Origin: an uncultured Clostridia bacterium
GTDB taxonomy: Bacteria > Bacillota > Clostridia > Oscillospirales > Ruminococcaceae
NCBI GenBank assembly: GCA_947627875.1
Contig: CANQXS010000004.1
Location: 1 to 64,000, forward strand
Direction: 5' to 3'
Length of the DNA: 64,000 bases
How positions within the stretch are numbered: the first letter of the stretch is position 1; every line of letters begins with the position of its first letter. Of the stretch, positions 1-64,000 are shown piece by piece. Below the pieces are notes generated by a model. The model ran no database searches and was not told the origin of the DNA. It worked only from the letters and a program-made list of their open reading frames with translations. Made by a program: the position numbers and the translations under genes.

Positions 1-510
1 ATATCTCATCAGGCAGGTACTTGTGGCTTACATATCCACGTCAATCGCGATTCATTCGGAGACACAAACGAAGATCAGGAAGCAAGCATAGGCCGCTTGC
101 TTTTCTTCTTTGAAAAGCACTGGGACGAGCTGCTCAAGTTCAGCCGTAGAACTCAACGCCAGTTAGACAGTTGGGCAGCTCGCTATGGATATAAGGATAA
201 TCCTCGGGCGATGCTGGAGCACGCCAAGAAAGGTTCAAACAGGGGGCGCTATGCCTGCATAAACCTGCTCAACTACAATACGGTCGAGTTCCGCATATTC
301 AGAGGAACGCTCAAGCTGAATACCCTACTCGCAACCTTGCAGTTAGTCAACAAAATCTGCGACCTCGCGACCTGTCTTTCCGATGACGAGATTCAGAACG
401 TCTCTTGGACGACTTTTGCCAAGTCATGCACATCTCCCGAACTCGTCCAGTACCTAAAAGAGCGGCAAATCTATGTCAATGAACCCGTCGCTATTGAAGA
501 GGAGGTATGA
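1..510 (+). CDS. Putative amidoligase (COOH.NH2 ligase-type, Amidoligase_2-like), 5' truncated by window edge
   Basis: Frame open from base 1 (ISHQAGTCGLHIHVNRDSFGD...); CGLHIHVNR and NTVEFRIFRGTL motifs resemble the GS-fold amidoligase family; directly followed by a class II GATase. Confidence 0.75.
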   Translation: MSHQAGTCGLHIHVNRDSFGDTNEDQEASIGRLLFFFEKHWDELLKFSRRTQRQLDSWAARYGYKDNPRAMLEHAKKGSNRGRYACINLLNYNTVEFRIFRGTLKLNTLLATLQLVNKICDLATCLSDDEIQNVSWTTFAKSCTSPELVQYLKERQIYVNEPVAIEEEV

Positions 511-512
511 TT

Positions 513-1454
513 ATGTGCTGTTTATTCGGAGTTTTAGATTATAATCGGTCACTCAACAAAAGACAGATGAACCGAGTTATCAATGTACTCTCAACCGCCT
601 GCGAAGTGCGAGGCACTGACGCCACCGGCATCGCTTACAATCACAACGGAAAACTGAAAATCTATAAGCGACCTATCCCTGCTCACTTGATGCGCTTCAA
701 TGTTCCCGATGGGGTCAATGCAGTTATGGGTCATACCCGTATGACCACTCAAGGCTCAGAGAAGCTGAACTTTAACAATCACCCATTCTACGGCAAAGCA
801 GATACACCTTTCGCACTTGCACACAACGGCGTAATTTATAATGATGAGAGGGTCAGGGAGGTTGAACGACTCCCGGGTACTCACATCAAGACCGACAGCT
901 ATGTTGCCGTACAACTCATCGAAAATAAGAAAAAACTTGATTTTGTAAGCCTGAAGTATATGGCTGAGCAGCTCCAAGGGAGTATGACTATAACAGTTAT
1001 GGATTCTGCTGACAACCTTTATATAGTCAAAGGCGACAATCCCTTGTGCCTCTACCATTACCCCGAACGCGGGCTATACATTTACGCCTCTACCGAGGAA
1101 ATTCTCAAAGCCGGCTTGAAAAAGCTGTATACCAACTTCGGAAAGTGCGAAAAAATTGCCATAGAGAGCGGAGAGATTTTGAAGATAGACAGCTCGGGAT
1201 ATAGAACAAGGTCAGAGTTCAACGATTCCGGGCTGTACTATAGCTACTACTTTCCATGCCGCCACGGCTGGGACGATGACTGGTGGACATCGTCGAAAAC
1301 TAACTCGGTCAAAATGGATCCCGCCGAGAAGCAATATTTTGATGCCCTCAAAGGCGTAGCCTGTCATTGCGGGTATATGCCCGAGGACATCGAGGAGCTT
1401 TATGAGGACGGGTACACACTGGACGAAATCGAAGAATTTTTGTTCGCAATTTAG
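513..1454 (+). CDS. Class II (Ntn) glutamine amidotransferase
   Basis: MCCLFGVLDYN start gives an N-terminal Cys after Met removal; RGTDATGIAYN, GHTRMTTQG, NHPF, AHNGVIYN motifs; GGAGG RBS upstream; ORF track starts at 507 but the ATG at 513 fits the catalytic Cys. Confidence 0.85.
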   Translation: MCCLFGVLDYNRSLNKRQMNRVINVLSTACEVRGTDATGIAYNHNGKLKIYKRPIPAHLMRFNVPDGVNAVMGHTRMTTQGSEKLNFNNHPFYGKADTPFALAHNGVIYNDERVREVERLPGTHIKTDSYVAVQLIENKKKLDFVSLKYMAEQLQGSMTITVMDSADNLYIVKGDNPLCLYHYPERGLYIYASTEEILKAGLKKLYTNFGKCEKIAIESGEILKIDSSGYRTRSEFNDSGLYYSYYFPCRHGWDDDWWTSSKTNSVKMDPAEKQYFDALKGVACHCGYMPEDIEELYEDGYTLDEIEEFLFAI

Positions 1455-1568
1455 TCCCGTTTGAGTTTACCCTAACGGGACGCCAAAAAAGCGTTCCGAA
1501 TAAGTCGGTTTTGCCCTTTTGGAACGTCCCAAATTTTTCAGCGACCCTATCGGGAAAGGAGAGGTCAA

Positions 1569-2120
1569 ATGAAAGTAGGCTACATACGAATCAGTTCCGC
1601 TGACCAAAATACCGCCCGTCAAGAGGTTCTGATGAGAGAGCTCGGCGTTGAGCAGGTTTACATCGACAAAATGAGTGGGAAGAACACGGACAGACCTGAG
1701 CTGAAAAAGATGATGTCGTTTGTCCGCAAAGGCGACACCGTCATTGTTGAATCAATAAGCAGGTTTGCGAGGAACACGCGAGACCTCTTGGACTTGGTCG
1801 AGCAGCTCACAAAGAAAAAGGTCGAGTTTGTGTCGAAAAAGGAAGCTATTGATACCACTACTCCCACGGGCAAATTTATGTTGACCATCTTTGGAGCGGT
1901 AACTGAACTCGAAAGGGAATACATACTTCAACGCCAGCGCGAGGGAATAGCCATCGCAAAAGAAAACGGCATCTACAAAGGAAGAAAACCTATAGACTGC
2001 CCGGAGCTTGAAGCTATTGTCGGTCAATGGCGCAGAGGAGAAATAACAGCAGTCGAGGCGATGAAGCGGCTGAACCTGAAGCCGAGAACTTTCTATCGGC
2101 GAGTGAAAAAGCTAAATTAA
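1569..2120 (+). CDS. Serine recombinase (resolvase/invertase family)
   Basis: GYIRISSADQNTARQ N-terminus, ESISRFARNTRDLLDL, FGAVTELEREYILQRQREGIA, C-terminal HTH. Confidence 0.92.
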   Translation: MKVGYIRISSADQNTARQEVLMRELGVEQVYIDKMSGKNTDRPELKKMMSFVRKGDTVIVESISRFARNTRDLLDLVEQLTKKKVEFVSKKEAIDTTTPTGKFMLTIFGAVTELEREYILQRQREGIAIAKENGIYKGRKPIDCPELEAIVGQWRRGEITAVEAMKRLNLKPRTFYRRVKKLN

Positions 2121-2150
2121 CGGCAGGGCAGAGAAATCTGCCCTGCTTTC
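2121..2150. terminator. Bidirectional hairpin terminator between recombinase and relaxase
   Basis: GCAGGGCAGA-gaa-TCTGCCCTGC inverted repeat between convergent genes. Confidence 0.6.
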
Positions 2151-2152
2151 AC

Positions 2153-2614
2153 TCATGTATAGTCATCAATTATTTTTTCAATTTCCTGCAAGAGTTCGGT
2201 CATAAATGAATAGTTTATTTCAAGCTTGCGATTATTGCCTGCTTCCATTGGAACAGGATTGACAGCAAAATGGGCATGTAAATGTTCTTGACAAACATGA
2301 ACGCCACAAAGAAGCTGATATCGAGGGTAAAACAGGTCAGAGATCTTGTGAGAGATTTCAGGCATATCTTCGCCGCCGAGACCGAGAGTATCCGGCAGAC
2401 TCACCATAAGGTGATAGGCTCGTCTGCCGGAATCCTTTCCGAAAAGCTCCTGCATTTCGGTGATGTCTTCATATGCAGTATCCGAGCGGATCCCACGTCC
2501 GAAAACATATCTGCCTGAGTTGCCTACCTTTTCAGGATTGATTATGTAGTTGCAAAGGTTTTGTAAATCTTCGTCGCTGTTGCAAGGATTTGAAACTAAC
2601 TTAGTAATTGCCAT
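2153..2614 (-). CDS. Short MobA-like relaxase domain protein
   Basis: N-terminal MAITKLVSNPCNSDEDLQNLCNYI and His motif CQEHLHAHFAVNPV; overlaps the MobC-like ORF upstream. Confidence 0.7.
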   Translation of the reverse strand: MAITKLVSNPCNSDEDLQNLCNYIINPEKVGNSGRYVFGRGIRSDTAYEDITEMQELFGKDSGRRAYHLMVSLPDTLGLGGEDMPEISHKISDLFYPRYQLLCGVHVCQEHLHAHFAVNPVPMEAGNNRKLEINYSFMTELLQEIEKIIDDYT

Positions 2615-2868
2615 AGGTCATCTGCCTCCTTTATGATTTTCGATGAATAATTATCCTCATAGTCACGCACTATTTGACGAGCATTATCCTTTATAATATT
2701 CAGATGGGTATAAATCCTTTGCTTATCCAAAGTCGATAGTCCGTCATTTGCAAGTGCTGAAAATTTGAGCAGGTCGCTCATTGAGACCCCTTGGGCGTCA
2801 GCCCTTTTCTTGAGTTCAGACAGCTCATAGTCTGAGACCCGTAGAGTGATAATCTTAGATTTTGACAT
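2596..2868 (-). CDS. MobC-like plasmid mobilization relaxosome protein (RHH)
   Basis: RVSDYELSELKKRADAQGVSMSDLLKFSAL ribbon-helix-helix pattern; adjacent to relaxase. Confidence 0.7.
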   Translation of the reverse strand: MSKSKIITLRVSDYELSELKKRADAQGVSMSDLLKFSALANDGLSTLDKQRIYTHLNIIKDNARQIVRDYEDNYSSKIIKEADDLWQLLS

Positions 2869-2959
2869 ATAATAACCTCTTTTCTTAGTAACATTATATT
2901 GAGATAAATGATCTGTAGGGTATATATAGGACAGCTATACAATAAAAGATGTGAAAAGA

Positions 2960-3045
2960 AACGCAGACGACAACATAAATGATAGCCCCTCTGTAGGGGG
3001 ACAATAGGAGCAAGGGTGTGTAAATGTATTACACACCCTTAAAAA
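2960..3045. promoter_or_regulatory. Candidate oriT / relaxase-binding region
   Basis: Upstream of mobC-relaxase: CCCCtctgtaGGGG and perfect GGGTGTGTAA-atgta... TTACACACCC inverted repeats (about 3013-3038). Confidence 0.4.
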
Positions 3046-3071
3046 TATGTTACTTCATAATAAAAATTAAA

Positions 3072-3112
3072 TGCAGAGCAGTCGGGCGGCTGCTCTGCGT
3101 ATTTTTTTACAA
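3072..3112 (+). terminator. Hairpin terminator/attenuator upstream of xis
   Basis: GCAGAGCAG-tcgggcgg-CTGCTCTGC followed by a T-run. Confidence 0.6.
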
Positions 3113-3203
3113 GACTTCTAACCTTTCTGTAATAAAATCGGATTTCAGAGCTTTTTCAGTTGCATATTATCACTCTGAATCCATTAAGAAAGGAAGGTCA
3201 TTT

Positions 3204-3545
3204 ATGAACAAACAAAAAGTAATTGAAATGGATTTATCTGAACTTGGCGACGCGGTTTACTGCATTCCGCTTGTACCGCGTTCAAACGAGCAGGAAACAA
3301 AGCCTCAGCCGACGTTTCCTCCCGAAATTCCCGCAGATGAAGCAGTAATTCAAAAGGGAGTGCCGATTTGGCGGAAAACAACGCTCACGATTTATGAAGC
3401 GGCAGAGTATTCCGGGATAGGGATTTGCAAGCTCCGCGAAATCACCGACGACGATAAGTGTCCGTTCGTGATGTGGATAGGCAGAAAGCGTCTTATCAAG
3501 CGCGAGCAGTTTGAGAAATTCATCAACAGCGCATATTCAATTTAA
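3204..3545 (+). CDS. xis: Excisionase-like DNA-binding protein (Tn916 Xis-type)
   Basis: LTIYEAAEYSGIGICKLREITDDDKCPFVMWIGRKRLIKREQFEKFI; directly upstream of integrase. Confidence 0.82.
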   Translation: MNKQKVIEMDLSELGDAVYCIPLVPRSNEQETKPQPTFPPEIPADEAVIQKGVPIWRKTTLTIYEAAEYSGIGICKLREITDDDKCPFVMWIGRKRLIKREQFEKFINSAYSI

Positions 3546-3558
3546 GGAGAGCGAAAGT

Positions 3559-4803
3559 ATGTCTGACAAAAGAAAGGACAGCAGCGGAAAGGTCCTTAAA
3601 ACAGGAGAATCCGAACGCAAACAGGGCGGATATCAGTACCGCTATACCACCCGCGGAAAAAGACAGTACATATATGCCTCTACTCTTAATGAACTCCGCG
3701 AAAAGGAGATGAATATTCAGCGGGACATATTCGACGGCATGCGTCTTGACGGCAAAAATCTGACGGTAAACCACATCTATGACAACTGGGTGCAAATCAA
3801 AAGAGGTCTCAAGGACAACACATTCCAGAATTATAAGTATCTTTATGAGATGTTTGTAAGACAGGACTTCGGCACTATGCGGCTTGAAACAATACACAAG
3901 TCAGATGTCATAAGATTTTACAATTACCTTGCAGAAAACCGCGGCTTGATGCTTTCAACTATTGAGAGCGTTCACACGGTCTTACATCAGGTATTGGAAC
4001 TTGCAGCAGACGACGGATATATAAGAAAAAATCCCTCGGACAATGTTCTGAAAATTCTAAAGCAGGCACACTGCTTTACCTCGGAAAAGGTTCACTCCCT
4101 CACCGTCGCGGAGCAGAATCTCTTTATAAACTATCTTATGAACAGCCGCGTCTATGGGCATTGGTACCCTATTTTTGCATTTATGCTCGGCACCGGTCTG
4201 AGAGTTGGAGAGGTAACAGGTTTACGATGGGAGGACGTTGACCTTACTAATAACACGGTCAGCGTGAACCATACCCTTGTATACTACAACCACGCCGAAG
4301 GTGGGTGCTATTTCGGGATAAATACCCCTAAAACAAAAGCAGGCTGCCGAACGGTGCCGATGCTCGAAAGTGTAAAGCAGGCGCTTTTCTTGGAAGCAAA
4401 GTATCAACAGATGATGGGCTTGAACTCGCAGGCAGTTGTTGACGGCTATCGGAATTTTATCTTTGTGAACCGCTTCGGCGGAGTTATGCATCAGGGTACA
4501 CTCAACAAAGCACTTGACCGTATTATCCGCGACTGCAATCTTGATATTCTTGGGCAATCCGAAGATACGGAGGGTCTGACGCTGCTCCCGAATTTCAGCT
4601 GTCATTCTCTGAGGCACACCTTTGCTACAAGGTTGTGCGAATCTGGTGCTAATATCAAATTTATTCAGTCGGTGCTGGGTCACGCGGATATAAGCACAAC
4701 TATGGATATCTACGCTGAGGCAACAGAGGAGTTTAAGAAGGAGCAGATGAGCGGGGTGGAGGATTTCGTTCAGGTGGGGCGGACTGAGACGGAAGAGGAA
4801 TGA
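3559..4803 (+). CDS. int: Tyrosine integrase (Tn916 Int-like)
   Basis: AP2-like N-terminus, GTGLRVGEVTGLRWEDVD, CHSLRHTFATRLCESG, LGHADISTTMDIYAEAT. Confidence 0.95.
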   Translation: MSDKRKDSSGKVLKTGESERKQGGYQYRYTTRGKRQYIYASTLNELREKEMNIQRDIFDGMRLDGKNLTVNHIYDNWVQIKRGLKDNTFQNYKYLYEMFVRQDFGTMRLETIHKSDVIRFYNYLAENRGLMLSTIESVHTVLHQVLELAADDGYIRKNPSDNVLKILKQAHCFTSEKVHSLTVAEQNLFINYLMNSRVYGHWYPIFAFMLGTGLRVGEVTGLRWEDVDLTNNTVSVNHTLVYYNHAEGGCYFGINTPKTKAGCRTVPMLESVKQALFLEAKYQQMMGLNSQAVVDGYRNFIFVNRFGGVMHQGTLNKALDRIIRDCNLDILGQSEDTEGLTLLPNFSCHSLRHTFATRLCESGANIKFIQSVLGHADISTTMDIYAEATEEFKKEQMSGVEDFVQVGRTETEEE

Positions 4804-4804
4804 A

Positions 4805-4835
4805 AAAAGCAGGCGATCTAAACGGTCGCCTGCTG
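4805..4835. terminator. Integrase terminator
   Basis: GCAGGCGA-tctaaacgg-TCGCCTGC hairpin right after the stop codon. Confidence 0.65.
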
Positions 4836-4903
4836 CATTTTGGTCTGAGCTGCTGTTGATTTTTTGGGAGAGATATGGTATAATTATTATAGTAATCGTT
4901 TCA

Positions 4904-4933
4904 TACACCGCCCTACACCAATTTTACACCAAT
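4904..4933. repeat. TACACC(AAT) short direct repeats at element end (candidate integrase arm-type sites)
   Basis: TACACC at 4904, 4914 and 4925, i.e. 10-11 bp spacing, ~100 bp after int. Confidence 0.45.
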
Positions 4934-5250
4934 CCGTCGGTTAGCGCATTAGTTTACATCAATAAATAATTATTATTAATCAATTTTGACTATACAAAAT
5001 CGCCTAATATTTACCAACAAATGTATATAATCACCCTATTTTTGAAATCCCCTGTATCAAGGACAACGTGTAATTAAAGCCGGTGTCCTCTAATTTTGCG
5101 TTCTGAATACATTTAATACTCTTATTTTTACGCTTTCCTTTCGGTAAGTACCACATCCAGATGTGCGTACTTGTTTTTTGATAAGTTGGCGATATAATTA
5201 TAGTATGAGATGGGAAAAAGTCAATCCCGCAGAAACTGGAGGTAACAATC

Positions 5251-5779
5251 ATGAGTAAAAAAATAGTTGTAATTACCGGCAGTTCCCGCAAAAACGGAAA
5301 CGGTTTTGCAATGACCGACGCTTTTATCAAGGCAGCGGAAGCAAAGGGGCACACGGTCACCCGATTCGACAGTCGGCTGCCACGCCTGCGAAACCTGCTA
5401 CTCCACCGGAAAAGCCTGTACATTTGACGACGACTTCAACGCAATCGCTCCGGCCATTTTGGAAGCCGACGCTATTGTTTTCACCATGCCCGTTTATTGG
5501 TATTCCATTCCGGCGCAGATCAAAGGTGTCATCGACCGCATTTACTCTCTGGTCGTGGGCGGCAAGGATATTTCCGGCAAGGAATGCGCGCTTATCACCT
5601 GCTGTGAGGAAGATGATCTGTCTGTTATGGACGGCGTCCGCATTCCGATGGAGCGTATGTGTGCTTTGAATAAATGGAAGATGGTGGGCGAAGTCCTTGT
5701 TCCCGGCGTGCTGAATGTCGGTGATGTTGCCAAGACTGACGGTTGTGAAAGGGCGGCTGCTCTGGCTGACGCGATCTGA
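5251..5779 (+). pseudogene. NADPH-dependent FMN reductase/flavodoxin-like, frameshifted
   Basis: MSKKIVVITGSSRKNGNGFAMTDAFIKAAEAKGHTVTRFD continues in another frame as VGCHACETCYSTGKACTFDDDFNAIAPAILEADAIVFTMPVYWYSIPAQIKGVIDR; shift near 5385. Confidence 0.8.
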
Positions 5780-5959
5780 TAGAAACAATAAAATACCTTC
5801 TCCCTCATTCCGAGTTTTCGGATTGGAGAGAGTTCTTATATACACTCGATTTATTACACCGAATTCGGTATAACAACAGCCAAAACAAAAATTGATTGAA
5901 AGTCATTAACTTTTATTCATTGAATATGATATAATGAAATCGTCAAAGGAGATGATGTC

Positions 5960-6573
5960 GTGGAAAAGAAAATGACGAATCGGCAGATTGCCGCGTTGGA
6001 AACCAGGCGCAAGCTTTTGGAAACAGCGAAAAAGCTGATATGTGAAAAAGGCTTGGTCAACACATCAATCGAAGAGATCACAAAAGCCTGCGGCGTTTCA
6101 AACGGCACGTTCTACACCTATTTCAAGCGCAAAGAGGACGTTGTTTTTGAATTGAGCCGAGAGATGTATCAGGAATTTATGAGGAAGCGCAGGCTCATGA
6201 CGGTCCCTTTATGGAACGTCTGGTATTTTACATGGTGAATTTCTCCGGTCACATTGAACGCGACGGGCTGAAGCTCTGCCAGGAATGGGTGCGGAACACC
6301 GTAGACCCCGAGCTTGTGGAGGCGCCGTACAACACGGACAAACTCCGCGCGGATATTGATTCCATGAAAGGTATGATTGAAACGGGAATCAAGCAGGGCG
6401 AACTGACGGACGGTACGCCCGTAGACGCGCTCGCGGTCGCGCTGATAGATGTGATTTACGGCGAAATGTTCTGTTGGGATATGTCGGGCGGCTCATATAG
6501 TTTTGAGGAACGCACAAAAGAATTTTGCAGATTGTTTTTACCGGCCATGATACGACCCTATATCAATAAATAA
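5960..6573 (+). pseudogene. TetR-family regulator, single frameshift
   Basis: ORF1 has the TetR HTH (TSIEEITKACGVSNGTFYTYFKRKEDV); ORF2 (MERLVFYMVNFSGHIERDGLKLCQEWVRN...) is the C-terminal domain; shift near 6180-6190. Confidence 0.78.
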
Positions 6574-6588
6574 CAGGAGGAATTAACT

Positions 6589-7722
6589 ATGATTTATAAA
6601 AACTTTCAAGATTTGAAATTATCCGCTCTGGGCATGGGCGCCATGCGGCTCCCGGTCATAGACGGAGATGATTCCAAAATCGATGAAGCAGCCGTAAAAG
6701 AAATGGTCGCTTATGCGATGGAGTATGGCGTGAATTATTACGACACCGCCTGGGGCTACCATGACGGCAATTCGGAAATCGTGATGGGAAGGGCATTAAA
6801 AGAATATCCGAGAGAGCGTTTCTATCTGGCGACCAAATTCCCAGGGTATGAGCTGTCAAATATGACAAAAGTGGAAGAAATTTTTGAGAAGCAGCTGGAA
6901 AAATGCCGGGTGGAATACTTTGACTTCTATCTGTTCCACAATGTCTGCGAGATGAATGTTGACGCATATCTGGACGAAAAGTACGGGCTTTATGACTACC
7001 TGATGAAGCAGAAAGCAAACGGAAGGATCCGTCATCTCGGATTTTCCGCGCATGGAAGCTATGATGTGATGGAACGCTTCCTGCAAAAATACGGCAGCAG
7101 CATGGAATTCTGCCAAATTCAGCTGAACTATCTTGACTGGAGTTTCCAGGACGCCAAAGCAAAGGTGGAGCTTCTGAAAAAATACAATATCCCCGTTTGG
7201 GTTATGGAGCCGCTGCGGGGCGGCCGTCTGGCAAATCTTACAGACGAGGAAAAGGCAAGACTAAAAGCCATGCGCCCCGATGAAAAAATCCCCGCCTGGG
7301 CGTTCCGCTTCTTACAGTCCATTCCCGAGGTGACCGTCATACTGTCAGGCATGTCCGACATGGAGCAGATGAAAGAAAATATCCGGACTTTCCAAGAGGA
7401 AAAGCCCCTTTCCGAGGAAGAAAAGAAAAATCTTTTGGCTATGGCGGACGAAATGGTGCGAAAGATCGTCCTGCCCTGCACCGCCTGTCATTACTGCGTG
7501 AGCCACTGCCCGCAGGGACTGGATATTCCGACCTTGCTGGCTTTATATAACGAGCACTGCTTCACCAAAGGCGGATTTATCGCGCCGATGGCGCTGTCCT
7601 CGTATCCGAACGACAAGCTGCCGAGCGCCTGTTTAGGCTACAGAAGCTGTGAAGCCGTCAGCCCGCAGCAGATCAAGGTCTCCGAAGCTATGGCTGATTT
7701 TGCGGATAAATTAGGTATGTAA
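6589..7722 (+). CDS. Aldo/keto reductase with C-terminal 4Fe-4S-like Cys motif
   Basis: LGMGAMRLPVIDGD, YYDTAWGYHDGNSE, LATKFPGYE, and CTACHYCVSHCPQGLDIP. Confidence 0.93.
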   Translation: MIYKNFQDLKLSALGMGAMRLPVIDGDDSKIDEAAVKEMVAYAMEYGVNYYDTAWGYHDGNSEIVMGRALKEYPRERFYLATKFPGYELSNMTKVEEIFEKQLEKCRVEYFDFYLFHNVCEMNVDAYLDEKYGLYDYLMKQKANGRIRHLGFSAHGSYDVMERFLQKYGSSMEFCQIQLNYLDWSFQDAKAKVELLKKYNIPVWVMEPLRGGRLANLTDEEKARLKAMRPDEKIPAWAFRFLQSIPEVTVILSGMSDMEQMKENIRTFQEEKPLSEEEKKNLLAMADEMVRKIVLPCTACHYCVSHCPQGLDIPTLLALYNEHCFTKGGFIAPMALSSYPNDKLPSACLGYRSCEAVSPQQIKVSEAMADFADKLGM

Positions 7723-7870
7723 AAAGAGCTTTTATCTTTTAGCCTGTGGTACCGCTATTAAAATAACCGTTTTCGGTTTAACGATAATTTGCGGCGATTT
7801 AGTAAGTTGCTTGTTTGCGGCGCTCGCTTCGCTCGGCTATTTAACTGGGCAAAACTAAAGTTCTTTGAAG

Positions 7871-7889
7871 CCACCGGCAGTGCCGGTGG
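7871..7889. terminator. Hairpin
   Basis: CCACCGGC-agt-GCCGGTGG then TTTTCTTT. Confidence 0.5.
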
Positions 7890-7907
7890 TTTTCTTTGGA
7901 CAGAAAA

Positions 7908-7932
7908 CAGCGAAGGCGTAATGCCTTCGCTG
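7908..7932. terminator. Hairpin at 3' end of RHH gene
   Basis: CAGCGAAGGC-gtaat-GCCTTCGCTG. Confidence 0.6.
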
Positions 7933-7937
7933 AATTT

Positions 7938-8135
7938 CTATTTATTATTTTTTGAATCACCAGCATTATCCAATCGTGACTTTTCTTTTTCTGATGCCTC
8001 AAGACCAAGGCGAATCAACTCTACGGTTGCTTCAGAACGAGTTTGATAGCGGTTTTCAAACCGAAAATCTTCTATCTTCCGGAAAAGCTCTTTATCTACA
8101 GATACTGTATAACGCGGTTTGTCAGTCGCCATCAT
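7938..8135 (-). CDS. Small ribbon-helix-helix protein
   Basis: PRYTVSVDKELFRKIEDFRFENRYQTRSEATVELIRLGLEA RHH pattern. Confidence 0.65.
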   Translation of the reverse strand: MMATDKPRYTVSVDKELFRKIEDFRFENRYQTRSEATVELIRLGLEASEKEKSRLDNAGDSKNNK

Positions 8136-8271
8136 ATCACCTCACATATACTTATTTACATTATACACCGATGGAGCAAAGTTGTAAAGTGTTTTGCAAA
8201 GAAACATCGAAAAATTGCTTTTTCTCTTGACAGTGAACCACTTATTACAGTATATCACGGAGGAACGTATA

Positions 8272-8438
8272 ATGACTGAGGCAAAGCGACTCGCCATTTA
8301 TGTGCCGGAGGATATGAATAAAAAATAGAAAAGCTCAAGGCTGAACACCCTAAAAAAGCTCAAAATGAACTGCTCAAGGAATTGATAGAATTGGGTTTGA
8401 GCTCTTCATCTGACAAGTTTTCAAAGAACAGGAGTTAA
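8272..8438 (+). pseudogene. Small RHH-like protein, frameshifted in an A-run
   Basis: MTEAKRLAIYVPEDMNKK then +1 frame KIEKLKAEHPKKAQNELLKELIELGLSS; break at AATAAAAAATAG. Confidence 0.55.
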
Positions 8439-8442
8439 ATCA

Positions 8443-9135
8443 ATGATTTGCGAAAACTGCAAAAGTGAACTTTCTGAAGGTCAGAATTTCTGTCCCTTCT
8501 GTGGTCATAAGGTTTGCAGCAACACTTCGGAGAGTCTGCCCGTTCCTCTGCAAATCGAAAAATCTTTTGCTATTCAGGGCAGAACTATAAAATTCGATAA
8601 GAATTTATGTAACTATAATCAATTATACTGCGACTTCATGAAAAAGGCAGACACTTTAGTCGCTGATTTCAGAAAAGAGTACAAGAGCATGATCCACACC
8701 TTTGATACTATTATAGATCAAGATTTGGGGATGCTGTTTCTAAATATTCATGTGCCATTGAATACGGAATAGCAATTTTGATGGACTATGGGGTTGATTA
8801 CATTGATTTTGACGGGCTTTTGAATATGATTACTGAAACTTACGGAGATCCCGAGGATTCTGTTGATTATATTTCAAACGGAATCAATGGCATTATTCAG
8901 CACGAAAATGAAGTTTTACGCGATAAAGAAATATCACATTCAAACCGCAGCTATTTTCGGAATCAAAGGCGCTATAGTAGGATCTTTTAAAGCGGGTCTT
9001 CTTAATGCAGGAACAGGCATAGTTCGCGGCATAGGCGATACCATTTCAGATTCTATTACAGATTCCAAATTTAAAAAAGCAGAGAAGCTTTTGCCAACAG
9101 CGAAGAAGTTTTTAATTGCCTATGCAACTTTGTAA
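8443..9135 (+). pseudogene. Zinc-ribbon protein gene broken by at least two frameshifts
   Basis: MICENCKSELSEGQNFCPFCGHKVC zinc ribbon; reading continues as GDAVSKYSCAIEYGIAILMDYGVDYIDFDG... (8778 ORF) and then YHIQTAAIFGIKGAIVGSFKAG... (8863 ORF). Confidence 0.65.
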
Positions 9136-10231
9136 ACGATTATTCAAAGTATCTGCTTCGACGATGTTACTGACCTCATGCGCAGATAAATCATATTCTT
9201 CAAATAATAATGTTGAAAAAAGAATTCCAAATGCAGCATCAACAGCTGCCGCCACTGAGCAGCCGCAAGCAACTTATAACGACATTAAGTTACCGTCAGT
9301 GCCCGGTGAATCCAATCACACCAAAAACAGCGAGTCACAATACGAAAGCACTGAAGCGACCGAATATAATCAGACTGTTTTGCAAACTCAGCCCATTCCG
9401 AAGTGGGTACCCGCAGGAGAATATCATAGTGAAGTTGCAGACATCACTCTTGATTTTTTGGGATATGACTCATCACAAAATCGAGGAATAATTGCCTCAA
9501 GCGGACACAATGATAACGGGGAAGCTTTTTCGAGCGAAATATATTTTACCGTTACAGAGCTTATAGAAGATAAAATGAATTATGCTGTTATAAGATTTTT
9601 GAATCCAAAAGAAATGTATGAGTTGGATTATTTCCTATATTTTTATGACTTGGATATTTTTCAGTGCCAGTATAACCTAACATTTACAAATGATATATTC
9701 TCGACATCTTTTCTCAGCGGCTATGAAGAAAACGATGGGCTTTATCATATGCGCTTCGCTAAAGACCCCTCAAAATTTGAACAACAAACACTTATAAATC
9801 TTCCTGACAGAGACCGAAAACTGATTTACGAATGCAGTGATCCTTTCAATCCTATGGGAAAAATGTACTTTTATGAAGACGAACTTGAAAAGATATATTG
9901 CCCCGAAGAAGAACAAGACGGCAGATACAGAAGCTGTCTTTACACAATAAAAGTATGCGATATTATTGAACCGCCTTTAATTGAGCATAAAATAGTAGAT
10001 TATGAAAATATGTCGGGACTTATAACTGATTGGGCTTTAGACCTCGGCAGCAACATGACATACGGCGAAATGGTTCAGAAATATCTGTCACATGGATTTT
10101 GGTCTTATCGAATGGATGAAAATTATTCCAGTCCTCAAAAAACCGACCTTGTCAGGGATCTTATGATTGAAATGTATTTAAGCCAAGATGTCGAGTATGA
10201 TTCATGGGGTGAGCCAACGGCAGAAGAATGA
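9116..10231 (+). CDS. Hypothetical lipoprotein-like protein, possibly damaged at both ends
   Basis: SASTMLLTSCADKSYSSNN lipobox-like start fused to an unrelated-looking N-terminus; no recognised domain. Confidence 0.5.
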   Translation: MPMQLCKRLFKVSASTMLLTSCADKSYSSNNNVEKRIPNAASTAAATEQPQATYNDIKLPSVPGESNHTKNSESQYESTEATEYNQTVLQTQPIPKWVPAGEYHSEVADITLDFLGYDSSQNRGIIASSGHNDNGEAFSSEIYFTVTELIEDKMNYAVIRFLNPKEMYELDYFLYFYDLDIFQCQYNLTFTNDIFSTSFLSGYEENDGLYHMRFAKDPSKFEQQTLINLPDRDRKLIYECSDPFNPMGKMYFYEDELEKIYCPEEEQDGRYRSCLYTIKVCDIIEPPLIEHKIVDYENMSGLITDWALDLGSNMTYGEMVQKYLSHGFWSYRMDENYSSPQKTDLVRDLMIEMYLSQDVEYDSWGEPTAEE

Positions 10232-10259
10232 GTAGGCTATATATCAACGTCAAAGAAGT

Positions 10260-10490
10260 ATGAGTGGTACAGACGTATATACTATTCTTGGCATGCCTAC
10301 CTATTATTTATTTAAAGGCACCGAAACCATTACATATAGCAGTGGCGAATATTCATCATCAATAGAATACAATAACGACATGTGTAGTGTCTGGGTTGGT
10401 GATGATTTTTGCATAGCAAATGTATTAGGCATTACCAGATATTATCCATACGCAGAACCATATGATATATTATTTTCTTATTTTGATTAA
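10260..10490 (+). CDS. Short hypothetical ORF, possible continuation of the preceding gene
   Basis: MSGTDVYTILGMPTYYLFKGTETITYSSGEYSSSIEYNND; starts 29 nt after the previous stop. Confidence 0.35.
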   Translation: MSGTDVYTILGMPTYYLFKGTETITYSSGEYSSSIEYNNDMCSVWVGDDFCIANVLGITRYYPYAEPYDILFSYFD

Positions 10491-10505
10491 AGAGAGGGCA
10501 AAACA

Positions 10506-11504
10506 ATGAGCAACAAAAGCGATAAAAAAGAAAAATATAATTCTATTTGGAATGTTTTGGGTGTCATAATATTCATTGTGATTATATGGGCTGTATATAA
10601 TCACAACACATCGATCAAAACAGCCGAGGACAATGCGGCTCAAAACTCTTCAGGTGGAAAAATAAGCTTTCTGCAATATCAAGAAAACTGGGTCAACACT
10701 AACAATATGTCTGTATATCATTTCGATTCTGAGCAGGAAAAATTAGCAAATTGGCTCAATAATACCTCCGAAACAACTCCAACTTATATGGAACGCGGCA
10801 ACTTGTTTGGAGAAACACAGTATAAGATTACAAAAGAGCGCACCGATTACTTATATATGGGAGAAACAAAAGATAATCTTGCTTCCGGATACGGAATACT
10901 TTACGGACAGACCAAACAGTATTACGGACTTTTTACATATAATAACCACGCTTATGATATTCTGTATATCGGCAAATTCAAGGACGGCAGATTTGACGGA
11001 TACGGTCTTGAATTTTATAAACCGGAAAAATATGAGCAAGGATCTTTTGAACAGTTCTGCAAATACAGTCAGGACAGCCAAGAATACGCAAACTATTACG
11101 CTGCATGGGTAAATTTTGTAGAATATGAAGGTATGTTCAAAGAAGGAAAGCGTGAGGGAAAAGGAAATCTGTTTTCAAGGGAACTCGATTTAATGGTTTC
11201 GTTAGCGCCGCTTATAGAACTGCCCGTGGTTGACCAAGTAGATTTTGACACAGTAGGTTACGGCATCTTTAAAGATGATGAAAAAAACGGCGACTTCACC
11301 GAATACTCGGGAAAATATCTATTTTATGAGGGTGAGGAAAAGGATGGTCTATACGATGGCAAGGGCACTTTATACTTTGAAAACGGTCAGATAAAATATA
11401 AGGGTGAATTCAAAAACGGCGAATATCACGGGTCAGGAACTGAATATGACATTGACGGAAACGTCATTTATAGTGGAAAGTGGAAAAATGGCGATTACGC
11501 TTAA
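10506..11504 (+). CDS. Membrane-anchored MORN-repeat protein
   Basis: N-terminal TM (VLGVIIFIVIIWAVY) then MORN units: YIGKFKDGRFDGYG, YEGMFKEGKREGKG, GEEKDGLYDGKGTLYF, YKGEFKNGEYHGSGTEYD, YSGKWKNGDY. Confidence 0.85.
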   Translation: MSNKSDKKEKYNSIWNVLGVIIFIVIIWAVYNHNTSIKTAEDNAAQNSSGGKISFLQYQENWVNTNNMSVYHFDSEQEKLANWLNNTSETTPTYMERGNLFGETQYKITKERTDYLYMGETKDNLASGYGILYGQTKQYYGLFTYNNHAYDILYIGKFKDGRFDGYGLEFYKPEKYEQGSFEQFCKYSQDSQEYANYYAAWVNFVEYEGMFKEGKREGKGNLFSRELDLMVSLAPLIELPVVDQVDFDTVGYGIFKDDEKNGDFTEYSGKYLFYEGEEKDGLYDGKGTLYFENGQIKYKGEFKNGEYHGSGTEYDIDGNVIYSGKWKNGDYA

Positions 11505-11550
11505 TTCAATCTGTTCAAAACCTAACACATAAATTTTGACATAAAAATCC

Positions 11551-11582
11551 TCCTGAAGTATTATTGAAACGACGCTTCAGGA
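11551..11582. terminator. Hairpin between convergent genes
   Basis: TCCTGAAG ... CTTCAGGA inverted repeat. Confidence 0.45.
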
Positions 11583-11635
11583 GAATAATATATGGTTTAA
11601 GATGGGAAAAAACGGTTATGCCTTATTTTATAGAA

Positions 11636-14600
11636 TCATATTCCGAACAGTTTCCTCAGCTCTTCTTCCATCGTTCCGCTCTTGGCAAATTCCAATGTAT
11701 CACACAAGCGGATATTATTCTTTTCAATGTATATCTCGTCGCTGAATCCTAGAATATAACGCAGGCAAATTCTATATATGATTTCCGTCGGAGCGCAGCC
11801 GTAGACCTGATTTGCAAAGATATGATTCAGTCTTTCGGCATTATCTGGATAAAGCGCTTTCAGACGGTCGCTCTGATAAAGTCTTGTTACGATCTCGGTT
11901 ATATACATTCCCGATTTCATATACAGGTCTGCAAACGTAGCATTCGGATCATCAAAGCAGCCCGGGTTCTCCTGCTCCAGCTTGTCCACCATGTCTTTCA
12001 CGACTTTTTTCGGTGTGAATATCTGGTTGGTTCGCTGCGGAGGAATATAATCAAAAATATCTCCGGTGTGATCGGGCTCAAAATAATCTGCAAGCTCTGC
12101 CCGCTTTCTCATAAACTCCTGCACGGCATCGTTAAACACCACTTCATCAAACAGATGACCGTCAAAGTGTTTCTTCTCGCCGCTGTCCGATACATAGTCC
12201 CCGCCGTCGCGCAGCATACGGAACTGATCAAGCGTCACGCCCTGCCCATTTTGAGGATTTACGGTTACTTCCCAGAAAACTTCTTCGGGTACAAGAGAAT
12301 CAAAGTTTTCAAGAGTGGTGTTTTCATCGCCGTATGCCATCAAAAACGCAGGAATAGTCCTTGAAAATCCGCGCAGATGGTCCCTGACGCTTCCCTCGAT
12401 GGAATCCTTCGCTGCATTTAACTTTTCGGTTTCTACCGTTTCCACGATGGATTCGGCGACCTTTTTAACCGTTTCGTCGCCACGGAGCTTTTTATGAATA
12501 TTATCCACCATATCGCGGTAGCCTTGAATGCGTCTTTCGTTATACATTTCATCGATCTCGGTTATTTCAGCCATTGTCGCGCCAGCCTGCTGTGCTTTCC
12601 GGATTTTGTCCTCTTGCTCCTTGATAAGCTGATGATCCCTAATGGTATAGTCGCCGAATTCACGGCTCACTATTGTGTCGGTAGCTTCCTGGATCTTGCG
12701 TTCCAACTGATTTTGCGTGGATTTCTTAAGGTCGTCTCCGTATTGCGATTTTGCGGTTTCCATAAGTGTATCCGCAATAGGCTTAGAAAACTGCTCTCGC
12801 AAGATTTTAAGTTCATCTTTTTTGGGATTCGGAGTCAACTCTGCATTATCCTGAATTTTCTTGACAGTTTCCGTAAGCTTTTCTTCCAGCTCTCCGTAAA
12901 TCCTATCGCCGAAAACATCGCCTGCGGTGCCGATGATTATTTCGCTCGGTATTTCAACCTCGCCGCTGCCATTCAAATGCAGGCTGTCAGCCGTGGTTTC
13001 ATCAACAGGTGCCGGTGCAAGAGGTTTCGGCTCTTCTATCGCCTGCATATTGTTTATGATTTCGATGATTTCTTTCGGCGCGCCGAAAATTCCGCTGATG
13101 TTTGCAAAGAGGAAATTGGACATAAATCCGCGTTCAACAACTTCTCTTGCGTGGATTCTCCGAGGGATCGTGAGGACTTTCTCGGCGTCAAGTTCTATCA
13201 TCGAGCCGTCTTCATCTTCGCCGTAGACCGGGAAGAAGTTCAGAAGCTCCCTGACGTTGCGCTTTCGGTCGTCAAAATCGCCCTTTTCACCCGAAGTTTC
13301 GGGAATCAGGTCGTTTGCAAACTGTTCAAAGATAGTGAGGGTGCGGGCAGGATCGAAGTCAAACACATAGGAATTCTGCTTTCTGTAGGTGTTTCCGTCG
13401 CTGTCGCGGAAGAGGCAGGGGTTCTGAGCGCGAAATGCCGCCTGCATATAAAGCGCAGGGCTCGCCATGTTGGAAAGCATTAAAACAGCCGTCCACTCGG
13501 GAATGGTCACGCCGGTGGTGAGCTGACCTACCGACAGCGTAATCGTTTTGTCATATTCCGAAATCGCCTTTGTTACCCTGTCAAACGACTTCTCGTTTTC
13601 ATCATCGTCGTCAAGTTTGCCGTCGCCGGCGGCAAGTATCACCTCGTAATCCTTGAATACGGGGTGAAGCTTCAGCTTTTTCGCCAAAGCCTTTGCGCTT
13701 GCAACACGGTTCAGGAGCCAGAATGTGTGCTTGAGCTCATCGCGCAGCTCGGACGTTGAAAACGGGAACTTCTCCTGACGGGTAAGGGCATCGAGGAACT
13801 TATCCACATCGCGGTCGTGGACAAATTTTCCCTGCTCGTTGGTGGCGAAGAATTCGTTCAAATCGAAGGCAAATTCCTCTATATCGTCGTCGGCAAGCTC
13901 AATTCCGTTTTTCACTCTGTCCCTGACGATGTCCGACATCTGATATGTAAACAGCGAAAGCCGAGGCAGATTCGCATAGGGGTTCTCCTGCTCGCTTGAG
14001 CTGTCCCAATCGCGCTTGCGCTTTTGCTCGTCGGCATAGGTCCAGTTATATATCGCGCTGTCGGGGAATTTATCGTTCGCAAGAGCCTTGAACGGCGTGC
14101 CCGAAAGATGAAGCGTCCACTTGCGGCGGATATGGTTAAACGCCGTGTCGGTTTTATAGGTGTCAACGCCCTCGTGGGCTTCGTCGACAATGAGTATATC
14201 CCATTCGATACCCTTGTCTGCGCTTAGTTCGGACAGCTTTTCATATCTTCCGCCGAAGTAAATCGAGCCCTTTAGATCCTGCAAGCTGACAAACTCAATA
14301 CAGCCTTTTACATCGTCGTCGACCATATCGACATACTCGTCGCGGGTATAGACGTATTTTTTATCCTTGATTCCGTCGACGGTGCTGACGAAGATATATC
14401 CCGACTGCGGACCGAAAAACGTTTCATAGTCGGAATACCAGGAATTCGCGATCGCGGGGCGGTTTGTGACTATAAGGATATTTTTCGCGCCGAGATGCAT
14501 ACACAGATCATAAGCCGAAAGGGTTTTGCCGAAGCGCGGCTTTGCGTTCCACAAAAATTCGGAGTTTTTGCGGGCGTTAAAATACTCCGCGGTCTTTTTT

Positions 14601-15013
14601 ACCGCCTCAGCCTGCTCATCGCGAAGATTATAGGGGATAGCCGTATCTAAATCATCAAACTCAACAACGCCGTGGTTCTGGGTGAAATCCAAAAAATCGC
14701 CGCGGGCCTTATTCGGCTCGATGAAAAACCATTCGGTGCCGCTCTCGCGGGTAACGCCGAGCTTTTTAAGGTATGCGTGAAAATCCTTATCGGTGAAGGT
14801 GCCGTAAGGCTCGGTCATAAAAGCCGCGCGCATTGCCCAATGGGTTTTATGGGCGACGCCGACGGTGTGGGTCTGTTCGTTGATACGGGTTTCGACGTCG
14901 CGCTCGGTGAAGCCGATTTTTGTCCAGCCGTTGTGGGCGGGCACGCCGGGAGTTGTGTAGGCATAGCACTGCGGGACTACCTTTGAGGAGGTTTTTATAT
15001 TCAGAGCTGCCAT
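11636..15013 (-). CDS. GIY-YIG/T5orf172-like nuclease domain + DEAD/DEAH helicase, with methyltransferase motif X/I-like C-terminus (R-M protein)
   Basis: CYAYTTPGVPAHNGWTKIGFTERDVETRINEQT; Walker A-like NAKPRFGKTLSAYD; DILIVDEAHEG; C-terminal QIFTPKKVVKDMVDKL...FADLYMKSGMYITEIVTRLY; likely ATG at 15013 overlaps the previous TAA (TAATG). Confidence 0.82.
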   Translation of the reverse strand: MAALNIKTSSKVVPQCYAYTTPGVPAHNGWTKIGFTERDVETRINEQTHTVGVAHKTHWAMRAAFMTEPYGTFTDKDFHAYLKKLGVTRESGTEWFFIEPNKARGDFLDFTQNHGVVEFDDLDTAIPYNLRDEQAEAVKKTAEYFNARKNSEFLWNAKPRFGKTLSAYDLCMHLGAKNILIVTNRPAIANSWYSDYETFFGPQSGYIFVSTVDGIKDKKYVYTRDEYVDMVDDDVKGCIEFVSLQDLKGSIYFGGRYEKLSELSADKGIEWDILIVDEAHEGVDTYKTDTAFNHIRRKWTLHLSGTPFKALANDKFPDSAIYNWTYADEQKRKRDWDSSSEQENPYANLPRLSLFTYQMSDIVRDRVKNGIELADDDIEEFAFDLNEFFATNEQGKFVHDRDVDKFLDALTRQEKFPFSTSELRDELKHTFWLLNRVASAKALAKKLKLHPVFKDYEVILAAGDGKLDDDDENEKSFDRVTKAISEYDKTITLSVGQLTTGVTIPEWTAVLMLSNMASPALYMQAAFRAQNPCLFRDSDGNTYRKQNSYVFDFDPARTLTIFEQFANDLIPETSGEKGDFDDRKRNVRELLNFFPVYGEDEDGSMIELDAEKVLTIPRRIHAREVVERGFMSNFLFANISGIFGAPKEIIEIINNMQAIEEPKPLAPAPVDETTADSLHLNGSGEVEIPSEIIIGTAGDVFGDRIYGELEEKLTETVKKIQDNAELTPNPKKDELKILREQFSKPIADTLMETAKSQYGDDLKKSTQNQLERKIQEATDTIVSREFGDYTIRDHQLIKEQEDKIRKAQQAGATMAEITEIDEMYNERRIQGYRDMVDNIHKKLRGDETVKKVAESIVETVETEKLNAAKDSIEGSVRDHLRGFSRTIPAFLMAYGDENTTLENFDSLVPEEVFWEVTVNPQNGQGVTLDQFRMLRDGGDYVSDSGEKKHFDGHLFDEVVFNDAVQEFMRKRAELADYFEPDHTGDIFDYIPPQRTNQIFTPKKVVKDMVDKLEQENPGCFDDPNATFADLYMKSGMYITEIVTRLYQSDRLKALYPDNAERLNHIFANQVYGCAPTEIIYRICLRYILGFSDEIYIEKNNIRLCDTLEFAKSGTMEEELRKLFGI

Positions 15014-16056
15014 TATGCCATCTCCTTTACATGGGTTTCGATAAAGTCGATCTCCTCGGGCGAAAGATCGTATTTGCGGTAGAGCTGTCTGTCGATTTCG
15101 GCGACGGATTTCGACCAGTCGATGTCGGAATTTTCGGTGAAGTCTTGGAGAGGGACGTATTTCCACCTATCCGGCGGATTATCCTGCGTAACTTTAAGCA
15201 CGCCCAACATAGTTCTTGCAAATTTTGTGCATATATACTTATAACAAGATTCAGCCTCGCACATATGCTCATATGAGCCAATGCTCATAAATGATTCTGT
15301 ATGCCCGATGACGGGCTGCCCGATGACGGGAGTTGTTAAAACTTCTCCTAAGGCACCAGAACCATTGGACTTAGGGACAAATATTTTGTATTTATATAAA
15401 TTTATAGGACTATTTACATAATCTTTTCTAATATATTTATAGCCTCTTTCCCCGCCGATTCTCCCGAAAATTTGGATATATTCATTTCCGTCGTCCGGTT
15501 TTTCGTCAAAAAATAGCTGCGGTAAGATTTCAAAAATATTCGTCGACATATCGTACAAATGTCCCTTGCTTACCATACTTGCAGCTTCAGGGTGTTCTTC
15601 GTGCATAGTGTTCGTGAGCCTATATGCAGTTCTCGAAAAGACAATGTCTGCAAACGATGAAAATGAATCGTTGTGCGTGACTTTATGCAAAATTGAATTT
15701 AATTCTTCAAATGCAGTGTATGTTTCAATAGCGCCGAAATCTTTATTTTCGTCGCGATATGTTATTGCTACGCCGCCTTTAATGTCGGTATTTGAGAATA
15801 CTTTTGAGCTGTCCTGTTCGTGAAAAAGTACCTTAAAATGTGGGTCTTCCAACATTTTTTGATTCCACGCTTTTGGGGTGCTTCCAGCATTGAACAAAAA
15901 ACGTGCAGGGTGAATAAGCTCAACGCGGTCGGCTAATTTATATGATTCTTCCATAAAAAGATTGTAAACCGGCGGTGCAAAAGATTTCTGGTCGCCGACG
16001 GTTTCGTCCTGATACGGCGGGTTCCCGATCACATAATCAAACAGTTTCTTTCCCAT
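15013..16056 (-). CDS. N6-adenine methyltransferase module (Eco57I-like) starting at motif IV
   Basis: MGKKLFDYVIGNPPYQDE: NPPY 11 residues from the N-terminus; TRD-like remainder. Confidence 0.82.
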   Translation of the reverse strand: MGKKLFDYVIGNPPYQDETVGDQKSFAPPVYNLFMEESYKLADRVELIHPARFLFNAGSTPKAWNQKMLEDPHFKVLFHEQDSSKVFSNTDIKGGVAITYRDENKDFGAIETYTAFEELNSILHKVTHNDSFSSFADIVFSRTAYRLTNTMHEEHPEAASMVSKGHLYDMSTNIFEILPQLFFDEKPDDGNEYIQIFGRIGGERGYKYIRKDYVNSPINLYKYKIFVPKSNGSGALGEVLTTPVIGQPVIGHTESFMSIGSYEHMCEAESCYKYICTKFARTMLGVLKVTQDNPPDRWKYVPLQDFTENSDIDWSKSVAEIDRQLYRKYDLSPEEIDFIETHVKEMA

Positions 16057-16059
16057 GGC

Positions 16060-16974
16060 TCAATTCTCCTTTATATCCAAAAATCTCAAAGAGCGCCGGC
16101 TTCGCCAGTCGAATACCATGCAGGGCAGGGCTTGCGCCTTAGGCTCATCTATATCAAATAGCGCCAGCTGCTCAAACTCTTCATAAGGCTTACCGAGCGG
16201 CGCGGTCCCTTTAAGCCCGTCCATCTGCCAAATGTTCCAGGCTATCCTGTTCGCAACCTGCCTGAGCAGCCTGTCCGCGGGTTTTTGGTTCCAACGCTCC
16301 TCGTAATAATCCGAAAACGTTAAAAGCAGGTTTATCCGCGCTATCAGAACGTTGTCGCCCTGATACTCGTAGCCGTATGTCGATTCAAAAGCCCGCAGCG
16401 ACCATTTCATCCAGTCGTCGAAGCTGTCGGCGTTTTCGTTCACGACCCGCAGCTTTCGGTCTAAAATTCCGATTCGCCGCACCATCGGAAATATCAGCTC
16501 TCCGGTCGAAACATCGTATCGCGAGACAAGGTAGGGAGCCTCGCCGCAGGTTATCTCAAGCCGCCGCGAATCGACGTATTGCTGCCAGCTTTTGCCCTCG
16601 GGGAATTCGATTTTTTCGGGGTTGACCTCCCAGCCGCCGCCCTTTTCGCGGTTGAAGACATTTTCCCGCCCGAACCAATCGCTGTCGCAGTAGTTGTTCA
16701 TCTTGTTGCAGAGCCACGCAGGGGTGAAAACCTCGGCTTTTTTGCGGGTGCGCTGCGCCTGCGCCTCATGCGATTTCTGTATTCGCGGGCAGATGAGGTC
16801 GGGGTGCCATAAAAGCGATCGGGCGCAGATTTCGGCGTCGTCCAAAAATTCGCTGCCGAAGTTTTCGTATGTATCCGTCGCCCAGATGATGTTCTTTTGG
16901 GTGGATTTGTCGGAAAGCAGCAGGTCGAGAAAGTTCAGTACGGGTCGGCTTCTGATGTCGATCAGCTTTTCCAC
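16060..16974 (-). CDS. Restriction endonuclease subunit M-like methylase
   Basis: AEVFTPAWLCNKMNNY (motif X-like), RRLEITCGEAPYLVSRYDVSTGE (motif I-like); GTG start at 16974 preceded by AAAGGAGG; ORF track extends to 17037. Confidence 0.72.
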   Translation of the reverse strand: MEKLIDIRSRPVLNFLDLLLSDKSTQKNIIWATDTYENFGSEFLDDAEICARSLLWHPDLICPRIQKSHEAQAQRTRKKAEVFTPAWLCNKMNNYCDSDWFGRENVFNREKGGGWEVNPEKIEFPEGKSWQQYVDSRRLEITCGEAPYLVSRYDVSTGELIFPMVRRIGILDRKLRVVNENADSFDDWMKWSLRAFESTYGYEYQGDNVLIARINLLLTFSDYYEERWNQKPADRLLRQVANRIAWNIWQMDGLKGTAPLGKPYEEFEQLALFDIDEPKAQALPCMVFDWRSRRSLRFLDIKEN

Positions 16975-17112
16975 GGAACGACGCCTCCTTTCGGGCAGTA
17001 TATTATTTATTATACTGCAATTCGGGCGCAAAAGCAACCCTCCCCCGTGAATTTTTGGGGTATGATGTGATTATAGCACATCATCTGTCCAAAAGTACGG
17101 ACTCCGAAATAT

Positions 17113-17146
17113 AAAAAGAGCAGAAATTGACTGTCTGCTCTTTTTT
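17113..17146. terminator. Strong hairpin + T-run
   Basis: AAAGAGCAGA-aattgactg-TCTGCTCTTTTTTT. Confidence 0.65.
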
Positions 17147-17171
17147 TGCAGTATCCTGCCTTGACCGAAAA

Positions 17172-17200
17172 AACCGCGGGAAGCTTATCGCCTCCCGCGG
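17172..17200 (-). terminator. Terminator of the cohesin-like/CxxC gene
   Basis: ACCGCGGGA ... TCCCGCGGT stem with flanking A/T tracts, just 3' of the minus-strand stop. Confidence 0.65.
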
Positions 17201-17213
17201 TCGGGTTTTGAAA

Positions 17214-20009
17214 TTATCTCTTCTTTATTACGAGCGCTGCCGCCGCTAAAATCGCGGGGATCACGGACATCGCAAGACCAGTCTCGGGGTTGGTCTCGGC
17301 AGGAGCCGGAGCGGGCTCGGCTTCGGAAGGAGCTTCGGCAGGAGTATCGTCGATGTCGTCGGCGTTCATTTCGTCGCCTTCGCCTTCGCCGCCCTGCTCG
17401 GTCCCCTCAACGGGAGAGTCGATCTCAACGGTGTCGTCGGGCTTGGTCTCTACAAACCCGGGAAGCTTGTATCCGCAGAATCTGCATACGCCGCGCTCGT
17501 TAAAGACGTGAGCCTCGGTGTAAACAAGCCCGCATTCTCTCGTGCACATAAACGTGTGGGAGAATTCGTTAGACGAGATGACCGTAAGGGTATGCCCAAG
17601 ATCGCTGCAGTCGTCTTTATATTTTACGGTGAAGCTGTCGATGCTGTCGAATACTCCGGCTTTCTTGCCGTTGTTATCGAGGAAGTATTTGCCGCAGTCG
17701 GGGCAGTGCCAATAAGCCAGGCTGCCGTCGTGCTTGACGCCGTTGTCGTCCTTGTAGGGCTCTACTGCTGCGGTGAGGGTCGCCTTGGTATGCGCGTCGA
17801 ATTCAAGCTTTTCGTCGCAGCTTGTGCACTTATACCAGTGACCGCTCTCGTCCTGAGTCATATCGCCCTTGACGTGCTCCTCATGCTCGGTCTCGGTCTT
17901 GCATACGGTGCAGACCTGCCAGTGACCCTTAGCGTCGTGTTCATATTCGCCCGCGGTATATGTATGGGCGGTGACGTTGATTATGTGGTCTTCGGCGTCG
18001 CAGTTCTCGTTCTCGCAGATCTGCCAGTGGTTGGTAGCGTCAGACTTATATCCGGCGGCGGGCTTGTGTCCGGTCGCCTTTACGGCTTCGGTCTTGGTAG
18101 CGCCCTCCTGACCGCAGTTCCTCTTGCAGGTATAGGTCTTTACGCCGTCCTTTAAGCAGGTTGCGGGAGTGGTGATCTTGCCGTCGTCGTAATCATGTCC
18201 GAGAGCCTTGATGGCTTCGGTCTTAGTATCTCCGCAGAGGGTGCAGGTATAGGTCTTTACGCCGTCCACCATACAGGTGGCTTCCTTGGTAACTACTCCG
18301 TCGTTCCACTTATGAGCGGTCTTGTCGAGCTCGCCGTAGGCGGTTCCGCATACGCTGCACTTCGCCTGCTCGGTGCAGTTGGCGGTGCCGCCCTTGTGGG
18401 CTTCAACGCCGACTTTTGCTTCGCAGTATTTGCAGACGTGCCAGTGGTTTGTTCCGTCGCTTTCCCATGCCGTTTCGTCAACGCCGTCGGTGTGGTTCGT
18501 CTTGTCGAGTTCGCCGTATTCGGCGCCGCAGTCGGCGCATTTTGCCTTTTCGGTGCATGTTGCCTCTCCGCCGCTATGCTTTGCAACGGTTTTGTCTATC
18601 TTTGCGCCGCACACGGTGCAAATGTGCCAGTGCTCAGCCGAACCCGCTTCGGTGTGCCATACGGTGTCTTCAATATGAGGAGTCACATCGAGTTCTACGG
18701 TGCAGCCTTCAACTTTGCAGGCGTGATAGTGATACTCGCCGTTGCTGAGCCACTTAGACTCGTCGGCGATGTGCTCGTGAAGCGGTGCCTCGCAGACATC
18801 GCAGGTGCCGTCGGAATTCTTATCGACGTGATCCTCGGTGCCTACAGGAGCTTTACATACGGAGCATATGTGATAGTGACCGTCGGCGGCGGATTTGCCA
18901 TAGTGCCAATCGCTGTCGGGCGTGTGAGCTTCTTTATTGCCGATGACGGCGTTGCAGTTCACGCAGTAGTGCCAATGGCTCTCGCCGTCGGATTTATAAT
19001 CCTCAGACTCAACGTGCGGCGCCTTGTCGGTGGTGCGCTCTTCGGTCTCGCCGCAGACGCTGCATTTATACTGAGCCTTGCCTTCCTTGGTGCAGGTGGC
19101 TTCCTCAATCGTTTTTTCAAACTCCCACTTATGGGCGGTCTTGTCAAGCTCGCCGTAGGGGGTTCCGCATACACTGCACTTTGCCTTTTCGGCGCAGGTA
19201 GCGGTTCCGCCCTTGTGGTTTTCCTTATCTTTGGTAACGGTTCCGCATTCGCTGCACTCTTCCCAGTGCTGATTTTCGTCGTACTTGAGGACCGGCGTAT
19301 GTTCGGCAGCGGGCACTACATAGTCGCAGCCGGTGCATTTGCCGGCGATACAAGGATGCTCGCTGCTGTTCACATGTTCGGTCTTCGCTTCCTTATGACC
19401 GCACCTCTTGCACTCTTTCCAGTGACCGTCGGCGTCAGACTTCAGTTCGGGGTCGTGGGTCTCGCAGGTGAGCTCGATCTTGCCGTCTTCGGGGTCGGGG
19501 TTGACGTCAAAATCGGTGCCGCCGGTAAGGGATTTGCCGTTTTCGTCGCTGATATCGTTTTTGGTGAAGCTGAACGTAAGGTCGGAATCGGGAGTTATCT
19601 TGGTCTCGTCAACCGTGAAAGTAATGGTTGCAATCGTCCCGGAGAGTTTGACGGGCGGAATCGAAAGATCATTAGGAACTGCCCCAAAAATAAGGATCAC
19701 CGTACTGTCGGTAAAGTTTTTCGCTTTGCTTCCTAAATAATCATTGTCCATGTCAGCGGATGCAATTTCCCCGCTCCAAACTATATCGTTGCGCGTAGTC
19801 GATAAGCCCTCGGGGCATTTGATATTAAGGTCAATGCCGTTGACCGCAACGCTTCCGTCTATAACTACCCGCGCGGTAAGCGTGCCGGAGCCGAAGGTAT
19901 AGGGATCAGCCTCAATCTTGAGGCTGAACGAACCGGCGGCAGAGACCGAAACCGTCAGGCAGCATACAGCGGCGGCAAGCGCCAGTATAATTGCCAAAAT
20001 CTTCTTCAT
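17214..20009 (-). CDS. Secreted, surface-anchored protein: cohesin-like N-terminal domain + CxxC/His repeat array + PETG-type C-terminal anchor
   Basis: Signal peptide MKKILAIILALAAAVCCLTVSVSAAG; beta-rich cohesin-like segment; repeated HWxxCxxCG units; C-terminus NPETGLAMSVIPAILAAAALVIKKR. Confidence 0.75.
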   Translation of the reverse strand: MKKILAIILALAAAVCCLTVSVSAAGSFSLKIEADPYTFGSGTLTARVVIDGSVAVNGIDLNIKCPEGLSTTRNDIVWSGEIASADMDNDYLGSKAKNFTDSTVILIFGAVPNDLSIPPVKLSGTIATITFTVDETKITPDSDLTFSFTKNDISDENGKSLTGGTDFDVNPDPEDGKIELTCETHDPELKSDADGHWKECKRCGHKEAKTEHVNSSEHPCIAGKCTGCDYVVPAAEHTPVLKYDENQHWEECSECGTVTKDKENHKGGTATCAEKAKCSVCGTPYGELDKTAHKWEFEKTIEEATCTKEGKAQYKCSVCGETEERTTDKAPHVESEDYKSDGESHWHYCVNCNAVIGNKEAHTPDSDWHYGKSAADGHYHICSVCKAPVGTEDHVDKNSDGTCDVCEAPLHEHIADESKWLSNGEYHYHACKVEGCTVELDVTPHIEDTVWHTEAGSAEHWHICTVCGAKIDKTVAKHSGGEATCTEKAKCADCGAEYGELDKTNHTDGVDETAWESDGTNHWHVCKYCEAKVGVEAHKGGTANCTEQAKCSVCGTAYGELDKTAHKWNDGVVTKEATCMVDGVKTYTCTLCGDTKTEAIKALGHDYDDGKITTPATCLKDGVKTYTCKRNCGQEGATKTEAVKATGHKPAAGYKSDATNHWQICENENCDAEDHIINVTAHTYTAGEYEHDAKGHWQVCTVCKTETEHEEHVKGDMTQDESGHWYKCTSCDEKLEFDAHTKATLTAAVEPYKDDNGVKHDGSLAYWHCPDCGKYFLDNNGKKAGVFDSIDSFTVKYKDDCSDLGHTLTVISSNEFSHTFMCTRECGLVYTEAHVFNERGVCRFCGYKLPGFVETKPDDTVEIDSPVEGTEQGGEGEGDEMNADDIDDTPAEAPSEAEPAPAPAETNPETGLAMSVIPAILAAAALVIKKR
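17460..19470 (-). repeat. Coding CxxC/His repeat region
   Basis: At least ten H(W/Y)xxCxxC units interleaved with TCxEKAKCSVCGTxYGELDKTAHKW and EATCxxDGVKTYTCTLCGDTKTEAIKALGH units. Confidence 0.85.
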
Positions 20010-20051
20010 TTAATGTTCCTCCTTAGTTTATATGAAATACCTTTGGTATTG

Positions 20052-21431
20052 TCAGCTGAGGTGTGCAAGCGCGCGGAGAATCGCAACCGCGTCTGAAAGA
20101 TCGATGACTTCATCATCATTGAAGTAAGCGGCTTTCTCAACGAATGTCTCTCCGACATCGAGCTTTGCAAGATATCTGAGTATTGCAACGGCATCGCCGA
20201 GCTCGACTTCCCCGTTGCCGTTTACGTCGCCCTTCAATACGGCAGTGCCGGAGCTCTCCTTCATTTCGCCGCATTTAGTGCATCTGCCGCTGGGATCATA
20301 ATCGTGGACGGCGTCGGGGTTTGAAGTGTCGAAATCGGTATCTGAAACTTTATATGTGTTGAGCCATTCCTTAACGTCATCATATGCAGTGTGGTCTTTA
20401 TCGAAGTTTGTGCTGCCCTTGAGGAAGTATGCGGTGTATCCTCTGCCGCCCTCATAATAGTTTGAATCCCAAGTGCAGTCTACATTATAATATTTGTCGC
20501 ATATCTTAACGATGTTCCAAGCGTGGGCTTCGCCCTGCACCGTTTGACCGGGTTCCGCTTTGTTTCCGAAGCCGAAGCCGGTGACGACGCGGCAGTCGAT
20601 TCCGAGTTTGAGCATCATCTTATAGAACAGCGTTGCGTAGCCCTGGCAGACAGAAGTGCCGTTGATCATTGCGGCGTAGGCAGTCTGCTTAAGGGGATAT
20701 GTATCGTCGGTGAGGTGCTCGTCGTCGTAGGTGACGTGGGTAGCGATCCAGTCGTGAACGGCCTTTACTTTTTCGTAGTTTGTCTTGCCGTCGAGTTCGA
20801 GCGAGGTTATGACCTCGTCGATTTTCCGGTTGAGCTCGTCCTCCTGCTCGCGGGTGGTGTAATAGTTGACGGTGAAGTCAAGTATCAGCTTTTGCATACC
20901 GTTAAATTTTGAATAATCTTCCGGGTTTGCCGGCATAGGACCGTAGCTCCACTTTATCGTGCCTCCGCCGGGAAGGAAAACTCCGGCAGTCAGGCTCAAT
21001 TCGAGATAGTCGCCGCCCTCGGGATCGGTGCCGTGCTCATAAGCCTTCGCCTGGAGCTTCGCGACGATGTCCGCTACGACCTGCTTCAGCTCTTCCTTGC
21101 TGTTGACGTTTGTAGCATCGTACGCGTCAGCCCACTCAAAGGAAAAATTGGTCATGCGGGCAATCATGCACTCCCGCATATATGCCGCAGCTGCGTCAAA
21201 GCTTGTAACGGTAATGTCGGGTTCATAATATGAAAGCGGCATTATTTCGGACTCTAAGCTTCCGAAGGTTACGCCGCCGTTCTGCGAAACATTGATCCAC
21301 CCGCTGCCGTAAACGGTTTCGGCGGGAACGAAATCGGCAACCTCGCCCTCCGCAAAAGCCGCAAAAGGCATATTGAGGCAGAGAAGCGCGCTGAGCAAAA
21401 TCGGGATAATTCTCTTAAGATACATTTTCAT
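20052..21431 (-). CDS. Secreted transglutaminase-like protein with C-terminal dockerin
   Basis: GTSVCQGYATLFYKMMLKLGIDCRVV ... GEAHAWNIVKICDKYYNVDCTWDS (Cys-His-Asp); C-terminal GDVNGNGEVELGDAVAILRYLAKL and NDDEVIDLSDAVAILRALAHL. Confidence 0.88.
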   Translation of the reverse strand: MKMYLKRIIPILLSALLCLNMPFAAFAEGEVADFVPAETVYGSGWINVSQNGGVTFGSLESEIMPLSYYEPDITVTSFDAAAAYMRECMIARMTNFSFEWADAYDATNVNSKEELKQVVADIVAKLQAKAYEHGTDPEGGDYLELSLTAGVFLPGGGTIKWSYGPMPANPEDYSKFNGMQKLILDFTVNYYTTREQEDELNRKIDEVITSLELDGKTNYEKVKAVHDWIATHVTYDDEHLTDDTYPLKQTAYAAMINGTSVCQGYATLFYKMMLKLGIDCRVVTGFGFGNKAEPGQTVQGEAHAWNIVKICDKYYNVDCTWDSNYYEGGRGYTAYFLKGSTNFDKDHTAYDDVKEWLNTYKVSDTDFDTSNPDAVHDYDPSGRCTKCGEMKESSGTAVLKGDVNGNGEVELGDAVAILRYLAKLDVGETFVEKAAYFNDDEVIDLSDAVAILRALAHLS

Positions 21432-21534
21432 TACATTTTCCTCCGTGCGTATTTATACATTCGGATTATATCATAGACGCGGGAAATATGCAAGCTTTTT
21501 TAAAAAAATTGTTTGTAAAAAAACGGGAATGTCG

Positions 21535-22407
21535 CTACTTTATCTCGCAGAGCTCGTATTCGCGGCTGCCTATTCCGAGAGCCGCTGCCGCCTCTATCGT
21601 ATGGACGCCGTTTCTGCTCTCGATGCGCTCCAAAAGATGATCCCGCCCGGGGTCGTCCTTCGCCGCGTAAACAAGGTCGAGACAGGCCTGATCTATCGCC
21701 ACGGGGTCGAGCGAGGCGAGAATTCCTATATCGCGCATGCAGGGGTCTTCGGCGACGTCGCAGCAGTCGCAGTCGACCGACATATTCATCATTACGTTAA
21801 CATAGGCGATATTCCCTTTAAAGAACTCTATCACCGACGAGGCGGCGTCTGCCATCGACTCTAAAAATGCGTCGTGCGGCGCGCGCCAGATGTTATGCTC
21901 GGTGTCGCCCGAGCCGTGGATATAGGCTTTGCCGTAGCTCGAGGCGCAGCCGATAGAAAGCTGCTTTAGCGCTCCGCCGTAGCCGCCCATCGGGTGACCT
22001 TTGAAATGGGAAAGAACGAGCATAGAATCGTAGTTTTTGAGATTCTTGCCGACGAAGTTCTTCTTTATGACCTTTCCGTTCGGGATATCGAGAACGAGGT
22101 CGGGACCTTCGGCGTCTAAAAGGTCGAAGTCGAAATAATCGTTCCAGCCGTGCTTTTTTATCGCCTTAAGATGCTTTTTAGTGGTGTTGCGCTCGCCGTC
22201 GTATGCGGTGTTGCATTCGACTACCGTTCCGCCGACGTAATCTACGACAGGCTTCCAGAACGGCGGGCGGAGGAAATTCTGATTCCCGACCTCGCCGGAA
22301 TGTACCTTTACGGCGACTTTTCCTTTAAGCTCTGCGCCGAGCAGCTTATAGACCTCAAGCACCTTTTCGGGCGAGATCTCCCTTGTGAAATAAACCTTTG
22401 AGCTCAA
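21535..22407 (-). CDS. DUF362 domain-containing protein
   Basis: VYFTREISPEKVLEVYKLLGAELKGKVAVKVHSGE...; LVLSHFKGHPMGGYGGALKQLSIGCASSYGKAYIH. Confidence 0.82.
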   Translation of the reverse strand: MSSKVYFTREISPEKVLEVYKLLGAELKGKVAVKVHSGEVGNQNFLRPPFWKPVVDYVGGTVVECNTAYDGERNTTKKHLKAIKKHGWNDYFDFDLLDAEGPDLVLDIPNGKVIKKNFVGKNLKNYDSMLVLSHFKGHPMGGYGGALKQLSIGCASSYGKAYIHGSGDTEHNIWRAPHDAFLESMADAASSVIEFFKGNIAYVNVMMNMSVDCDCCDVAEDPCMRDIGILASLDPVAIDQACLDLVYAAKDDPGRDHLLERIESRNGVHTIEAAAALGIGSREYELCEIK

Positions 22408-22431
22408 TGCAAAAACCTCCTTTTGAAGCCG

Positions 22432-23364
22432 TTATCTTCCGAATCTTTCCATAAAAACGTCGGGCCACATAAGCGCGTCGGCGTTTTTGTTTATCTCCTC
22501 CGGAGTCCATTCCCACCACTTCGTTTTTAAAAGGGTGCGGACCATATCCGGCGGGTAGCGGTATTTGATGACGTTCGCGGGGACTCCTACCACGACCGAG
22601 TAGGGCGGAACGTCTTTTGTCACGACGGCGCCCGCGCCTATGACCGCGCCGTCGCCTATCGAGACCACTTTTGAGCAGTTGATGAAGGTGTGCGCGCCTA
22701 TCCAAACGTCGCTGCCGATGGTCACCTTCGGTTTGCCGAAGGCGTAAGGGTGTTTCGGGTCGAGGGCGCAGAGCTTTTCAAACTTCGCCTTGTTCTCGGG
22801 GGTGAAGGAATCCGAGAGCTCGTCGGTAACGAAAGCCATATTCGAGTGGTGGTCGCAGTGTATCACTGCGGTGGAATTGATAGAGGTATACCGCCCGATG
22901 CTCTCTACATAGCCGTTTCGGCAGGCATTGACTATTCCGCTGCCGAAATAGGTCTGACGCCCTATCTTAGCGCCGTAGAGCTCCCAATCGAAGGGAAGCT
23001 CCTGCCCGACGTCGCTGTATAAAATGTAGTCCTCTACCCTGCGGAACTCCCCGCCGCCGTGGTCGATGAGAAAATCGGTGAGGTCGTCCTCGGTCGCCGC
23101 TACGACGTAATGCAGCTTCGGGTCGATATTTACGTCGTAAACGATGTTATAGGGTTCAAGCTGCCTTCTCGCTATCCCGTTCGGGTCGCCGAGAACGGCA
23201 ACAGCCTGACCGTTTATAATATGGTATTTCGGGTCGGGCTTTTCGGCATAGGCAAAGCCGTAGGGCTCGAGCTGCCTTTTCAGGAGCCTGCTCGGTTCGC
23301 CCCATACGACGATCCGGCGCCCTTTCAGGCAATGTCCGAGTATCTGCGCAAGTCTTGTCGTCAA
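22432..23364 (-). CDS. CatB-like hexapeptide-repeat O-acetyltransferase
   Basis: [61 protein letters not shown] start. Confidence 0.85.
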
Positions 23365-23374
23365 GCTTATCTCC

Positions 23375-24040
23375 TCACTTTATCATTTTTAAGAGCCGAG
23401 CGCCGTCCGCTTCGGGAAGGACCTTTTTTAGGTGGTCGAGTATTCTTTCGAGCGATTCCGAGGGCTCGCGGGAATATGCCGAGGTCACCGCTTCGTACCC
23501 CAAAAGCTCCTCGGGAGTTGAATACCTCGCGACGCCCCAGCCGTACTGCTTTCCGTATTTGTCGCGCATGTATTCAAAATCCGCGACGCATACATAAGTC
23601 TGCATCTGAAGGCGGGTAATAACGCCGTCGAAGCCCTTTTCGCCGCCTTTTGAATATCCGCAGAGGCTTTTTAACTTCTTTGAAAGAACGGTTCCGTAGC
23701 GGGAAACGGTATCGTAAACGTTCATATCCCTTCGGCTCGCGAACCCCGACTCGTAGCGGGAATCGAAATCAAAGCCGTCGCGGCGGTAATTCGCGAAATC
23801 CGGAAACCATTCAAGGCTGATAAAGCCCGCCTTTCCGCCGAAAAACTTCCCGTAAAGGCATCTTTTGGTCCGCGCTATCGGTCCTTTCCATTCCCAAGGT
23901 CCGTCGGCTTCGGTGAACCAAAGCTCACGCGGGGTGTGCTCCTCGACGGAAAAGCCGGGTATCCCGTTAGCAAAAAAGGGAAGAAATCCGAGCGCTTCGG
24001 TCAGCTCTGCGACGTCGTCGGGACATCTGAGACAGTCCAT
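23375..24040 (-). CDS. AlkZ-related protein
   Basis: [18 protein letters not shown]...[41 protein letters not shown] resembles AlkZ-related proteins as remembered. Confidence 0.55.
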
Positions 24041-24190
24041 TCAAATCATACTCCTTCGGTTGCGACAATTATACACCATTTCCGAAAAAAATGCAACCGA
24101 AAATATAAAGAAAGATATACGTCGGCGAGTAAAAAAGTCTTAGGTTTACCCTTTTTCAGACAGCTTTTGTCAATGGGCAGGTTCGCATTT

Positions 24191-24228
24191 AAAAAGCATC
24201 TGAACTTTCTTGTGTTCAAATGCTTTTT
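24191..24228. terminator. Long hairpin between argS and AlkZ-related gene
   Basis: AAAAAGCAT-c-TGAAC ... GTTCA-a-ATGCTTTTT. Confidence 0.55.
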
Positions 24229-24361
24229 GATTATTATTTATGTCGTTCGCTTCGCTCTCGATCCGAACGCCCTGCGCTCAGAACCTGCGAGCGGCAAGAA
24301 ATAACGCTTATCTTTTTAAAAAAGGATCGTTCGAAAACTTTTAATAATTTAGCTCTACGCC

Positions 24362-26116
24362 TTACATATTCTCCACCGTCTCAATGGCGAGGCAGTCGAG
24401 CAGCTTCACGAGCACTCTTCTCGTTAAAGAGCAGAGCGCGAGGCGGCTTTGGCGCTTCTCGGGGTCCTCCTCGGCGAGTATTCTCGTGTCGTGGTAGAAC
24501 TTTGAAAACGCAGACGCGATGTTGTATGCGCTTTCGCAGAGCGCAGAGGGCGCCATATCGTTAAACGCCTTTTCATAGCTTTCGCCGCTCATAGCAAGCC
24601 TGAGCGCAAGCTCGCGCTCGCTGCCGTATATCGCCCCGACTGCCGGCTTTTCGGCGTAGCCTATCCCCGCTTTTTTGAGTATCGAGTTTATCCTCGTTAC
24701 GGTATACAAAAGGTAGGTGCCGGTCTTGCCGTCGAACGAGAGGAACCTGTCGAGGTCGAAGATGTAATCCTTCGCGGGCTGATTCGAGAGGTCGCCGAAT
24801 TTCAGCGCCGCTATGCCTATCTTATGCGCTGCCTCGCGCCTGTCCTCCGAGATATACTCCGAATCCTTGAGCTTTTCAAACGCCGCCTGCTCTACCGTGT
24901 CGATAAGGTCGCTGAGACGCATAACTCCGCCGTCGCGTGTCTTATAGGGTTTACCGTCGGAGCCCGTGACCGCGCCGAAGCCGAGGTGACGCAGCTCAGT
25001 AGTCTCGGGGACGAGCCCCGCCTTCTTTGCGCAGCGGAAGACCTGTGTAAAGTGAAGATTCTGCCTCTTGTCGGTCAGATACCATATCCTGTCGGGCTTG
25101 AAATCGCGCTCGCGCTGGATTATCGTGTCGAGGTCGAAGGTTGCGTAGATGCTCGAATTGTCGCTCTTCTTTACGATTATCGGCGGGACGGTTATTTTGT
25201 CGCCCTCCTCCGAAACGTCGACGACCTGAGCGCCGTCGCTCTCGTATAATAAACCCTTTTCGGTCAGTATCTTTATCAGCTCGGGGGTGTAAACATCGGC
25301 GTCGCTCTCGCCGTACCAGTAGTCGAAATCGACCGAGAGCCGCTCGTAATTGCGCCTGACGCTCTCGACCGAAACGTCCTTTATCTTCTTCCAGAGGTCG
25401 TAGACGCCCGGCTTGCGGTTCTGAAGGTCTACGACGGTCTGCCTCGAGGTGAGCTTGAATTCTTCGTCCTGCTTGCTCTTTGCCGAAGCGAAGGGATAAA
25501 TTTCGTTCATCTCGTCCTCGTCGATGTCGGGAACGGTATCCTTAGAGGGGTCGAAGTCCTCCTTAAAGCACGCCCAGTCGGGGTGGCGGACCTTATATTC
25601 CGCTATAGTGAGACCGTAGGGCGTTCCCCAGTCGCCGAAGTGAACGTCGCCGTAAACTGTCCTGCCCGTCGCGCGGGCGGTCCTTTTAAGCGACTCCCCT
25701 ATTATCGCCGAGCGGAGATGACCGATATGGAGCGGCTTCGCGACGTTCGGTCCGCCGTAGTCGATGACAACCGTCTCGGGAGTCTCGCACTGCGGCACTC
25801 CGAGGTTTTCGTCCTCCGAGATCTCATTGAGTATTTCCGCGAGATAGCCGTCGGTGAGAGTAAGGTTTATAAATCCCGGCGGAACAGCTTCGACTTTAGC
25901 AAATTCCCGCCTTTCGGAAAGCTTTTCGACGACCTCGCGGGCTATCATTATAGGCGCCTTGCGGTATATCTTCGCGCCCGAGAGCGCGCCGTTGCACTGA
26001 AACTGGCAGAGGTCGAGCCTGTCCGAGACAGTGACAGCGCCGAGCGCGGGGTCATAGCCCGCCGCCGCAAAAGCCTCAGCGACGATTTCGGTTAGAATAG
26101 AGGTTATTTTTTTCAT
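24362..26116 (-). CDS. argS: Arginyl-tRNA synthetase
   Basis: VVIDYGGPNVAKPLHIGHLRSAIIGESLKR; C-terminal DALR-type anticodon-binding region. Confidence 0.96.
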   Translation of the reverse strand: MKKITSILTEIVAEAFAAAGYDPALGAVTVSDRLDLCQFQCNGALSGAKIYRKAPIMIAREVVEKLSERREFAKVEAVPPGFINLTLTDGYLAEILNEISEDENLGVPQCETPETVVIDYGGPNVAKPLHIGHLRSAIIGESLKRTARATGRTVYGDVHFGDWGTPYGLTIAEYKVRHPDWACFKEDFDPSKDTVPDIDEDEMNEIYPFASAKSKQDEEFKLTSRQTVVDLQNRKPGVYDLWKKIKDVSVESVRRNYERLSVDFDYWYGESDADVYTPELIKILTEKGLLYESDGAQVVDVSEEGDKITVPPIIVKKSDNSSIYATFDLDTIIQRERDFKPDRIWYLTDKRQNLHFTQVFRCAKKAGLVPETTELRHLGFGAVTGSDGKPYKTRDGGVMRLSDLIDTVEQAAFEKLKDSEYISEDRREAAHKIGIAALKFGDLSNQPAKDYIFDLDRFLSFDGKTGTYLLYTVTRINSILKKAGIGYAEKPAVGAIYGSERELALRLAMSGESYEKAFNDMAPSALCESAYNIASAFSKFYHDTRILAEEDPEKRQSRLALCSLTRRVLVKLLDCLAIETVENM

Positions 26117-26331
26117 AAAATACTTCCTTTGTTTTTGTTTTCGGGTCTATTCTACCACAACGCCGCCGCTTTTGCAACAGAAATTTTGAGTAGCGGACTG
26201 TTGCAAGACTCAAGAGTTTTCGGTCGGGGCTTTTTCAAAATGGTAAGCGTTGTTTTCTGCTCTTTTCTCCCTTCTTGACATTTTCCTACCTAAATGGTAT
26301 ATTCGGATAAATGCAATAAAGGAGAAAAAAT

Positions 26332-27645
26332 ATGTGGGCTTTTGAAAGCGTTTTTTATCAGATATATCCCCTCGGGTTCTGCGGGGCGCCGTTTGAAAAC
26401 GACGGCGTGCTCTCCCATCGTATCCTCAAAGTCAGGGAATGGATACCCCACCTCTTAAAGCTCGGGGTAAACGCGGTTTACTTCTCGCCGGTATTTGAAT
26501 CCGACACCCACGGCTACAACACCCGCGACTACAGAAAAATCGACTGCCGCCTCGGGACCGACGGCGACTTTGCCGAGGTCTGCCGCGCGCTCCACGAAAA
26601 CGGGATAAAAATAATCCTCGACGGCGTTTTCAACCACGCGGGCAGGGGCTTCGGACCCTTTTTAGACGTCCTCCGAAACCGCGAGCGTTCGCCCTATGTA
26701 AACTGGTTCCAAAGAATTGATTTCGGCGGAAATTCGCCCTATAACGACGGATTATGGTATGAGGGCTGGGAAGGCAACTACGACCTCGTAAAACTCAATC
26801 TGCGCAACGAGGACGTTATCAGCTACCTCTTTGAGAGCGTAAGGCAGTGGGTGGAGAAGTTCGACATCGACGGGCTGAGACTCGACGTCGCCTACTGCCT
26901 CGACGAAAATTTCCTCAGAAGGCTGCGCGCCTTCACCGACGGCTTAAAGCCGGATTTCTTCCTCTTGGGCGAAATGCTCCACGGCGATTACAACCGCCTC
27001 GTAAACGATTCGATGCTCCATTCCTCGACGAATTACGAATGCTACAAGGGGCTTTACAGCAGCTTCAACAGCCTGAATATGTTCGAGATAAACCACTCGC
27101 TTATGAGGCAGTTCGGTCCGGAATATTGGACTCTTTACAAGGGCAAGCACCTTTTAAGCTTTGCCGACAACCACGACGTTACCCGCGTTGCGAGCATTCT
27201 CCAAAACCCCGCCCACCTGCCGCTGATTTATGCGCTCGTATTCGGAATGCCGGGCATTCCCTGCGTTTACTACGGAAGCGAATGGGGCGCAAAAGCCGAA
27301 AAGCGCGAAGGCGATCCCGCGCTCCGACCCTGCTTTGAAGCTCCGCAGTGGAATCCTCTCTGCGATTTTATTTCCCGCCTTGCCGAGGTAAAAAAGAGCT
27401 CCGAGGCGCTCAATTACGGCGGCTTCCGCTCGATTTTGCTGACCAACAGGCAGTGCGTTTTCGAGAGGCGCTCCGAGCACGAGCGCGTTCTCGTTGCAAT
27501 AAACGCCGACGGCAGCGACTTCGACGCCCGCTTCGACTCGGGCTGCTCTTCGGCTATCGAGCTTATAACCGGCGAGAGGCAGAACATCGCGGGAGGGTGC
27601 GTTCTCAAGGCCTACAGCGCGTATTTCTGGAAGACGGAGATGTGA
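26332..27645 (+). CDS. GH13 alpha-amylase-family glycoside hydrolase
   Basis: FYQIYPLGFCG, GVFNHAGRGF, GLRLDVAYCLDENF, FLLGEMLHGDY, SFADNHDVTR. Confidence 0.92.
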   Translation: MWAFESVFYQIYPLGFCGAPFENDGVLSHRILKVREWIPHLLKLGVNAVYFSPVFESDTHGYNTRDYRKIDCRLGTDGDFAEVCRALHENGIKIILDGVFNHAGRGFGPFLDVLRNRERSPYVNWFQRIDFGGNSPYNDGLWYEGWEGNYDLVKLNLRNEDVISYLFESVRQWVEKFDIDGLRLDVAYCLDENFLRRLRAFTDGLKPDFFLLGEMLHGDYNRLVNDSMLHSSTNYECYKGLYSSFNSLNMFEINHSLMRQFGPEYWTLYKGKHLLSFADNHDVTRVASILQNPAHLPLIYALVFGMPGIPCVYYGSEWGAKAEKREGDPALRPCFEAPQWNPLCDFISRLAEVKKSSEALNYGGFRSILLTNRQCVFERRSEHERVLVAINADGSDFDARFDSGCSSAIELITGERQNIAGGCVLKAYSAYFWKTEM

Positions 27646-27746
27646 CGCGCATAAAATTCAGCCGCAGGCAGTAAAGCCGGCGGCTGTTTTTGATGAGATA
27701 TGCCGAAAAAGTTGATTTTATTTGCCTCACTCATTGTTCGGCAAAT

Positions 27747-27900
27747 GGGGAACCCCCGGCGAGGGTTCCCCAACCGAAAACAGTCCACCGGACTGTTTTC
27801 AGTTCCCTTCCTGCGCTTTGTTTAATAAAGATTCCGCGCCTGCGGGCGCGGCAAGGGGCTCCTCGCCCCTTGACCCCGCAAGCCTTTTGGAAAAGGCTTG
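27747..27900. repeat. Cluster of five consecutive intergenic hairpins
   Basis: GGGGAACCC/GGGTTCCCC; GAAAACAGTCC/GGACTGTTTTC; CCGCGCC/GGGCGCGG; AAGGGG/CCCCTT; CAAGCCTTTT/AAAAGGCTTG. Confidence 0.8.
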
Positions 27901-27932
27901 ACCGAAAACTTTAATTTTTTGCAGCCTTTGCT

Positions 27933-29789
27933 TTACATCATCTCCGTGCGGCGGCGGTACATATCGAGGCAGGCGTCGCGCCGATATTCCTCGAGGGCGC
28001 TTCTGAGCTGCTCCCTGCGCTCGGCGGTCTTAAGCAGCCCTACTGCAAACGGCGCGTAAACGCTGCCGCTGCCCTCTTTCAGCTCCGCGATGACCTCGTC
28101 GAACGGTCTTACCGGTCTGTAACGGCTCGAGGTCTCCTCAACGGCAGAGGCGAGCGCGTCGGCGACAGCTACTATGCAAATCATCGGCTTGAGCGGCGAC
28201 GAATCAAGCGAGAAGTTCAGCGGATAGCCTCCCTTGCCGTCATAGCGGCAGTGATGCCCGTGGGCGATGTCGGCAAAAACCGCGGTAGAGGCGTGATTGT
28301 TGAGCATTTCCGCCCCGCAGTGAGCGTGGAGCTGCAAAAGCTCCTCTTCCTCCTGGAAAAGCCCGCGGCAGGCGTAGGACTCGAGATTGAGAAAATGCAC
28401 CATTCCGGTGTCGTAAAGCCTTCCCGCCTTCGAGGCAAACTCGGCGAGCTCGTCGCGCCGCCAAATTATATCCGAGACGCTCTTAAATCCGGGCAGACCG
28501 ACAAGCTCCTCGGGGCAGTCGTCCGACGCCCAAAGAGCAAGCTGCTCAGATATCCTTCCGGCTATGCACATTCTAAGATAGCTCGAAGGGTGCCGCGCCG
28601 CAAATACGTTTTGCAGCACCTCAAAGAAGGGCATTCCGCCGGGGCATTCGCGGTAGACATACAAAAACTGCCTGATGTAGAACATAAGCTGCTCATTGTC
28701 GGTAACGCAGGGCGCTCTGACGATAAGCGCAAGGAGTCTGCGCGTCATAACGCTTATATGGCTCGCGATCTCGTCGTCATATTTGTCGTCCTTGAGCTGC
28801 TTTGCGTATTCCATATATATAGCGGGCGCGCTCAGATGGGTAAACAGGCTCTGCGCGCTCATATCGTCGTCGTCATAGAGCTTTGAGAGGCTGAAAACAC
28901 CGTCCAGAAGGTCGGGCAGGAGCATCGCCCCGCAATGGTATTTCGCTGCCATATAGGCATACTGCCACCTCGGCATAAGCGGCTCGCCCCTTTCGAGAGC
29001 GGCTTTTTCCTGCCTGCTCTGAACTACCTGCGCCGATTCGAGGACCTTCGCGAAGGCGTCGGGTCCGGCAAGACCGGTCCTGAGGAAGCTTAAAAGCGTC
29101 GTCCGCTCCTGATGGCTCTTGAAAAGATAAACGTCCCAGGGGAGCGAAGGGGTCTTCGCCCTAACGTCGGGGTCGGAGAGGATTTCTATCGATCGGGTAG
29201 TGGCGTCTAACTTGGCTTTAGCCGAGGCGGGGTCGGCGGTGTCGTAGCTTAAAGCTATGTTTCCCATACTCCTGTGGATAAACCCGCGTATCTCGGGGTC
29301 TTCGATGTCGTCATAGCCCTTCTCGAAATAAGAAGCGCTCTCGGAAAAGCACATTCTCATTCTCGCGGTATAAAGCCTTACGACGTTCGGGCTGAGCATA
29401 TTTTCGAGATAATAGAGCGCCATTCCGACGTAATAGAGCTCTTTTATAAGCATATCGCGGAGCTTTTTATGCCGCGCGTAGCTCATAAGCGCGAGGTGTA
29501 TTCTGTAATACAGACCCGCGTCGGGAAGATCGGTGCTGTTCATAAGCTTTTCGGCGAATTTCCCGAGCGAGTTAAGCTCTTCCTCGGACGCCGACAGAAT
29601 ATTGTCGAGCAGCGGAAAGAGCTCTTCTCTTAAGAGCTTTGTCCCCTGTTCCACCGCTCTGCGCGAAGCCCTGTTTGCCTCAACGGCAGCCTTAACGAAT
29701 TCCTCGGGCTCAAGCTCCGCCGCCGAAGGAACGATGCTCTGAGCCGCCGAGCGCATCAGCTCAAGATACTTCTCCTGATATACTTCCAT
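27933..29789 (-). CDS. HD-domain (degenerate HD-GYP-like) protein
   Basis: C-terminal LQLHAHCGAEMLNN...IAHGHHCRYDGKGGYPLNFSL...ICIVAVADALASAVEETSSRYR; long helical N-terminus. Confidence 0.7.
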   Translation of the reverse strand: MEVYQEKYLELMRSAAQSIVPSAAELEPEEFVKAAVEANRASRRAVEQGTKLLREELFPLLDNILSASEEELNSLGKFAEKLMNSTDLPDAGLYYRIHLALMSYARHKKLRDMLIKELYYVGMALYYLENMLSPNVVRLYTARMRMCFSESASYFEKGYDDIEDPEIRGFIHRSMGNIALSYDTADPASAKAKLDATTRSIEILSDPDVRAKTPSLPWDVYLFKSHQERTTLLSFLRTGLAGPDAFAKVLESAQVVQSRQEKAALERGEPLMPRWQYAYMAAKYHCGAMLLPDLLDGVFSLSKLYDDDDMSAQSLFTHLSAPAIYMEYAKQLKDDKYDDEIASHISVMTRRLLALIVRAPCVTDNEQLMFYIRQFLYVYRECPGGMPFFEVLQNVFAARHPSSYLRMCIAGRISEQLALWASDDCPEELVGLPGFKSVSDIIWRRDELAEFASKAGRLYDTGMVHFLNLESYACRGLFQEEEELLQLHAHCGAEMLNNHASTAVFADIAHGHHCRYDGKGGYPLNFSLDSSPLKPMICIVAVADALASAVEETSSRYRPVRPFDEVIAELKEGSGSVYAPFAVGLLKTAERREQLRSALEEYRRDACLDMYRRRTEMM

Positions 29790-29812
29790 AAGATTTTACC
29801 TCCCGCCAAAGC

Positions 29813-31756
29813 TCAAAGCGCGGCGCTGCCACCGTCTTCGGCTTTGAGAAAACGCCTCATAACGTCGGCAAGGTTTGAAAGGTTTACCGGCTTCGGAACG
29901 TGGGCGTCCATACCCGCGCGGCGGCAGGCGCGTATATCCTCGATAAAGGCGTTGGCGCTCATCGCCACAATGGGTATCTTTTTGCTGTCCTCCCGCTCAA
30001 GGGCTCTTATAGCCCTCGTCGCCTCGTAGCCGTCCATAACCGGCATCTGAATATCCATAAATATCAGATCGAACCTGCCCGCAGGCGACCCTGCGAACAT
30101 TTCGAGAGCCTCTTTGCCGTCCTCGGCGCATTCGACCGACGCGCCGAGCATAGATATGAGCTCGACGCCTATTTCGCGGTTGATTTCGTTGTCCTCCGCC
30201 AAAAGGATATTGAAGCCCTCGAAGCTCTCCTCTTTTTCCGAGCCCGCCTTTGCCTTCTTCGCCCTGCCCGGGTCGGTATAGGCATAAAGGGTCTCGGCGA
30301 GCCTCGAACGGAACAGCGGCTTCGGGACGAAGGAGGATATCCCGTGCTTGCGCATTTCGTCGGAGGTCATAGTCCATTCAAACGCCGACATCAGTATTAT
30401 CGGAATGTCCTTTCCGAGCATCGCCCTGAGCTCGCCGCAGGTCTGAACTCCGTCGACTACGGAAAGCCGCCAGCCGAGCATTATCGCGAAGTAATCCTTT
30501 CCTTCAACGTGAGCCTTTGCGGCGAGGTCCTGAGCCTCCCAGCCGCTGCTCACTGCGTCACATTCCATTCCGAGGTCGGAAAGTATCTCGGTCAAATTAT
30601 TGAGCGAAGCGGTATCGCTGTCCGCCGCGAGGACTCTTAATCCGCGCAGAGCCGAAAGCCCGCTTTCGTCCTCTTCGAGCTGCTCGAGGGGCAGCGAAAC
30701 GGTGAATTTGGTCCCCTTTCCCTCTTCACTCTCAACGCTTATCTCGCCGTTCATCATTTTTACGAGATTCTGGGTTATCGCCATTCCGAGACCTGTTCCC
30801 TGGATATGGTTCACTCCCTTGTCGCGCTCAAAAGGCAGGAATATCTTTTCGAGGAACTCCCTGCTCATTCCTATTCCGTTATCCTGAACAATAAATTCGT
30901 AATAGGCGTAGTTGTGCTCGGTTTTGCCCACTCCGGCGCTCTCCCTGATTGTGAGCGAGACGGTCCCGCCCTCGGGGGTGAATTTAACGGCATTAGAGAG
31001 GATATTTACGAGCACCTGCTGTATCCTCATTTCGTCGCCTTTTACCCGCTCGTGGCGTATTCCCGAAAAGTCGAGCTCGACCTTCTGGCGCTTTGAATCC
31101 GCCTGCGGGCGAAACACCGCCATAAGCGAATGAATGAAATCGGCGAGGGCGAACGGCTCGAGCGTTACCGACATCTTGCCGCTCTCTATCCTCGACATAT
31201 CGAGAATGTCGTTGATTATCGCAAGGAGGTGCTTCGAGGAAAGCGATATCTTTTCGAGGCAGTCCTCAAGCCTGTCTCTCTCGTCAAGATGAGCCTGAGC
31301 TATAGTGGTCATACCGATTATCGCGTTGAGCGGAGTCCTTATGTCGTGAGACATATTCGAGAGGAAGTCGGTCTTTGCCTGATTGGCGGCGTTTGCGGCG
31401 TCAAGAGCGCTCCTCAGAGCCGCCATCGAGGAGTCGATCCTCATCTGCTGGTTCTTAAGGTCGTCGGTAATATCCCTGAAAAGGATAAGAGTTCTGCCCT
31501 CGGAAATGCGCGACATCTTCGCGGCAAAGGTCTTGCCGGCAAGCTCTCCGTGCCATTCGGCAAGCCCCTCAGAGAGCGCGCCCGACATCGAGCCGATAAG
31601 CCCGCCGGACTCGCCGATGAGCTTTTCTGCGGGCGGATTGGCATATTCCACGCTGTAGGCGCCGTTTTCGCCCGAGGCGACGACGGCTGCCGGAGACGGC
31701 AGCAGGTCGTAATATCTGCTCATTTCTGTAAACTGTTTTTCCACTTTTCCGCTCAC
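29813..31756 (-). CDS. Cytosolic hybrid histidine kinase/response regulator (PAS-HisKA-HATPase-REC-REC)
   Basis: FLSNMSHDIRTPLNAIIGMT H-box, QDNGIGMSREF, GTGLGMAIT, FMDIQMPVMDGYEATRAIR. Confidence 0.93.
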   Translation of the reverse strand: MSGKVEKQFTEMSRYYDLLPSPAAVVASGENGAYSVEYANPPAEKLIGESGGLIGSMSGALSEGLAEWHGELAGKTFAAKMSRISEGRTLILFRDITDDLKNQQMRIDSSMAALRSALDAANAANQAKTDFLSNMSHDIRTPLNAIIGMTTIAQAHLDERDRLEDCLEKISLSSKHLLAIINDILDMSRIESGKMSVTLEPFALADFIHSLMAVFRPQADSKRQKVELDFSGIRHERVKGDEMRIQQVLVNILSNAVKFTPEGGTVSLTIRESAGVGKTEHNYAYYEFIVQDNGIGMSREFLEKIFLPFERDKGVNHIQGTGLGMAITQNLVKMMNGEISVESEEGKGTKFTVSLPLEQLEEDESGLSALRGLRVLAADSDTASLNNLTEILSDLGMECDAVSSGWEAQDLAAKAHVEGKDYFAIMLGWRLSVVDGVQTCGELRAMLGKDIPIILMSAFEWTMTSDEMRKHGISSFVPKPLFRSRLAETLYAYTDPGRAKKAKAGSEKEESFEGFNILLAEDNEINREIGVELISMLGASVECAEDGKEALEMFAGSPAGRFDLIFMDIQMPVMDGYEATRAIRALEREDSKKIPIVAMSANAFIEDIRACRRAGMDAHVPKPVNLSNLADVMRRFLKAEDGGSAAL

Positions 31757-31772
31757 CTTCCGTTAAAGCGAT

Positions 31773-34358
31773 TTAGCTGTCCTGCTCGGGAACTTCTTTC
31801 CCGTCGAGCTGCTTGACTATTACCTGAAGCAGCTTGTTTATATTTATGGGCTTTGAAACGTGGTCGTTCATTCCGCTTTCGAGCGCCTGCCTTCTGTCTT
31901 CGTCGAAGGCGTTGGCGGTCATCGCGATTATCGGCACCGAGGCGAGCGCGGGGTCTTCGAGAGCTCTTATAGCTCTCGAAGCCTCATAGCCGTTCATAAC
32001 CGGCATTTGCACGTCCATAAGAACCAACGAATAATACCCGGGTCGTGAATTTCCGACCATATCTACCGCAACCGAACCGTTGCAGGCTGTTTCTATTACA
32101 AAGCCGTTTTCTTCGAGGAGCTCCTGAGCTATCTCGCGGTTGAGCTCGTTGTCTTCAACAAGAAGGAGCCGCAGACCCTTGAGCTTTTCTACGGGGTCTT
32201 CCTCGGCAGCGGCAGCCTCGGGATGCTCGGTCTTGCCGATCGCCGAAATAAGAGTGTCTCGCAGCTCCGAGAGGAATATAGGCTTGTTGCAGAACGCCGT
32301 AACGCCGGCTTTCTTGGCCTCGTCCTCAAAGGCTGTCCAGTCGTAAGCGGTAAGAATAACTATCGGAATGTTCTCCCCCGCTATTTTGCGTATCTCCCTC
32401 ACGACCTCGAGACCGCTGAGGTCGGGCAGCGCCCAGTCGATGATATAGGCGTAGAATTCGTCGCCCATCTCTACAGCCTGCCTTGCCCTCAAAACGGCTT
32501 CCTTGCCGTGCATCGTCCATTCTGCTCTCATTCCTATCTGGGCGAGCATCTTTGTCACGCTGTCGCAGGTAGAAAAGCTGTCGTCGACGACGAGCCCGCG
32601 AACTCCCGCAAGCTCTTTTATTTCAAAGGTCTGCTTCGCTTCGGATTGGAGCCTGAACCTGAAATTGATGATAAATTCGGTTCCTCTGCCCTGCTCGGTA
32701 TTTACCTCTATGGTTCCTCCCATAGTGTCGACGATATTCTTTGTTATCGCCATTCCGAGACCGGTCCCCTGTATCCCGCTCACGGTAGAGTTGCGCTCGC
32801 GCTCGAACGGCTCGAATATATGACCGGCAAATTCCTTGCTCATTCCTATGCCGGTGTCTTTGACCCTTATCTCGTAGGCGCCGTAGCCCTTCGGAGCGCC
32901 GTTTTTCTGCCTGACCATAAGCGAAACCGAGCCGCCCGCAGGGGTGAACTTTATCGCGTTGGAAAGAAGGTTAAGGAGCACCTGGTTTACATGCAGCTTG
33001 TCGCAGTAAATGTCTTCGTCTACGACGTCGAGGGTGTCCATAAAGAAGTTGAGCTGCTTTGCCTGCATCTGGGTCTGGATTATATTTCGCATATCCCTGA
33101 AAATGTCGGATATAGAGCAGGGCTTCTCCTCGATATTGAGCTTTCCGGATTCTATCCGGCTCATATCCAAAATATCGTTTATGAGGCTCAGAAGGTGGTT
33201 GCTCGAGGAGAGTATCTTTCTGAGGTATTCCTGAACTCTCGGCTTGTTGTCTATATTCGACTCTGCAAGAGTGGTGAAGCCGATTATGGCGTTCATCGGG
33301 GTCCTTATGTCGTGGGACATATTGCTTAAGAAGGTCGTTTTTGCGCGCTCGGCAGCCTCAGCCTTCTTGAGCTTTTCCTCTAAGACTGCGCGCTCGACTG
33401 CGTCGCTGACCGCCTTCTTGGTGTCGTGCATAGTATAAGCGAAGTAGGCTATAACCGCGATCATCATCAGGACCGCCGAAACGAGGCAGATGCCCCTTAT
33501 CGCTATCGCGCTCGCGAAGGCTTCCTTCTCGGGGACCGAAACGGTTATCGCCCATTCGTTTATGCCGGCGGGAGTGTAATACATATATTGCCAGCCGTCG
33601 GTGTCTTCGGTTTTAAAGACGACCATACCGGTGTTGAGCGCCATAATGTCTTCGACACATTCGTCCCAGCCAACGCTGCCCTTAGTAGCTCTCGGAGCAG
33701 CCGAAGTGTCAAAATCCTTTATATTCTTAAGCTCTTTATGCCAGGTGTCGAGCAGGAAGTCGCCGGTGTGGGTATCTATGATATAAACGCTCGCCGTTGC
33801 GTTATAGATATTGTCGATATTAAGAGCGTCGGGGAGATCGGCGAGGTTGGTTATGCCGTATAAGAGGGCGGCGGTCTTGCCGTCCTGGATTATCGGGACG
33901 AAGTGCCTTATGATATACGCGCCGGAAGCGCCGGTCACCCTGCCCGAAACGTGCTCGCCGAGCGGAGCCTCTTCTTCAAACTTAAGACCCTCTGCGCCGG
34001 TATAATCCGAAAGGTTACCGTCGGGAGTTATAACGCTGCCGTCGGGCATAAGCACCCTTATCTTCATAGTTTCGAGGAGCGGAGATATCGTCTCCATAAT
34101 GCTCATCGTGGCGTCTACGTCGAAATTGTCGGCAGCCGAGATGACCTTTGCCGTTGCGTTGAGCAGCCGGCTGTCGCGGGTAAACTTGGCGGTGACCTCT
34201 TCTATTACGGTCTTGGCGCCCTCTTCGAGCCTTCCCTGAGAGCGCTCCTTAACGTTGTCGTAGATCTGAAAATAAGTCAGAACAAACAGAAATGCGATAA
34301 CGGCTATCAATACCACGGAAGCGGTGAGTCTGCCGTTACCCATGGCTTTCTTTTTCAT
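31773..34358 (-). CDS. Membrane hybrid histidine kinase with Cache-like sensor (HisKA-HATPase-REC-REC)
   Basis: N-terminal TM, extracytoplasmic sensor, second TM, FLSNMSHDIRTPMNAIIGFT, IDWALPDLSG, LMDVQMPVMNGYEASRAIR. Confidence 0.93.
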   Translation of the reverse strand: MKKKAMGNGRLTASVVLIAVIAFLFVLTYFQIYDNVKERSQGRLEEGAKTVIEEVTAKFTRDSRLLNATAKVISAADNFDVDATMSIMETISPLLETMKIRVLMPDGSVITPDGNLSDYTGAEGLKFEEEAPLGEHVSGRVTGASGAYIIRHFVPIIQDGKTAALLYGITNLADLPDALNIDNIYNATASVYIIDTHTGDFLLDTWHKELKNIKDFDTSAAPRATKGSVGWDECVEDIMALNTGMVVFKTEDTDGWQYMYYTPAGINEWAITVSVPEKEAFASAIAIRGICLVSAVLMMIAVIAYFAYTMHDTKKAVSDAVERAVLEEKLKKAEAAERAKTTFLSNMSHDIRTPMNAIIGFTTLAESNIDNKPRVQEYLRKILSSSNHLLSLINDILDMSRIESGKLNIEEKPCSISDIFRDMRNIIQTQMQAKQLNFFMDTLDVVDEDIYCDKLHVNQVLLNLLSNAIKFTPAGGSVSLMVRQKNGAPKGYGAYEIRVKDTGIGMSKEFAGHIFEPFERERNSTVSGIQGTGLGMAITKNIVDTMGGTIEVNTEQGRGTEFIINFRFRLQSEAKQTFEIKELAGVRGLVVDDSFSTCDSVTKMLAQIGMRAEWTMHGKEAVLRARQAVEMGDEFYAYIIDWALPDLSGLEVVREIRKIAGENIPIVILTAYDWTAFEDEAKKAGVTAFCNKPIFLSELRDTLISAIGKTEHPEAAAAEEDPVEKLKGLRLLLVEDNELNREIAQELLEENGFVIETACNGSVAVDMVGNSRPGYYSLVLMDVQMPVMNGYEASRAIRALEDPALASVPIIAMTANAFDEDRRQALESGMNDHVSKPININKLLQVIVKQLDGKEVPEQDS

Positions 34359-34381
34359 ATTTACTCCTTTCAGAGAAGCTT

Positions 34382-34744
34382 TTAAGCCTCCAAACCGGCT
34401 TTATAAGCCTCTATCGAGCTTACGGTAAGGGCGTAGTCCGCCTTTACCTGCTCAAAGAGCTGCCCCGCCTCGGGGGTAGGGCCGTTCCTCAGAGCCTCGG
34501 TAAGAGCCGAGCTCGAACGGGCAAGAACGGTGAACCCGAGATTCTGGCACATTCCCTTTATGGTGTGAGCGGCGCGGAAGGCGTCTTCGTTATTTCCGCT
34601 CTCAAGCGAGCTGCACAAAAGCTCATAGCTCTTGTCGTCAAGGAATTTAAGCACGAATTTCTGAATAAGCCTCTCGCTGCGCAGTCTTCCGAAAACGTCG
34701 CCGTAATCTGCGCCCATAGCTCCGTAGCATTGTTCAAGTGTCAT
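34382..34744 (-). CDS. Histidine phosphotransfer (HPt) protein
   Basis: FRAAHTIKGMCQNLGFTVLARSSSALTEALR. Confidence 0.92.
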   Translation of the reverse strand: MTLEQCYGAMGADYGDVFGRLRSERLIQKFVLKFLDDKSYELLCSSLESGNNEDAFRAAHTIKGMCQNLGFTVLARSSSALTEALRNGPTPEAGQLFEQVKADYALTVSSIEAYKAGLEA

Positions 34745-34762
34745 AATAAATGTCTCCTTTCA

Positions 34763-36796
34763 TCAGGTTTCGTCTGTAAGAATATCTTTCATAGAATCGT
34801 TATAGAAGCAGTATTGCGCTTTACCGTTTCGCTTGCCGTAATAAAGGGCTTCGTCGGCTGCGTGAAGAAGCTTTTCGTAGTCGCGCCCGAGCTCGCAGCT
34901 CAGCGCCACTCCGACGGTAACCGAAACGTTGTAATGCTCATAGGTCCCGCAGATGCTGCGGCGGATTCTGTCTACTGTCTTTTCGATATCGGTCTTGTAT
35001 TCGAGGAACATAAGGAACTCCTCACCGCCGTAGCGCCCCGAAATATCGGTCTGACGTATGCTGTCGCGAAGTTTCGCCGCAACGAATTTCAGAACCTCGT
35101 CGCCGAACATATGACCGTAAACGTCGTTTGCCTTCTTGAAGTCGTCGATATCTATTATCGCGAGGGCAAAATTGCCGTCGCTGTGGTCGAGCATTTTAAG
35201 CTCTATCTGCTGCCGCGCGCTCTCCCTGTTCAAAAGACCGGTTAGCTGGTCGCGGGCAGCCTTTTTTTCGAGCTCCTGCATTTTCTGGTGGGCGTCGTGG
35301 ATATCCTGGACTATTCCCATCGCGCCCTCAAACTGCGGCTCAGCGTCGTCAGACCAGAGCGAGCGGATGACTATCCTGCACCAGCGTGGCTCGCCCTCTA
35401 TCTTAAGCGGAAGGTCGAGCTTTAATTCCGGATTGTCGGGCGAGGTCGAGCGGACGCCGTCCGAGAGCATTTCGCGGGTGCCGCTTCCGAATATGCCCAA
35501 AAGCTTTTCGTTGTTGAGAGGGTCCATAATTATCTCGTCGACGCCCAACTTTTTGGCTCCCCATACCGAGAAGTTCATCATCGGCGGGTTTACGCCGTAT
35601 TCAAACTGGATAGATTCGGTCATCGTGGCATAGAAGCTGTTTTTAACGCGCTCTCTGTCCAAAAGCTTGAGAGTCCGCTTTGAAACGCCGCCGCCCTCGT
35701 TCTTTAAGGTCTCTTCGGAAATGCTGCGTATCTTGCTGCGCTTCGCCTCTTCGAGCGGGTCTTCGGCAAGAGCCGAGCGGAACCGCTCTATATTCTCGGT
35801 AAGGCATTCAAGAAGCAGCGGATTAAAGGCGCCGCACTTCCCGCCGACTATCATTTCAACGGCTTCCTCGTGAGAGAACGGGGGCTTATAAACCCTCTCG
35901 CTCGTAAGCGCGTCGTAAACGTCGGCAAGAGAAACCACCTGCGCCGAAATCGGAATTTCGTCGCCCTTCAAGCCGTCGGGATATCCCCTGCCGTCGTAGC
36001 GCTCGTGGTGCCAGCGGCATATCTCATAGGCGGTTTTTACGAGCTGCTCCTGCTGATGAACGGGCAGGTCGCTTATCATATTCGCGCCTATCGCCGAATG
36101 GGTCTTCATTATCGCGAATTCCTCGTCGGTGAGCTTGCCCGGCTTGTTGAGTATCTTTTCGTCGATACCCATTTTGCCGATATCGTGAAGCGCCGAAGCG
36201 GTGCTTATAAGCGATATGTCGGACATAGTGAGCTTATAGCGGTCGGTCTTGCGGACAAGGCAGCTCAGCAAAAGGTCGGTAAGGTTTCTCACATGTAATA
36301 TATGCAGCCCGCTCTCGCCATTCCTGAACTCCATTACATGGCTCAGAATATCGATCATAAGGTCGCTCTGGCGCTCTTTTTCGTAGACCTGATCCTCGAC
36401 GATGCTTATGAGGCGCTTCTGCTTTGCGTAAAGCAGCATTGTGTTTACCACTCTGCGCCTTACTATCTCGGGGTCGAACGGGCGGGCGATAAAGTCGGTC
36501 ACGCCGAGGCTGAACGCCCTCTCCGCGCTGCCCGATTCCGATGAGATGATTATAACCGGAAGATCCTGTATCCAGCCGTTTTGGTTCATCGCCTCCAAAA
36601 CGCCGAAGCCGTCCATATTCGGCATCATAATGTCGAGCAGCAGAAGCGACAGCTCGGAGCAGCTTGACCTTAATATCGAAACTGCCTCAACGCCGTCCTC
36701 AGCCTCGACTATATCGTATTGCTCGCTGAGCATATCGCTCAGCAGCGAGCGGTTCATCTCGGAATCGTCTGCTATAAGAATTTTCTCTTTTTTCAT
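34763..36796 (-). CDS. Response regulator REC-HD-GYP-PAS-like-GGDEF
   Basis: MKKEKILIADDSEMNRSLLSDML; HDIGKMGIDEKIL...HHERYDGRGYPDGL; SGRYGGEEFLMFLEYK; ATG at 36796 likely true start. Confidence 0.93.
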   Translation of the reverse strand: MKKEKILIADDSEMNRSLLSDMLSEQYDIVEAEDGVEAVSILRSSCSELSLLLLDIMMPNMDGFGVLEAMNQNGWIQDLPVIIISSESGSAERAFSLGVTDFIARPFDPEIVRRRVVNTMLLYAKQKRLISIVEDQVYEKERQSDLMIDILSHVMEFRNGESGLHILHVRNLTDLLLSCLVRKTDRYKLTMSDISLISTASALHDIGKMGIDEKILNKPGKLTDEEFAIMKTHSAIGANMISDLPVHQQEQLVKTAYEICRWHHERYDGRGYPDGLKGDEIPISAQVVSLADVYDALTSERVYKPPFSHEEAVEMIVGGKCGAFNPLLLECLTENIERFRSALAEDPLEEAKRSKIRSISEETLKNEGGGVSKRTLKLLDRERVKNSFYATMTESIQFEYGVNPPMMNFSVWGAKKLGVDEIIMDPLNNEKLLGIFGSGTREMLSDGVRSTSPDNPELKLDLPLKIEGEPRWCRIVIRSLWSDDAEPQFEGAMGIVQDIHDAHQKMQELEKKAARDQLTGLLNRESARQQIELKMLDHSDGNFALAIIDIDDFKKANDVYGHMFGDEVLKFVAAKLRDSIRQTDISGRYGGEEFLMFLEYKTDIEKTVDRIRRSICGTYEHYNVSVTVGVALSCELGRDYEKLLHAADEALYYGKRNGKAQYCFYNDSMKDILTDET

Positions 36797-36902
36797 CTTT
36801 TCCTCCGTCGGCGGTCTATAGTGTAAAACTGTATACTTCCGCATATTACAGTTGTTATAATTATAACATATTTTTTTACAGAAATCAATACAAATTTAAG
36901 CA

Positions 36903-36928
36903 GAAAAGGTTTAAAGAAAAGGTTTAAA
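36903..36928. repeat. 13-bp perfect tandem duplication
   Basis: GAAAAGGTTTAAA x2. Confidence 0.9.
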
Positions 36929-36931
36929 AAT

Positions 36932-36955
36932 GCCGCGCCCCGATAAAGGCGCGGC
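36932..36955. terminator. Hairpin 3' of dockerin-esterase gene
   Basis: GCCGCGCC-ccgataaa-GGCGCGGC. Confidence 0.55.
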
Positions 36956-36976
36956 AAGGGTATTTTTGAATCTGAA

Positions 36977-38101
36977 TCAGAAAATATAGCGGACGAAATT
37001 GTAGAAGCCGCTGTTCACGGCATTGGCGTCGTGGTCTGCTCCGGGAACGTCGTAGCAGATATGCTTTACGCCGTTGCTGGTCATAATCTCGTCATATTTC
37101 TTATAGGTATCGCCGACGGTATGGTCGTTCGTTCCTCCGCATATCATAAGCAGTTTCGGGCTGTATTCCTTTCCCTCGAACGTGAGCTCGTTCTCAGAGA
37201 GCTGACCTTTATGCTCCATAGCCCAGTCCCTCATCGGGGTAAGCCCGGGAGCGGGAGCAAAGGCTCCGCAATAAGCAAACAGGTCGGGGCGCTCAAAGCC
37301 GATGAACAGCGCCTCTCTGCCGCCCATCGAGAAGCCGGCTATGGCGGTGTTTTCCCTGCCGGCGAGAACGGAATAATGCGTCTCGATATACGGCATCAGG
37401 CTGCCCGTGAGGTCGTAAATGAAATCATCATAGGGCAGCACGGCTTCGGGAGTAAACGCAGGCTGCATATTCGGGTCACCGGTCGCGTACATATTCGGGA
37501 ATACGATTATCATATCCTTCGCGAGACCGTCAATCGCGAGGTTGGTGCAGATCTGAACAAGCCTGTAGGCGGGGTCGTTGAGAAACGTTCCTTCGTCGCA
37601 GAATATGCCGTGGAGCATATAAATGACAGGGTATTTTTTAGTGGGGTCGTAATTCGCGGGGAGGACAACGTTTGCCCATCTGTCGCACTTGGTGAATTCG
37701 GAATAGTATTTTATATGCTCGGCTCTGGGATATGTAACGCCGGAGCGGTTATCGGAAGCCGAAGTCGGGCAGAACTGCTCTATCTCCACGGTATCCATAA
37801 GCTCCTGCTTCGGCGGGTCTAACTTAGCCAAAACGCGGAGTATCGCTACCGCGTCGGAGAGATCAACTTTATGGTTGCCGTCGTAATCTGCTGCGGACTC
37901 GTCAAAATCGCCTGTGCTCAAATGAGCGAGGTTACGAAGAATTGCCACAGCATCGGGGAGATCAAGCTCTCCGCTGCCGTTGACATCTCCCAAAACAGCG
38001 GCGCGTGCCGACTGCGCATAGCTTCCGAAAGCAGAAACGGGAGCCGAGAGGCAGCCGCAAAGAAGTATCGCCGATAGCAGCACCGATATGAATTTTTTCA
38101 T
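36977..38101 (-). CDS. Secreted alpha/beta-hydrolase esterase (feruloyl/acetyl-xylan esterase-like) with N-terminal dockerin
   Basis: Signal peptide MKKFISVLLSAILLCGCLSAPVSAFG; dockerin GDVNGSGELDLPDAVAILRNLAHL / DGNHKVDLSDAVAILRVLAKL; esterase YPVIYMLHGIF...IAGFSMGGREALFIG; ORF track start 38122. Confidence 0.9.
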   Translation of the reverse strand: MKKFISVLLSAILLCGCLSAPVSAFGSYAQSARAAVLGDVNGSGELDLPDAVAILRNLAHLSTGDFDESAADYDGNHKVDLSDAVAILRVLAKLDPPKQELMDTVEIEQFCPTSASDNRSGVTYPRAEHIKYYSEFTKCDRWANVVLPANYDPTKKYPVIYMLHGIFCDEGTFLNDPAYRLVQICTNLAIDGLAKDMIIVFPNMYATGDPNMQPAFTPEAVLPYDDFIYDLTGSLMPYIETHYSVLAGRENTAIAGFSMGGREALFIGFERPDLFAYCGAFAPAPGLTPMRDWAMEHKGQLSENELTFEGKEYSPKLLMICGGTNDHTVGDTYKKYDEIMTSNGVKHICYDVPGADHDANAVNSGFYNFVRYIF

Positions 38102-38177
38102 TGAAAAACGCTTCCTTTCCAAGTATTACACTAATTATAACAGCACTGCGGGCAAAAATCAACCTTTAGGCAAAAAT

Positions 38178-38203
38178 AAATCCCCCAAAAAGGGGGATTT
38201 TTG
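38178..38203 (-). terminator. Hairpin terminator outside left end of island II
   Basis: AAATCCCCC-aaaaa-GGGGGATTT. Confidence 0.65.
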
Positions 38204-38273
38204 AGATTGTGAAATTATCTCTTCGAGTTTAAACTATCATTTCGCGCAACCTGTTTTATTTTCTCTTGCATAT

Positions 38274-38299
38274 TCAAATCGCGCTGTGATGGCGTAAAC
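38274..38299. repeat. Candidate left attachment-site repeat
   Basis: TCAAATCGCGC (38274-38284) + ATGGCGTAAAC (38289-38299), both present at 49699-49734. Confidence 0.45.
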
Positions 38300-38413
38300 G
38301 ACAGGTAACTCGCTTTCTCCGACTTTTCCTAATTTTTTGCGTCTTTTTGCAGCTTTGTTGACCAAAGGTTGACCAACAACATTACCTCATGGCATATCTC
38401 TGCTTAAAAATAA

Positions 38414-41002
38414 TCATGCCTTCTTTTGGTCTACCACTTTACACCTTCTCGCAAAATCTTCATGCCACTTTTTAAGGCGGTCAATATCGTTCTCTATATC
38501 GCTCAATTCCGGCAAACTCACCGGTCGTTCCAAAGACTGAGAGTGCTCATACTCAGAATATTTTGTCATCATGCTGTCAAACAAGGCGACATCATCGAGT
38601 GTGACAATCTTTAGGTATCTTAATCTATGCGATTGTACCGAAGGTCTGAAACGCATGACGATATTGTTGAGAAGATCCGTCTCTATTCCGTGCTCTACGG
38701 CTTTTCTGAGATCCGAGCACAACGATTTTATGCCGTTGTCGTACTCATCATAGCTTCCTTCTTTTTGAAGCTTTTTGAGTCTGGGAATTTTGTCGGATAG
38801 TTTGCCGAGAGCCTTATCTATGCTTGCCGAGCCGATATATTGAAGCTCGGAAGGCTCTCCCAACGGGCTGTTTCTCAGTTCAACCAACTTAAGCTTAAGT
38901 TCCGCGTGTTGTTCATTATTATAATTATCAACGCATGATTTCAAAAGCTCTGAAAAAGCAAGTCGGTGCGTGAAAACTATCACCTGACGTTCTGTGGAAA
39001 GTCTTACCAGACGTTTTGCGACACGTTTCTCATATCTATGGTCCAAGGAATTGATGGGGTCATCAAATATGAACGGCAAAACCTTATCCCAAGAGGAAAG
39101 ATCGGCAAGAAATGCCGCAAGTGACACCACGCGGAATTCCCCTTCGCTCAATATTTCGCCTGTTTTTCTCTTTTTGACGGCTCCTTTCAGGACGACCTTG
39201 TGGTATGCCCTTCCCTTTTCAGCTTCGGAAACAAGCTCTACCCTGATTTTTTTATCGGTATCCATCAGCCGCATCTCCTCATTGAAACGCCTGATATATG
39301 TATCCGTAATCAGCAGCTTGGTCAGGTCTTTTTTCAGCGATGTGACCGCGTTGGTCTTGCAGGAAGATATGCCGTTATTTATCATGATGTCCTTCCTGCG
39401 AACATCTTTATTCTCGTTTATCCATTTTGCAGTCAGAAGGTCGTTTAACCGTTTTATATGCCCATCTCTGTTTTCGATGAGATTTTTAAGCGATTCTATT
39501 TTGCTGTCATAAGCGGATATACATCTGTCCTTTATTTCCTGCAAAGCCTTTAGCTCGACAAATTTGGGAATTTCTGTCGTTACGTCGCTTGTGTATTCCA
39601 AAAGCCATTTGCACCTTGACGCGGCTGTTTTATATACTGAAATAATAAAATTGATCAAATCATCAGGCAAACTTATAGCTCTAAGAGTGCCTTCTGTGTT
39701 CTCAATGTTTATTTTTCCATATTCTTTTTGAAGCTCGTCCGTAAATTGTTTGAAATTCTCAAGAGCTTTTTCCGCTTTCTTTATAGCCGAAGATGAAGCG
39801 TATTTTGCAAATTCTTCAATGCGTTTCAGAGCGTCTTCCGAAAGGGTCTGCTGACACAAAGCGCACTTGCCGTCAACGGCTATGCTGTCGGCAGATTCAA
39901 CGCCCGCGTCCTTTGCATAATTGACCGCATTCGACCACATTGTTTTCCATTTATCAGAGCCTGTACGGTTTAACAACGAAACGCTTTTCAGTCCGTATAT
40001 CGTCCTGTCCGCCTCAGTCTTGGCGTCTATCTGAGCCTGCCGCAAGGTTAAATATTTTTCGCCCGCGCTGTTTCCCGTTTTTGCGATTAAAGCCGCCAAC
40101 TCTTCAAACCGCTTTTCAATAAACGCTTTCTGAGATTTGAGCTCACTAAGCTTCTGAGCGGGGTCCTGCTCTTTTAAATCTTCCCGAAGCATATTAAGCT
40201 CCGTCTGTTCCTTCTCCGTCCAGATAATTTCCGAAATAAAATTATCAAATTGTTTAAGCGAATTGAGATTAAGAAAAGCGTTCACGGATTTCTGTGTAAA
40301 AATTGCTTCATCGGGCTTGGTCATGAGAGCCGAATTATCCTTCTTCACATCCTCAAACTTTTCTTTAACACCTTCATACACCTTCGCCATAGCCGACAGC
40401 ATCGACAGCGCCTGCGGCTCGTAAACGATCTCGTTTCTCTCTTCGACAAATCTTTTTGCCACCGATGAATCGTAAATGTTCAGCGGACAATTGCTTTCAA
40501 GATACGGGTGCCAGGGAATATTTCTCTCGCTGCCGTCGTCGATGTATGTCAGTGTTGCTTTCGGCTTCGACTCGCCGGACTTATAGATATTTCCTAAAAT
40601 TTCATCTGAATTTTTGGGCGATGCCGCGCTCTTTAGTATTCTGACATAAGACGACTTTCCGCAGCCGTTTTCGCCGTATACTATAGTTAGATTGTTTCCG
40701 AACTCCAAAGGCTTTGTCGGAACCAATGCGCCGACGTCCTGAACTTCCGATATACTTTTCAAAATAACGGGACAGCCCTCAGAGGACGAAAGTTTTATCT
40801 CGGTAGGGAAATCGACCGCCGGAGCAAATTTTCCCGCCTCTCTGAGATATTCCGCCTTGGCAAGGCTAAAAGCCCTTGATATAAGCCTGTCCATATTGTC
40901 GTCGCCGTGCCATAAACGGCAAAAAAGGTCTTTTTGCCAGTCGTCGGCTTTTTTGAACCAATTTTTCAGGAGCGATACCGCATCCGGCTGAACGTCGTTC
41001 AT
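38414..41002 (-). CDS. AAA family ATPase (AAA_13; RloC/PrrC-like), putative RNase effector
   Basis: Walker A VYGENGCGKSSYVRIL; zinc-hook-like CALCQQTL within the coiled coil; Walker B FIFDDPINSLDH; C-terminal LRKAVEHGIE and YSEYEHSQ motifs. Confidence 0.78.
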   Translation of the reverse strand: MNDVQPDAVSLLKNWFKKADDWQKDLFCRLWHGDDNMDRLISRAFSLAKAEYLREAGKFAPAVDFPTEIKLSSSEGCPVILKSISEVQDVGALVPTKPLEFGNNLTIVYGENGCGKSSYVRILKSAASPKNSDEILGNIYKSGESKPKATLTYIDDGSERNIPWHPYLESNCPLNIYDSSVAKRFVEERNEIVYEPQALSMLSAMAKVYEGVKEKFEDVKKDNSALMTKPDEAIFTQKSVNAFLNLNSLKQFDNFISEIIWTEKEQTELNMLREDLKEQDPAQKLSELKSQKAFIEKRFEELAALIAKTGNSAGEKYLTLRQAQIDAKTEADRTIYGLKSVSLLNRTGSDKWKTMWSNAVNYAKDAGVESADSIAVDGKCALCQQTLSEDALKRIEEFAKYASSSAIKKAEKALENFKQFTDELQKEYGKINIENTEGTLRAISLPDDLINFIISVYKTAASRCKWLLEYTSDVTTEIPKFVELKALQEIKDRCISAYDSKIESLKNLIENRDGHIKRLNDLLTAKWINENKDVRRKDIMINNGISSCKTNAVTSLKKDLTKLLITDTYIRRFNEEMRLMDTDKKIRVELVSEAEKGRAYHKVVLKGAVKKRKTGEILSEGEFRVVSLAAFLADLSSWDKVLPFIFDDPINSLDHRYEKRVAKRLVRLSTERQVIVFTHRLAFSELLKSCVDNYNNEQHAELKLKLVELRNSPLGEPSELQYIGSASIDKALGKLSDKIPRLKKLQKEGSYDEYDNGIKSLCSDLRKAVEHGIETDLLNNIVMRFRPSVQSHRLRYLKIVTLDDVALFDSMMTKYSEYEHSQSLERPVSLPELSDIENDIDRLKKWHEDFARRCKVVDQKKA

Positions 41003-41016
41003 ATTACACCTCTCAG

Positions 41017-42111
41017 TTAAATAATTATCTCATCATTACACTCAAACTTACCAATCGCGTCGGCATAGCTCAGCCTGCCCGATTTGATCTCTTCGGCAAG
41101 GAGCAGGAGGTTGACCGAGTTTATCACTGCGCCGTTAATTGACGACCGCTGGCTGATGTTCAGAATCCTGTCCCTGAATCCGCCCGTAAATTCTCCCGAA
41201 ACAAACGCAAAATTAAAGCTGCTTACGGTGCTGTCGAAGATTTTCCACCACTCGTTCGGGTTCAGATTTTTATCGCGCTTGCGGTTTTCTTCGAGATACC
41301 TCAGCATTTCGTCCGCTTGCGTGATGGGCAGGGAATACCCCTTGCCGTATGCCTTGTTGTCGATGATAAGCCCTTTGTTTCCGTGATATACGCAGACGTC
41401 GGGCTTTCTTGAATCGCCGAGCCGCGAGCCGCTGAAGCCGAGTTCTCCCGTCAGCAGATCGGCAGTCTGGAGTTCATATTCCCTGTCTGCGCTGCCGTCA
41501 AACCCGAGGTCGATAAGCACAAGATATTTGTGGTTGATGTGATTAAGCCGCCCGCGAACGCTGTCCTTAAGAAGCGTGACGTCAGACTTTGAAGTATGCT
41601 CCGAGGCGGCGATATTCGGAATATCAAGACCGATTATGCTGTCGGTGATTCGGAACTTTCCGCCGCTTTTTCTTATGTTTATGCCTATGTTCATCAGCCC
41701 CTGAATATCGTCAAGAACCGTTTCGACGTCCTCGCTCATACCCTTTGTTTTGAGATATTCCGCAGCTTCCTCGGCGGTGCGGTAGTCGGTCGTCAGATAC
41801 TTGATGAGATATGTCCTTCTGTTTCTGAGATAATTTCTGTCCGACGGCTTTGTCGCAAGCATATCCCACATTACGCGCTTGTCAATGCGTCTGAATTTTG
41901 AAGCGCCGACCGAGTATTTCAAAATCTTCTTGCCCTCAAGCGTGATGCGATAGGACTGGGCGATGGTATCGGTGTAGACCGTATAGCCCAAATCAGCCTT
42001 GACTTCTTTCGGAACTTGAACGACCCAGCCGACGCTTTTGAGCCACGAGCATATCGTTCTTACATATTTATCCGACGTCCCCTCGGTGTCGGTGAGGAGT
42101 TTAACTATCCC
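41017..42111 (-). pseudogene. FokI-type restriction endonuclease, N-terminally truncated; cleavage domain intact
   Basis: SRKPDVCVYHGNKGLIIDNKAYGKGYSLPITQADEMLRYLEENRKRDKNLNPNEWW matches the FokI nuclease domain as remembered; homologous frame extends 5' of the called TTG (41991) to 42111, where a stop interrupts it. Confidence 0.85.
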
Positions 42112-42833
42112 TTAAAAATCACGTCTCTATGATAATCAAGGTTGATCTTCATCTCTTCTGACAAGTGGAAATTATGCAGCTGAATGTCGTGTTCTATCTT
42201 TCTCTTGTTATAGTCGGAAACTTCACTCGAAATAATCATATTTAAGTTATTGTCAAATGTTATGAGCCCGCTGTCAAAAAGTCTGTCATATAGAGGTGAC
42301 AGCAACAGACCGTTTTCCGAACTCAATCTTTCTGCGTTGTCGCTTGAACGCCAAGGCTTTATATGACTTGCGATGAGCAGCCTTGCATCGTCTATTCCTG
42401 TGACAATGCACTTCTTATATTTTAGCATTATTCTGTCTCTGAATATTCCCTGACCGATTCTTGCCTTGATTATCATCTGTTTTTCGGTGATGTCAAGACT
42501 TGCACTGTTATTTATCTCGTCAATCTCACGTTGTATTATCGGGTTTACCCCGTCGATGATTTCATTATCGTTCATAGAGCGCAATCCCCAATATCCTTCT
42601 CCGAGACCGTATACGGAATAGAATAAATCCGGTGCGCCCCGATATGATTTTGTCTGACTGCAATGCCTTTGGATCACTGCTCTAACATTATTCCTCCAAT
42701 TTATGTTTGACAGCATAGGAGCTAGCAATCCGCGATTTTCGATACGCTCCGAAATCTCATTGAGCGAACCCATACCCCCAAGTTCGGACAATGCCGATAC
42801 TATTTCGGATAGGTAGCTGACACCGTTTGGCAT
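42105..42833 (-). CDS. HNH endonuclease with N-terminal winged-helix-like domain
   Basis: GIFRDRIMLKYKKCIVTGIDDARLLIASHIKPWRSSDNAERLSSENGLLLSPLYDRLFDSGLITFD; RBS AAGGAGA before ATG. Confidence 0.88.
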   Translation of the reverse strand: MPNGVSYLSEIVSALSELGGMGSLNEISERIENRGLLAPMLSNINWRNNVRAVIQRHCSQTKSYRGAPDLFYSVYGLGEGYWGLRSMNDNEIIDGVNPIIQREIDEINNSASLDITEKQMIIKARIGQGIFRDRIMLKYKKCIVTGIDDARLLIASHIKPWRSSDNAERLSSENGLLLSPLYDRLFDSGLITFDNNLNMIISSEVSDYNKRKIEHDIQLHNFHLSEEMKINLDYHRDVIFKG

Positions 42834-42837
42834 AAAA

Positions 42838-43281
42838 TCATCTCCTTAAATCCTTTATCACTTTACGTTTCGCTGTCTCTCCGACAGTCAGCCTGATTAT
42901 GTCGATTTTAAGCGCATTTTCGGGTTGAAAATACATTCTCTCGCAGTCACCGACGGGGCTGTAATTGTTGTAAATAAAGCATTCCGAGGGCTTAAAGTCG
43001 GTATCTTCGGGTTTTAGTGCGTTGAGATATTTTATCGGGTCGGCGATGCCGAGGTTGCGAAAGCTCGGTCTTTTATTCAGCACGACCGACGCATAGGACA
43101 TGACATAGCTGAAATACAGAAAGTCGTTGCTGACGGTTCTGTATCCCGCTTTTTTGAAGCTTTGGGAGACCGCTCCCGAGCCTGCAAATATATCAATCGC
43201 CGACGACACCTTCGGTATCTCCGAGTTGATGACGCCGCAAATTTTATCCGTCAGAAGGCTTTTGCCGCCAATATATCTCAT
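42838..43281 (-). pseudogene. 5' fragment of FokI-type D12-class adenine methyltransferase (motifs X and I only)
   Basis: MRYIGGKSLLTDKI, IDIFAGSGAVSQSFKKAGY, YNNYSPVGDCERMYFQPENALKIDIIR; ends before a DPPY motif. Confidence 0.78.
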
Positions 43282-43365
43282 CGCTTGACCTCTTTTTACA
43301 ATTATACATAATAATTATACCATGAAAATCCGAAATGTCAACGAGGATAAACGCTTTACGCCGCG

Positions 43366-44466
43366 TTATTTGGCTCCGCACCTCTCCATTATCCCCTCGG
43401 CAATCGCCCGAATTTCCGCCTTAAACTTCTCCCCCATCTCGTAAAGCTCATCAGTCGGCAGTCCGTTGCGGATCAGTCGCTTTTTAAGGCTGTTCATCTC
43501 TGCCTTGCGCACCTCTTTCGCCTGACAAAACTCGTCGTACTCCGCAGGGCAGCGCGTATTTATCCCTGCGGCTTTCAAGTAGCCGTCATACCGCCTGACA
43601 AACGCGTCATAGGTGCGCTTTATCTGCGAATACTCCTCGGTGTGCTCCTTGTAGATTGCCTCTTTTTGCTCCTTGTGGGCGGCTTGGCAGGACGCCTGCC
43701 GGCAGCAGACTTCCTCTTCTATTCCGAGGAACATCTTCCCGCAAAAGCCGCATTTTCGCGGGCTGAGGGCGTTTCGGTGCACTATCTGCCCAAGCTCAAA
43801 GAGCAAGGTTTCAAGGCAGTTGCCGCACTTATGAAACGCGCCGAACGTATAATCGTCGCAAAAAATAATCGTTTCGGATAGCAGGACGGCAAAGGCGTTA
43901 ATCTTTTGCCCGCAGTCAAAGTACGCCGCGTCTCCGATTGCCCCAAAATTACTGTCAAAAAAAGTGGTGATTTTCGCGGAAATTTCGGCTTGTATCCTGC
44001 TTTTATTGAGCGTGGCGAGCAGGACATCGTTCGGCGCAGACAACGCCGTCCGCTCCTCGCCATAAAGCTCTTGAGCCGCAGTCATCAAGCCGCGTAGAAA
44101 AATATTTTCGCCGTATGAACGCGGGGTTTTGTCCAAGAGGACGAGCGGTCGGTCGTTTATGACCGCGAAGTCCGATTGGGAACAAAACCAGCTTTCATTT
44201 TCGGCAGTGAATCCCGCAAGCATATCATCGGCATTGACAGGAACGCCCCTGCCGATGTGCAGCGCGCTCAAAAACCTGTTGAGGCAGTTTTCGATAAGCG
44301 TCCCGCTGTCGCGAAATGCAAGGTGCTGCCTTAAAATCTCATCAAAAGTAAAGTTTTTTGTGTTCAAAACTGCCGCTTTGATACTTTCGCTATCATCATT
44401 AACAGACTGTGCGATGTCAATCGTGCGGTCTGTTTCGTTTATGCGGTAAATCGTAACAGTTTTCAT
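43366..44466 (-). CDS. DUF6076-like protein with C-terminal Cys cluster
   Basis: KCGFCGKMFLGIEEEVCCRQASC; family name from memory of mobile-element proteins. Confidence 0.5.
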   Translation of the reverse strand: MKTVTIYRINETDRTIDIAQSVNDDSESIKAAVLNTKNFTFDEILRQHLAFRDSGTLIENCLNRFLSALHIGRGVPVNADDMLAGFTAENESWFCSQSDFAVINDRPLVLLDKTPRSYGENIFLRGLMTAAQELYGEERTALSAPNDVLLATLNKSRIQAEISAKITTFFDSNFGAIGDAAYFDCGQKINAFAVLLSETIIFCDDYTFGAFHKCGNCLETLLFELGQIVHRNALSPRKCGFCGKMFLGIEEEVCCRQASCQAAHKEQKEAIYKEHTEEYSQIKRTYDAFVRRYDGYLKAAGINTRCPAEYDEFCQAKEVRKAEMNSLKKRLIRNGLPTDELYEMGEKFKAEIRAIAEGIMERCGAK

Positions 44467-44624
44467 CTTGCGCCTACCGATGTTTTTCCTGCCGTAATTT
44501 CTCTTACAAATCCGTATTTTCGGACTTGAAACGGCTGATTATATATTTTTTTCAAAATTGTTGTACGTTTGCGTGCAACTTTTTTCGTTTTCCCGCTAAG
44601 GGTGAAGGGCGGTGCAAATCGGAG

Positions 44625-44647
44625 TGCGCAAAATGCGCAAAATCCAG
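44625..44647 (+). repeat. 23-nt direct repeat, copy 1
   Basis: TGCGCAAAATGCGCAAAATCCAG; identical to 46189-46211. Confidence 0.95.
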
Positions 44648-44684
44648 GGTACCGCTCTAAAAAACAAAGAAAGGAATTACAACA

Positions 44685-46154
44685 TTGGAACAAAACATCA
44701 ACTGGCAGACTCCGACCCCGATCAGGGCGAACGGTGCGCGGCTCGCGCCTTTTCCCGTCGCTGCTCTGCCGCCCGTTTTGCGGGATTTTGCGGAGGCTCT
44801 CGCGGTCAGCACCTCGACCGACCCTGCTATGGCTGCGACAGCGCTCCTGAGCTCCCTCAGCTACTGCTTTTCGGGAGTTTATCGGGTGCAGGGCAAGGCG
44901 GACCACACCGAGCCGCTTGTCCTTGATTCGCTGATTATCGCCGAGCCGAGCACAAAGAAATCGCCGGTAATCTCTGCTGTAAAAAAGCCCTACGCCGACT
45001 TTGCTCAGGACTGGAACGAGCGCCATAAGACCGAGATTTTTAAGCGTCAGGCGGAGAAAAAGCTGCTCGAACAGCGGCTCTCGGAGCTTGAAAAGTCAGG
45101 CGAAGCGAACGCCGACGAGATAGCCGAACTGCAAACCAAGTTAAGCAATTTTGAGACCGCGGGCTTCCGCCGAATCACCGTCGACGACATCACGCCGGAA
45201 TCGCTCGCTGATAAGCTTAAGCAAAACGGCACCCTGCTGATGATCTCCGACGAGGCGGGAATGCTCGGAAACTTTTCGGGGAGATACTCAAATAACATAC
45301 CTAACCTTGACCTGCTCCTGAAGTCTTGGAACGGCGAGAGCTACATCAGCGACAGGGCGACGAGGGAGAGCGTGTCGCTAAAACGACCGTATATGTCGGT
45401 CTGTCTGGCGGCGCAGCCGTATGTCTTTGACAGCATGATGAGCAACTCGGCGTTCAGGGGCAGCGGACTTTTGGCGAGGTTCGTCTACTGCTTCCCGAAA
45501 GATTTAACGGGTAAACGAAATTACGACAGCGAACCCGTCCCGAAGAGCGTTTCGGAGGGCTACAAACGGCTTATCTACGCGCTTTTGGAGAAAAAATTCG
45601 CCCTGCCCGCCTCGAACTCACGCGAGAAAATAATCACGCTTGACGGCGTGAGTTACGGGCTGTTCGTGAGCTTCTGCAACGACTATCTCGAAAAAGAACT
45701 GTTAGGCGACTTAGCTTTTTGCGCAGACTGGGGCGGCAAGATGCACGGGCTTCTGCTGCGAATTATCGGGCTTTTGCACGGCGTGAAATGCGCTGTCGAG
45801 GGCAAGAATCCCGAGGACGTGCGCGTATCCGAGAGGACGTTTACCGACGCGGTTGCAATCGCGCTCTACTACCGCGACCAGACGGTGCACGCCTACGGGC
45901 TCGGCGATTTCGACGCGGGAACGCTTCAGGCAGAGCGTATCATCGCGAAAATAAAGTCAAATGGGATAACTAATATCCGTCAAAACGACTTGTACCGTCA
46001 GTGCAGGTGCAAGCTCTTCCGCAACGCCGCAGACTTCGACGAAGCCGTTAATATGCTTGAGGATTACGGCTATGTCAGGCGCGAGGTCAGCAGCGGGGCA
46101 AACAATAAACCGATGGTTGACATCACGGTCAATCCGCGAATCTATGAAACGTGA
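44685..46154 (+). CDS. DUF3987 domain-containing protein (mobile-element helicase/primase-associated)
   Basis: STSTDPAMAATALLSSLSYCFSG..., LIIAEPSTKKSPVISAVKKPY, LLMISDEAGMLGNFSGRYS, FRGSGLLARFVYCFP; TTG start. Confidence 0.82.
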   Translation: MEQNINWQTPTPIRANGARLAPFPVAALPPVLRDFAEALAVSTSTDPAMAATALLSSLSYCFSGVYRVQGKADHTEPLVLDSLIIAEPSTKKSPVISAVKKPYADFAQDWNERHKTEIFKRQAEKKLLEQRLSELEKSGEANADEIAELQTKLSNFETAGFRRITVDDITPESLADKLKQNGTLLMISDEAGMLGNFSGRYSNNIPNLDLLLKSWNGESYISDRATRESVSLKRPYMSVCLAAQPYVFDSMMSNSAFRGSGLLARFVYCFPKDLTGKRNYDSEPVPKSVSEGYKRLIYALLEKKFALPASNSREKIITLDGVSYGLFVSFCNDYLEKELLGDLAFCADWGGKMHGLLLRIIGLLHGVKCAVEGKNPEDVRVSERTFTDAVAIALYYRDQTVHAYGLGDFDAGTLQAERIIAKIKSNGITNIRQNDLYRQCRCKLFRNAADFDEAVNMLEDYGYVRREVSSGANNKPMVDITVNPRIYET

Positions 46155-46188
46155 ACTTTGCACATTTTGCACACGCTGAGCGACAAAA

Positions 46189-46211
46189 TGCGCAAAATGC
46201 GCAAAATCCAG
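46189..46211 (+). repeat. 23-nt direct repeat, copy 2
   Basis: TGCGCAAAATGCGCAAAATCCAG. Confidence 0.95.
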
Positions 46212-46232
46212 AAATTTTGAAAGGACGATAAA

Positions 46233-46586
46233 ATGAACGATATTGAGAAAAATGAAAGCCGATTTTGTTCCTGCTCGCCTGCCCTCGGCGTCAACGATTG
46301 CCTCGGTTGCCTTGCAGACAAAATCGGCGTTCATAAGGAAATTATTGGGAACATTGTTGAGCTGCTTGAAAGGCTTATCGATGACAGGGAGAACGGCGAA
46401 GCAAAGAGCCAGCCGGTCGAAATGCTGACTATTAAGGAGTGCGCGGGCGCGGTTTCGGGGCTTTCGGAGCATACCGTGCGCAAGCTGGTCGCGCAGGGCA
46501 AGGTCAAGTCAATTCGCACCGGCGAGGGCAAGCGCGGGAAGATCCTCGTCAACAAAGCTGATCTGCTTAACTATTTTCAGCGGTGA
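46233..46586 (+). CDS. HTH/excisionase-family DNA-binding protein
   Basis: LTIKECAGAVSGLSEHTVRKLVAQGKVKSIRTGEGKRGKILVNKADLLNYF. Confidence 0.75.
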   Translation: MNDIEKNESRFCSCSPALGVNDCLGCLADKIGVHKEIIGNIVELLERLIDDRENGEAKSQPVEMLTIKECAGAVSGLSEHTVRKLVAQGKVKSIRTGEGKRGKILVNKADLLNYFQR

Positions 46587-47164
46587 TTTTTGAGGAGATA
46601 AAAGCGGCGGTGGATATGCCGACGGTAGCGCGGGGGTATGGGTTGAAAATCAACCGCTCGGGCATGGCGATTTGCCCGTTCCATCAGGAGAAAACTCCTT
46701 CCGCGAAGGTTTACCCCGATGGGTTTCACTGCTTCGGCTGCGGGGTGCATGTTGATGTCATCGGCTTCACGCAGAGGCTTTTTGACCTGCGCCGACCGAT
46801 TGACGCAGCGAGGAAGCTGAACGACGATTTTTATCTGCACCTTGATGTTGGCGGCAAGACACCGTCCGCGCAGGCGAGCGAGTACCGCAGGCGGCAGCGG
46901 GAGAGGGAGGAGTATGAGCGTTGGAAGAGGGAGGCGTGGAATACCCTGCGGGGGTATTTGCGGCTGATGTATGAGTGGCGGGAGATGTCGCCGAGGTGCC
47001 CCGATGATGAGCCTGACCCGAGGTTTGCGTATGCGCTCGGGCAGGCGGGGTATGCGGAGTATTTGTGCGAGGCGTTCATAGCCGCAGATGAAAACGGCAG
47101 AAAGGCTATGAGAACGGAAGTAGAGCGGATAGCGGGATTTCTCGGCGGTTTGACCGCCGATTGA
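46583..47164 (+). CDS. CHC2 zinc-finger primase-like protein
   Basis: VARGYGLKINRSGMAICPFHQEKTPSAKVYPDGFHCFGCGVHVDVIGF. Confidence 0.9.
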   Translation: MIFEEIKAAVDMPTVARGYGLKINRSGMAICPFHQEKTPSAKVYPDGFHCFGCGVHVDVIGFTQRLFDLRRPIDAARKLNDDFYLHLDVGGKTPSAQASEYRRRQREREEYERWKREAWNTLRGYLRLMYEWREMSPRCPDDEPDPRFAYALGQAGYAEYLCEAFIAADENGRKAMRTEVERIAGFLGGLTAD

Positions 47165-47211
47165 CCCCGTAGGGCGCAAGGGCGCTTTTGGCTTGCCGAA
47201 AGTGCTTTTGC

Positions 47212-47232
47212 GTTACTTTCGCAGAAAGTAAC
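47212..47232. promoter_or_regulatory. Candidate MobV oriT inverted repeat
   Basis: Perfect GTTACTTTC-gca-GAAAGTAAC 36 bp upstream of mob. Confidence 0.5.
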
Positions 47233-47267
47233 AAAGGCAAAGCTACTTTTTATTTATAAGGAGGACT

Positions 47268-48407
47268 ATGAAAAGAACTATCAGCGCTATGGTCGGCAAA
47301 GGCTCGGTCAATCACAACAGCCGCAAGTTTAAGGCTGCGAATGTTGACGGCGAGCGAACCGACCGAAATATTGATTATTGTAATGAGGACATCAAGGCTG
47401 TCTATCATGAATTATTTGATAGTGCGTTAGAGCGGTACAATGCCAAACAAACCCGCGACGACCGTCGGATTGAGGATTATTATGAGAAAATCAGGTCAGG
47501 TAAGCAAGAGAAACCGTTCCATGAATTTATTTTGCAGATTGGCAACAAGGATAATATGGGAGCGACCACCGAAAACGGCGAACTTGCCAAGCAGGTTTTG
47601 GATGAGTATTATCAAGGCTTTCAAAAGCGGAATCCCACGCTTCGAGTATTCTCCGCTCACTTGCACATGGACGAAACCACACCGCACCTGCACATTGACT
47701 TTGTGCCGTTCACGACAGGTAGCAAGCGGGGACTGGATACCCGCGTTTCGCTCAAACAGGCACTTGCCGCGCTCGGATTCAAAGGCGGCACAAGGGGCAT
47801 GACTGAGTGGAATCAATGGGTACAGGCAGAGAAACAGGCTCTCGCGGAAGTTATGCTCAACCACGGAATTGAATGGGAGCAAAAGGGAACGCACGAAAAG
47901 CACCTGTCCGTTCTGGATTTTGAGAAGAAGCAGCGTGCCGAAGAAGTCGAGCAGCTTAACGCCGAGATTGAATCCGCAAAAACGGACTTGAAAGCGGTGG
48001 AAAGGCAGTTGAATCAGACCGTCCCCAAGCTGAAAAGCGCGGAGAAGTTGGCGCAGGATTTTCCCGATGATGTAGACAAACTGCTACCCGGGGCGGGAAC
48101 ATTGGAATCCGCAAAAACCTACCGTGAGAAAAAGGCGAAACCCGTGCTTGAAAAGGCGGTCAGGCTCATCAAGTCATTGTATCACAGTGTGCTTGATTTG
48201 CAAGCCGAGAATCGCGAATTACGCGCCAAATTCGACAGAAAAGAGAACAGTTATGTGAGGGTCAGTGAGCATAATAAAAAGCTGCTGAAAGAGAACGTAG
48301 AGCTTAGGCAAAGCGCAAAAGAATATGAAAAAATCAAGGGCTTTCTTGGAAAAGAAAAGACGGAAGAAATTCTTTGTCAGAAGAAAAAAGTACAAAAGTC
48401 ATTATAA
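47268..48407 (+). CDS. mobV: MobV/Pre-family plasmid recombination relaxase
   Basis: AHLHMDETTPHLHIDFVPF, HEFILQIGNKDNMG, C-terminal coiled coil. Confidence 0.93.
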   Translation: MKRTISAMVGKGSVNHNSRKFKAANVDGERTDRNIDYCNEDIKAVYHELFDSALERYNAKQTRDDRRIEDYYEKIRSGKQEKPFHEFILQIGNKDNMGATTENGELAKQVLDEYYQGFQKRNPTLRVFSAHLHMDETTPHLHIDFVPFTTGSKRGLDTRVSLKQALAALGFKGGTRGMTEWNQWVQAEKQALAEVMLNHGIEWEQKGTHEKHLSVLDFEKKQRAEEVEQLNAEIESAKTDLKAVERQLNQTVPKLKSAEKLAQDFPDDVDKLLPGAGTLESAKTYREKKAKPVLEKAVRLIKSLYHSVLDLQAENRELRAKFDRKENSYVRVSEHNKKLLKENVELRQSAKEYEKIKGFLGKEKTEEILCQKKKVQKSL

Positions 48408-48497
48408 ATAAAGGGACATATCTTGACACTTTAAAAGCTGCGATGTACTATATAAGTGCAGAGATATGCCATAGTGTGAAATAGGAGGAATTTACAT

Positions 48498-49637
48498 ATG
48501 GCAAGTATAACAAAACGTGGAAATACATATCGCATCAGAGTTTTTGTCGGCACAGATATGACCGGCAAAAAATTGATGAAATCCACTACATTCACTCCGC
48601 CCGACGGCGTTACACCCAAGAAAGCCGAAAAACTGGCCCAGGAATATGCACTTGAGTTTGAGCGTCACTGCAAAGGCTATGCAGTCCTTAATGAGAATAT
48701 GCGTTTTTCTGAACTCGCCGAATGGTACTTCTCGAACTATGCTCTTCAGGAGTTGAAAGAAAGCACGGTCTACACATACAAGGGTCAGTATAAAAAACAT
48801 ATTGAACCTATTCTTGGCAATGTCAAAGTCAAGGATATTAACGCTCCCAGACTGACGCAGATTATGCAGTCTTATGACCTGAACCCTTCTACTGTGAGAA
48901 AGCTCTATGTAATCGTGCAAAGCATTTTTCGTCGAGGAGCGGAACAAGGCTTTATCCGTGATACACCATGCCGAAATGTGGTGCTTCCGAAGCGAAAGAA
49001 AAGCCGTAAGAATAAGGCTCTTGAGGAAGACAAGCTCAGACGCTTCATGAACTATCTTGAAAGTAAGCCGTGGGACGAAGATTTCAAGAGGATTATAAAG
49101 ACTTTGCTGTATACGGGAATGCGTTCGGGAGAGTGCCTCGGTCTTTCATGGAATGATGTTGATTTTGAAAACAACCTTATTTTCATCAATCATACATTAA
49201 CTGATATTGGAGGTAGGCACGAACTGACTGAGCCTAAAACCGAGAGCAGCATTCGTGTTATCGGCATGGGACAGGAATTGAAAAACATTCTCATTGCTCA
49301 GAAAGACTATGTAGAAAAGCTCAAGCTTGCTCTTGGCGATAACTTTGCGCATCCGGAAATGGTATTCGTATCTGCTCTTGGAAATTACCGTGACCGTAAC
49401 TCCGTCTATCATTCCCTCAAACGATTTACCAAAGGCACAGAATTTGAGAGCATGACTCTTCATCAGCTTCGTCACTGCAACGCTACAATGCTTTTGAACA
49501 GCGGCATAGACCTGAAAATCGTATCAGAACATTTAGGACACTGTGATGTAAGCGTTACCGCCGACATCTATGCCGATGTCCTGCTCAGGACCAAGGCTAA
49601 GACAGCGAAACAAATTGAGCTTTGTCTTGCAGACTAA
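48498..49637 (+). CDS. int: Tyrosine integrase
   Basis: TGMRSGECLGLSWNDVD, LHQLRHCNATMLLNSG, LGHCDVSVTADIYADV. Confidence 0.95.
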   Translation: MASITKRGNTYRIRVFVGTDMTGKKLMKSTTFTPPDGVTPKKAEKLAQEYALEFERHCKGYAVLNENMRFSELAEWYFSNYALQELKESTVYTYKGQYKKHIEPILGNVKVKDINAPRLTQIMQSYDLNPSTVRKLYVIVQSIFRRGAEQGFIRDTPCRNVVLPKRKKSRKNKALEEDKLRRFMNYLESKPWDEDFKRIIKTLLYTGMRSGECLGLSWNDVDFENNLIFINHTLTDIGGRHELTEPKTESSIRVIGMGQELKNILIAQKDYVEKLKLALGDNFAHPEMVFVSALGNYRDRNSVYHSLKRFTKGTEFESMTLHQLRHCNATMLLNSGIDLKIVSEHLGHCDVSVTADIYADVLLRTKAKTAKQIELCLAD

Positions 49638-49682
49638 AAAATAACCTCCCCGTTCAAAACAGAGAGGTTACAGTATGATTTA

Positions 49683-49734
49683 GTTGACCAAATGTTGATC
49701 AAATCGCGCAACAACGCTCGCAAATGGCGTAAAC
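49683..49734. repeat. Candidate right attachment region
   Basis: GTTGACCAAATGTTGATCA (17/19 match to 38357-38375) plus TCAAATCGCGC and ATGGCGTAAAC shared with 38274-38299. Confidence 0.5.
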
Positions 49735-49756
49735 TCGCCGTTTTGAAAAGCGCTGA

Positions 49757-50158
49757 TTAACGCTTCGAGAACTGGGGAGCGCGGCGGGCTGCCTTGAGTC
49801 CGTATTTCTTTCTTTCCTTCATTCTCGGGTCGCGGGTCAGGAAGCCCGCTGCCTTGAGCTGAGGTCTGAGCTCGGCGTTATACTGAAGGAGCGCTCTCGA
49901 AAGACCGTGGCGGATAGCTCCGGCCTGCCCCGAAACGCCGCCGCCCGCTACCGTGCATACGATATCGAACTGCTCGGCAAGACCGAGGAGGTTGAGCGGC
50001 TGACGAACGATGAGCTTGAGGGTCTCAAGTCCGAAATAATCGTCGATGTCGCGGCCGTTGACGGTGATTCTGCCGGTGCCCTGATAAAGGCGCACTCTCG
50101 CTACGGAATGCTTCTTTCTGCCGGTTCCGTAAAAGTAAGGATTCTTGGATTCGTACAT
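49757..50158 (-). CDS. rpsI: 30S ribosomal protein S9
   Basis: [31 protein letters not shown]-terminal [24 protein letters not shown]. Confidence 0.98.
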
Positions 50159-50175
50159 GTTTTACCCTCCTCCGA

Positions 50176-50610
50176 TTAAAGCTCGATCTCAATAGCTTCG
50201 GGCTTCTGAGCGGTGTGAGGATGCTCGCTGCCCTTATAGGCTCTGAGTCTGGTAAGCGAATTTGCGCCGATGGTGTTCTTGGGAAGCATACCCTGAACGG
50301 CGAGCTTCATAGCCTTTTCGGGCTCTTTAGCCATCATATCGGAATACTTGTATTCCCTGAGATGACCGATCCAGCCGGTATGCCACTTGCGGGTCTTCTT
50401 CTGAAGCTTTGAGCCGGTGAGGACGGCTTTGTCGCAGTTGATGATGATAACGTGATCTCCGCAGTCGACATGGGGAGTGTAGGTGGGCTTGTTCTTTCCG
50501 TTGAGGATAGAAGCAGCCGCAGCAGCAACGCGCCCGAGCGGCTTACCCGCGGCATCTATGAGATACCACTTGCGCTCAACGTTCTGCGGGTTTGCCATGA
50601 AAGTTGACAT
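50176..50610 (-). CDS. rplM: 50S ribosomal protein L13
   Basis: ERKWYLIDAAGKPLGRVAAAAASILNGKNKPTYTPHVDCGDHVIIINCDK. Confidence 0.98.
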   Translation of the reverse strand: MSTFMANPQNVERKWYLIDAAGKPLGRVAAAAASILNGKNKPTYTPHVDCGDHVIIINCDKAVLTGSKLQKKTRKWHTGWIGHLREYKYSDMMAKEPEKAMKLAVQGMLPKNTIGANSLTRLRAYKGSEHPHTAQKPEAIEIEL

Positions 50611-50826
50611 TATAGTTTCCTCCTTATAGAAGTTCGAGAATCCGAAGGCAGACGAAGGAAAGCGCCCTTTCTGCCAACGCAGCAGGTTGTATTATATTCT
50701 TCCGCCTTCGGTTTGTCAAGAGCTTTTCGGCATTTTTTCAAAATATATCTGTAAATCTCTTGATTTCGCGCGATTTCTCTTGATTTTTCTTCGATTCTTT
50801 AAAATCATTTCAGTTTTATGCTTCGA

Positions 50827-52248
50827 TTATCTGTCGAAGGTGAAGCTGTCGAACTCTGCCTCTCCTTCGCCGCAGAATTCAAAGTAAACGGCGTGTTTGC
50901 CGACTATTCCGGCAGTGAGCGGCGCGCAGCAGGAGGTATTCCCCTCTTTCATCTCAAGCTCGGCGACAACTCTTCCGCCGAAGCTGTCAAGCCTGACTTT
51001 AACCGTCATAGCCTTTGTGGGAGCGGCGGACACCGTAACGCTCTTAGGAGCGCTTGCGCCGAATTGGATATAGCGGAAGCCGACCGTTGTGCCGTCCTTG
51101 ATGTTCACTACCGGAGCGGAAACGCCCTCGACCTGCTCGTAAACGGGCTTTACATAAGCCTGATGAAGCGGGCTGATATGGCAGGCGTAGCCCGCGGAAA
51201 TTATCTTGTAGGCGTCGATGCCGTTTACGTTGCCGCCCTGAGAGGTCATCTCGACAGGCTTTGAGGATACCGGCTCGCCGCCGACGTAGGTAATATCGCC
51301 TATGTAGATTTTCCCGTCCTTGCCCATAGCTACGTCTACGGGCTCGAGCATCCCTTGGCGGGAAAATTCGTTGACGCCGGTCTGACGGTGGTAGAATACA
51401 TACCACTTTCCGTTTACCTCAACGAGGGAGCCGTGGTTGTTGCCCCACTGATAGGTCTGCCTGCCGGTCCCGTCGGGGAGATTTATTATCTCGCCGCCGT
51501 TGAAGCTTATGTCGCCGCCCTCTTTGAATCCGCCGAGGGGCGAATCGCTGTATTTATAAGAGAGGAAGCCGTTGCAGGGACCGTATACCCCGAGCTCGGG
51601 GACGGGGGTCATATAGCGCTTGGAGTAGATATAAACGTATTTTCCCATTATCTTGCGGGGGCTCGAAGCCTCAAAGAAGGCGTCTCTGAGGTCGATATGC
51701 TCCTTATCGGCGTTGGGGTTCCAGCCGTCGGGGACGTGTCCCATCGGGTCGGCGCGGAAAGTCCCTTCCTTTATCGTCGCCATATCGTCGTTGAGCTCTG
51801 CGCAGAAGCAGCGGCAGAAGCCCCAGTAGGCGTAGACCCTGCCGTCGTCGTCTACCAAAATACCGGGGTCGAAGCCGAGCTGAGTTTTAACGGGATTTTC
51901 AAAAGGACCGGCGGGGTTCTTTGAGGAAGCCACCATTATCTGACCGCCGCAGCGCTCGGCAGCGTAGAGATAGAAGGTGTCGCCCTTCTGAACGACGTCG
52001 GGAGCGTAGAGAATCGAGCCGTCGGTCGCGGTGTAGCAAACTCCGTGGCAGGTCCAGTTCGTGAGGTCGTCGACCGGCGCGCTCCAGACTACCTGGTCGG
52101 GACCGCAGTAGGCGGTTTTAAGGGTATCGTGTGAGCCGTAGACGTAAACGCGCTTTTCGCCGTTGTATTCAAAAACGCGCGGCTCGCCGTCGGGAACGTG
52201 CTCCCAAAGCGGCAGATAGGGGTTAGCGGATTTCAAGCGTTCTTTCAT
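50827..52248 (-). CDS. GH43-family glycoside hydrolase with C-terminal accessory beta domain
   Basis: EYNGEKRVYVYGSHD, YAPDVVQKGDTFYLYAAE, FDPGILVDDDGRVYAYWG, FEASSPRKIMGKYVYIYS; no obvious signal peptide. Confidence 0.9.
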   Translation of the reverse strand: MKERLKSANPYLPLWEHVPDGEPRVFEYNGEKRVYVYGSHDTLKTAYCGPDQVVWSAPVDDLTNWTCHGVCYTATDGSILYAPDVVQKGDTFYLYAAERCGGQIMVASSKNPAGPFENPVKTQLGFDPGILVDDDGRVYAYWGFCRCFCAELNDDMATIKEGTFRADPMGHVPDGWNPNADKEHIDLRDAFFEASSPRKIMGKYVYIYSKRYMTPVPELGVYGPCNGFLSYKYSDSPLGGFKEGGDISFNGGEIINLPDGTGRQTYQWGNNHGSLVEVNGKWYVFYHRQTGVNEFSRQGMLEPVDVAMGKDGKIYIGDITYVGGEPVSSKPVEMTSQGGNVNGIDAYKIISAGYACHISPLHQAYVKPVYEQVEGVSAPVVNIKDGTTVGFRYIQFGASAPKSVTVSAAPTKAMTVKVRLDSFGGRVVAELEMKEGNTSCCAPLTAGIVGKHAVYFEFCGEGEAEFDSFTFDR

Positions 52249-52319
52249 AATGTCCTCCTTGGTAAAATTATTATCTGTTTCACAGTGATGTTATGCCGAC
52301 CGTACGGGAAAACGGCGGG

Positions 52320-53225
52320 CTATTTTTTTACCCCGCGAATTATCATCGTCACCGAGACCGAGGTGTCCCACTGCTTTATGCCCTCGCGGTAAAGCCGGAG
52401 TCGCTCGCCGTATTTTGCATTCACCGCCGAAACGGCTTCTTCCGCGCCGCAGGAGCTTGCGTGCAGTATCGCCTCAAGGTCGGACTGCCTCATCGCCTCT
52501 ATCATCGCCTCCGCCATCTTCGGCGGGTACTTCGGCGCGTCGGGAGTGAGGTCGATGACCGCATATCCCGCCGTTACATCGGAAAACCCGTTTTTCTCCA
52601 TCGAAGCGGGGATTTCCGCCTCGGTCATAGCATACCGACCGACGCCGTATTTTTCCAGCCCGTCCTCCGGCTGCGGAATACTCTCCCAGAATTCTTTTTC
52701 GGCGCTTGTCATTTCAAGGCAGGGCGCCGTGCAGTGCAGACCCCTCCTTGCCGAAAGACAGAGACATATTCCGCCCGGCTTCAGAACTCTTAGCTGCTCA
52801 CCCCAAAAGACCTTGGGCTCGATATGCTCCAACACGGTGTTGGAGATAGTCACGTCAAACGAACAGTCGTCAAACGGGAGCTTTACAGCGTCGCCCTCGT
52901 AAAAATCGACCCCCGGGACGTTCTCTCTTGCAAACGAGATAAAATTGCTGTCCCTGTCTATTGCGCTGATCTCGGCTTTGGGATACTGCCTGCGGAGCGC
53001 TTCCGCAAGGGCTCCCGGTCCGCAGCCGACCTCAAGTATTTTTATATCGGCGTTTTCGTCTATGCCGAACTGCTTTTTATACTGCCCGAAGAACGCGTCG
53101 TCAAATCTGAGCTTGCGGCTCAGGTAGAGAGTCATAACGCCCTGTATGTTTTCCGACCAGATAGTGTTCATTTTCTCACCCTCAGAATAATTCGCCGTGG
53201 TATTTCGGTATATCTTTTCGACCAT
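52320..53225 (-). CDS. Class I SAM-dependent methyltransferase
   Basis: IKILEVGCGPGALAEALRRQYPKAEISAIDRDSNFI; FDVTISNTVLEHI. Confidence 0.88.
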   Translation of the reverse strand: MVEKIYRNTTANYSEGEKMNTIWSENIQGVMTLYLSRKLRFDDAFFGQYKKQFGIDENADIKILEVGCGPGALAEALRRQYPKAEISAIDRDSNFISFARENVPGVDFYEGDAVKLPFDDCSFDVTISNTVLEHIEPKVFWGEQLRVLKPGGICLCLSARRGLHCTAPCLEMTSAEKEFWESIPQPEDGLEKYGVGRYAMTEAEIPASMEKNGFSDVTAGYAVIDLTPDAPKYPPKMAEAMIEAMRQSDLEAILHASSCGAEEAVSAVNAKYGERLRLYREGIKQWDTSVSVTMIIRGVKK

Positions 53226-53237
53226 AGCGGCGTCCTC

Positions 53238-54377
53238 TCAGTATTCCCTATACTCCCCCGCGAGCATCAGCAGCGAGAAGAGATAGAGGCAGTTGTCGTA
53301 ATAGCGGCGGTTGCCCTCTCTGAGCGGGGTGTTCCAAAACTGCATAACGCATTTTTTCGCGCGCTCGAGCTCATCGGCGTCGGCGCCGTCTACGGCGGCA
53401 AGGCTCGCAGCGGCCTTAGTCGCGATTATCGCCACGGGGTGCATAGCCTCTTCGTCGGTAAAGGTGCCGTCGGGGTGAGGGACGAGGTGCCATTTCTCGC
53501 CGGCGCTTTCAAAGAAGCGCTGATGTCTGCGGCAGTTCTCGGTCTGCCAAGGGTCGGCGCGGTTCCAGACCCAGTCGAGTGCCATATTGTATATGGTTCG
53601 GTAGGAATCGGAGTAGTGGAGCGAGGCGTGGCGGTTGAAGCTCCGTTCGAGCGGGCTGCCGTCGTAGTTGGCGTAATCGGTGCAAAGACCGGTAACAGAG
53701 TGGCAGGCGGAATGAAGATACTTTCTGCTCGCCTCCGAAGCTTTTAGCCAGAACTCGCGGTCGCGTTCGTCGCAGTTGTCGGCAAAGAGCTTATAAAAAT
53801 GCGGGAGGTGGTAGGAAGCGTCGGTAAACGGGCAGCCGGGGACGAACTTTATCAGATAGTTGTCGTCGCTCCACATAACGTCGCCCTGCTTATCGCCCTC
53901 GCCGTTGCGGTGAATGCAGTCGCGGAGAATGGTCTTTGCCCATTCCGAGTAGTTATATATCCCCTCGCCGTCGCCCCAGCGGTGAGAGGCGAAGATAAGC
54001 GCCATCGCATAGTATTCCTCGCCGTCGGGCGCGGGACCGTGAGAGTTCTTCTCGCCCGAGGGCTTGCAGCTCCAGGCAAAATAGCCCGCGTTCCGCCCCT
54101 CGGTCATATACATATAGGTCATCGACCACTTCCAGATCCGGTCGAACTCCTCTTTTTTGTCGAGCTGAACACACATCATCATTCCGTAAGACATTCCCTC
54201 GGTGCGTGCGTCGATGTTTCCGGTGTCTTCAATATAGCCCATATCCGGCTCAACTGGGTGATATATCCTCTCGTCCTCCGAGCCGTAGAACATAGTATTG
54301 AAGCAGTCGGCTATCCTTTTGTCGATCTCGCTCTGCTCTATTCCGAGCTCTGCAAGAAGATTCCTGTATTTTTTCAT
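53238..54377 (-). CDS. GH8 reducing-end xylose-releasing exo-oligoxylanase-like enzyme
   Basis: DARTEGMSYGMMMCVQLDKKEEFDRIWKWSMTYM...GYFAWSCKPSG...PAPDGEEYYAMALIFASHRWG. Confidence 0.9.
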   Translation of the reverse strand: MKKYRNLLAELGIEQSEIDKRIADCFNTMFYGSEDERIYHPVEPDMGYIEDTGNIDARTEGMSYGMMMCVQLDKKEEFDRIWKWSMTYMYMTEGRNAGYFAWSCKPSGEKNSHGPAPDGEEYYAMALIFASHRWGDGEGIYNYSEWAKTILRDCIHRNGEGDKQGDVMWSDDNYLIKFVPGCPFTDASYHLPHFYKLFADNCDERDREFWLKASEASRKYLHSACHSVTGLCTDYANYDGSPLERSFNRHASLHYSDSYRTIYNMALDWVWNRADPWQTENCRRHQRFFESAGEKWHLVPHPDGTFTDEEAMHPVAIIATKAAASLAAVDGADADELERAKKCVMQFWNTPLREGNRRYYDNCLYLFSLLMLAGEYREY

Positions 54378-54658
54378 GATGAAAGTCCTTTCCCGCCTTT
54401 GGCGCGCTCGTAGTCGCGAAGCTTTGATTCAAGCATCGCCCATTCCTCCTCGGTCTCTATCGGGCTGAGGGTGAGGGTTTTGTCGTCGGGGTCGAATATC
54501 GAGGCGAAGACCTCGGTATCGCCGTTTTCGTCGGTGGTGTTCTCGGTGTAAACGATGTAGCATCTGCCGGACGCGGTGTTCTTGAAGGTAAACAGAACGT
54601 CTACGTCCATTATCTCGTTGTTTTCGTTGACAACCGTCATAATTGCCTTTTCTGCCAC
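54374..54658 (-). CDS. DUF1292-like protein
   Basis: NEIMDVDVLFTFKNTASGRCYIVYTENTTDENGDTEVFASIFDPDD; ATGA overlap with GH8 gene. Confidence 0.75.
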   Translation of the reverse strand: MAEKAIMTVVNENNEIMDVDVLFTFKNTASGRCYIVYTENTTDENGDTEVFASIFDPDDKTLTLSPIETEEEWAMLESKLRDYERAKGGKGLSS

Positions 54659-54800
54659 TCTTAGCGCTCCTTTCTTTACGAATCAACTGATTCTATCACA
54701 GTTTTAAGCCGTATGCAATATCATAAACGGATTTTTTTATTGTATTTTTCGCAAAAAAGACCGCAGACTCAAATCTGCGGTCCTTTGTTTTCAGTGAGCC

Positions 54801-56816
54801 TTACTGCGGCATTCCCGGGTCGCCGCCCTGCGGGGGCATTCCGCCCTCCGGCGGCTCGGGCATATCGCCGGGCTGTTCGCCGCCCCTGCCGCCTCTGCCT
54901 CCGAACGGGTTCTTATGACCTTCGCCGCCCATTCCGCCGAACTGCCCGGGCTGACCGAATCCTCCGCCGCCCATAGTTCCGCCTATTCCGACTCTGCCGT
55001 AGGAATTGAGCCCCTCCGAGAGCGTTACCTTTGCGAGCTCGGTCCCGCCGGAGTATTTGCCGTCGGAGCAGATGCAATAATTTACGTCGCCGGAATACCT
55101 TCCGCCGTATGAAACGGTGTATTCCGTTCCCGTCTGAAGCTCGGGCGAGCTGAACACGACGTTGCCGGTGTCTTTTTCAACGCAGAAGACAAATTCTTTG
55201 TCTCCGCCCGAAATGCAGACATAGCTGCCCTCCTTGAGAACGCTGTCGAAGGTCACGCTGAGGGCGTTGACCGTAAGGTTGTCGGGAGCCTGAGCCATTC
55301 CCGCTGCGCCCGCGGCGAAGAGCGTTCCGCCGTCGATATAGAAGTCGCCGTTATAGTCTATAGCGCCGTCCGCCGAAGAAGTCGGACCCGCGACAACGAG
55401 CGTTCCGCCGGTCATATAGATGTCTCCGTTGGAATCTATGCCGTCGCCCTGGGAGTTTATATATACGAAGCCGCCGCTGATGCCGAGGTGCGAGCCGTCG
55501 GACATAAACATTCCGCGCATATCCTGAGATGAGGCGTCGTTGCCGCCCGCGGCGTTTATGCCGTCGTCGTCCGCGACGATATATATCTCGCCGCCCGATA
55601 TCTCAACGAGAACGCCCTCGAGCCCCTCGTGGCAGTCGGGAATTTCAAGCTTTCCGCCCGTAACATATATGTTCGAGTCGGAATGAAGGGCGTCGTCTCC
55701 GGTGGCTATCGAGAGGGTTCCGCCGTTTACCGAAATATCCCCCGCCGAATGGAGGGCGTCGTCGGTGGTGTTTATCAACAGGGTGCCGCTGTTCACGGTT
55801 ATGCCGCCCTGATTGCATTTAAGCCCCTTCTGGCTCGAATCCGAGGGAGTTCCCTGCGCGCCGTTCACGCCCGCGGTAACGCTCATCGAGCAGTTGTCTA
55901 CCGTTATGGCGGTTTCGACCTGCATTCCGTCTTCACCCGCAACGAGGTATACGTTGGAATCCCTGAAAGCTGCCCAGCCGAGAGAAGCGTATTTTTCCTG
56001 AGTGGAGCGAAGGGCGTCTCCGCCCGCGTTCACGCTGAGAGTGGAGTTCTGAACGGTGAGGCTGTCCTTGCCGTTTATTCCGTTATTCACGGCGGTCACG
56101 CTCACGGTGGTGTTGATGATCTGAAGCGTGTCCTTGCCGATGATGCCGCTGTTATAGTTGGCGTTCACGATGAGCGAGCCGGTGCCTCTGATTATAAGGT
56201 CCGCCTTCGAGAAAATGCAGGCGTTGGGCTCCTCCTCGACTGCGTCGCCGTATTCGAGGGAATAGTCGTAAGAGGTCCCGTCGGTAAAGACGTTTTCGGT
56301 CGTGCCGTTTAAGAGAAGAGTGACCGAAGAAGCCTTGTTCACATAGAGCGGCGCGGAGTTCGAGCAGGAGACGTTTACGCCGTTGAGAATAAGAACGACG
56401 TCTTCGCCCTGGGCTCTTACCGCGATTCTGCCATCAGAGAGAGTTCCCGAAATCGTATAAGTTCCGCCGCGGACTATCTTAAGATAGCTCCCCTCGGCTA
56501 CCGCGCCCTGACCGTCGACGGTTATGCCGGAATCGCTGAGGGTTATAACGGTCGAGCCGGTCTCGTCGGTCTCTCTTACGGGGGTAGTGGCGTCGGGCAG
56601 CGAGGAGGAATCTATAAGCCCTAACTGAGTGCCGTTATGCGCTCCGTCCGAACCGCCTACGATGTCGTCCTTTATCGCCCCGAGAGGTCCTTCGCCGCTT
56701 CCGCCGAAAACGACGATAAAAATCACCGCAAGAATTATAACAAGCAGCGCCGCGACCGCGATGACCGCCGCCTGCCTCTGATTTTTCCTTTTTCCGTGTG
56801 TATACTGCTGTGCCAT
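54801..56816 (-). CDS. Membrane-anchored Cthe_2159-like parallel beta-helix carbohydrate-binding protein
   Basis: N-terminal TM; DGTSYDYSLEYGDAVEEEPNACIFSKADLIIRGTGSLIVNANYNSGIIGKDTLQI, GGDALRSTQEKYASLGW, DDALHSAGDISVNGGTLSIATGDDALHSD; Gly/Pro-rich tail. Confidence 0.85.
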   Translation of the reverse strand: MAQQYTHGKRKNQRQAAVIAVAALLVIILAVIFIVVFGGSGEGPLGAIKDDIVGGSDGAHNGTQLGLIDSSSLPDATTPVRETDETGSTVITLSDSGITVDGQGAVAEGSYLKIVRGGTYTISGTLSDGRIAVRAQGEDVVLILNGVNVSCSNSAPLYVNKASSVTLLLNGTTENVFTDGTSYDYSLEYGDAVEEEPNACIFSKADLIIRGTGSLIVNANYNSGIIGKDTLQIINTTVSVTAVNNGINGKDSLTVQNSTLSVNAGGDALRSTQEKYASLGWAAFRDSNVYLVAGEDGMQVETAITVDNCSMSVTAGVNGAQGTPSDSSQKGLKCNQGGITVNSGTLLINTTDDALHSAGDISVNGGTLSIATGDDALHSDSNIYVTGGKLEIPDCHEGLEGVLVEISGGEIYIVADDDGINAAGGNDASSQDMRGMFMSDGSHLGISGGFVYINSQGDGIDSNGDIYMTGGTLVVAGPTSSADGAIDYNGDFYIDGGTLFAAGAAGMAQAPDNLTVNALSVTFDSVLKEGSYVCISGGDKEFVFCVEKDTGNVVFSSPELQTGTEYTVSYGGRYSGDVNYCICSDGKYSGGTELAKVTLSEGLNSYGRVGIGGTMGGGGFGQPGQFGGMGGEGHKNPFGGRGGRGGEQPGDMPEPPEGGMPPQGGDPGMPQ

Positions 56817-56929
56817 ACTCTGCTCCTTTGCGAAATTTTTGCCTTGAAATCACTTATTATTATAATCTCTTTTTGCGGGAAGTCAATCGGCGTCGGCAAA
56901 AATTCATAAATTATTCATCTGAGCATCAA

Positions 56930-57020
56930 AAAAGCCGGAACACGTCCGGCAAAAAAGTATTTCCCTGCTTGCCGCCCGACAAAGGGGACCCCTTATCAGG
57001 GTCCCCCGCTCTTTGTCAGA
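56930..57020. repeat. Intergenic stacked hairpins
   Basis: GCCGGA-acacg-TCCGGC; GACAAAG-GGGACCC ... GGGTCCC-CTTTGTC-like nested stem. Confidence 0.65.
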
Positions 57021-57040
57021 AAAACCTGACCGAATATACT

Positions 57041-58213
57041 TCACCCCAAAACGTCCCTGCGGACGGCGTTTACAAGCTTGCGCGAGAGCGCAGAAGTCCC
57101 GCAGTCGGTGCGCTGGGTGCCGATGAGTATAGTCACTCTGCTCTGCGGATAGTTCGCGAAGAAGCAGCCGAGCCAGCCGTCCCAGCCGTATTCGCCCTTT
57201 TCGCCGAACATTACCGACTGCCCCGGGTCGACGAGGTTTCTCATAAGATTTCCGTAGCTGTAGCCGCCGAGCCCCTGCCAATCGAGCCCCCTGCGCTGAC
57301 GCTCCGAAAGGCTCGGAGAGGTCATATACTTTACCGCAGTCTCTGAGAGGATACGTACTCCGTTCAGCTCGCCGCCGTTTTGAAGCATCATCGCGAATTT
57401 GGCGTAGTCGTCGAGCGTTGAGACGAGCCCCGCGCCGCCCGATTCAAACGCCGGCTCTTTATCGAGCCTGTAGTCGATACCGAGGTGATTCGTCGGGCAG
57501 TGCTCGACCTTCCATTCGGCGTAGTTGGTCCGATATACCTTCGCGAGGCGCCCGCGCTTCTCCTCGGGGACCCAGAAGCCTGTGTCGCTCATACCGAGGG
57601 GGTCGAAGATGTTTTCCTTCAAAAACCGACCGAAGCGCATTCCCGTGACGTTTTCTATTACCCCGCCGAGGACGTCGGCAGAGGTGCCGTACATAAACCT
57701 GTCGCCCGGGTTGAAGCAGAGGTCGACCTTTCCGAGGCGCTCGCAGAGCTCCTTGGTCGTCATCGGGTCGTCGGTGCGGAGCCGGTCGTCTAACTCGGCG
57801 AAAATATCCGCGACCTGAGCCGAAGAGCCCTCGCCCCCGGGATAGGGCAGCCCCGAGGTCATATTCATAAGGTCTTTTATCATTATTTCGTTCTGCGACT
57901 TTACCCGCTCGCCCCGCTCGTTGATGTAATGGGCGGGCTTCCAGCCGGGCATAGTCCAGCAGAGGCAGTCGGCGAGGTCCAAAAGCCCCCTGTCGACGAG
58001 TATCATAACCGCGGCGGAGGTTATCGGCTTCGACATCGAATAGAGCCGCATTATAGTATCGCGGGAAAACGGGATTTTGTTTTCGAGGTCGCGATAGCCG
58101 TATTCCTCGCAGATTATTTCCTTGCCGTCCTTTAAAACGAGCATATTCGCGCCCGCGGCAAACTTTCGGTCGTCAATTTCGTGCTTGATTATATCTCTGT
58201 AATTCAGCGGCAT
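57041..58213 (-). CDS. Serine hydrolase (class C beta-lactamase-like)
   Basis: TIMRLYSMSKPITSAAVMILVDRG (SxxK), FMYGTSADVLGGVIENVTG. Confidence 0.9.
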   Translation of the reverse strand: MPLNYRDIIKHEIDDRKFAAGANMLVLKDGKEIICEEYGYRDLENKIPFSRDTIMRLYSMSKPITSAAVMILVDRGLLDLADCLCWTMPGWKPAHYINERGERVKSQNEIMIKDLMNMTSGLPYPGGEGSSAQVADIFAELDDRLRTDDPMTTKELCERLGKVDLCFNPGDRFMYGTSADVLGGVIENVTGMRFGRFLKENIFDPLGMSDTGFWVPEEKRGRLAKVYRTNYAEWKVEHCPTNHLGIDYRLDKEPAFESGGAGLVSTLDDYAKFAMMLQNGGELNGVRILSETAVKYMTSPSLSERQRRGLDWQGLGGYSYGNLMRNLVDPGQSVMFGEKGEYGWDGWLGCFFANYPQSRVTILIGTQRTDCGTSALSRKLVNAVRRDVLG

Positions 58214-58285
58214 AGCGGGTCCTCCTTTAAACGTAGCAAAAAAGCCCCGCGAGGGGGCTTTTTTGCGGAAATGGGAAAGAGTGTA

Positions 58286-58924
58286 TTACCTTCTCTTGGA
58301 GATTACGGCAGCAGCAAGCGCTACAACAGCGGGAACGACCGCTAAAGCGATACCGGTCTCGGGAGCAGCGGCAGTATCGGCGGGAGCGGCATCGGCGGCA
58401 GGAGCCTCTTCGGCAGCGGGAGCCTCGGCGGCTTCGGCGGCGTCAACGACTTCGACAACTACCTCGATGTCGGTAACGGTGCCGGAAGGAGCATCCATAA
58501 AGCTCGAAGCCCAGATGTTATACCAGCAAATATCGATAAGCCCGGAGGACTCATTGACGCCGGTAACATAGCCGTCGGTAAGGGCAACTTCTTCGCCGTT
58601 GATCTTGAGGGACTTGGTGAGAATGGTGGCACCGGTGAGACCGTTGGTTCCGTCATAAGTACCGCCTGCAGATTCTACCTCGACAGCGTTGGCGTCCTTG
58701 ATGTAGAGAACGGTCATAGCAGCGCCGTCAAAGCTGAGTCCGGAAAGAGTGAAGGTATACTCACCTGCGCCGTTTACGGTTACTTTGTCGCTGACGTGAG
58801 TCTGCCAGGAAACGTTGTCCTGAGTTACGAGAACAAGGTCCTGAGAACCTTCAATAGCAAAAGCAGGTACGGAAAGAGCCATTACCATAGCTATGGCAAC
58901 AACGACCGCAAAGATTTTTTTCAT
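58286..58924 (-). CDS. Small secreted protein with PETG-type C-terminal anchor
   Basis: Signal peptide MKKIFAVVVAIAMVMALSVPAFA; Ala/Glu-rich linker; C-terminus APETGIALAVVPAVVALAAAVISKRR; ORF track start 58999. Confidence 0.75.
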   Translation of the reverse strand: MKKIFAVVVAIAMVMALSVPAFAIEGSQDLVLVTQDNVSWQTHVSDKVTVNGAGEYTFTLSGLSFDGAAMTVLYIKDANAVEVESAGGTYDGTNGLTGATILTKSLKINGEEVALTDGYVTGVNESSGLIDICWYNIWASSFMDAPSGTVTDIEVVVEVVDAAEAAEAPAAEEAPAADAAPADTAAAPETGIALAVVPAVVALAAAVISKRR

Positions 58925-59039
58925 AAAATAATTCCTCCTTAACATATTCGGATATTTTATATCCACCATTAGTTTAATGCAAGCCGCAGTTTTTGTCAAT
59001 ATACTTTTTCAACATTATAGGCAACATTTTTTGCACATT

Positions 59040-60179
59040 TTATATAAATCCGCCGTTTCCGTAGTAGTCCATCAGAAGCTCTACAACGCGGTTATAGGCG
59101 TTTATGCCGTCGCTCACGCCGTTGAGCGTAAGATTCGCGTCGGTGAGCTTTTCCGAAATAGCGGCGACGGTCTCGGTCGGGATTATCTCCTTTTCGCTGT
59201 TCTTCTCCCAGTAATCGGCGGTATACGAGCCGAAATCGTTGTCCCAAGCCTGAGCGGGGACCGCCGCGACCGACTGCCAGAGCCTGTCCTCGTAATCGGT
59301 GCCTCTGAGCTCGAGCGCGTTGCGGTAGAGATAGTAAAAAGCGTCGAGGCAGGCGGAATATTTGAGCTCGTCGGTGCCGTAATTAAGGCAGGCGACTACC
59401 GCCACAAAGCTCGCCTCGTCCTCCCGGATTATCCCCTTTAAATGCGCGAGCTCGTGGCATACCGTCGCGGGGACGGCTATGGGCTGAATGTCGCGGTTGT
59501 AGGTCGCTTCAAATGCGAACGGCATATAAAGCCCGATTATCCCCTCCTGCGACATAAAGAAGGAGTTGATTATCTTCTTCGGCTTCGGGTAATAGCCCTT
59601 TAACTGCGAATATTCCCCTCCGAGCTTCTTCATAGCCTCGCGGCAAGCGTCGGCGGGGTCTTCCTTAAGGATTATGTAGCCGTCTGCGTCGCGCTCAAAG
59701 CTTCCGGCGAGCTCGCCTATCCGGCTGCTTACCGCCGAAAGCGTGTCGAGTAGAAGCTCCTCGTTATGCTCGACGGGCTCAAAATAGCGGTCCGAAAATT
59801 CGGTGCAGTGATACATAACGAAGCAGCCGAGGGTCTCGGTCGCAAAGACGTAAACGAGTATCAGGCAGCAGAGCCCGACGACAGCCTTGAACACCTTTTT
59901 CGTAAGCTCCGGCTTTTTGCGCTTTATTATCGCGCATGCGATTATCGCGGGTATCCCGATTATCGCCGAGGCTACGAGCAGGATTATCATTATCTCGCCG
60001 AGCGAAAACGGCAGCAGCCCCGACAGAAACACCGGAACGGCGCTGTATATCGGGTAGATATGCCTGACGTAGAAGTCGGAAAAAGGGGTGGATATCCAGG
60101 AGAGAGCGTAAATTGCCGCTATTACGGCGAACACCGCCGAAAGGATAATATAAAACTTTTTAGTCGCCGATTTTTTCAT
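59040..60179 (-). CDS. DUF3810 domain-containing membrane protein
   Basis: N-terminal TMs; VPATVCHELAHLKGIIREDEASFVAVVACLNYGTDELKYSACLDAFYYLY. Confidence 0.85.
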   Translation of the reverse strand: MKKSATKKFYIILSAVFAVIAAIYALSWISTPFSDFYVRHIYPIYSAVPVFLSGLLPFSLGEIMIILLVASAIIGIPAIIACAIIKRKKPELTKKVFKAVVGLCCLILVYVFATETLGCFVMYHCTEFSDRYFEPVEHNEELLLDTLSAVSSRIGELAGSFERDADGYIILKEDPADACREAMKKLGGEYSQLKGYYPKPKKIINSFFMSQEGIIGLYMPFAFEATYNRDIQPIAVPATVCHELAHLKGIIREDEASFVAVVACLNYGTDELKYSACLDAFYYLYRNALELRGTDYEDRLWQSVAAVPAQAWDNDFGSYTADYWEKNSEKEIIPTETVAAISEKLTDANLTLNGVSDGINAYNRVVELLMDYYGNGGFI

Positions 60180-61071
60180 CTTCGTCCTCCCCGACGGGGT
60201 CCATATGTATCGTCAGCTCAACTCCGAGCCGCGTTTTTACCTCGTGCTCTATGCCGTCTATGACCCTGTGTATGGTAACGATGTCGCTTTTGGGGTCTAC
60301 CTCGGCGTGAAGCGAGGCGAAGTTTGCGCCGAAGCCGTAGTTATGTATCTTAAGGTCATGAAAGCCCTTTACCTCGGGGCGGCTGCCAACTATCTCGGCT
60401 ATCGAATTTACAAGGCTTTCGGGCGGCTTTAAGCCGAGCATCGGGCTTACCGCCTTTTTTATCATCACAGCCGACGACCAGATTATAAACATGGATACCG
60501 CGAGCCCAGCCCAGCCGTCGATGTTTATTCCGCTAACGCCCATAACTATCACGCTTATAAGTACGGAGGAGGTTATTAAAGCGTCGTTCCGGGAATCGAG
60601 AGCCGCCGCGGCGAGGGTCTGGGAATCGATTTTCTTCGAGAAGTAAAGGTTTACGGCAGCCTGTGCCGCTTTTAAAGCGATAGCCGACGCAAGCGCAATA
60701 TATGTGAGCGCGTTTAACGACAGCTCAACTGGGACGAATATCTTTTCGACCGAGCTCTTCGCAAAGAGCACTCCTACCGCGAACATCACGAGCGAGATTA
60801 TAAGAGCGGTTATCTGCTCGTAGCGCGCATGACCGAAGGGGTGGTCGCTGTCGGCGGGCTTGGCGGCGAGGCGGAAGCCTATCATCGTGAGAATGGAGGA
60901 GCCCGCGTCGGTGAGGCTGTTTACTGCGTCGGCGGCGACGGTAACGCTCCCCGAGAGCAGACCTACGGTGATTTTTATCAGAAAAGCGGCGATATTCGTT
61001 AAAATCCCGAACATACCCGCAATAAAGCCCAGGCGGGTGCGGTCAGAGCCGTTTTCGGCGTTGTTTGGCAA
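60160..61071 (-). CDS. Cation diffusion facilitator family transporter
   Basis: SVTVAADAVNSLTDAGSSILTMIGFRLAAKPADSDHPFGHARYEQITALIIS. Confidence 0.94.
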   Translation of the reverse strand: MPNNAENGSDRTRLGFIAGMFGILTNIAAFLIKITVGLLSGSVTVAADAVNSLTDAGSSILTMIGFRLAAKPADSDHPFGHARYEQITALIISLVMFAVGVLFAKSSVEKIFVPVELSLNALTYIALASAIALKAAQAAVNLYFSKKIDSQTLAAAALDSRNDALITSSVLISVIVMGVSGINIDGWAGLAVSMFIIWSSAVMIKKAVSPMLGLKPPESLVNSIAEIVGSRPEVKGFHDLKIHNYGFGANFASLHAEVDPKSDIVTIHRVIDGIEHEVKTRLGVELTIHMDPVGEDEDEKIGD

Positions 61072-61405
61072 GGCTATCCCCCATTTCGCGGCGGCGCCGC
61101 AAGATTTTTATACTCTATTATATTAAGAAGCCGAATGATTTGTGTATGAACGGCGGTCTTTTTGAGATTATTATCATTATATCAGCATTTTTACGATAAT
61201 GCAATAGCGCGGGCGGCTGTAAATTTGAGGCAATTCGTTTCGCCCGACGGAGTGGAATTCGGTGCGGTACTTTTCGCGCCTGTTTAACGTCATAAACTCT
61301 GCCTCAGCAAATGCAGAAGTAAATGATCGGTCTAAAATTATTTATATCCGGCAGCAAAATCCCCGCCCGAAGCTTCCTTCGGGCGGGGCAGAATTATATG
61401 CGCTG

Positions 61406-62830
61406 TCAGAGTATCTCTACTTCTTCGGTCTTGAGGACTTCTATCTTTGCAACTGCGGCTCTTATCTCCCCGACGAGCTTTTCGACCTGTTCGGGGCATC
61501 TGCCGATATACTTCGACGGCTCGAGAACGGCGGTCATCTCCGCCTCGGTCATAGAGAACTCGGGGTGGGCGGCGAGTCTTGAAAGAAGGTCGCAGCCTTC
61601 GCCCTGCTTCATTCTTGCGGTCGCCTCCATCGAGCACACGCGGATTATTTCGTGGAGCTTCTGGCGGTCTCCGCCGCGTTTCACGCCCTCCATCATCAGG
61701 TTTTCTGTCGCGATGAACGGCAGATATTCCCAGACCGCGCGCTCTACCATCTTTTCGTTCACCCTGAGCCCGTTGGTCACGTTCTGGGCGAGCCTGAGTA
61801 TCGCGTCGGCGCAGAGATACCCCTCGGGGAGCGATATCCTGCGGTTGGCGGAGTCGTCAAGAGTGCGCTCTAGCCATTGGGTCGAGGCGGTCATCGGGGC
61901 GTTGAGAGCATCTGCCATAAGATATCTCGAAAGCGAGCAGATGCGTTCGCATCTCATCGGGTTGCGCTTATATGCCATAGCCGACGAGCCTATCTGGTGC
62001 TCCTCGAAGGGCTCCTCGAGCTGCCTGTCGTGCTGCAAAAGCCTGAGGTCGTTAGCCATTCTGCAGCAGCTCTGCGCTACCGACGACAAAACGTTGAGTA
62101 TTCTCGAATCGAACTTGCGGGGGTAGGTCTGCCCCGAAACCGTGAAGCACTTCTTAAAGCCGAATTCGCCGGCAATCATTCTGTTCATCTCGTCGATCTT
62201 TTCGCCGTCGCCCTCGAAGAGGTCCATAAAGCTCGCTTCGGTGCCTGTCGTGCCGCGGCAGCCGAGGAACTTGAAGCTGTCGATGACGAAGTCGAGCTCC
62301 TCTAAGTCGGCGAGAAAATCCTGAGCCCAGAGCGAAGCGCGCTTTCCGACGGTAACGAGCTGGGCGGGCTGATAGTGGGTGTAGCCGAGGGTCGGGAGGC
62401 TCTTGTATTTTTCGGCGAAGTCGGCGAGATTGTTGAGAACCTTCGCTATCTCTCCGCGAAGATATTTCAGACCGTCGCGGTAGATGATGAGGTCGGCGTT
62501 GTCGGTGACGTAGCAGCTCGTCGCGCCGAGGTGGATTATCCCCGCGGCAGAGGGCGCAGCCTTGCCGTAGGTGTAGATATGAGCCATAACGTCGTGGCGG
62601 ACTTCCTTCTCGCGCTGATGCTCGAGCTCGTAGTCGATGTCGGTTATATGCTCCTCGAGCTCCTTTACCTGCTCCTCGGTTATCGGAAGACCGAGCTTAT
62701 GCTCCGCTCTTGCAAGTGCTACCCAAAGGCGGCGCCAGGTCTGAATGCGCTTATCCATCGAAAACAGGTTGAGCATATAGGGGGAGGCGTAGCGCGAGGA
62801 AAGAGGGGATTCGTAGATATTTGTAGGCAT
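61406..62830 (-). CDS. purB: Adenylosuccinate lyase
   Basis: YESPLSSRYASPYMLNLFSMDKRIQTWRRLWVALARAE; GSSAMAYKRNPMRCERICSLSRYL; ORF track extends 5' to 63274 without coding homology. Confidence 0.95.
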   Translation of the reverse strand: MPTNIYESPLSSRYASPYMLNLFSMDKRIQTWRRLWVALARAEHKLGLPITEEQVKELEEHITDIDYELEHQREKEVRHDVMAHIYTYGKAAPSAAGIIHLGATSCYVTDNADLIIYRDGLKYLRGEIAKVLNNLADFAEKYKSLPTLGYTHYQPAQLVTVGKRASLWAQDFLADLEELDFVIDSFKFLGCRGTTGTEASFMDLFEGDGEKIDEMNRMIAGEFGFKKCFTVSGQTYPRKFDSRILNVLSSVAQSCCRMANDLRLLQHDRQLEEPFEEHQIGSSAMAYKRNPMRCERICSLSRYLMADALNAPMTASTQWLERTLDDSANRRISLPEGYLCADAILRLAQNVTNGLRVNEKMVERAVWEYLPFIATENLMMEGVKRGGDRQKLHEIIRVCSMEATARMKQGEGCDLLSRLAAHPEFSMTEAEMTAVLEPSKYIGRCPEQVEKLVGEIRAAVAKIEVLKTEEVEIL

Positions 62831-62844
62831 ATACAGCTTCCTTT

Positions 62845-64000
62845 CTATCTGATTATAATGCTTTCGCGCTCGGGTCCGACCGAAACATAGCCGATGCGGC
62901 AGCCTATTTCGCGCTCGATATATTCGACGTAGTCTCTGGCCTCCTTGGGGAGGTCCTCCCATCTGCGGCAGCCGCTTATATCGCACTTCCAGCCGGGCAT
63001 ATATTCGGTGACCGGCTCGGCTTCGGGCAGAACAGCCGGGAAGGGAAATTCGTCGGTCTGTTTGCCGAAGAGCTCGTAGCGCGAACAGATCGGTATTTTG
63101 TCCATATAGCTCAGAACGTCTAACTTCGTGAGGGCAATGCAGGTCGCGCCCTGAGTTTCGACGCCGTATCTCGTTGCGACTATGTCGATAGGTCCTACGC
63201 GGCGGGGTCTGCCGGTCTTTGCGCCGTATTCCGCGCCCGCCTCGCGGAGTTTCTCGGCCTCCTCGCCGAACCATTCGCAGGTGAACGGTCCTTCGCCGAC
63301 GCAGGAGGAATACGCCTTAACGACGCCGATTATTTTATCTATCTTCACTCCCGGGAAGCCGGAGCCGACGGGCGCGAACGCCGCTATCGTGTTTGACGAA
63401 GTGGTGTAGGGGACTATGCCGTAGTCGAGGTCTCTCAGAGCGCCGAGCTGGGCTTCAAAGAGGATCTTCTTGCCCTCTGCCGACGACTTTTTGAGGAAAG
63501 CGCCGGTATCCCTTACGAACGGGCGGATCTTTTCGCAGTAGCCGCCGAGCCATTCTTCGAGGTCGTCCATAGTATACCCCTTCGCGCCGTAGACGTTTTT
63601 AAGGGTGAGGTTTTTCCACTCCAAGAGGTCTGCAAGGTGGGCTTTTAAGTGCTCGGGGTAGTTGAGCTCGCCCGCGAGGACGGTCTTTTTAGAGTATTTG
63701 TCGGAATAAAACGGGGCTATGCCCTGCCTTGTCGAGCCGAATTTTTTATCGGCAAGGCGCGCTTCCTCGAGCCCGTCGAGCTCGCGGTGCCAAGGCATAA
63801 GGAGCGAAGCGCGGTCGCTTATCATAAGGTTGTCCGGAGTGATGCCGACCCCGCGGGAGCGCACCTCTTCTATTTCCTTCCAGAGGTTTTCGGGGTCAAG
63901 GGCAACGCCGTTTCCGAGGACGTTCACGACTCCGTCGGTAAAAATTCCGGAGGGGAGAAGGTGGAGGGCAAACTTGCCGTATTCGTTGATGATGGTATGA
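62845..64000 (-). CDS. purA: Adenylosuccinate synthetase, 5' end beyond window
   Basis: Frame open to the window end (IINEYGKFALHLLPSGIFTDGVVNVLGNGVALDP); TGRPRRVGPIDIVATRYGVETQG. Confidence 0.96.
   Translation of the reverse strand, partial: HTIINEYGKFALHLLPSGIFTDGVVNVLGNGVALDPENLWKEIEEVRSRGVGITPDNLMISDRASLLMPWHRELDGLEEARLADKKFGSTRQGIAPFYSDKYSKKTVLAGELNYPEHLKAHLADLLEWKNLTLKNVYGAKGYTMDDLEEWLGGYCEKIRPFVRDTGAFLKKSSAEGKKILFEAQLGALRDLDYGIVPYTTSSNTIAAFAPVGSGFPGVKIDKIIGVVKAYSSCVGEGPFTCEWFGEEAEKLREAGAEYGAKTGRPRRVGPIDIVATRYGVETQGATCIALTKLDVLSYMDKIPICSRYELFGKQTDEFPFPAVLPEAEPVTEYMPGWKCDISGCRRWEDLPKEARDYVEYIEREIGCRIGYVSVGPERESIIIR

Follow-up and report, generated by a model that had tools for sequence, protein, structure and literature searches.

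Does a secreted, dockerin-bearing enzyme dock on the wall-anchored protein encoded by the next gene? The question is raised by two genes on the minus strand of the window, the 64,000-nucleotide stretch of DNA from an uncultured gut Clostridia bacterium that was analysed here. One gene (17214–20009) encodes a 931-aa protein and the other (20052–21431) a 459-aa protein, both with signal peptides. The first-pass annotation had placed the pair at 17214–21431, which the ORFs confirm, and had proposed that a cohesin-like surface protein and a dockerin-bearing transglutaminase-like enzyme form a simple surface-display pair. Gene content, domains, operon-like layout and a partial conservation of adjacency are observed directly.

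In the 42-bp gap between the two genes there is a ribosome-binding site but nothing terminator-like. A promoter-like site read from the sequence (TTGCAT-N17-TATAAT; 21465–21493, minus strand) lies upstream of the transglutaminase gene, and a terminator-like hairpin of 13 pairs with a T-rich tail (17172–17202, minus strand) lies directly 3' of the anchor gene. The promoter-like site, at 21493–21465, is absent from the output of a consensus scan that demands at least four of six matches to TTGACA. Together, the short gap, the single upstream promoter-like site and the single downstream terminator-like site suggest that the two genes form an operon. At locus L009 of the related genome G549, this promoter-like element immediately precedes the anchor ortholog, and no transglutaminase gene separates them; the enzyme gene of the window thus has an inherited promoter on one side and the anchor gene on the other. 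Positions 11636–17037 of the window hold an Eco57I-like methylase ORF and neighbouring ORFs of 325 and 1176 aa, the latter overlapping in another frame; this layout is repeated in the near-identical locus L008 and is probably a split restriction-modification system.

The 459-aa protein contains a transglutaminase core at aa 215–318 (20478–20789, minus strand; PF01841, E 8e-18), in which the Cys-His-Asp triad of this family is intact by alignment (C262, H303 and D318). At its C-terminus lies a two-repeat, type I-like dockerin at aa 400–455 (20067–20234, minus strand), matched by PF00404 and by the PDB dockerin 2y3n_B (E 0.003). The PF00404 score is 21.4 bits in a whole-protein hmmscan, just below the 22.9 cut-off, and 25.9 bits, above it, in the genome scan. 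The domain shows the type I dockerin signature, a pair of loop-helix repeats in which positions 1, 3, 5, 9 and 12 hold calcium ligands; the loop table gives canonical ligands for loop 1 and a Tyr at position 1 of loop 2. The upstream neighbour of the anchor gene is thus what it was first said to be, a transglutaminase-like enzyme ending in a two-repeat dockerin. Loss of the second-loop Asp was considered as a mark of transglutaminase dockerins and rejected, as Asn occupies that place in other dockerins of the related genome G473 as well.

The 931-aa protein is organized, on the minus strand, as a cohesin-like N-terminal domain (aa 26–181; 19467–19934), a region of CxxC/His repeats that is a probable stalk (17445–19466), and a C-terminal cell-wall sorting signal composed of NPETG, a hydrophobic stretch and KKR (17217–17291). 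This signal and three sortase matches above cut-off in the genome fit the wall/membrane anchor ascribed to the end of the protein; the orthologs carry NPKTG instead. The repeat region accounts for approximately three quarters of the protein, and the 17 CxxC motifs in the protein had gone unmentioned in the first-pass annotation. Searches of the whole protein against NCBIfam and PDB sequences gave no match, and a model of the CxxC unit (pLDDT 79, pTM 0.47) gave no fold match. A rubredoxin or zinc-finger identity of this unit was rejected, the matches being local ones to CxxC. The unit has a weak profile match (E 0.003) to residues 1075–1136, in the C-terminal part of the solved IgA protease 9qa6, and modules like it precede a cohesin-dockerin pair at another locus (L007), suggesting a shared surface-protein stalk. 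A further locus (L010), read through its repeats, has CxxC repeats and no cohesin-like start that could be seen.

That the anchor protein starts with a cohesin-like domain, as first proposed, holds as a remote relationship and fails as a Pfam assignment. The window protein has no Pfam match at E 1 and the isolated N-domain no Pfam cohesin match at E 10; the HMM search suggested as a check returned no PF00963 match, and since the curated cut-off of 24.1 bits is not reached, the domain is not filed as a Pfam cohesin. Its profile found nothing meaningful in NCBIfam or among PDB sequences. PF00963 does match the G549 ortholog, at 16.6 bits against the cut-off of 24.1. Alignment by hhalign of a profile of four anchor orthologs with six cohesins (Pfam-recognised, or counterparts of such) gave E 7.3e-6 and a probability of 84%, and a rerun scored the real profile at 35.8 and the best among 150 column-shuffled profiles at 17.9; alignment with the three short cohesins of its own genus alone was not significant. 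In a Foldseek search of the PDB, an AlphaFold2 model of the domain, of modest confidence (pLDDT 63, pTM 0.60), matched chains K (rank 1, probability 1.00, E 1.6e-3) and I (rank 3, probability 1.00, E 9.4e-3) of 4fl4, a Clostridium thermocellum scaffoldin (cohesin) complex. None of the Foldseek matches fell below E 0.001, and the weaker ones include many other β-sandwiches. We regard it as quite probable that the N-domain is a divergent cohesin-fold module. It is a putative dockerin binder and a candidate for a cohesin family missed by domain databases, with a natural enzyme/anchor gene pair. Matches of the N-domain profile at L043, L046 and L093 were set aside as unrelated-looking surface proteins, and an Ig-repeat surface protein of another genus (L092) seems to begin with a cohesin-like domain.

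A genome-wide count of cohesins and dockerins, also suggested at the outset, places the pair in context. The only cohesin above cut-off in the window genome (G000), counted besides the window anchor, belongs to a short anchor of 343 aa (G000:C22, L001), which has this single cohesin and a Thr-rich linker. Five dockerin matches were found: the transglutaminase, an esterase, a GH30 protein, one that is frame-broken and one weak internal match in an S8-like protein. The esterase, the second dockerin protein of the window (36977–38122, minus strand; PF00756 with an N-terminal Dockerin_1 domain at 37820–37996), might be another client of this surface system. At G000:C7:37672 (L061), a 490-aa frame has stop codons behind a first repeat that resembles a dockerin; it may encode a broken dockerin protein or one with a single repeat. 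A six-frame search found no multi-cohesin scaffoldin in the window genome, although it starts with a loose first look that very divergent cohesins may escape. The label of classical cellulosome, defined by a scaffoldin with several cohesins, was rejected on this ground, as no multi-cohesin protein was found and the sole above-cut-off cohesin sits in a single-cohesin protein; this agrees with the original placement of the pair outside a classical cellulosome.

Similar inventories were obtained for the relatives. G473 has 19 dockerin matches (L050–L077) and one above-cut-off cohesin, in a single-cohesin anchor, plus the long anchor ortholog, and no scaffoldin was seen; the dockerin proteins examined there mostly have leucine-rich, Ig-like or InlB-like repeats, CAP or transglutaminase domains. 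G000 and G473 both have the canonical single-cohesin anchor; the counterpart in G549 falls slightly short of the cut-off. The two-repeat dockerins of any one genome follow a common consensus, which is roughly DGVxMQR in G473 and DAVxILR in both G000 and G549. Because of this shared consensus, the enzyme dockerin is not assignable to either anchor by sequence, and the canonical short cohesin could serve it just as well.

Among the genomes of the same genus, convincing anchor orthologs occur only in G000, G549 and G473, indicating a rare family. The G473 ortholog (552 aa, with an N-domain 29% identical to that of the window) is preceded by two tandem transglutaminase-dockerin genes, in the order TG1, TG2, anchor. 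The triad is intact in TG1; in TG2 (L088:10198–11457), the alignment shows the catalytic Cys replaced by Ser and the His by Arg while the dockerin is retained, so that TG2 is a probable pseudoenzyme beside an intact copy. By a rough estimate, if dockerin genes were randomly scattered, the chance that any given gene has one immediately beside it would be approximately 0.4% for the window genome and 1.7% for G473. G549, a rabbit-gut MAG (Lapin-033 bin32; also G150), has the anchor gene with no transglutaminase-dockerin neighbour, and none of its three dockerin proteins (GH43-like, GH30-like and esterase by inspection) is a transglutaminase. Judged by anchor identity, G473 looks like a more distant relative than G549; since the corresponding place in G473 holds enzyme genes, it is simpler to assume that G549 lost the enzyme. 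An exclusive pairing of enzyme and anchor was rejected, since G549 retains the anchor alone.

The most unusual feature of the locus is an apparent replacement inside the anchor gene, seen on comparison with L008. The two loci share 97.4% identity over the flanking 6 kb and 100% in the first CxxC repeats, whereas codons 51–125 of the anchor genes (17214–20009 in the window, 37–3024 in L008) are only 40–62% identical in DNA and 25–50% in protein. Over these codons the window is closer to the more distant L009 than to L008. The L008 protein has one extra CxxC repeat unit (995 versus 931 aa). From these identities, it looks as if the core of the cohesin-like domain in L008 was replaced by recombination rather than altered by slow drift, which provides a case of a putative receptor domain that differs sharply between otherwise near-identical loci. 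Only 36 bp precede the anchor gene on the L008 contig, and these are identical to the window sequence. The record assigns the contig to an “uncultured Alistipes” MAG, yet the genes on it match the Clostridia genome of the window, and it is probably mis-binned.

These observations have led us to propose, with confidence barely above even, that the two genes form an operon for surface display by a small, monovalent cohesin-dockerin system. After export, the 931-aa protein would be linked by sortase to the wall at its NPETG motif and would display a single divergent cohesin on the end of its long stalk of CxxC repeats, and the secreted transglutaminase-like cysteine enzyme would be held at the surface through its dockerin. 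The socket for this dockerin could be the long-stalk cohesin, the canonical short cohesin anchor or both, and the esterase and GH30 dockerin proteins would dock on the same sockets. Cohesin function, binding, wall attachment and enzyme activity within this system are what we infer. Docking of the enzyme on the anchor is plausible given that a related species keeps the pair. Of the surface-display pair first envisaged, the operon-like layout and the adjacency kept in G473 lend support, while exclusivity is not supported in view of the G549 anchor without the enzyme and of the shared dockerin consensus.

One point against the display model is the domain core itself, as 25–50% identity between near-identical loci is odd for the receptor of a conserved dockerin. 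This replacement fits a different reading, which we hold to be possible though doubtful: the domain has a cohesin-type fold but serves as a variable adhesin or ligand-binding tip, the enzyme docks on the short anchor G000:C22, and the two genes are neighbours merely as co-expressed surface-protein genes. The canonical single-cohesin anchors of G000 and G473 with the near-cut-off counterpart in G549, the one consensus common to all two-repeat dockerins of a genome, the enzyme-free anchor in G549 and the Ig-repeat protein of L092 with its apparent cohesin-like start all speak for this reading. Against it stands that the anchor adjoins transglutaminase-dockerin genes in two divergent species, with two in tandem upstream in G473. 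A generic resemblance, in which the N-domain would be some other β-sandwich, Ig-like or carbohydrate-binding, agrees with the missing Pfam match, the pLDDT of 63 and the many β-sandwiches among the weaker Foldseek matches; it is distinctly unlikely, as the ordered cohesin alignment spans most strands and scores far above the shuffles, the best structural matches are chains of a cohesin complex, and the Pfam cohesin model independently matches the G549 ortholog, albeit below cut-off. Finally, the anchor protein might be the substrate of the enzyme, its stalk being cross-linked or cleaved, rather than its dock. The operon-like layout and the triads intact in the window enzyme and G473 TG1 are compatible with such a role, but TG2 has lost its catalytic Cys and His and yet keeps its dockerin, and the anchor persists without the enzyme in G549, making this highly improbable.

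If the display model is correct, it suggests that cohesin-dockerin plugs are a general surface-display device in gut Clostridia, with single-cohesin anchors instead of scaffoldins. The suggested cargo is the transglutaminase-like enzyme in the window and, in G473, leucine-rich-repeat, CAP and further transglutaminase-like proteins. A speculative and rather unlikely extension is that the cohesin-like tip is an exchangeable receptor, its core being swapped between strains by homologous recombination so that one wall stalk could serve different partners, and that the Cys/His-less transglutaminase copy of G473 persists as a docked, non-catalytic surface module.

Several known systems resemble parts of this arrangement. 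The short anchor G000:C22 and its counterparts in G473 and G549 likewise have a single N-terminal cohesin, a linker and a C-terminal anchor; they differ in being recognised, or nearly so, by PF00963, in their Thr-rich linker, in the absence of NPxTG and in their location elsewhere in the genome. The Limousia mucinolysome also joins cohesins and dockerins at the surface of a gut organism and includes peptidases with dockerins and a cohesin protein anchored by sortase, but it uses multi-cohesin scaffoldins and many dockerin CAZymes, whereas no multi-cohesin protein was found in the window genome (PMC12997984). In Ruminococcus flavefaciens FD-1, the transglutaminase-like-Doc genes ORF01263–01267 form a probable operon and carry group-4b dockerins; they share with the window the tandem arrangement of genes for secreted transglutaminase-like proteins with C-terminal dockerins, but the description of that operon mentions no anchor gene with a cohesin, and the operon is part of a complex cellulosome that has 222 dockerin proteins or more (PMC2930009). 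Group-4 dockerins of this species bind the single-cohesin wall anchor ScaE (PMC5301203), which accepts dockerins from proteins not active on carbohydrates, a peptidase-Doc for example, and combines one cohesin with a sortase-type sorting signal (PMC2930009, PMC5301203), as the window anchor would with its putative cohesin. Of the ScaE-type features, the NPETG motif and genome sortases are present here and the cohesin part is recognised by remote homology alone; the window anchor differs from ScaE in its NPETG motif, its cohesin below Pfam detection, its CxxC-repeat stalk and a gene co-linear with that of a putative client. Pairings similar to that of the window are already known from rumen bacteria, and the closest working parallel would be ScaE of R. 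flavefaciens with its docked transglutaminase-like and peptidase-like proteins (PMC2930009, PMC5301203, PMC3573020).
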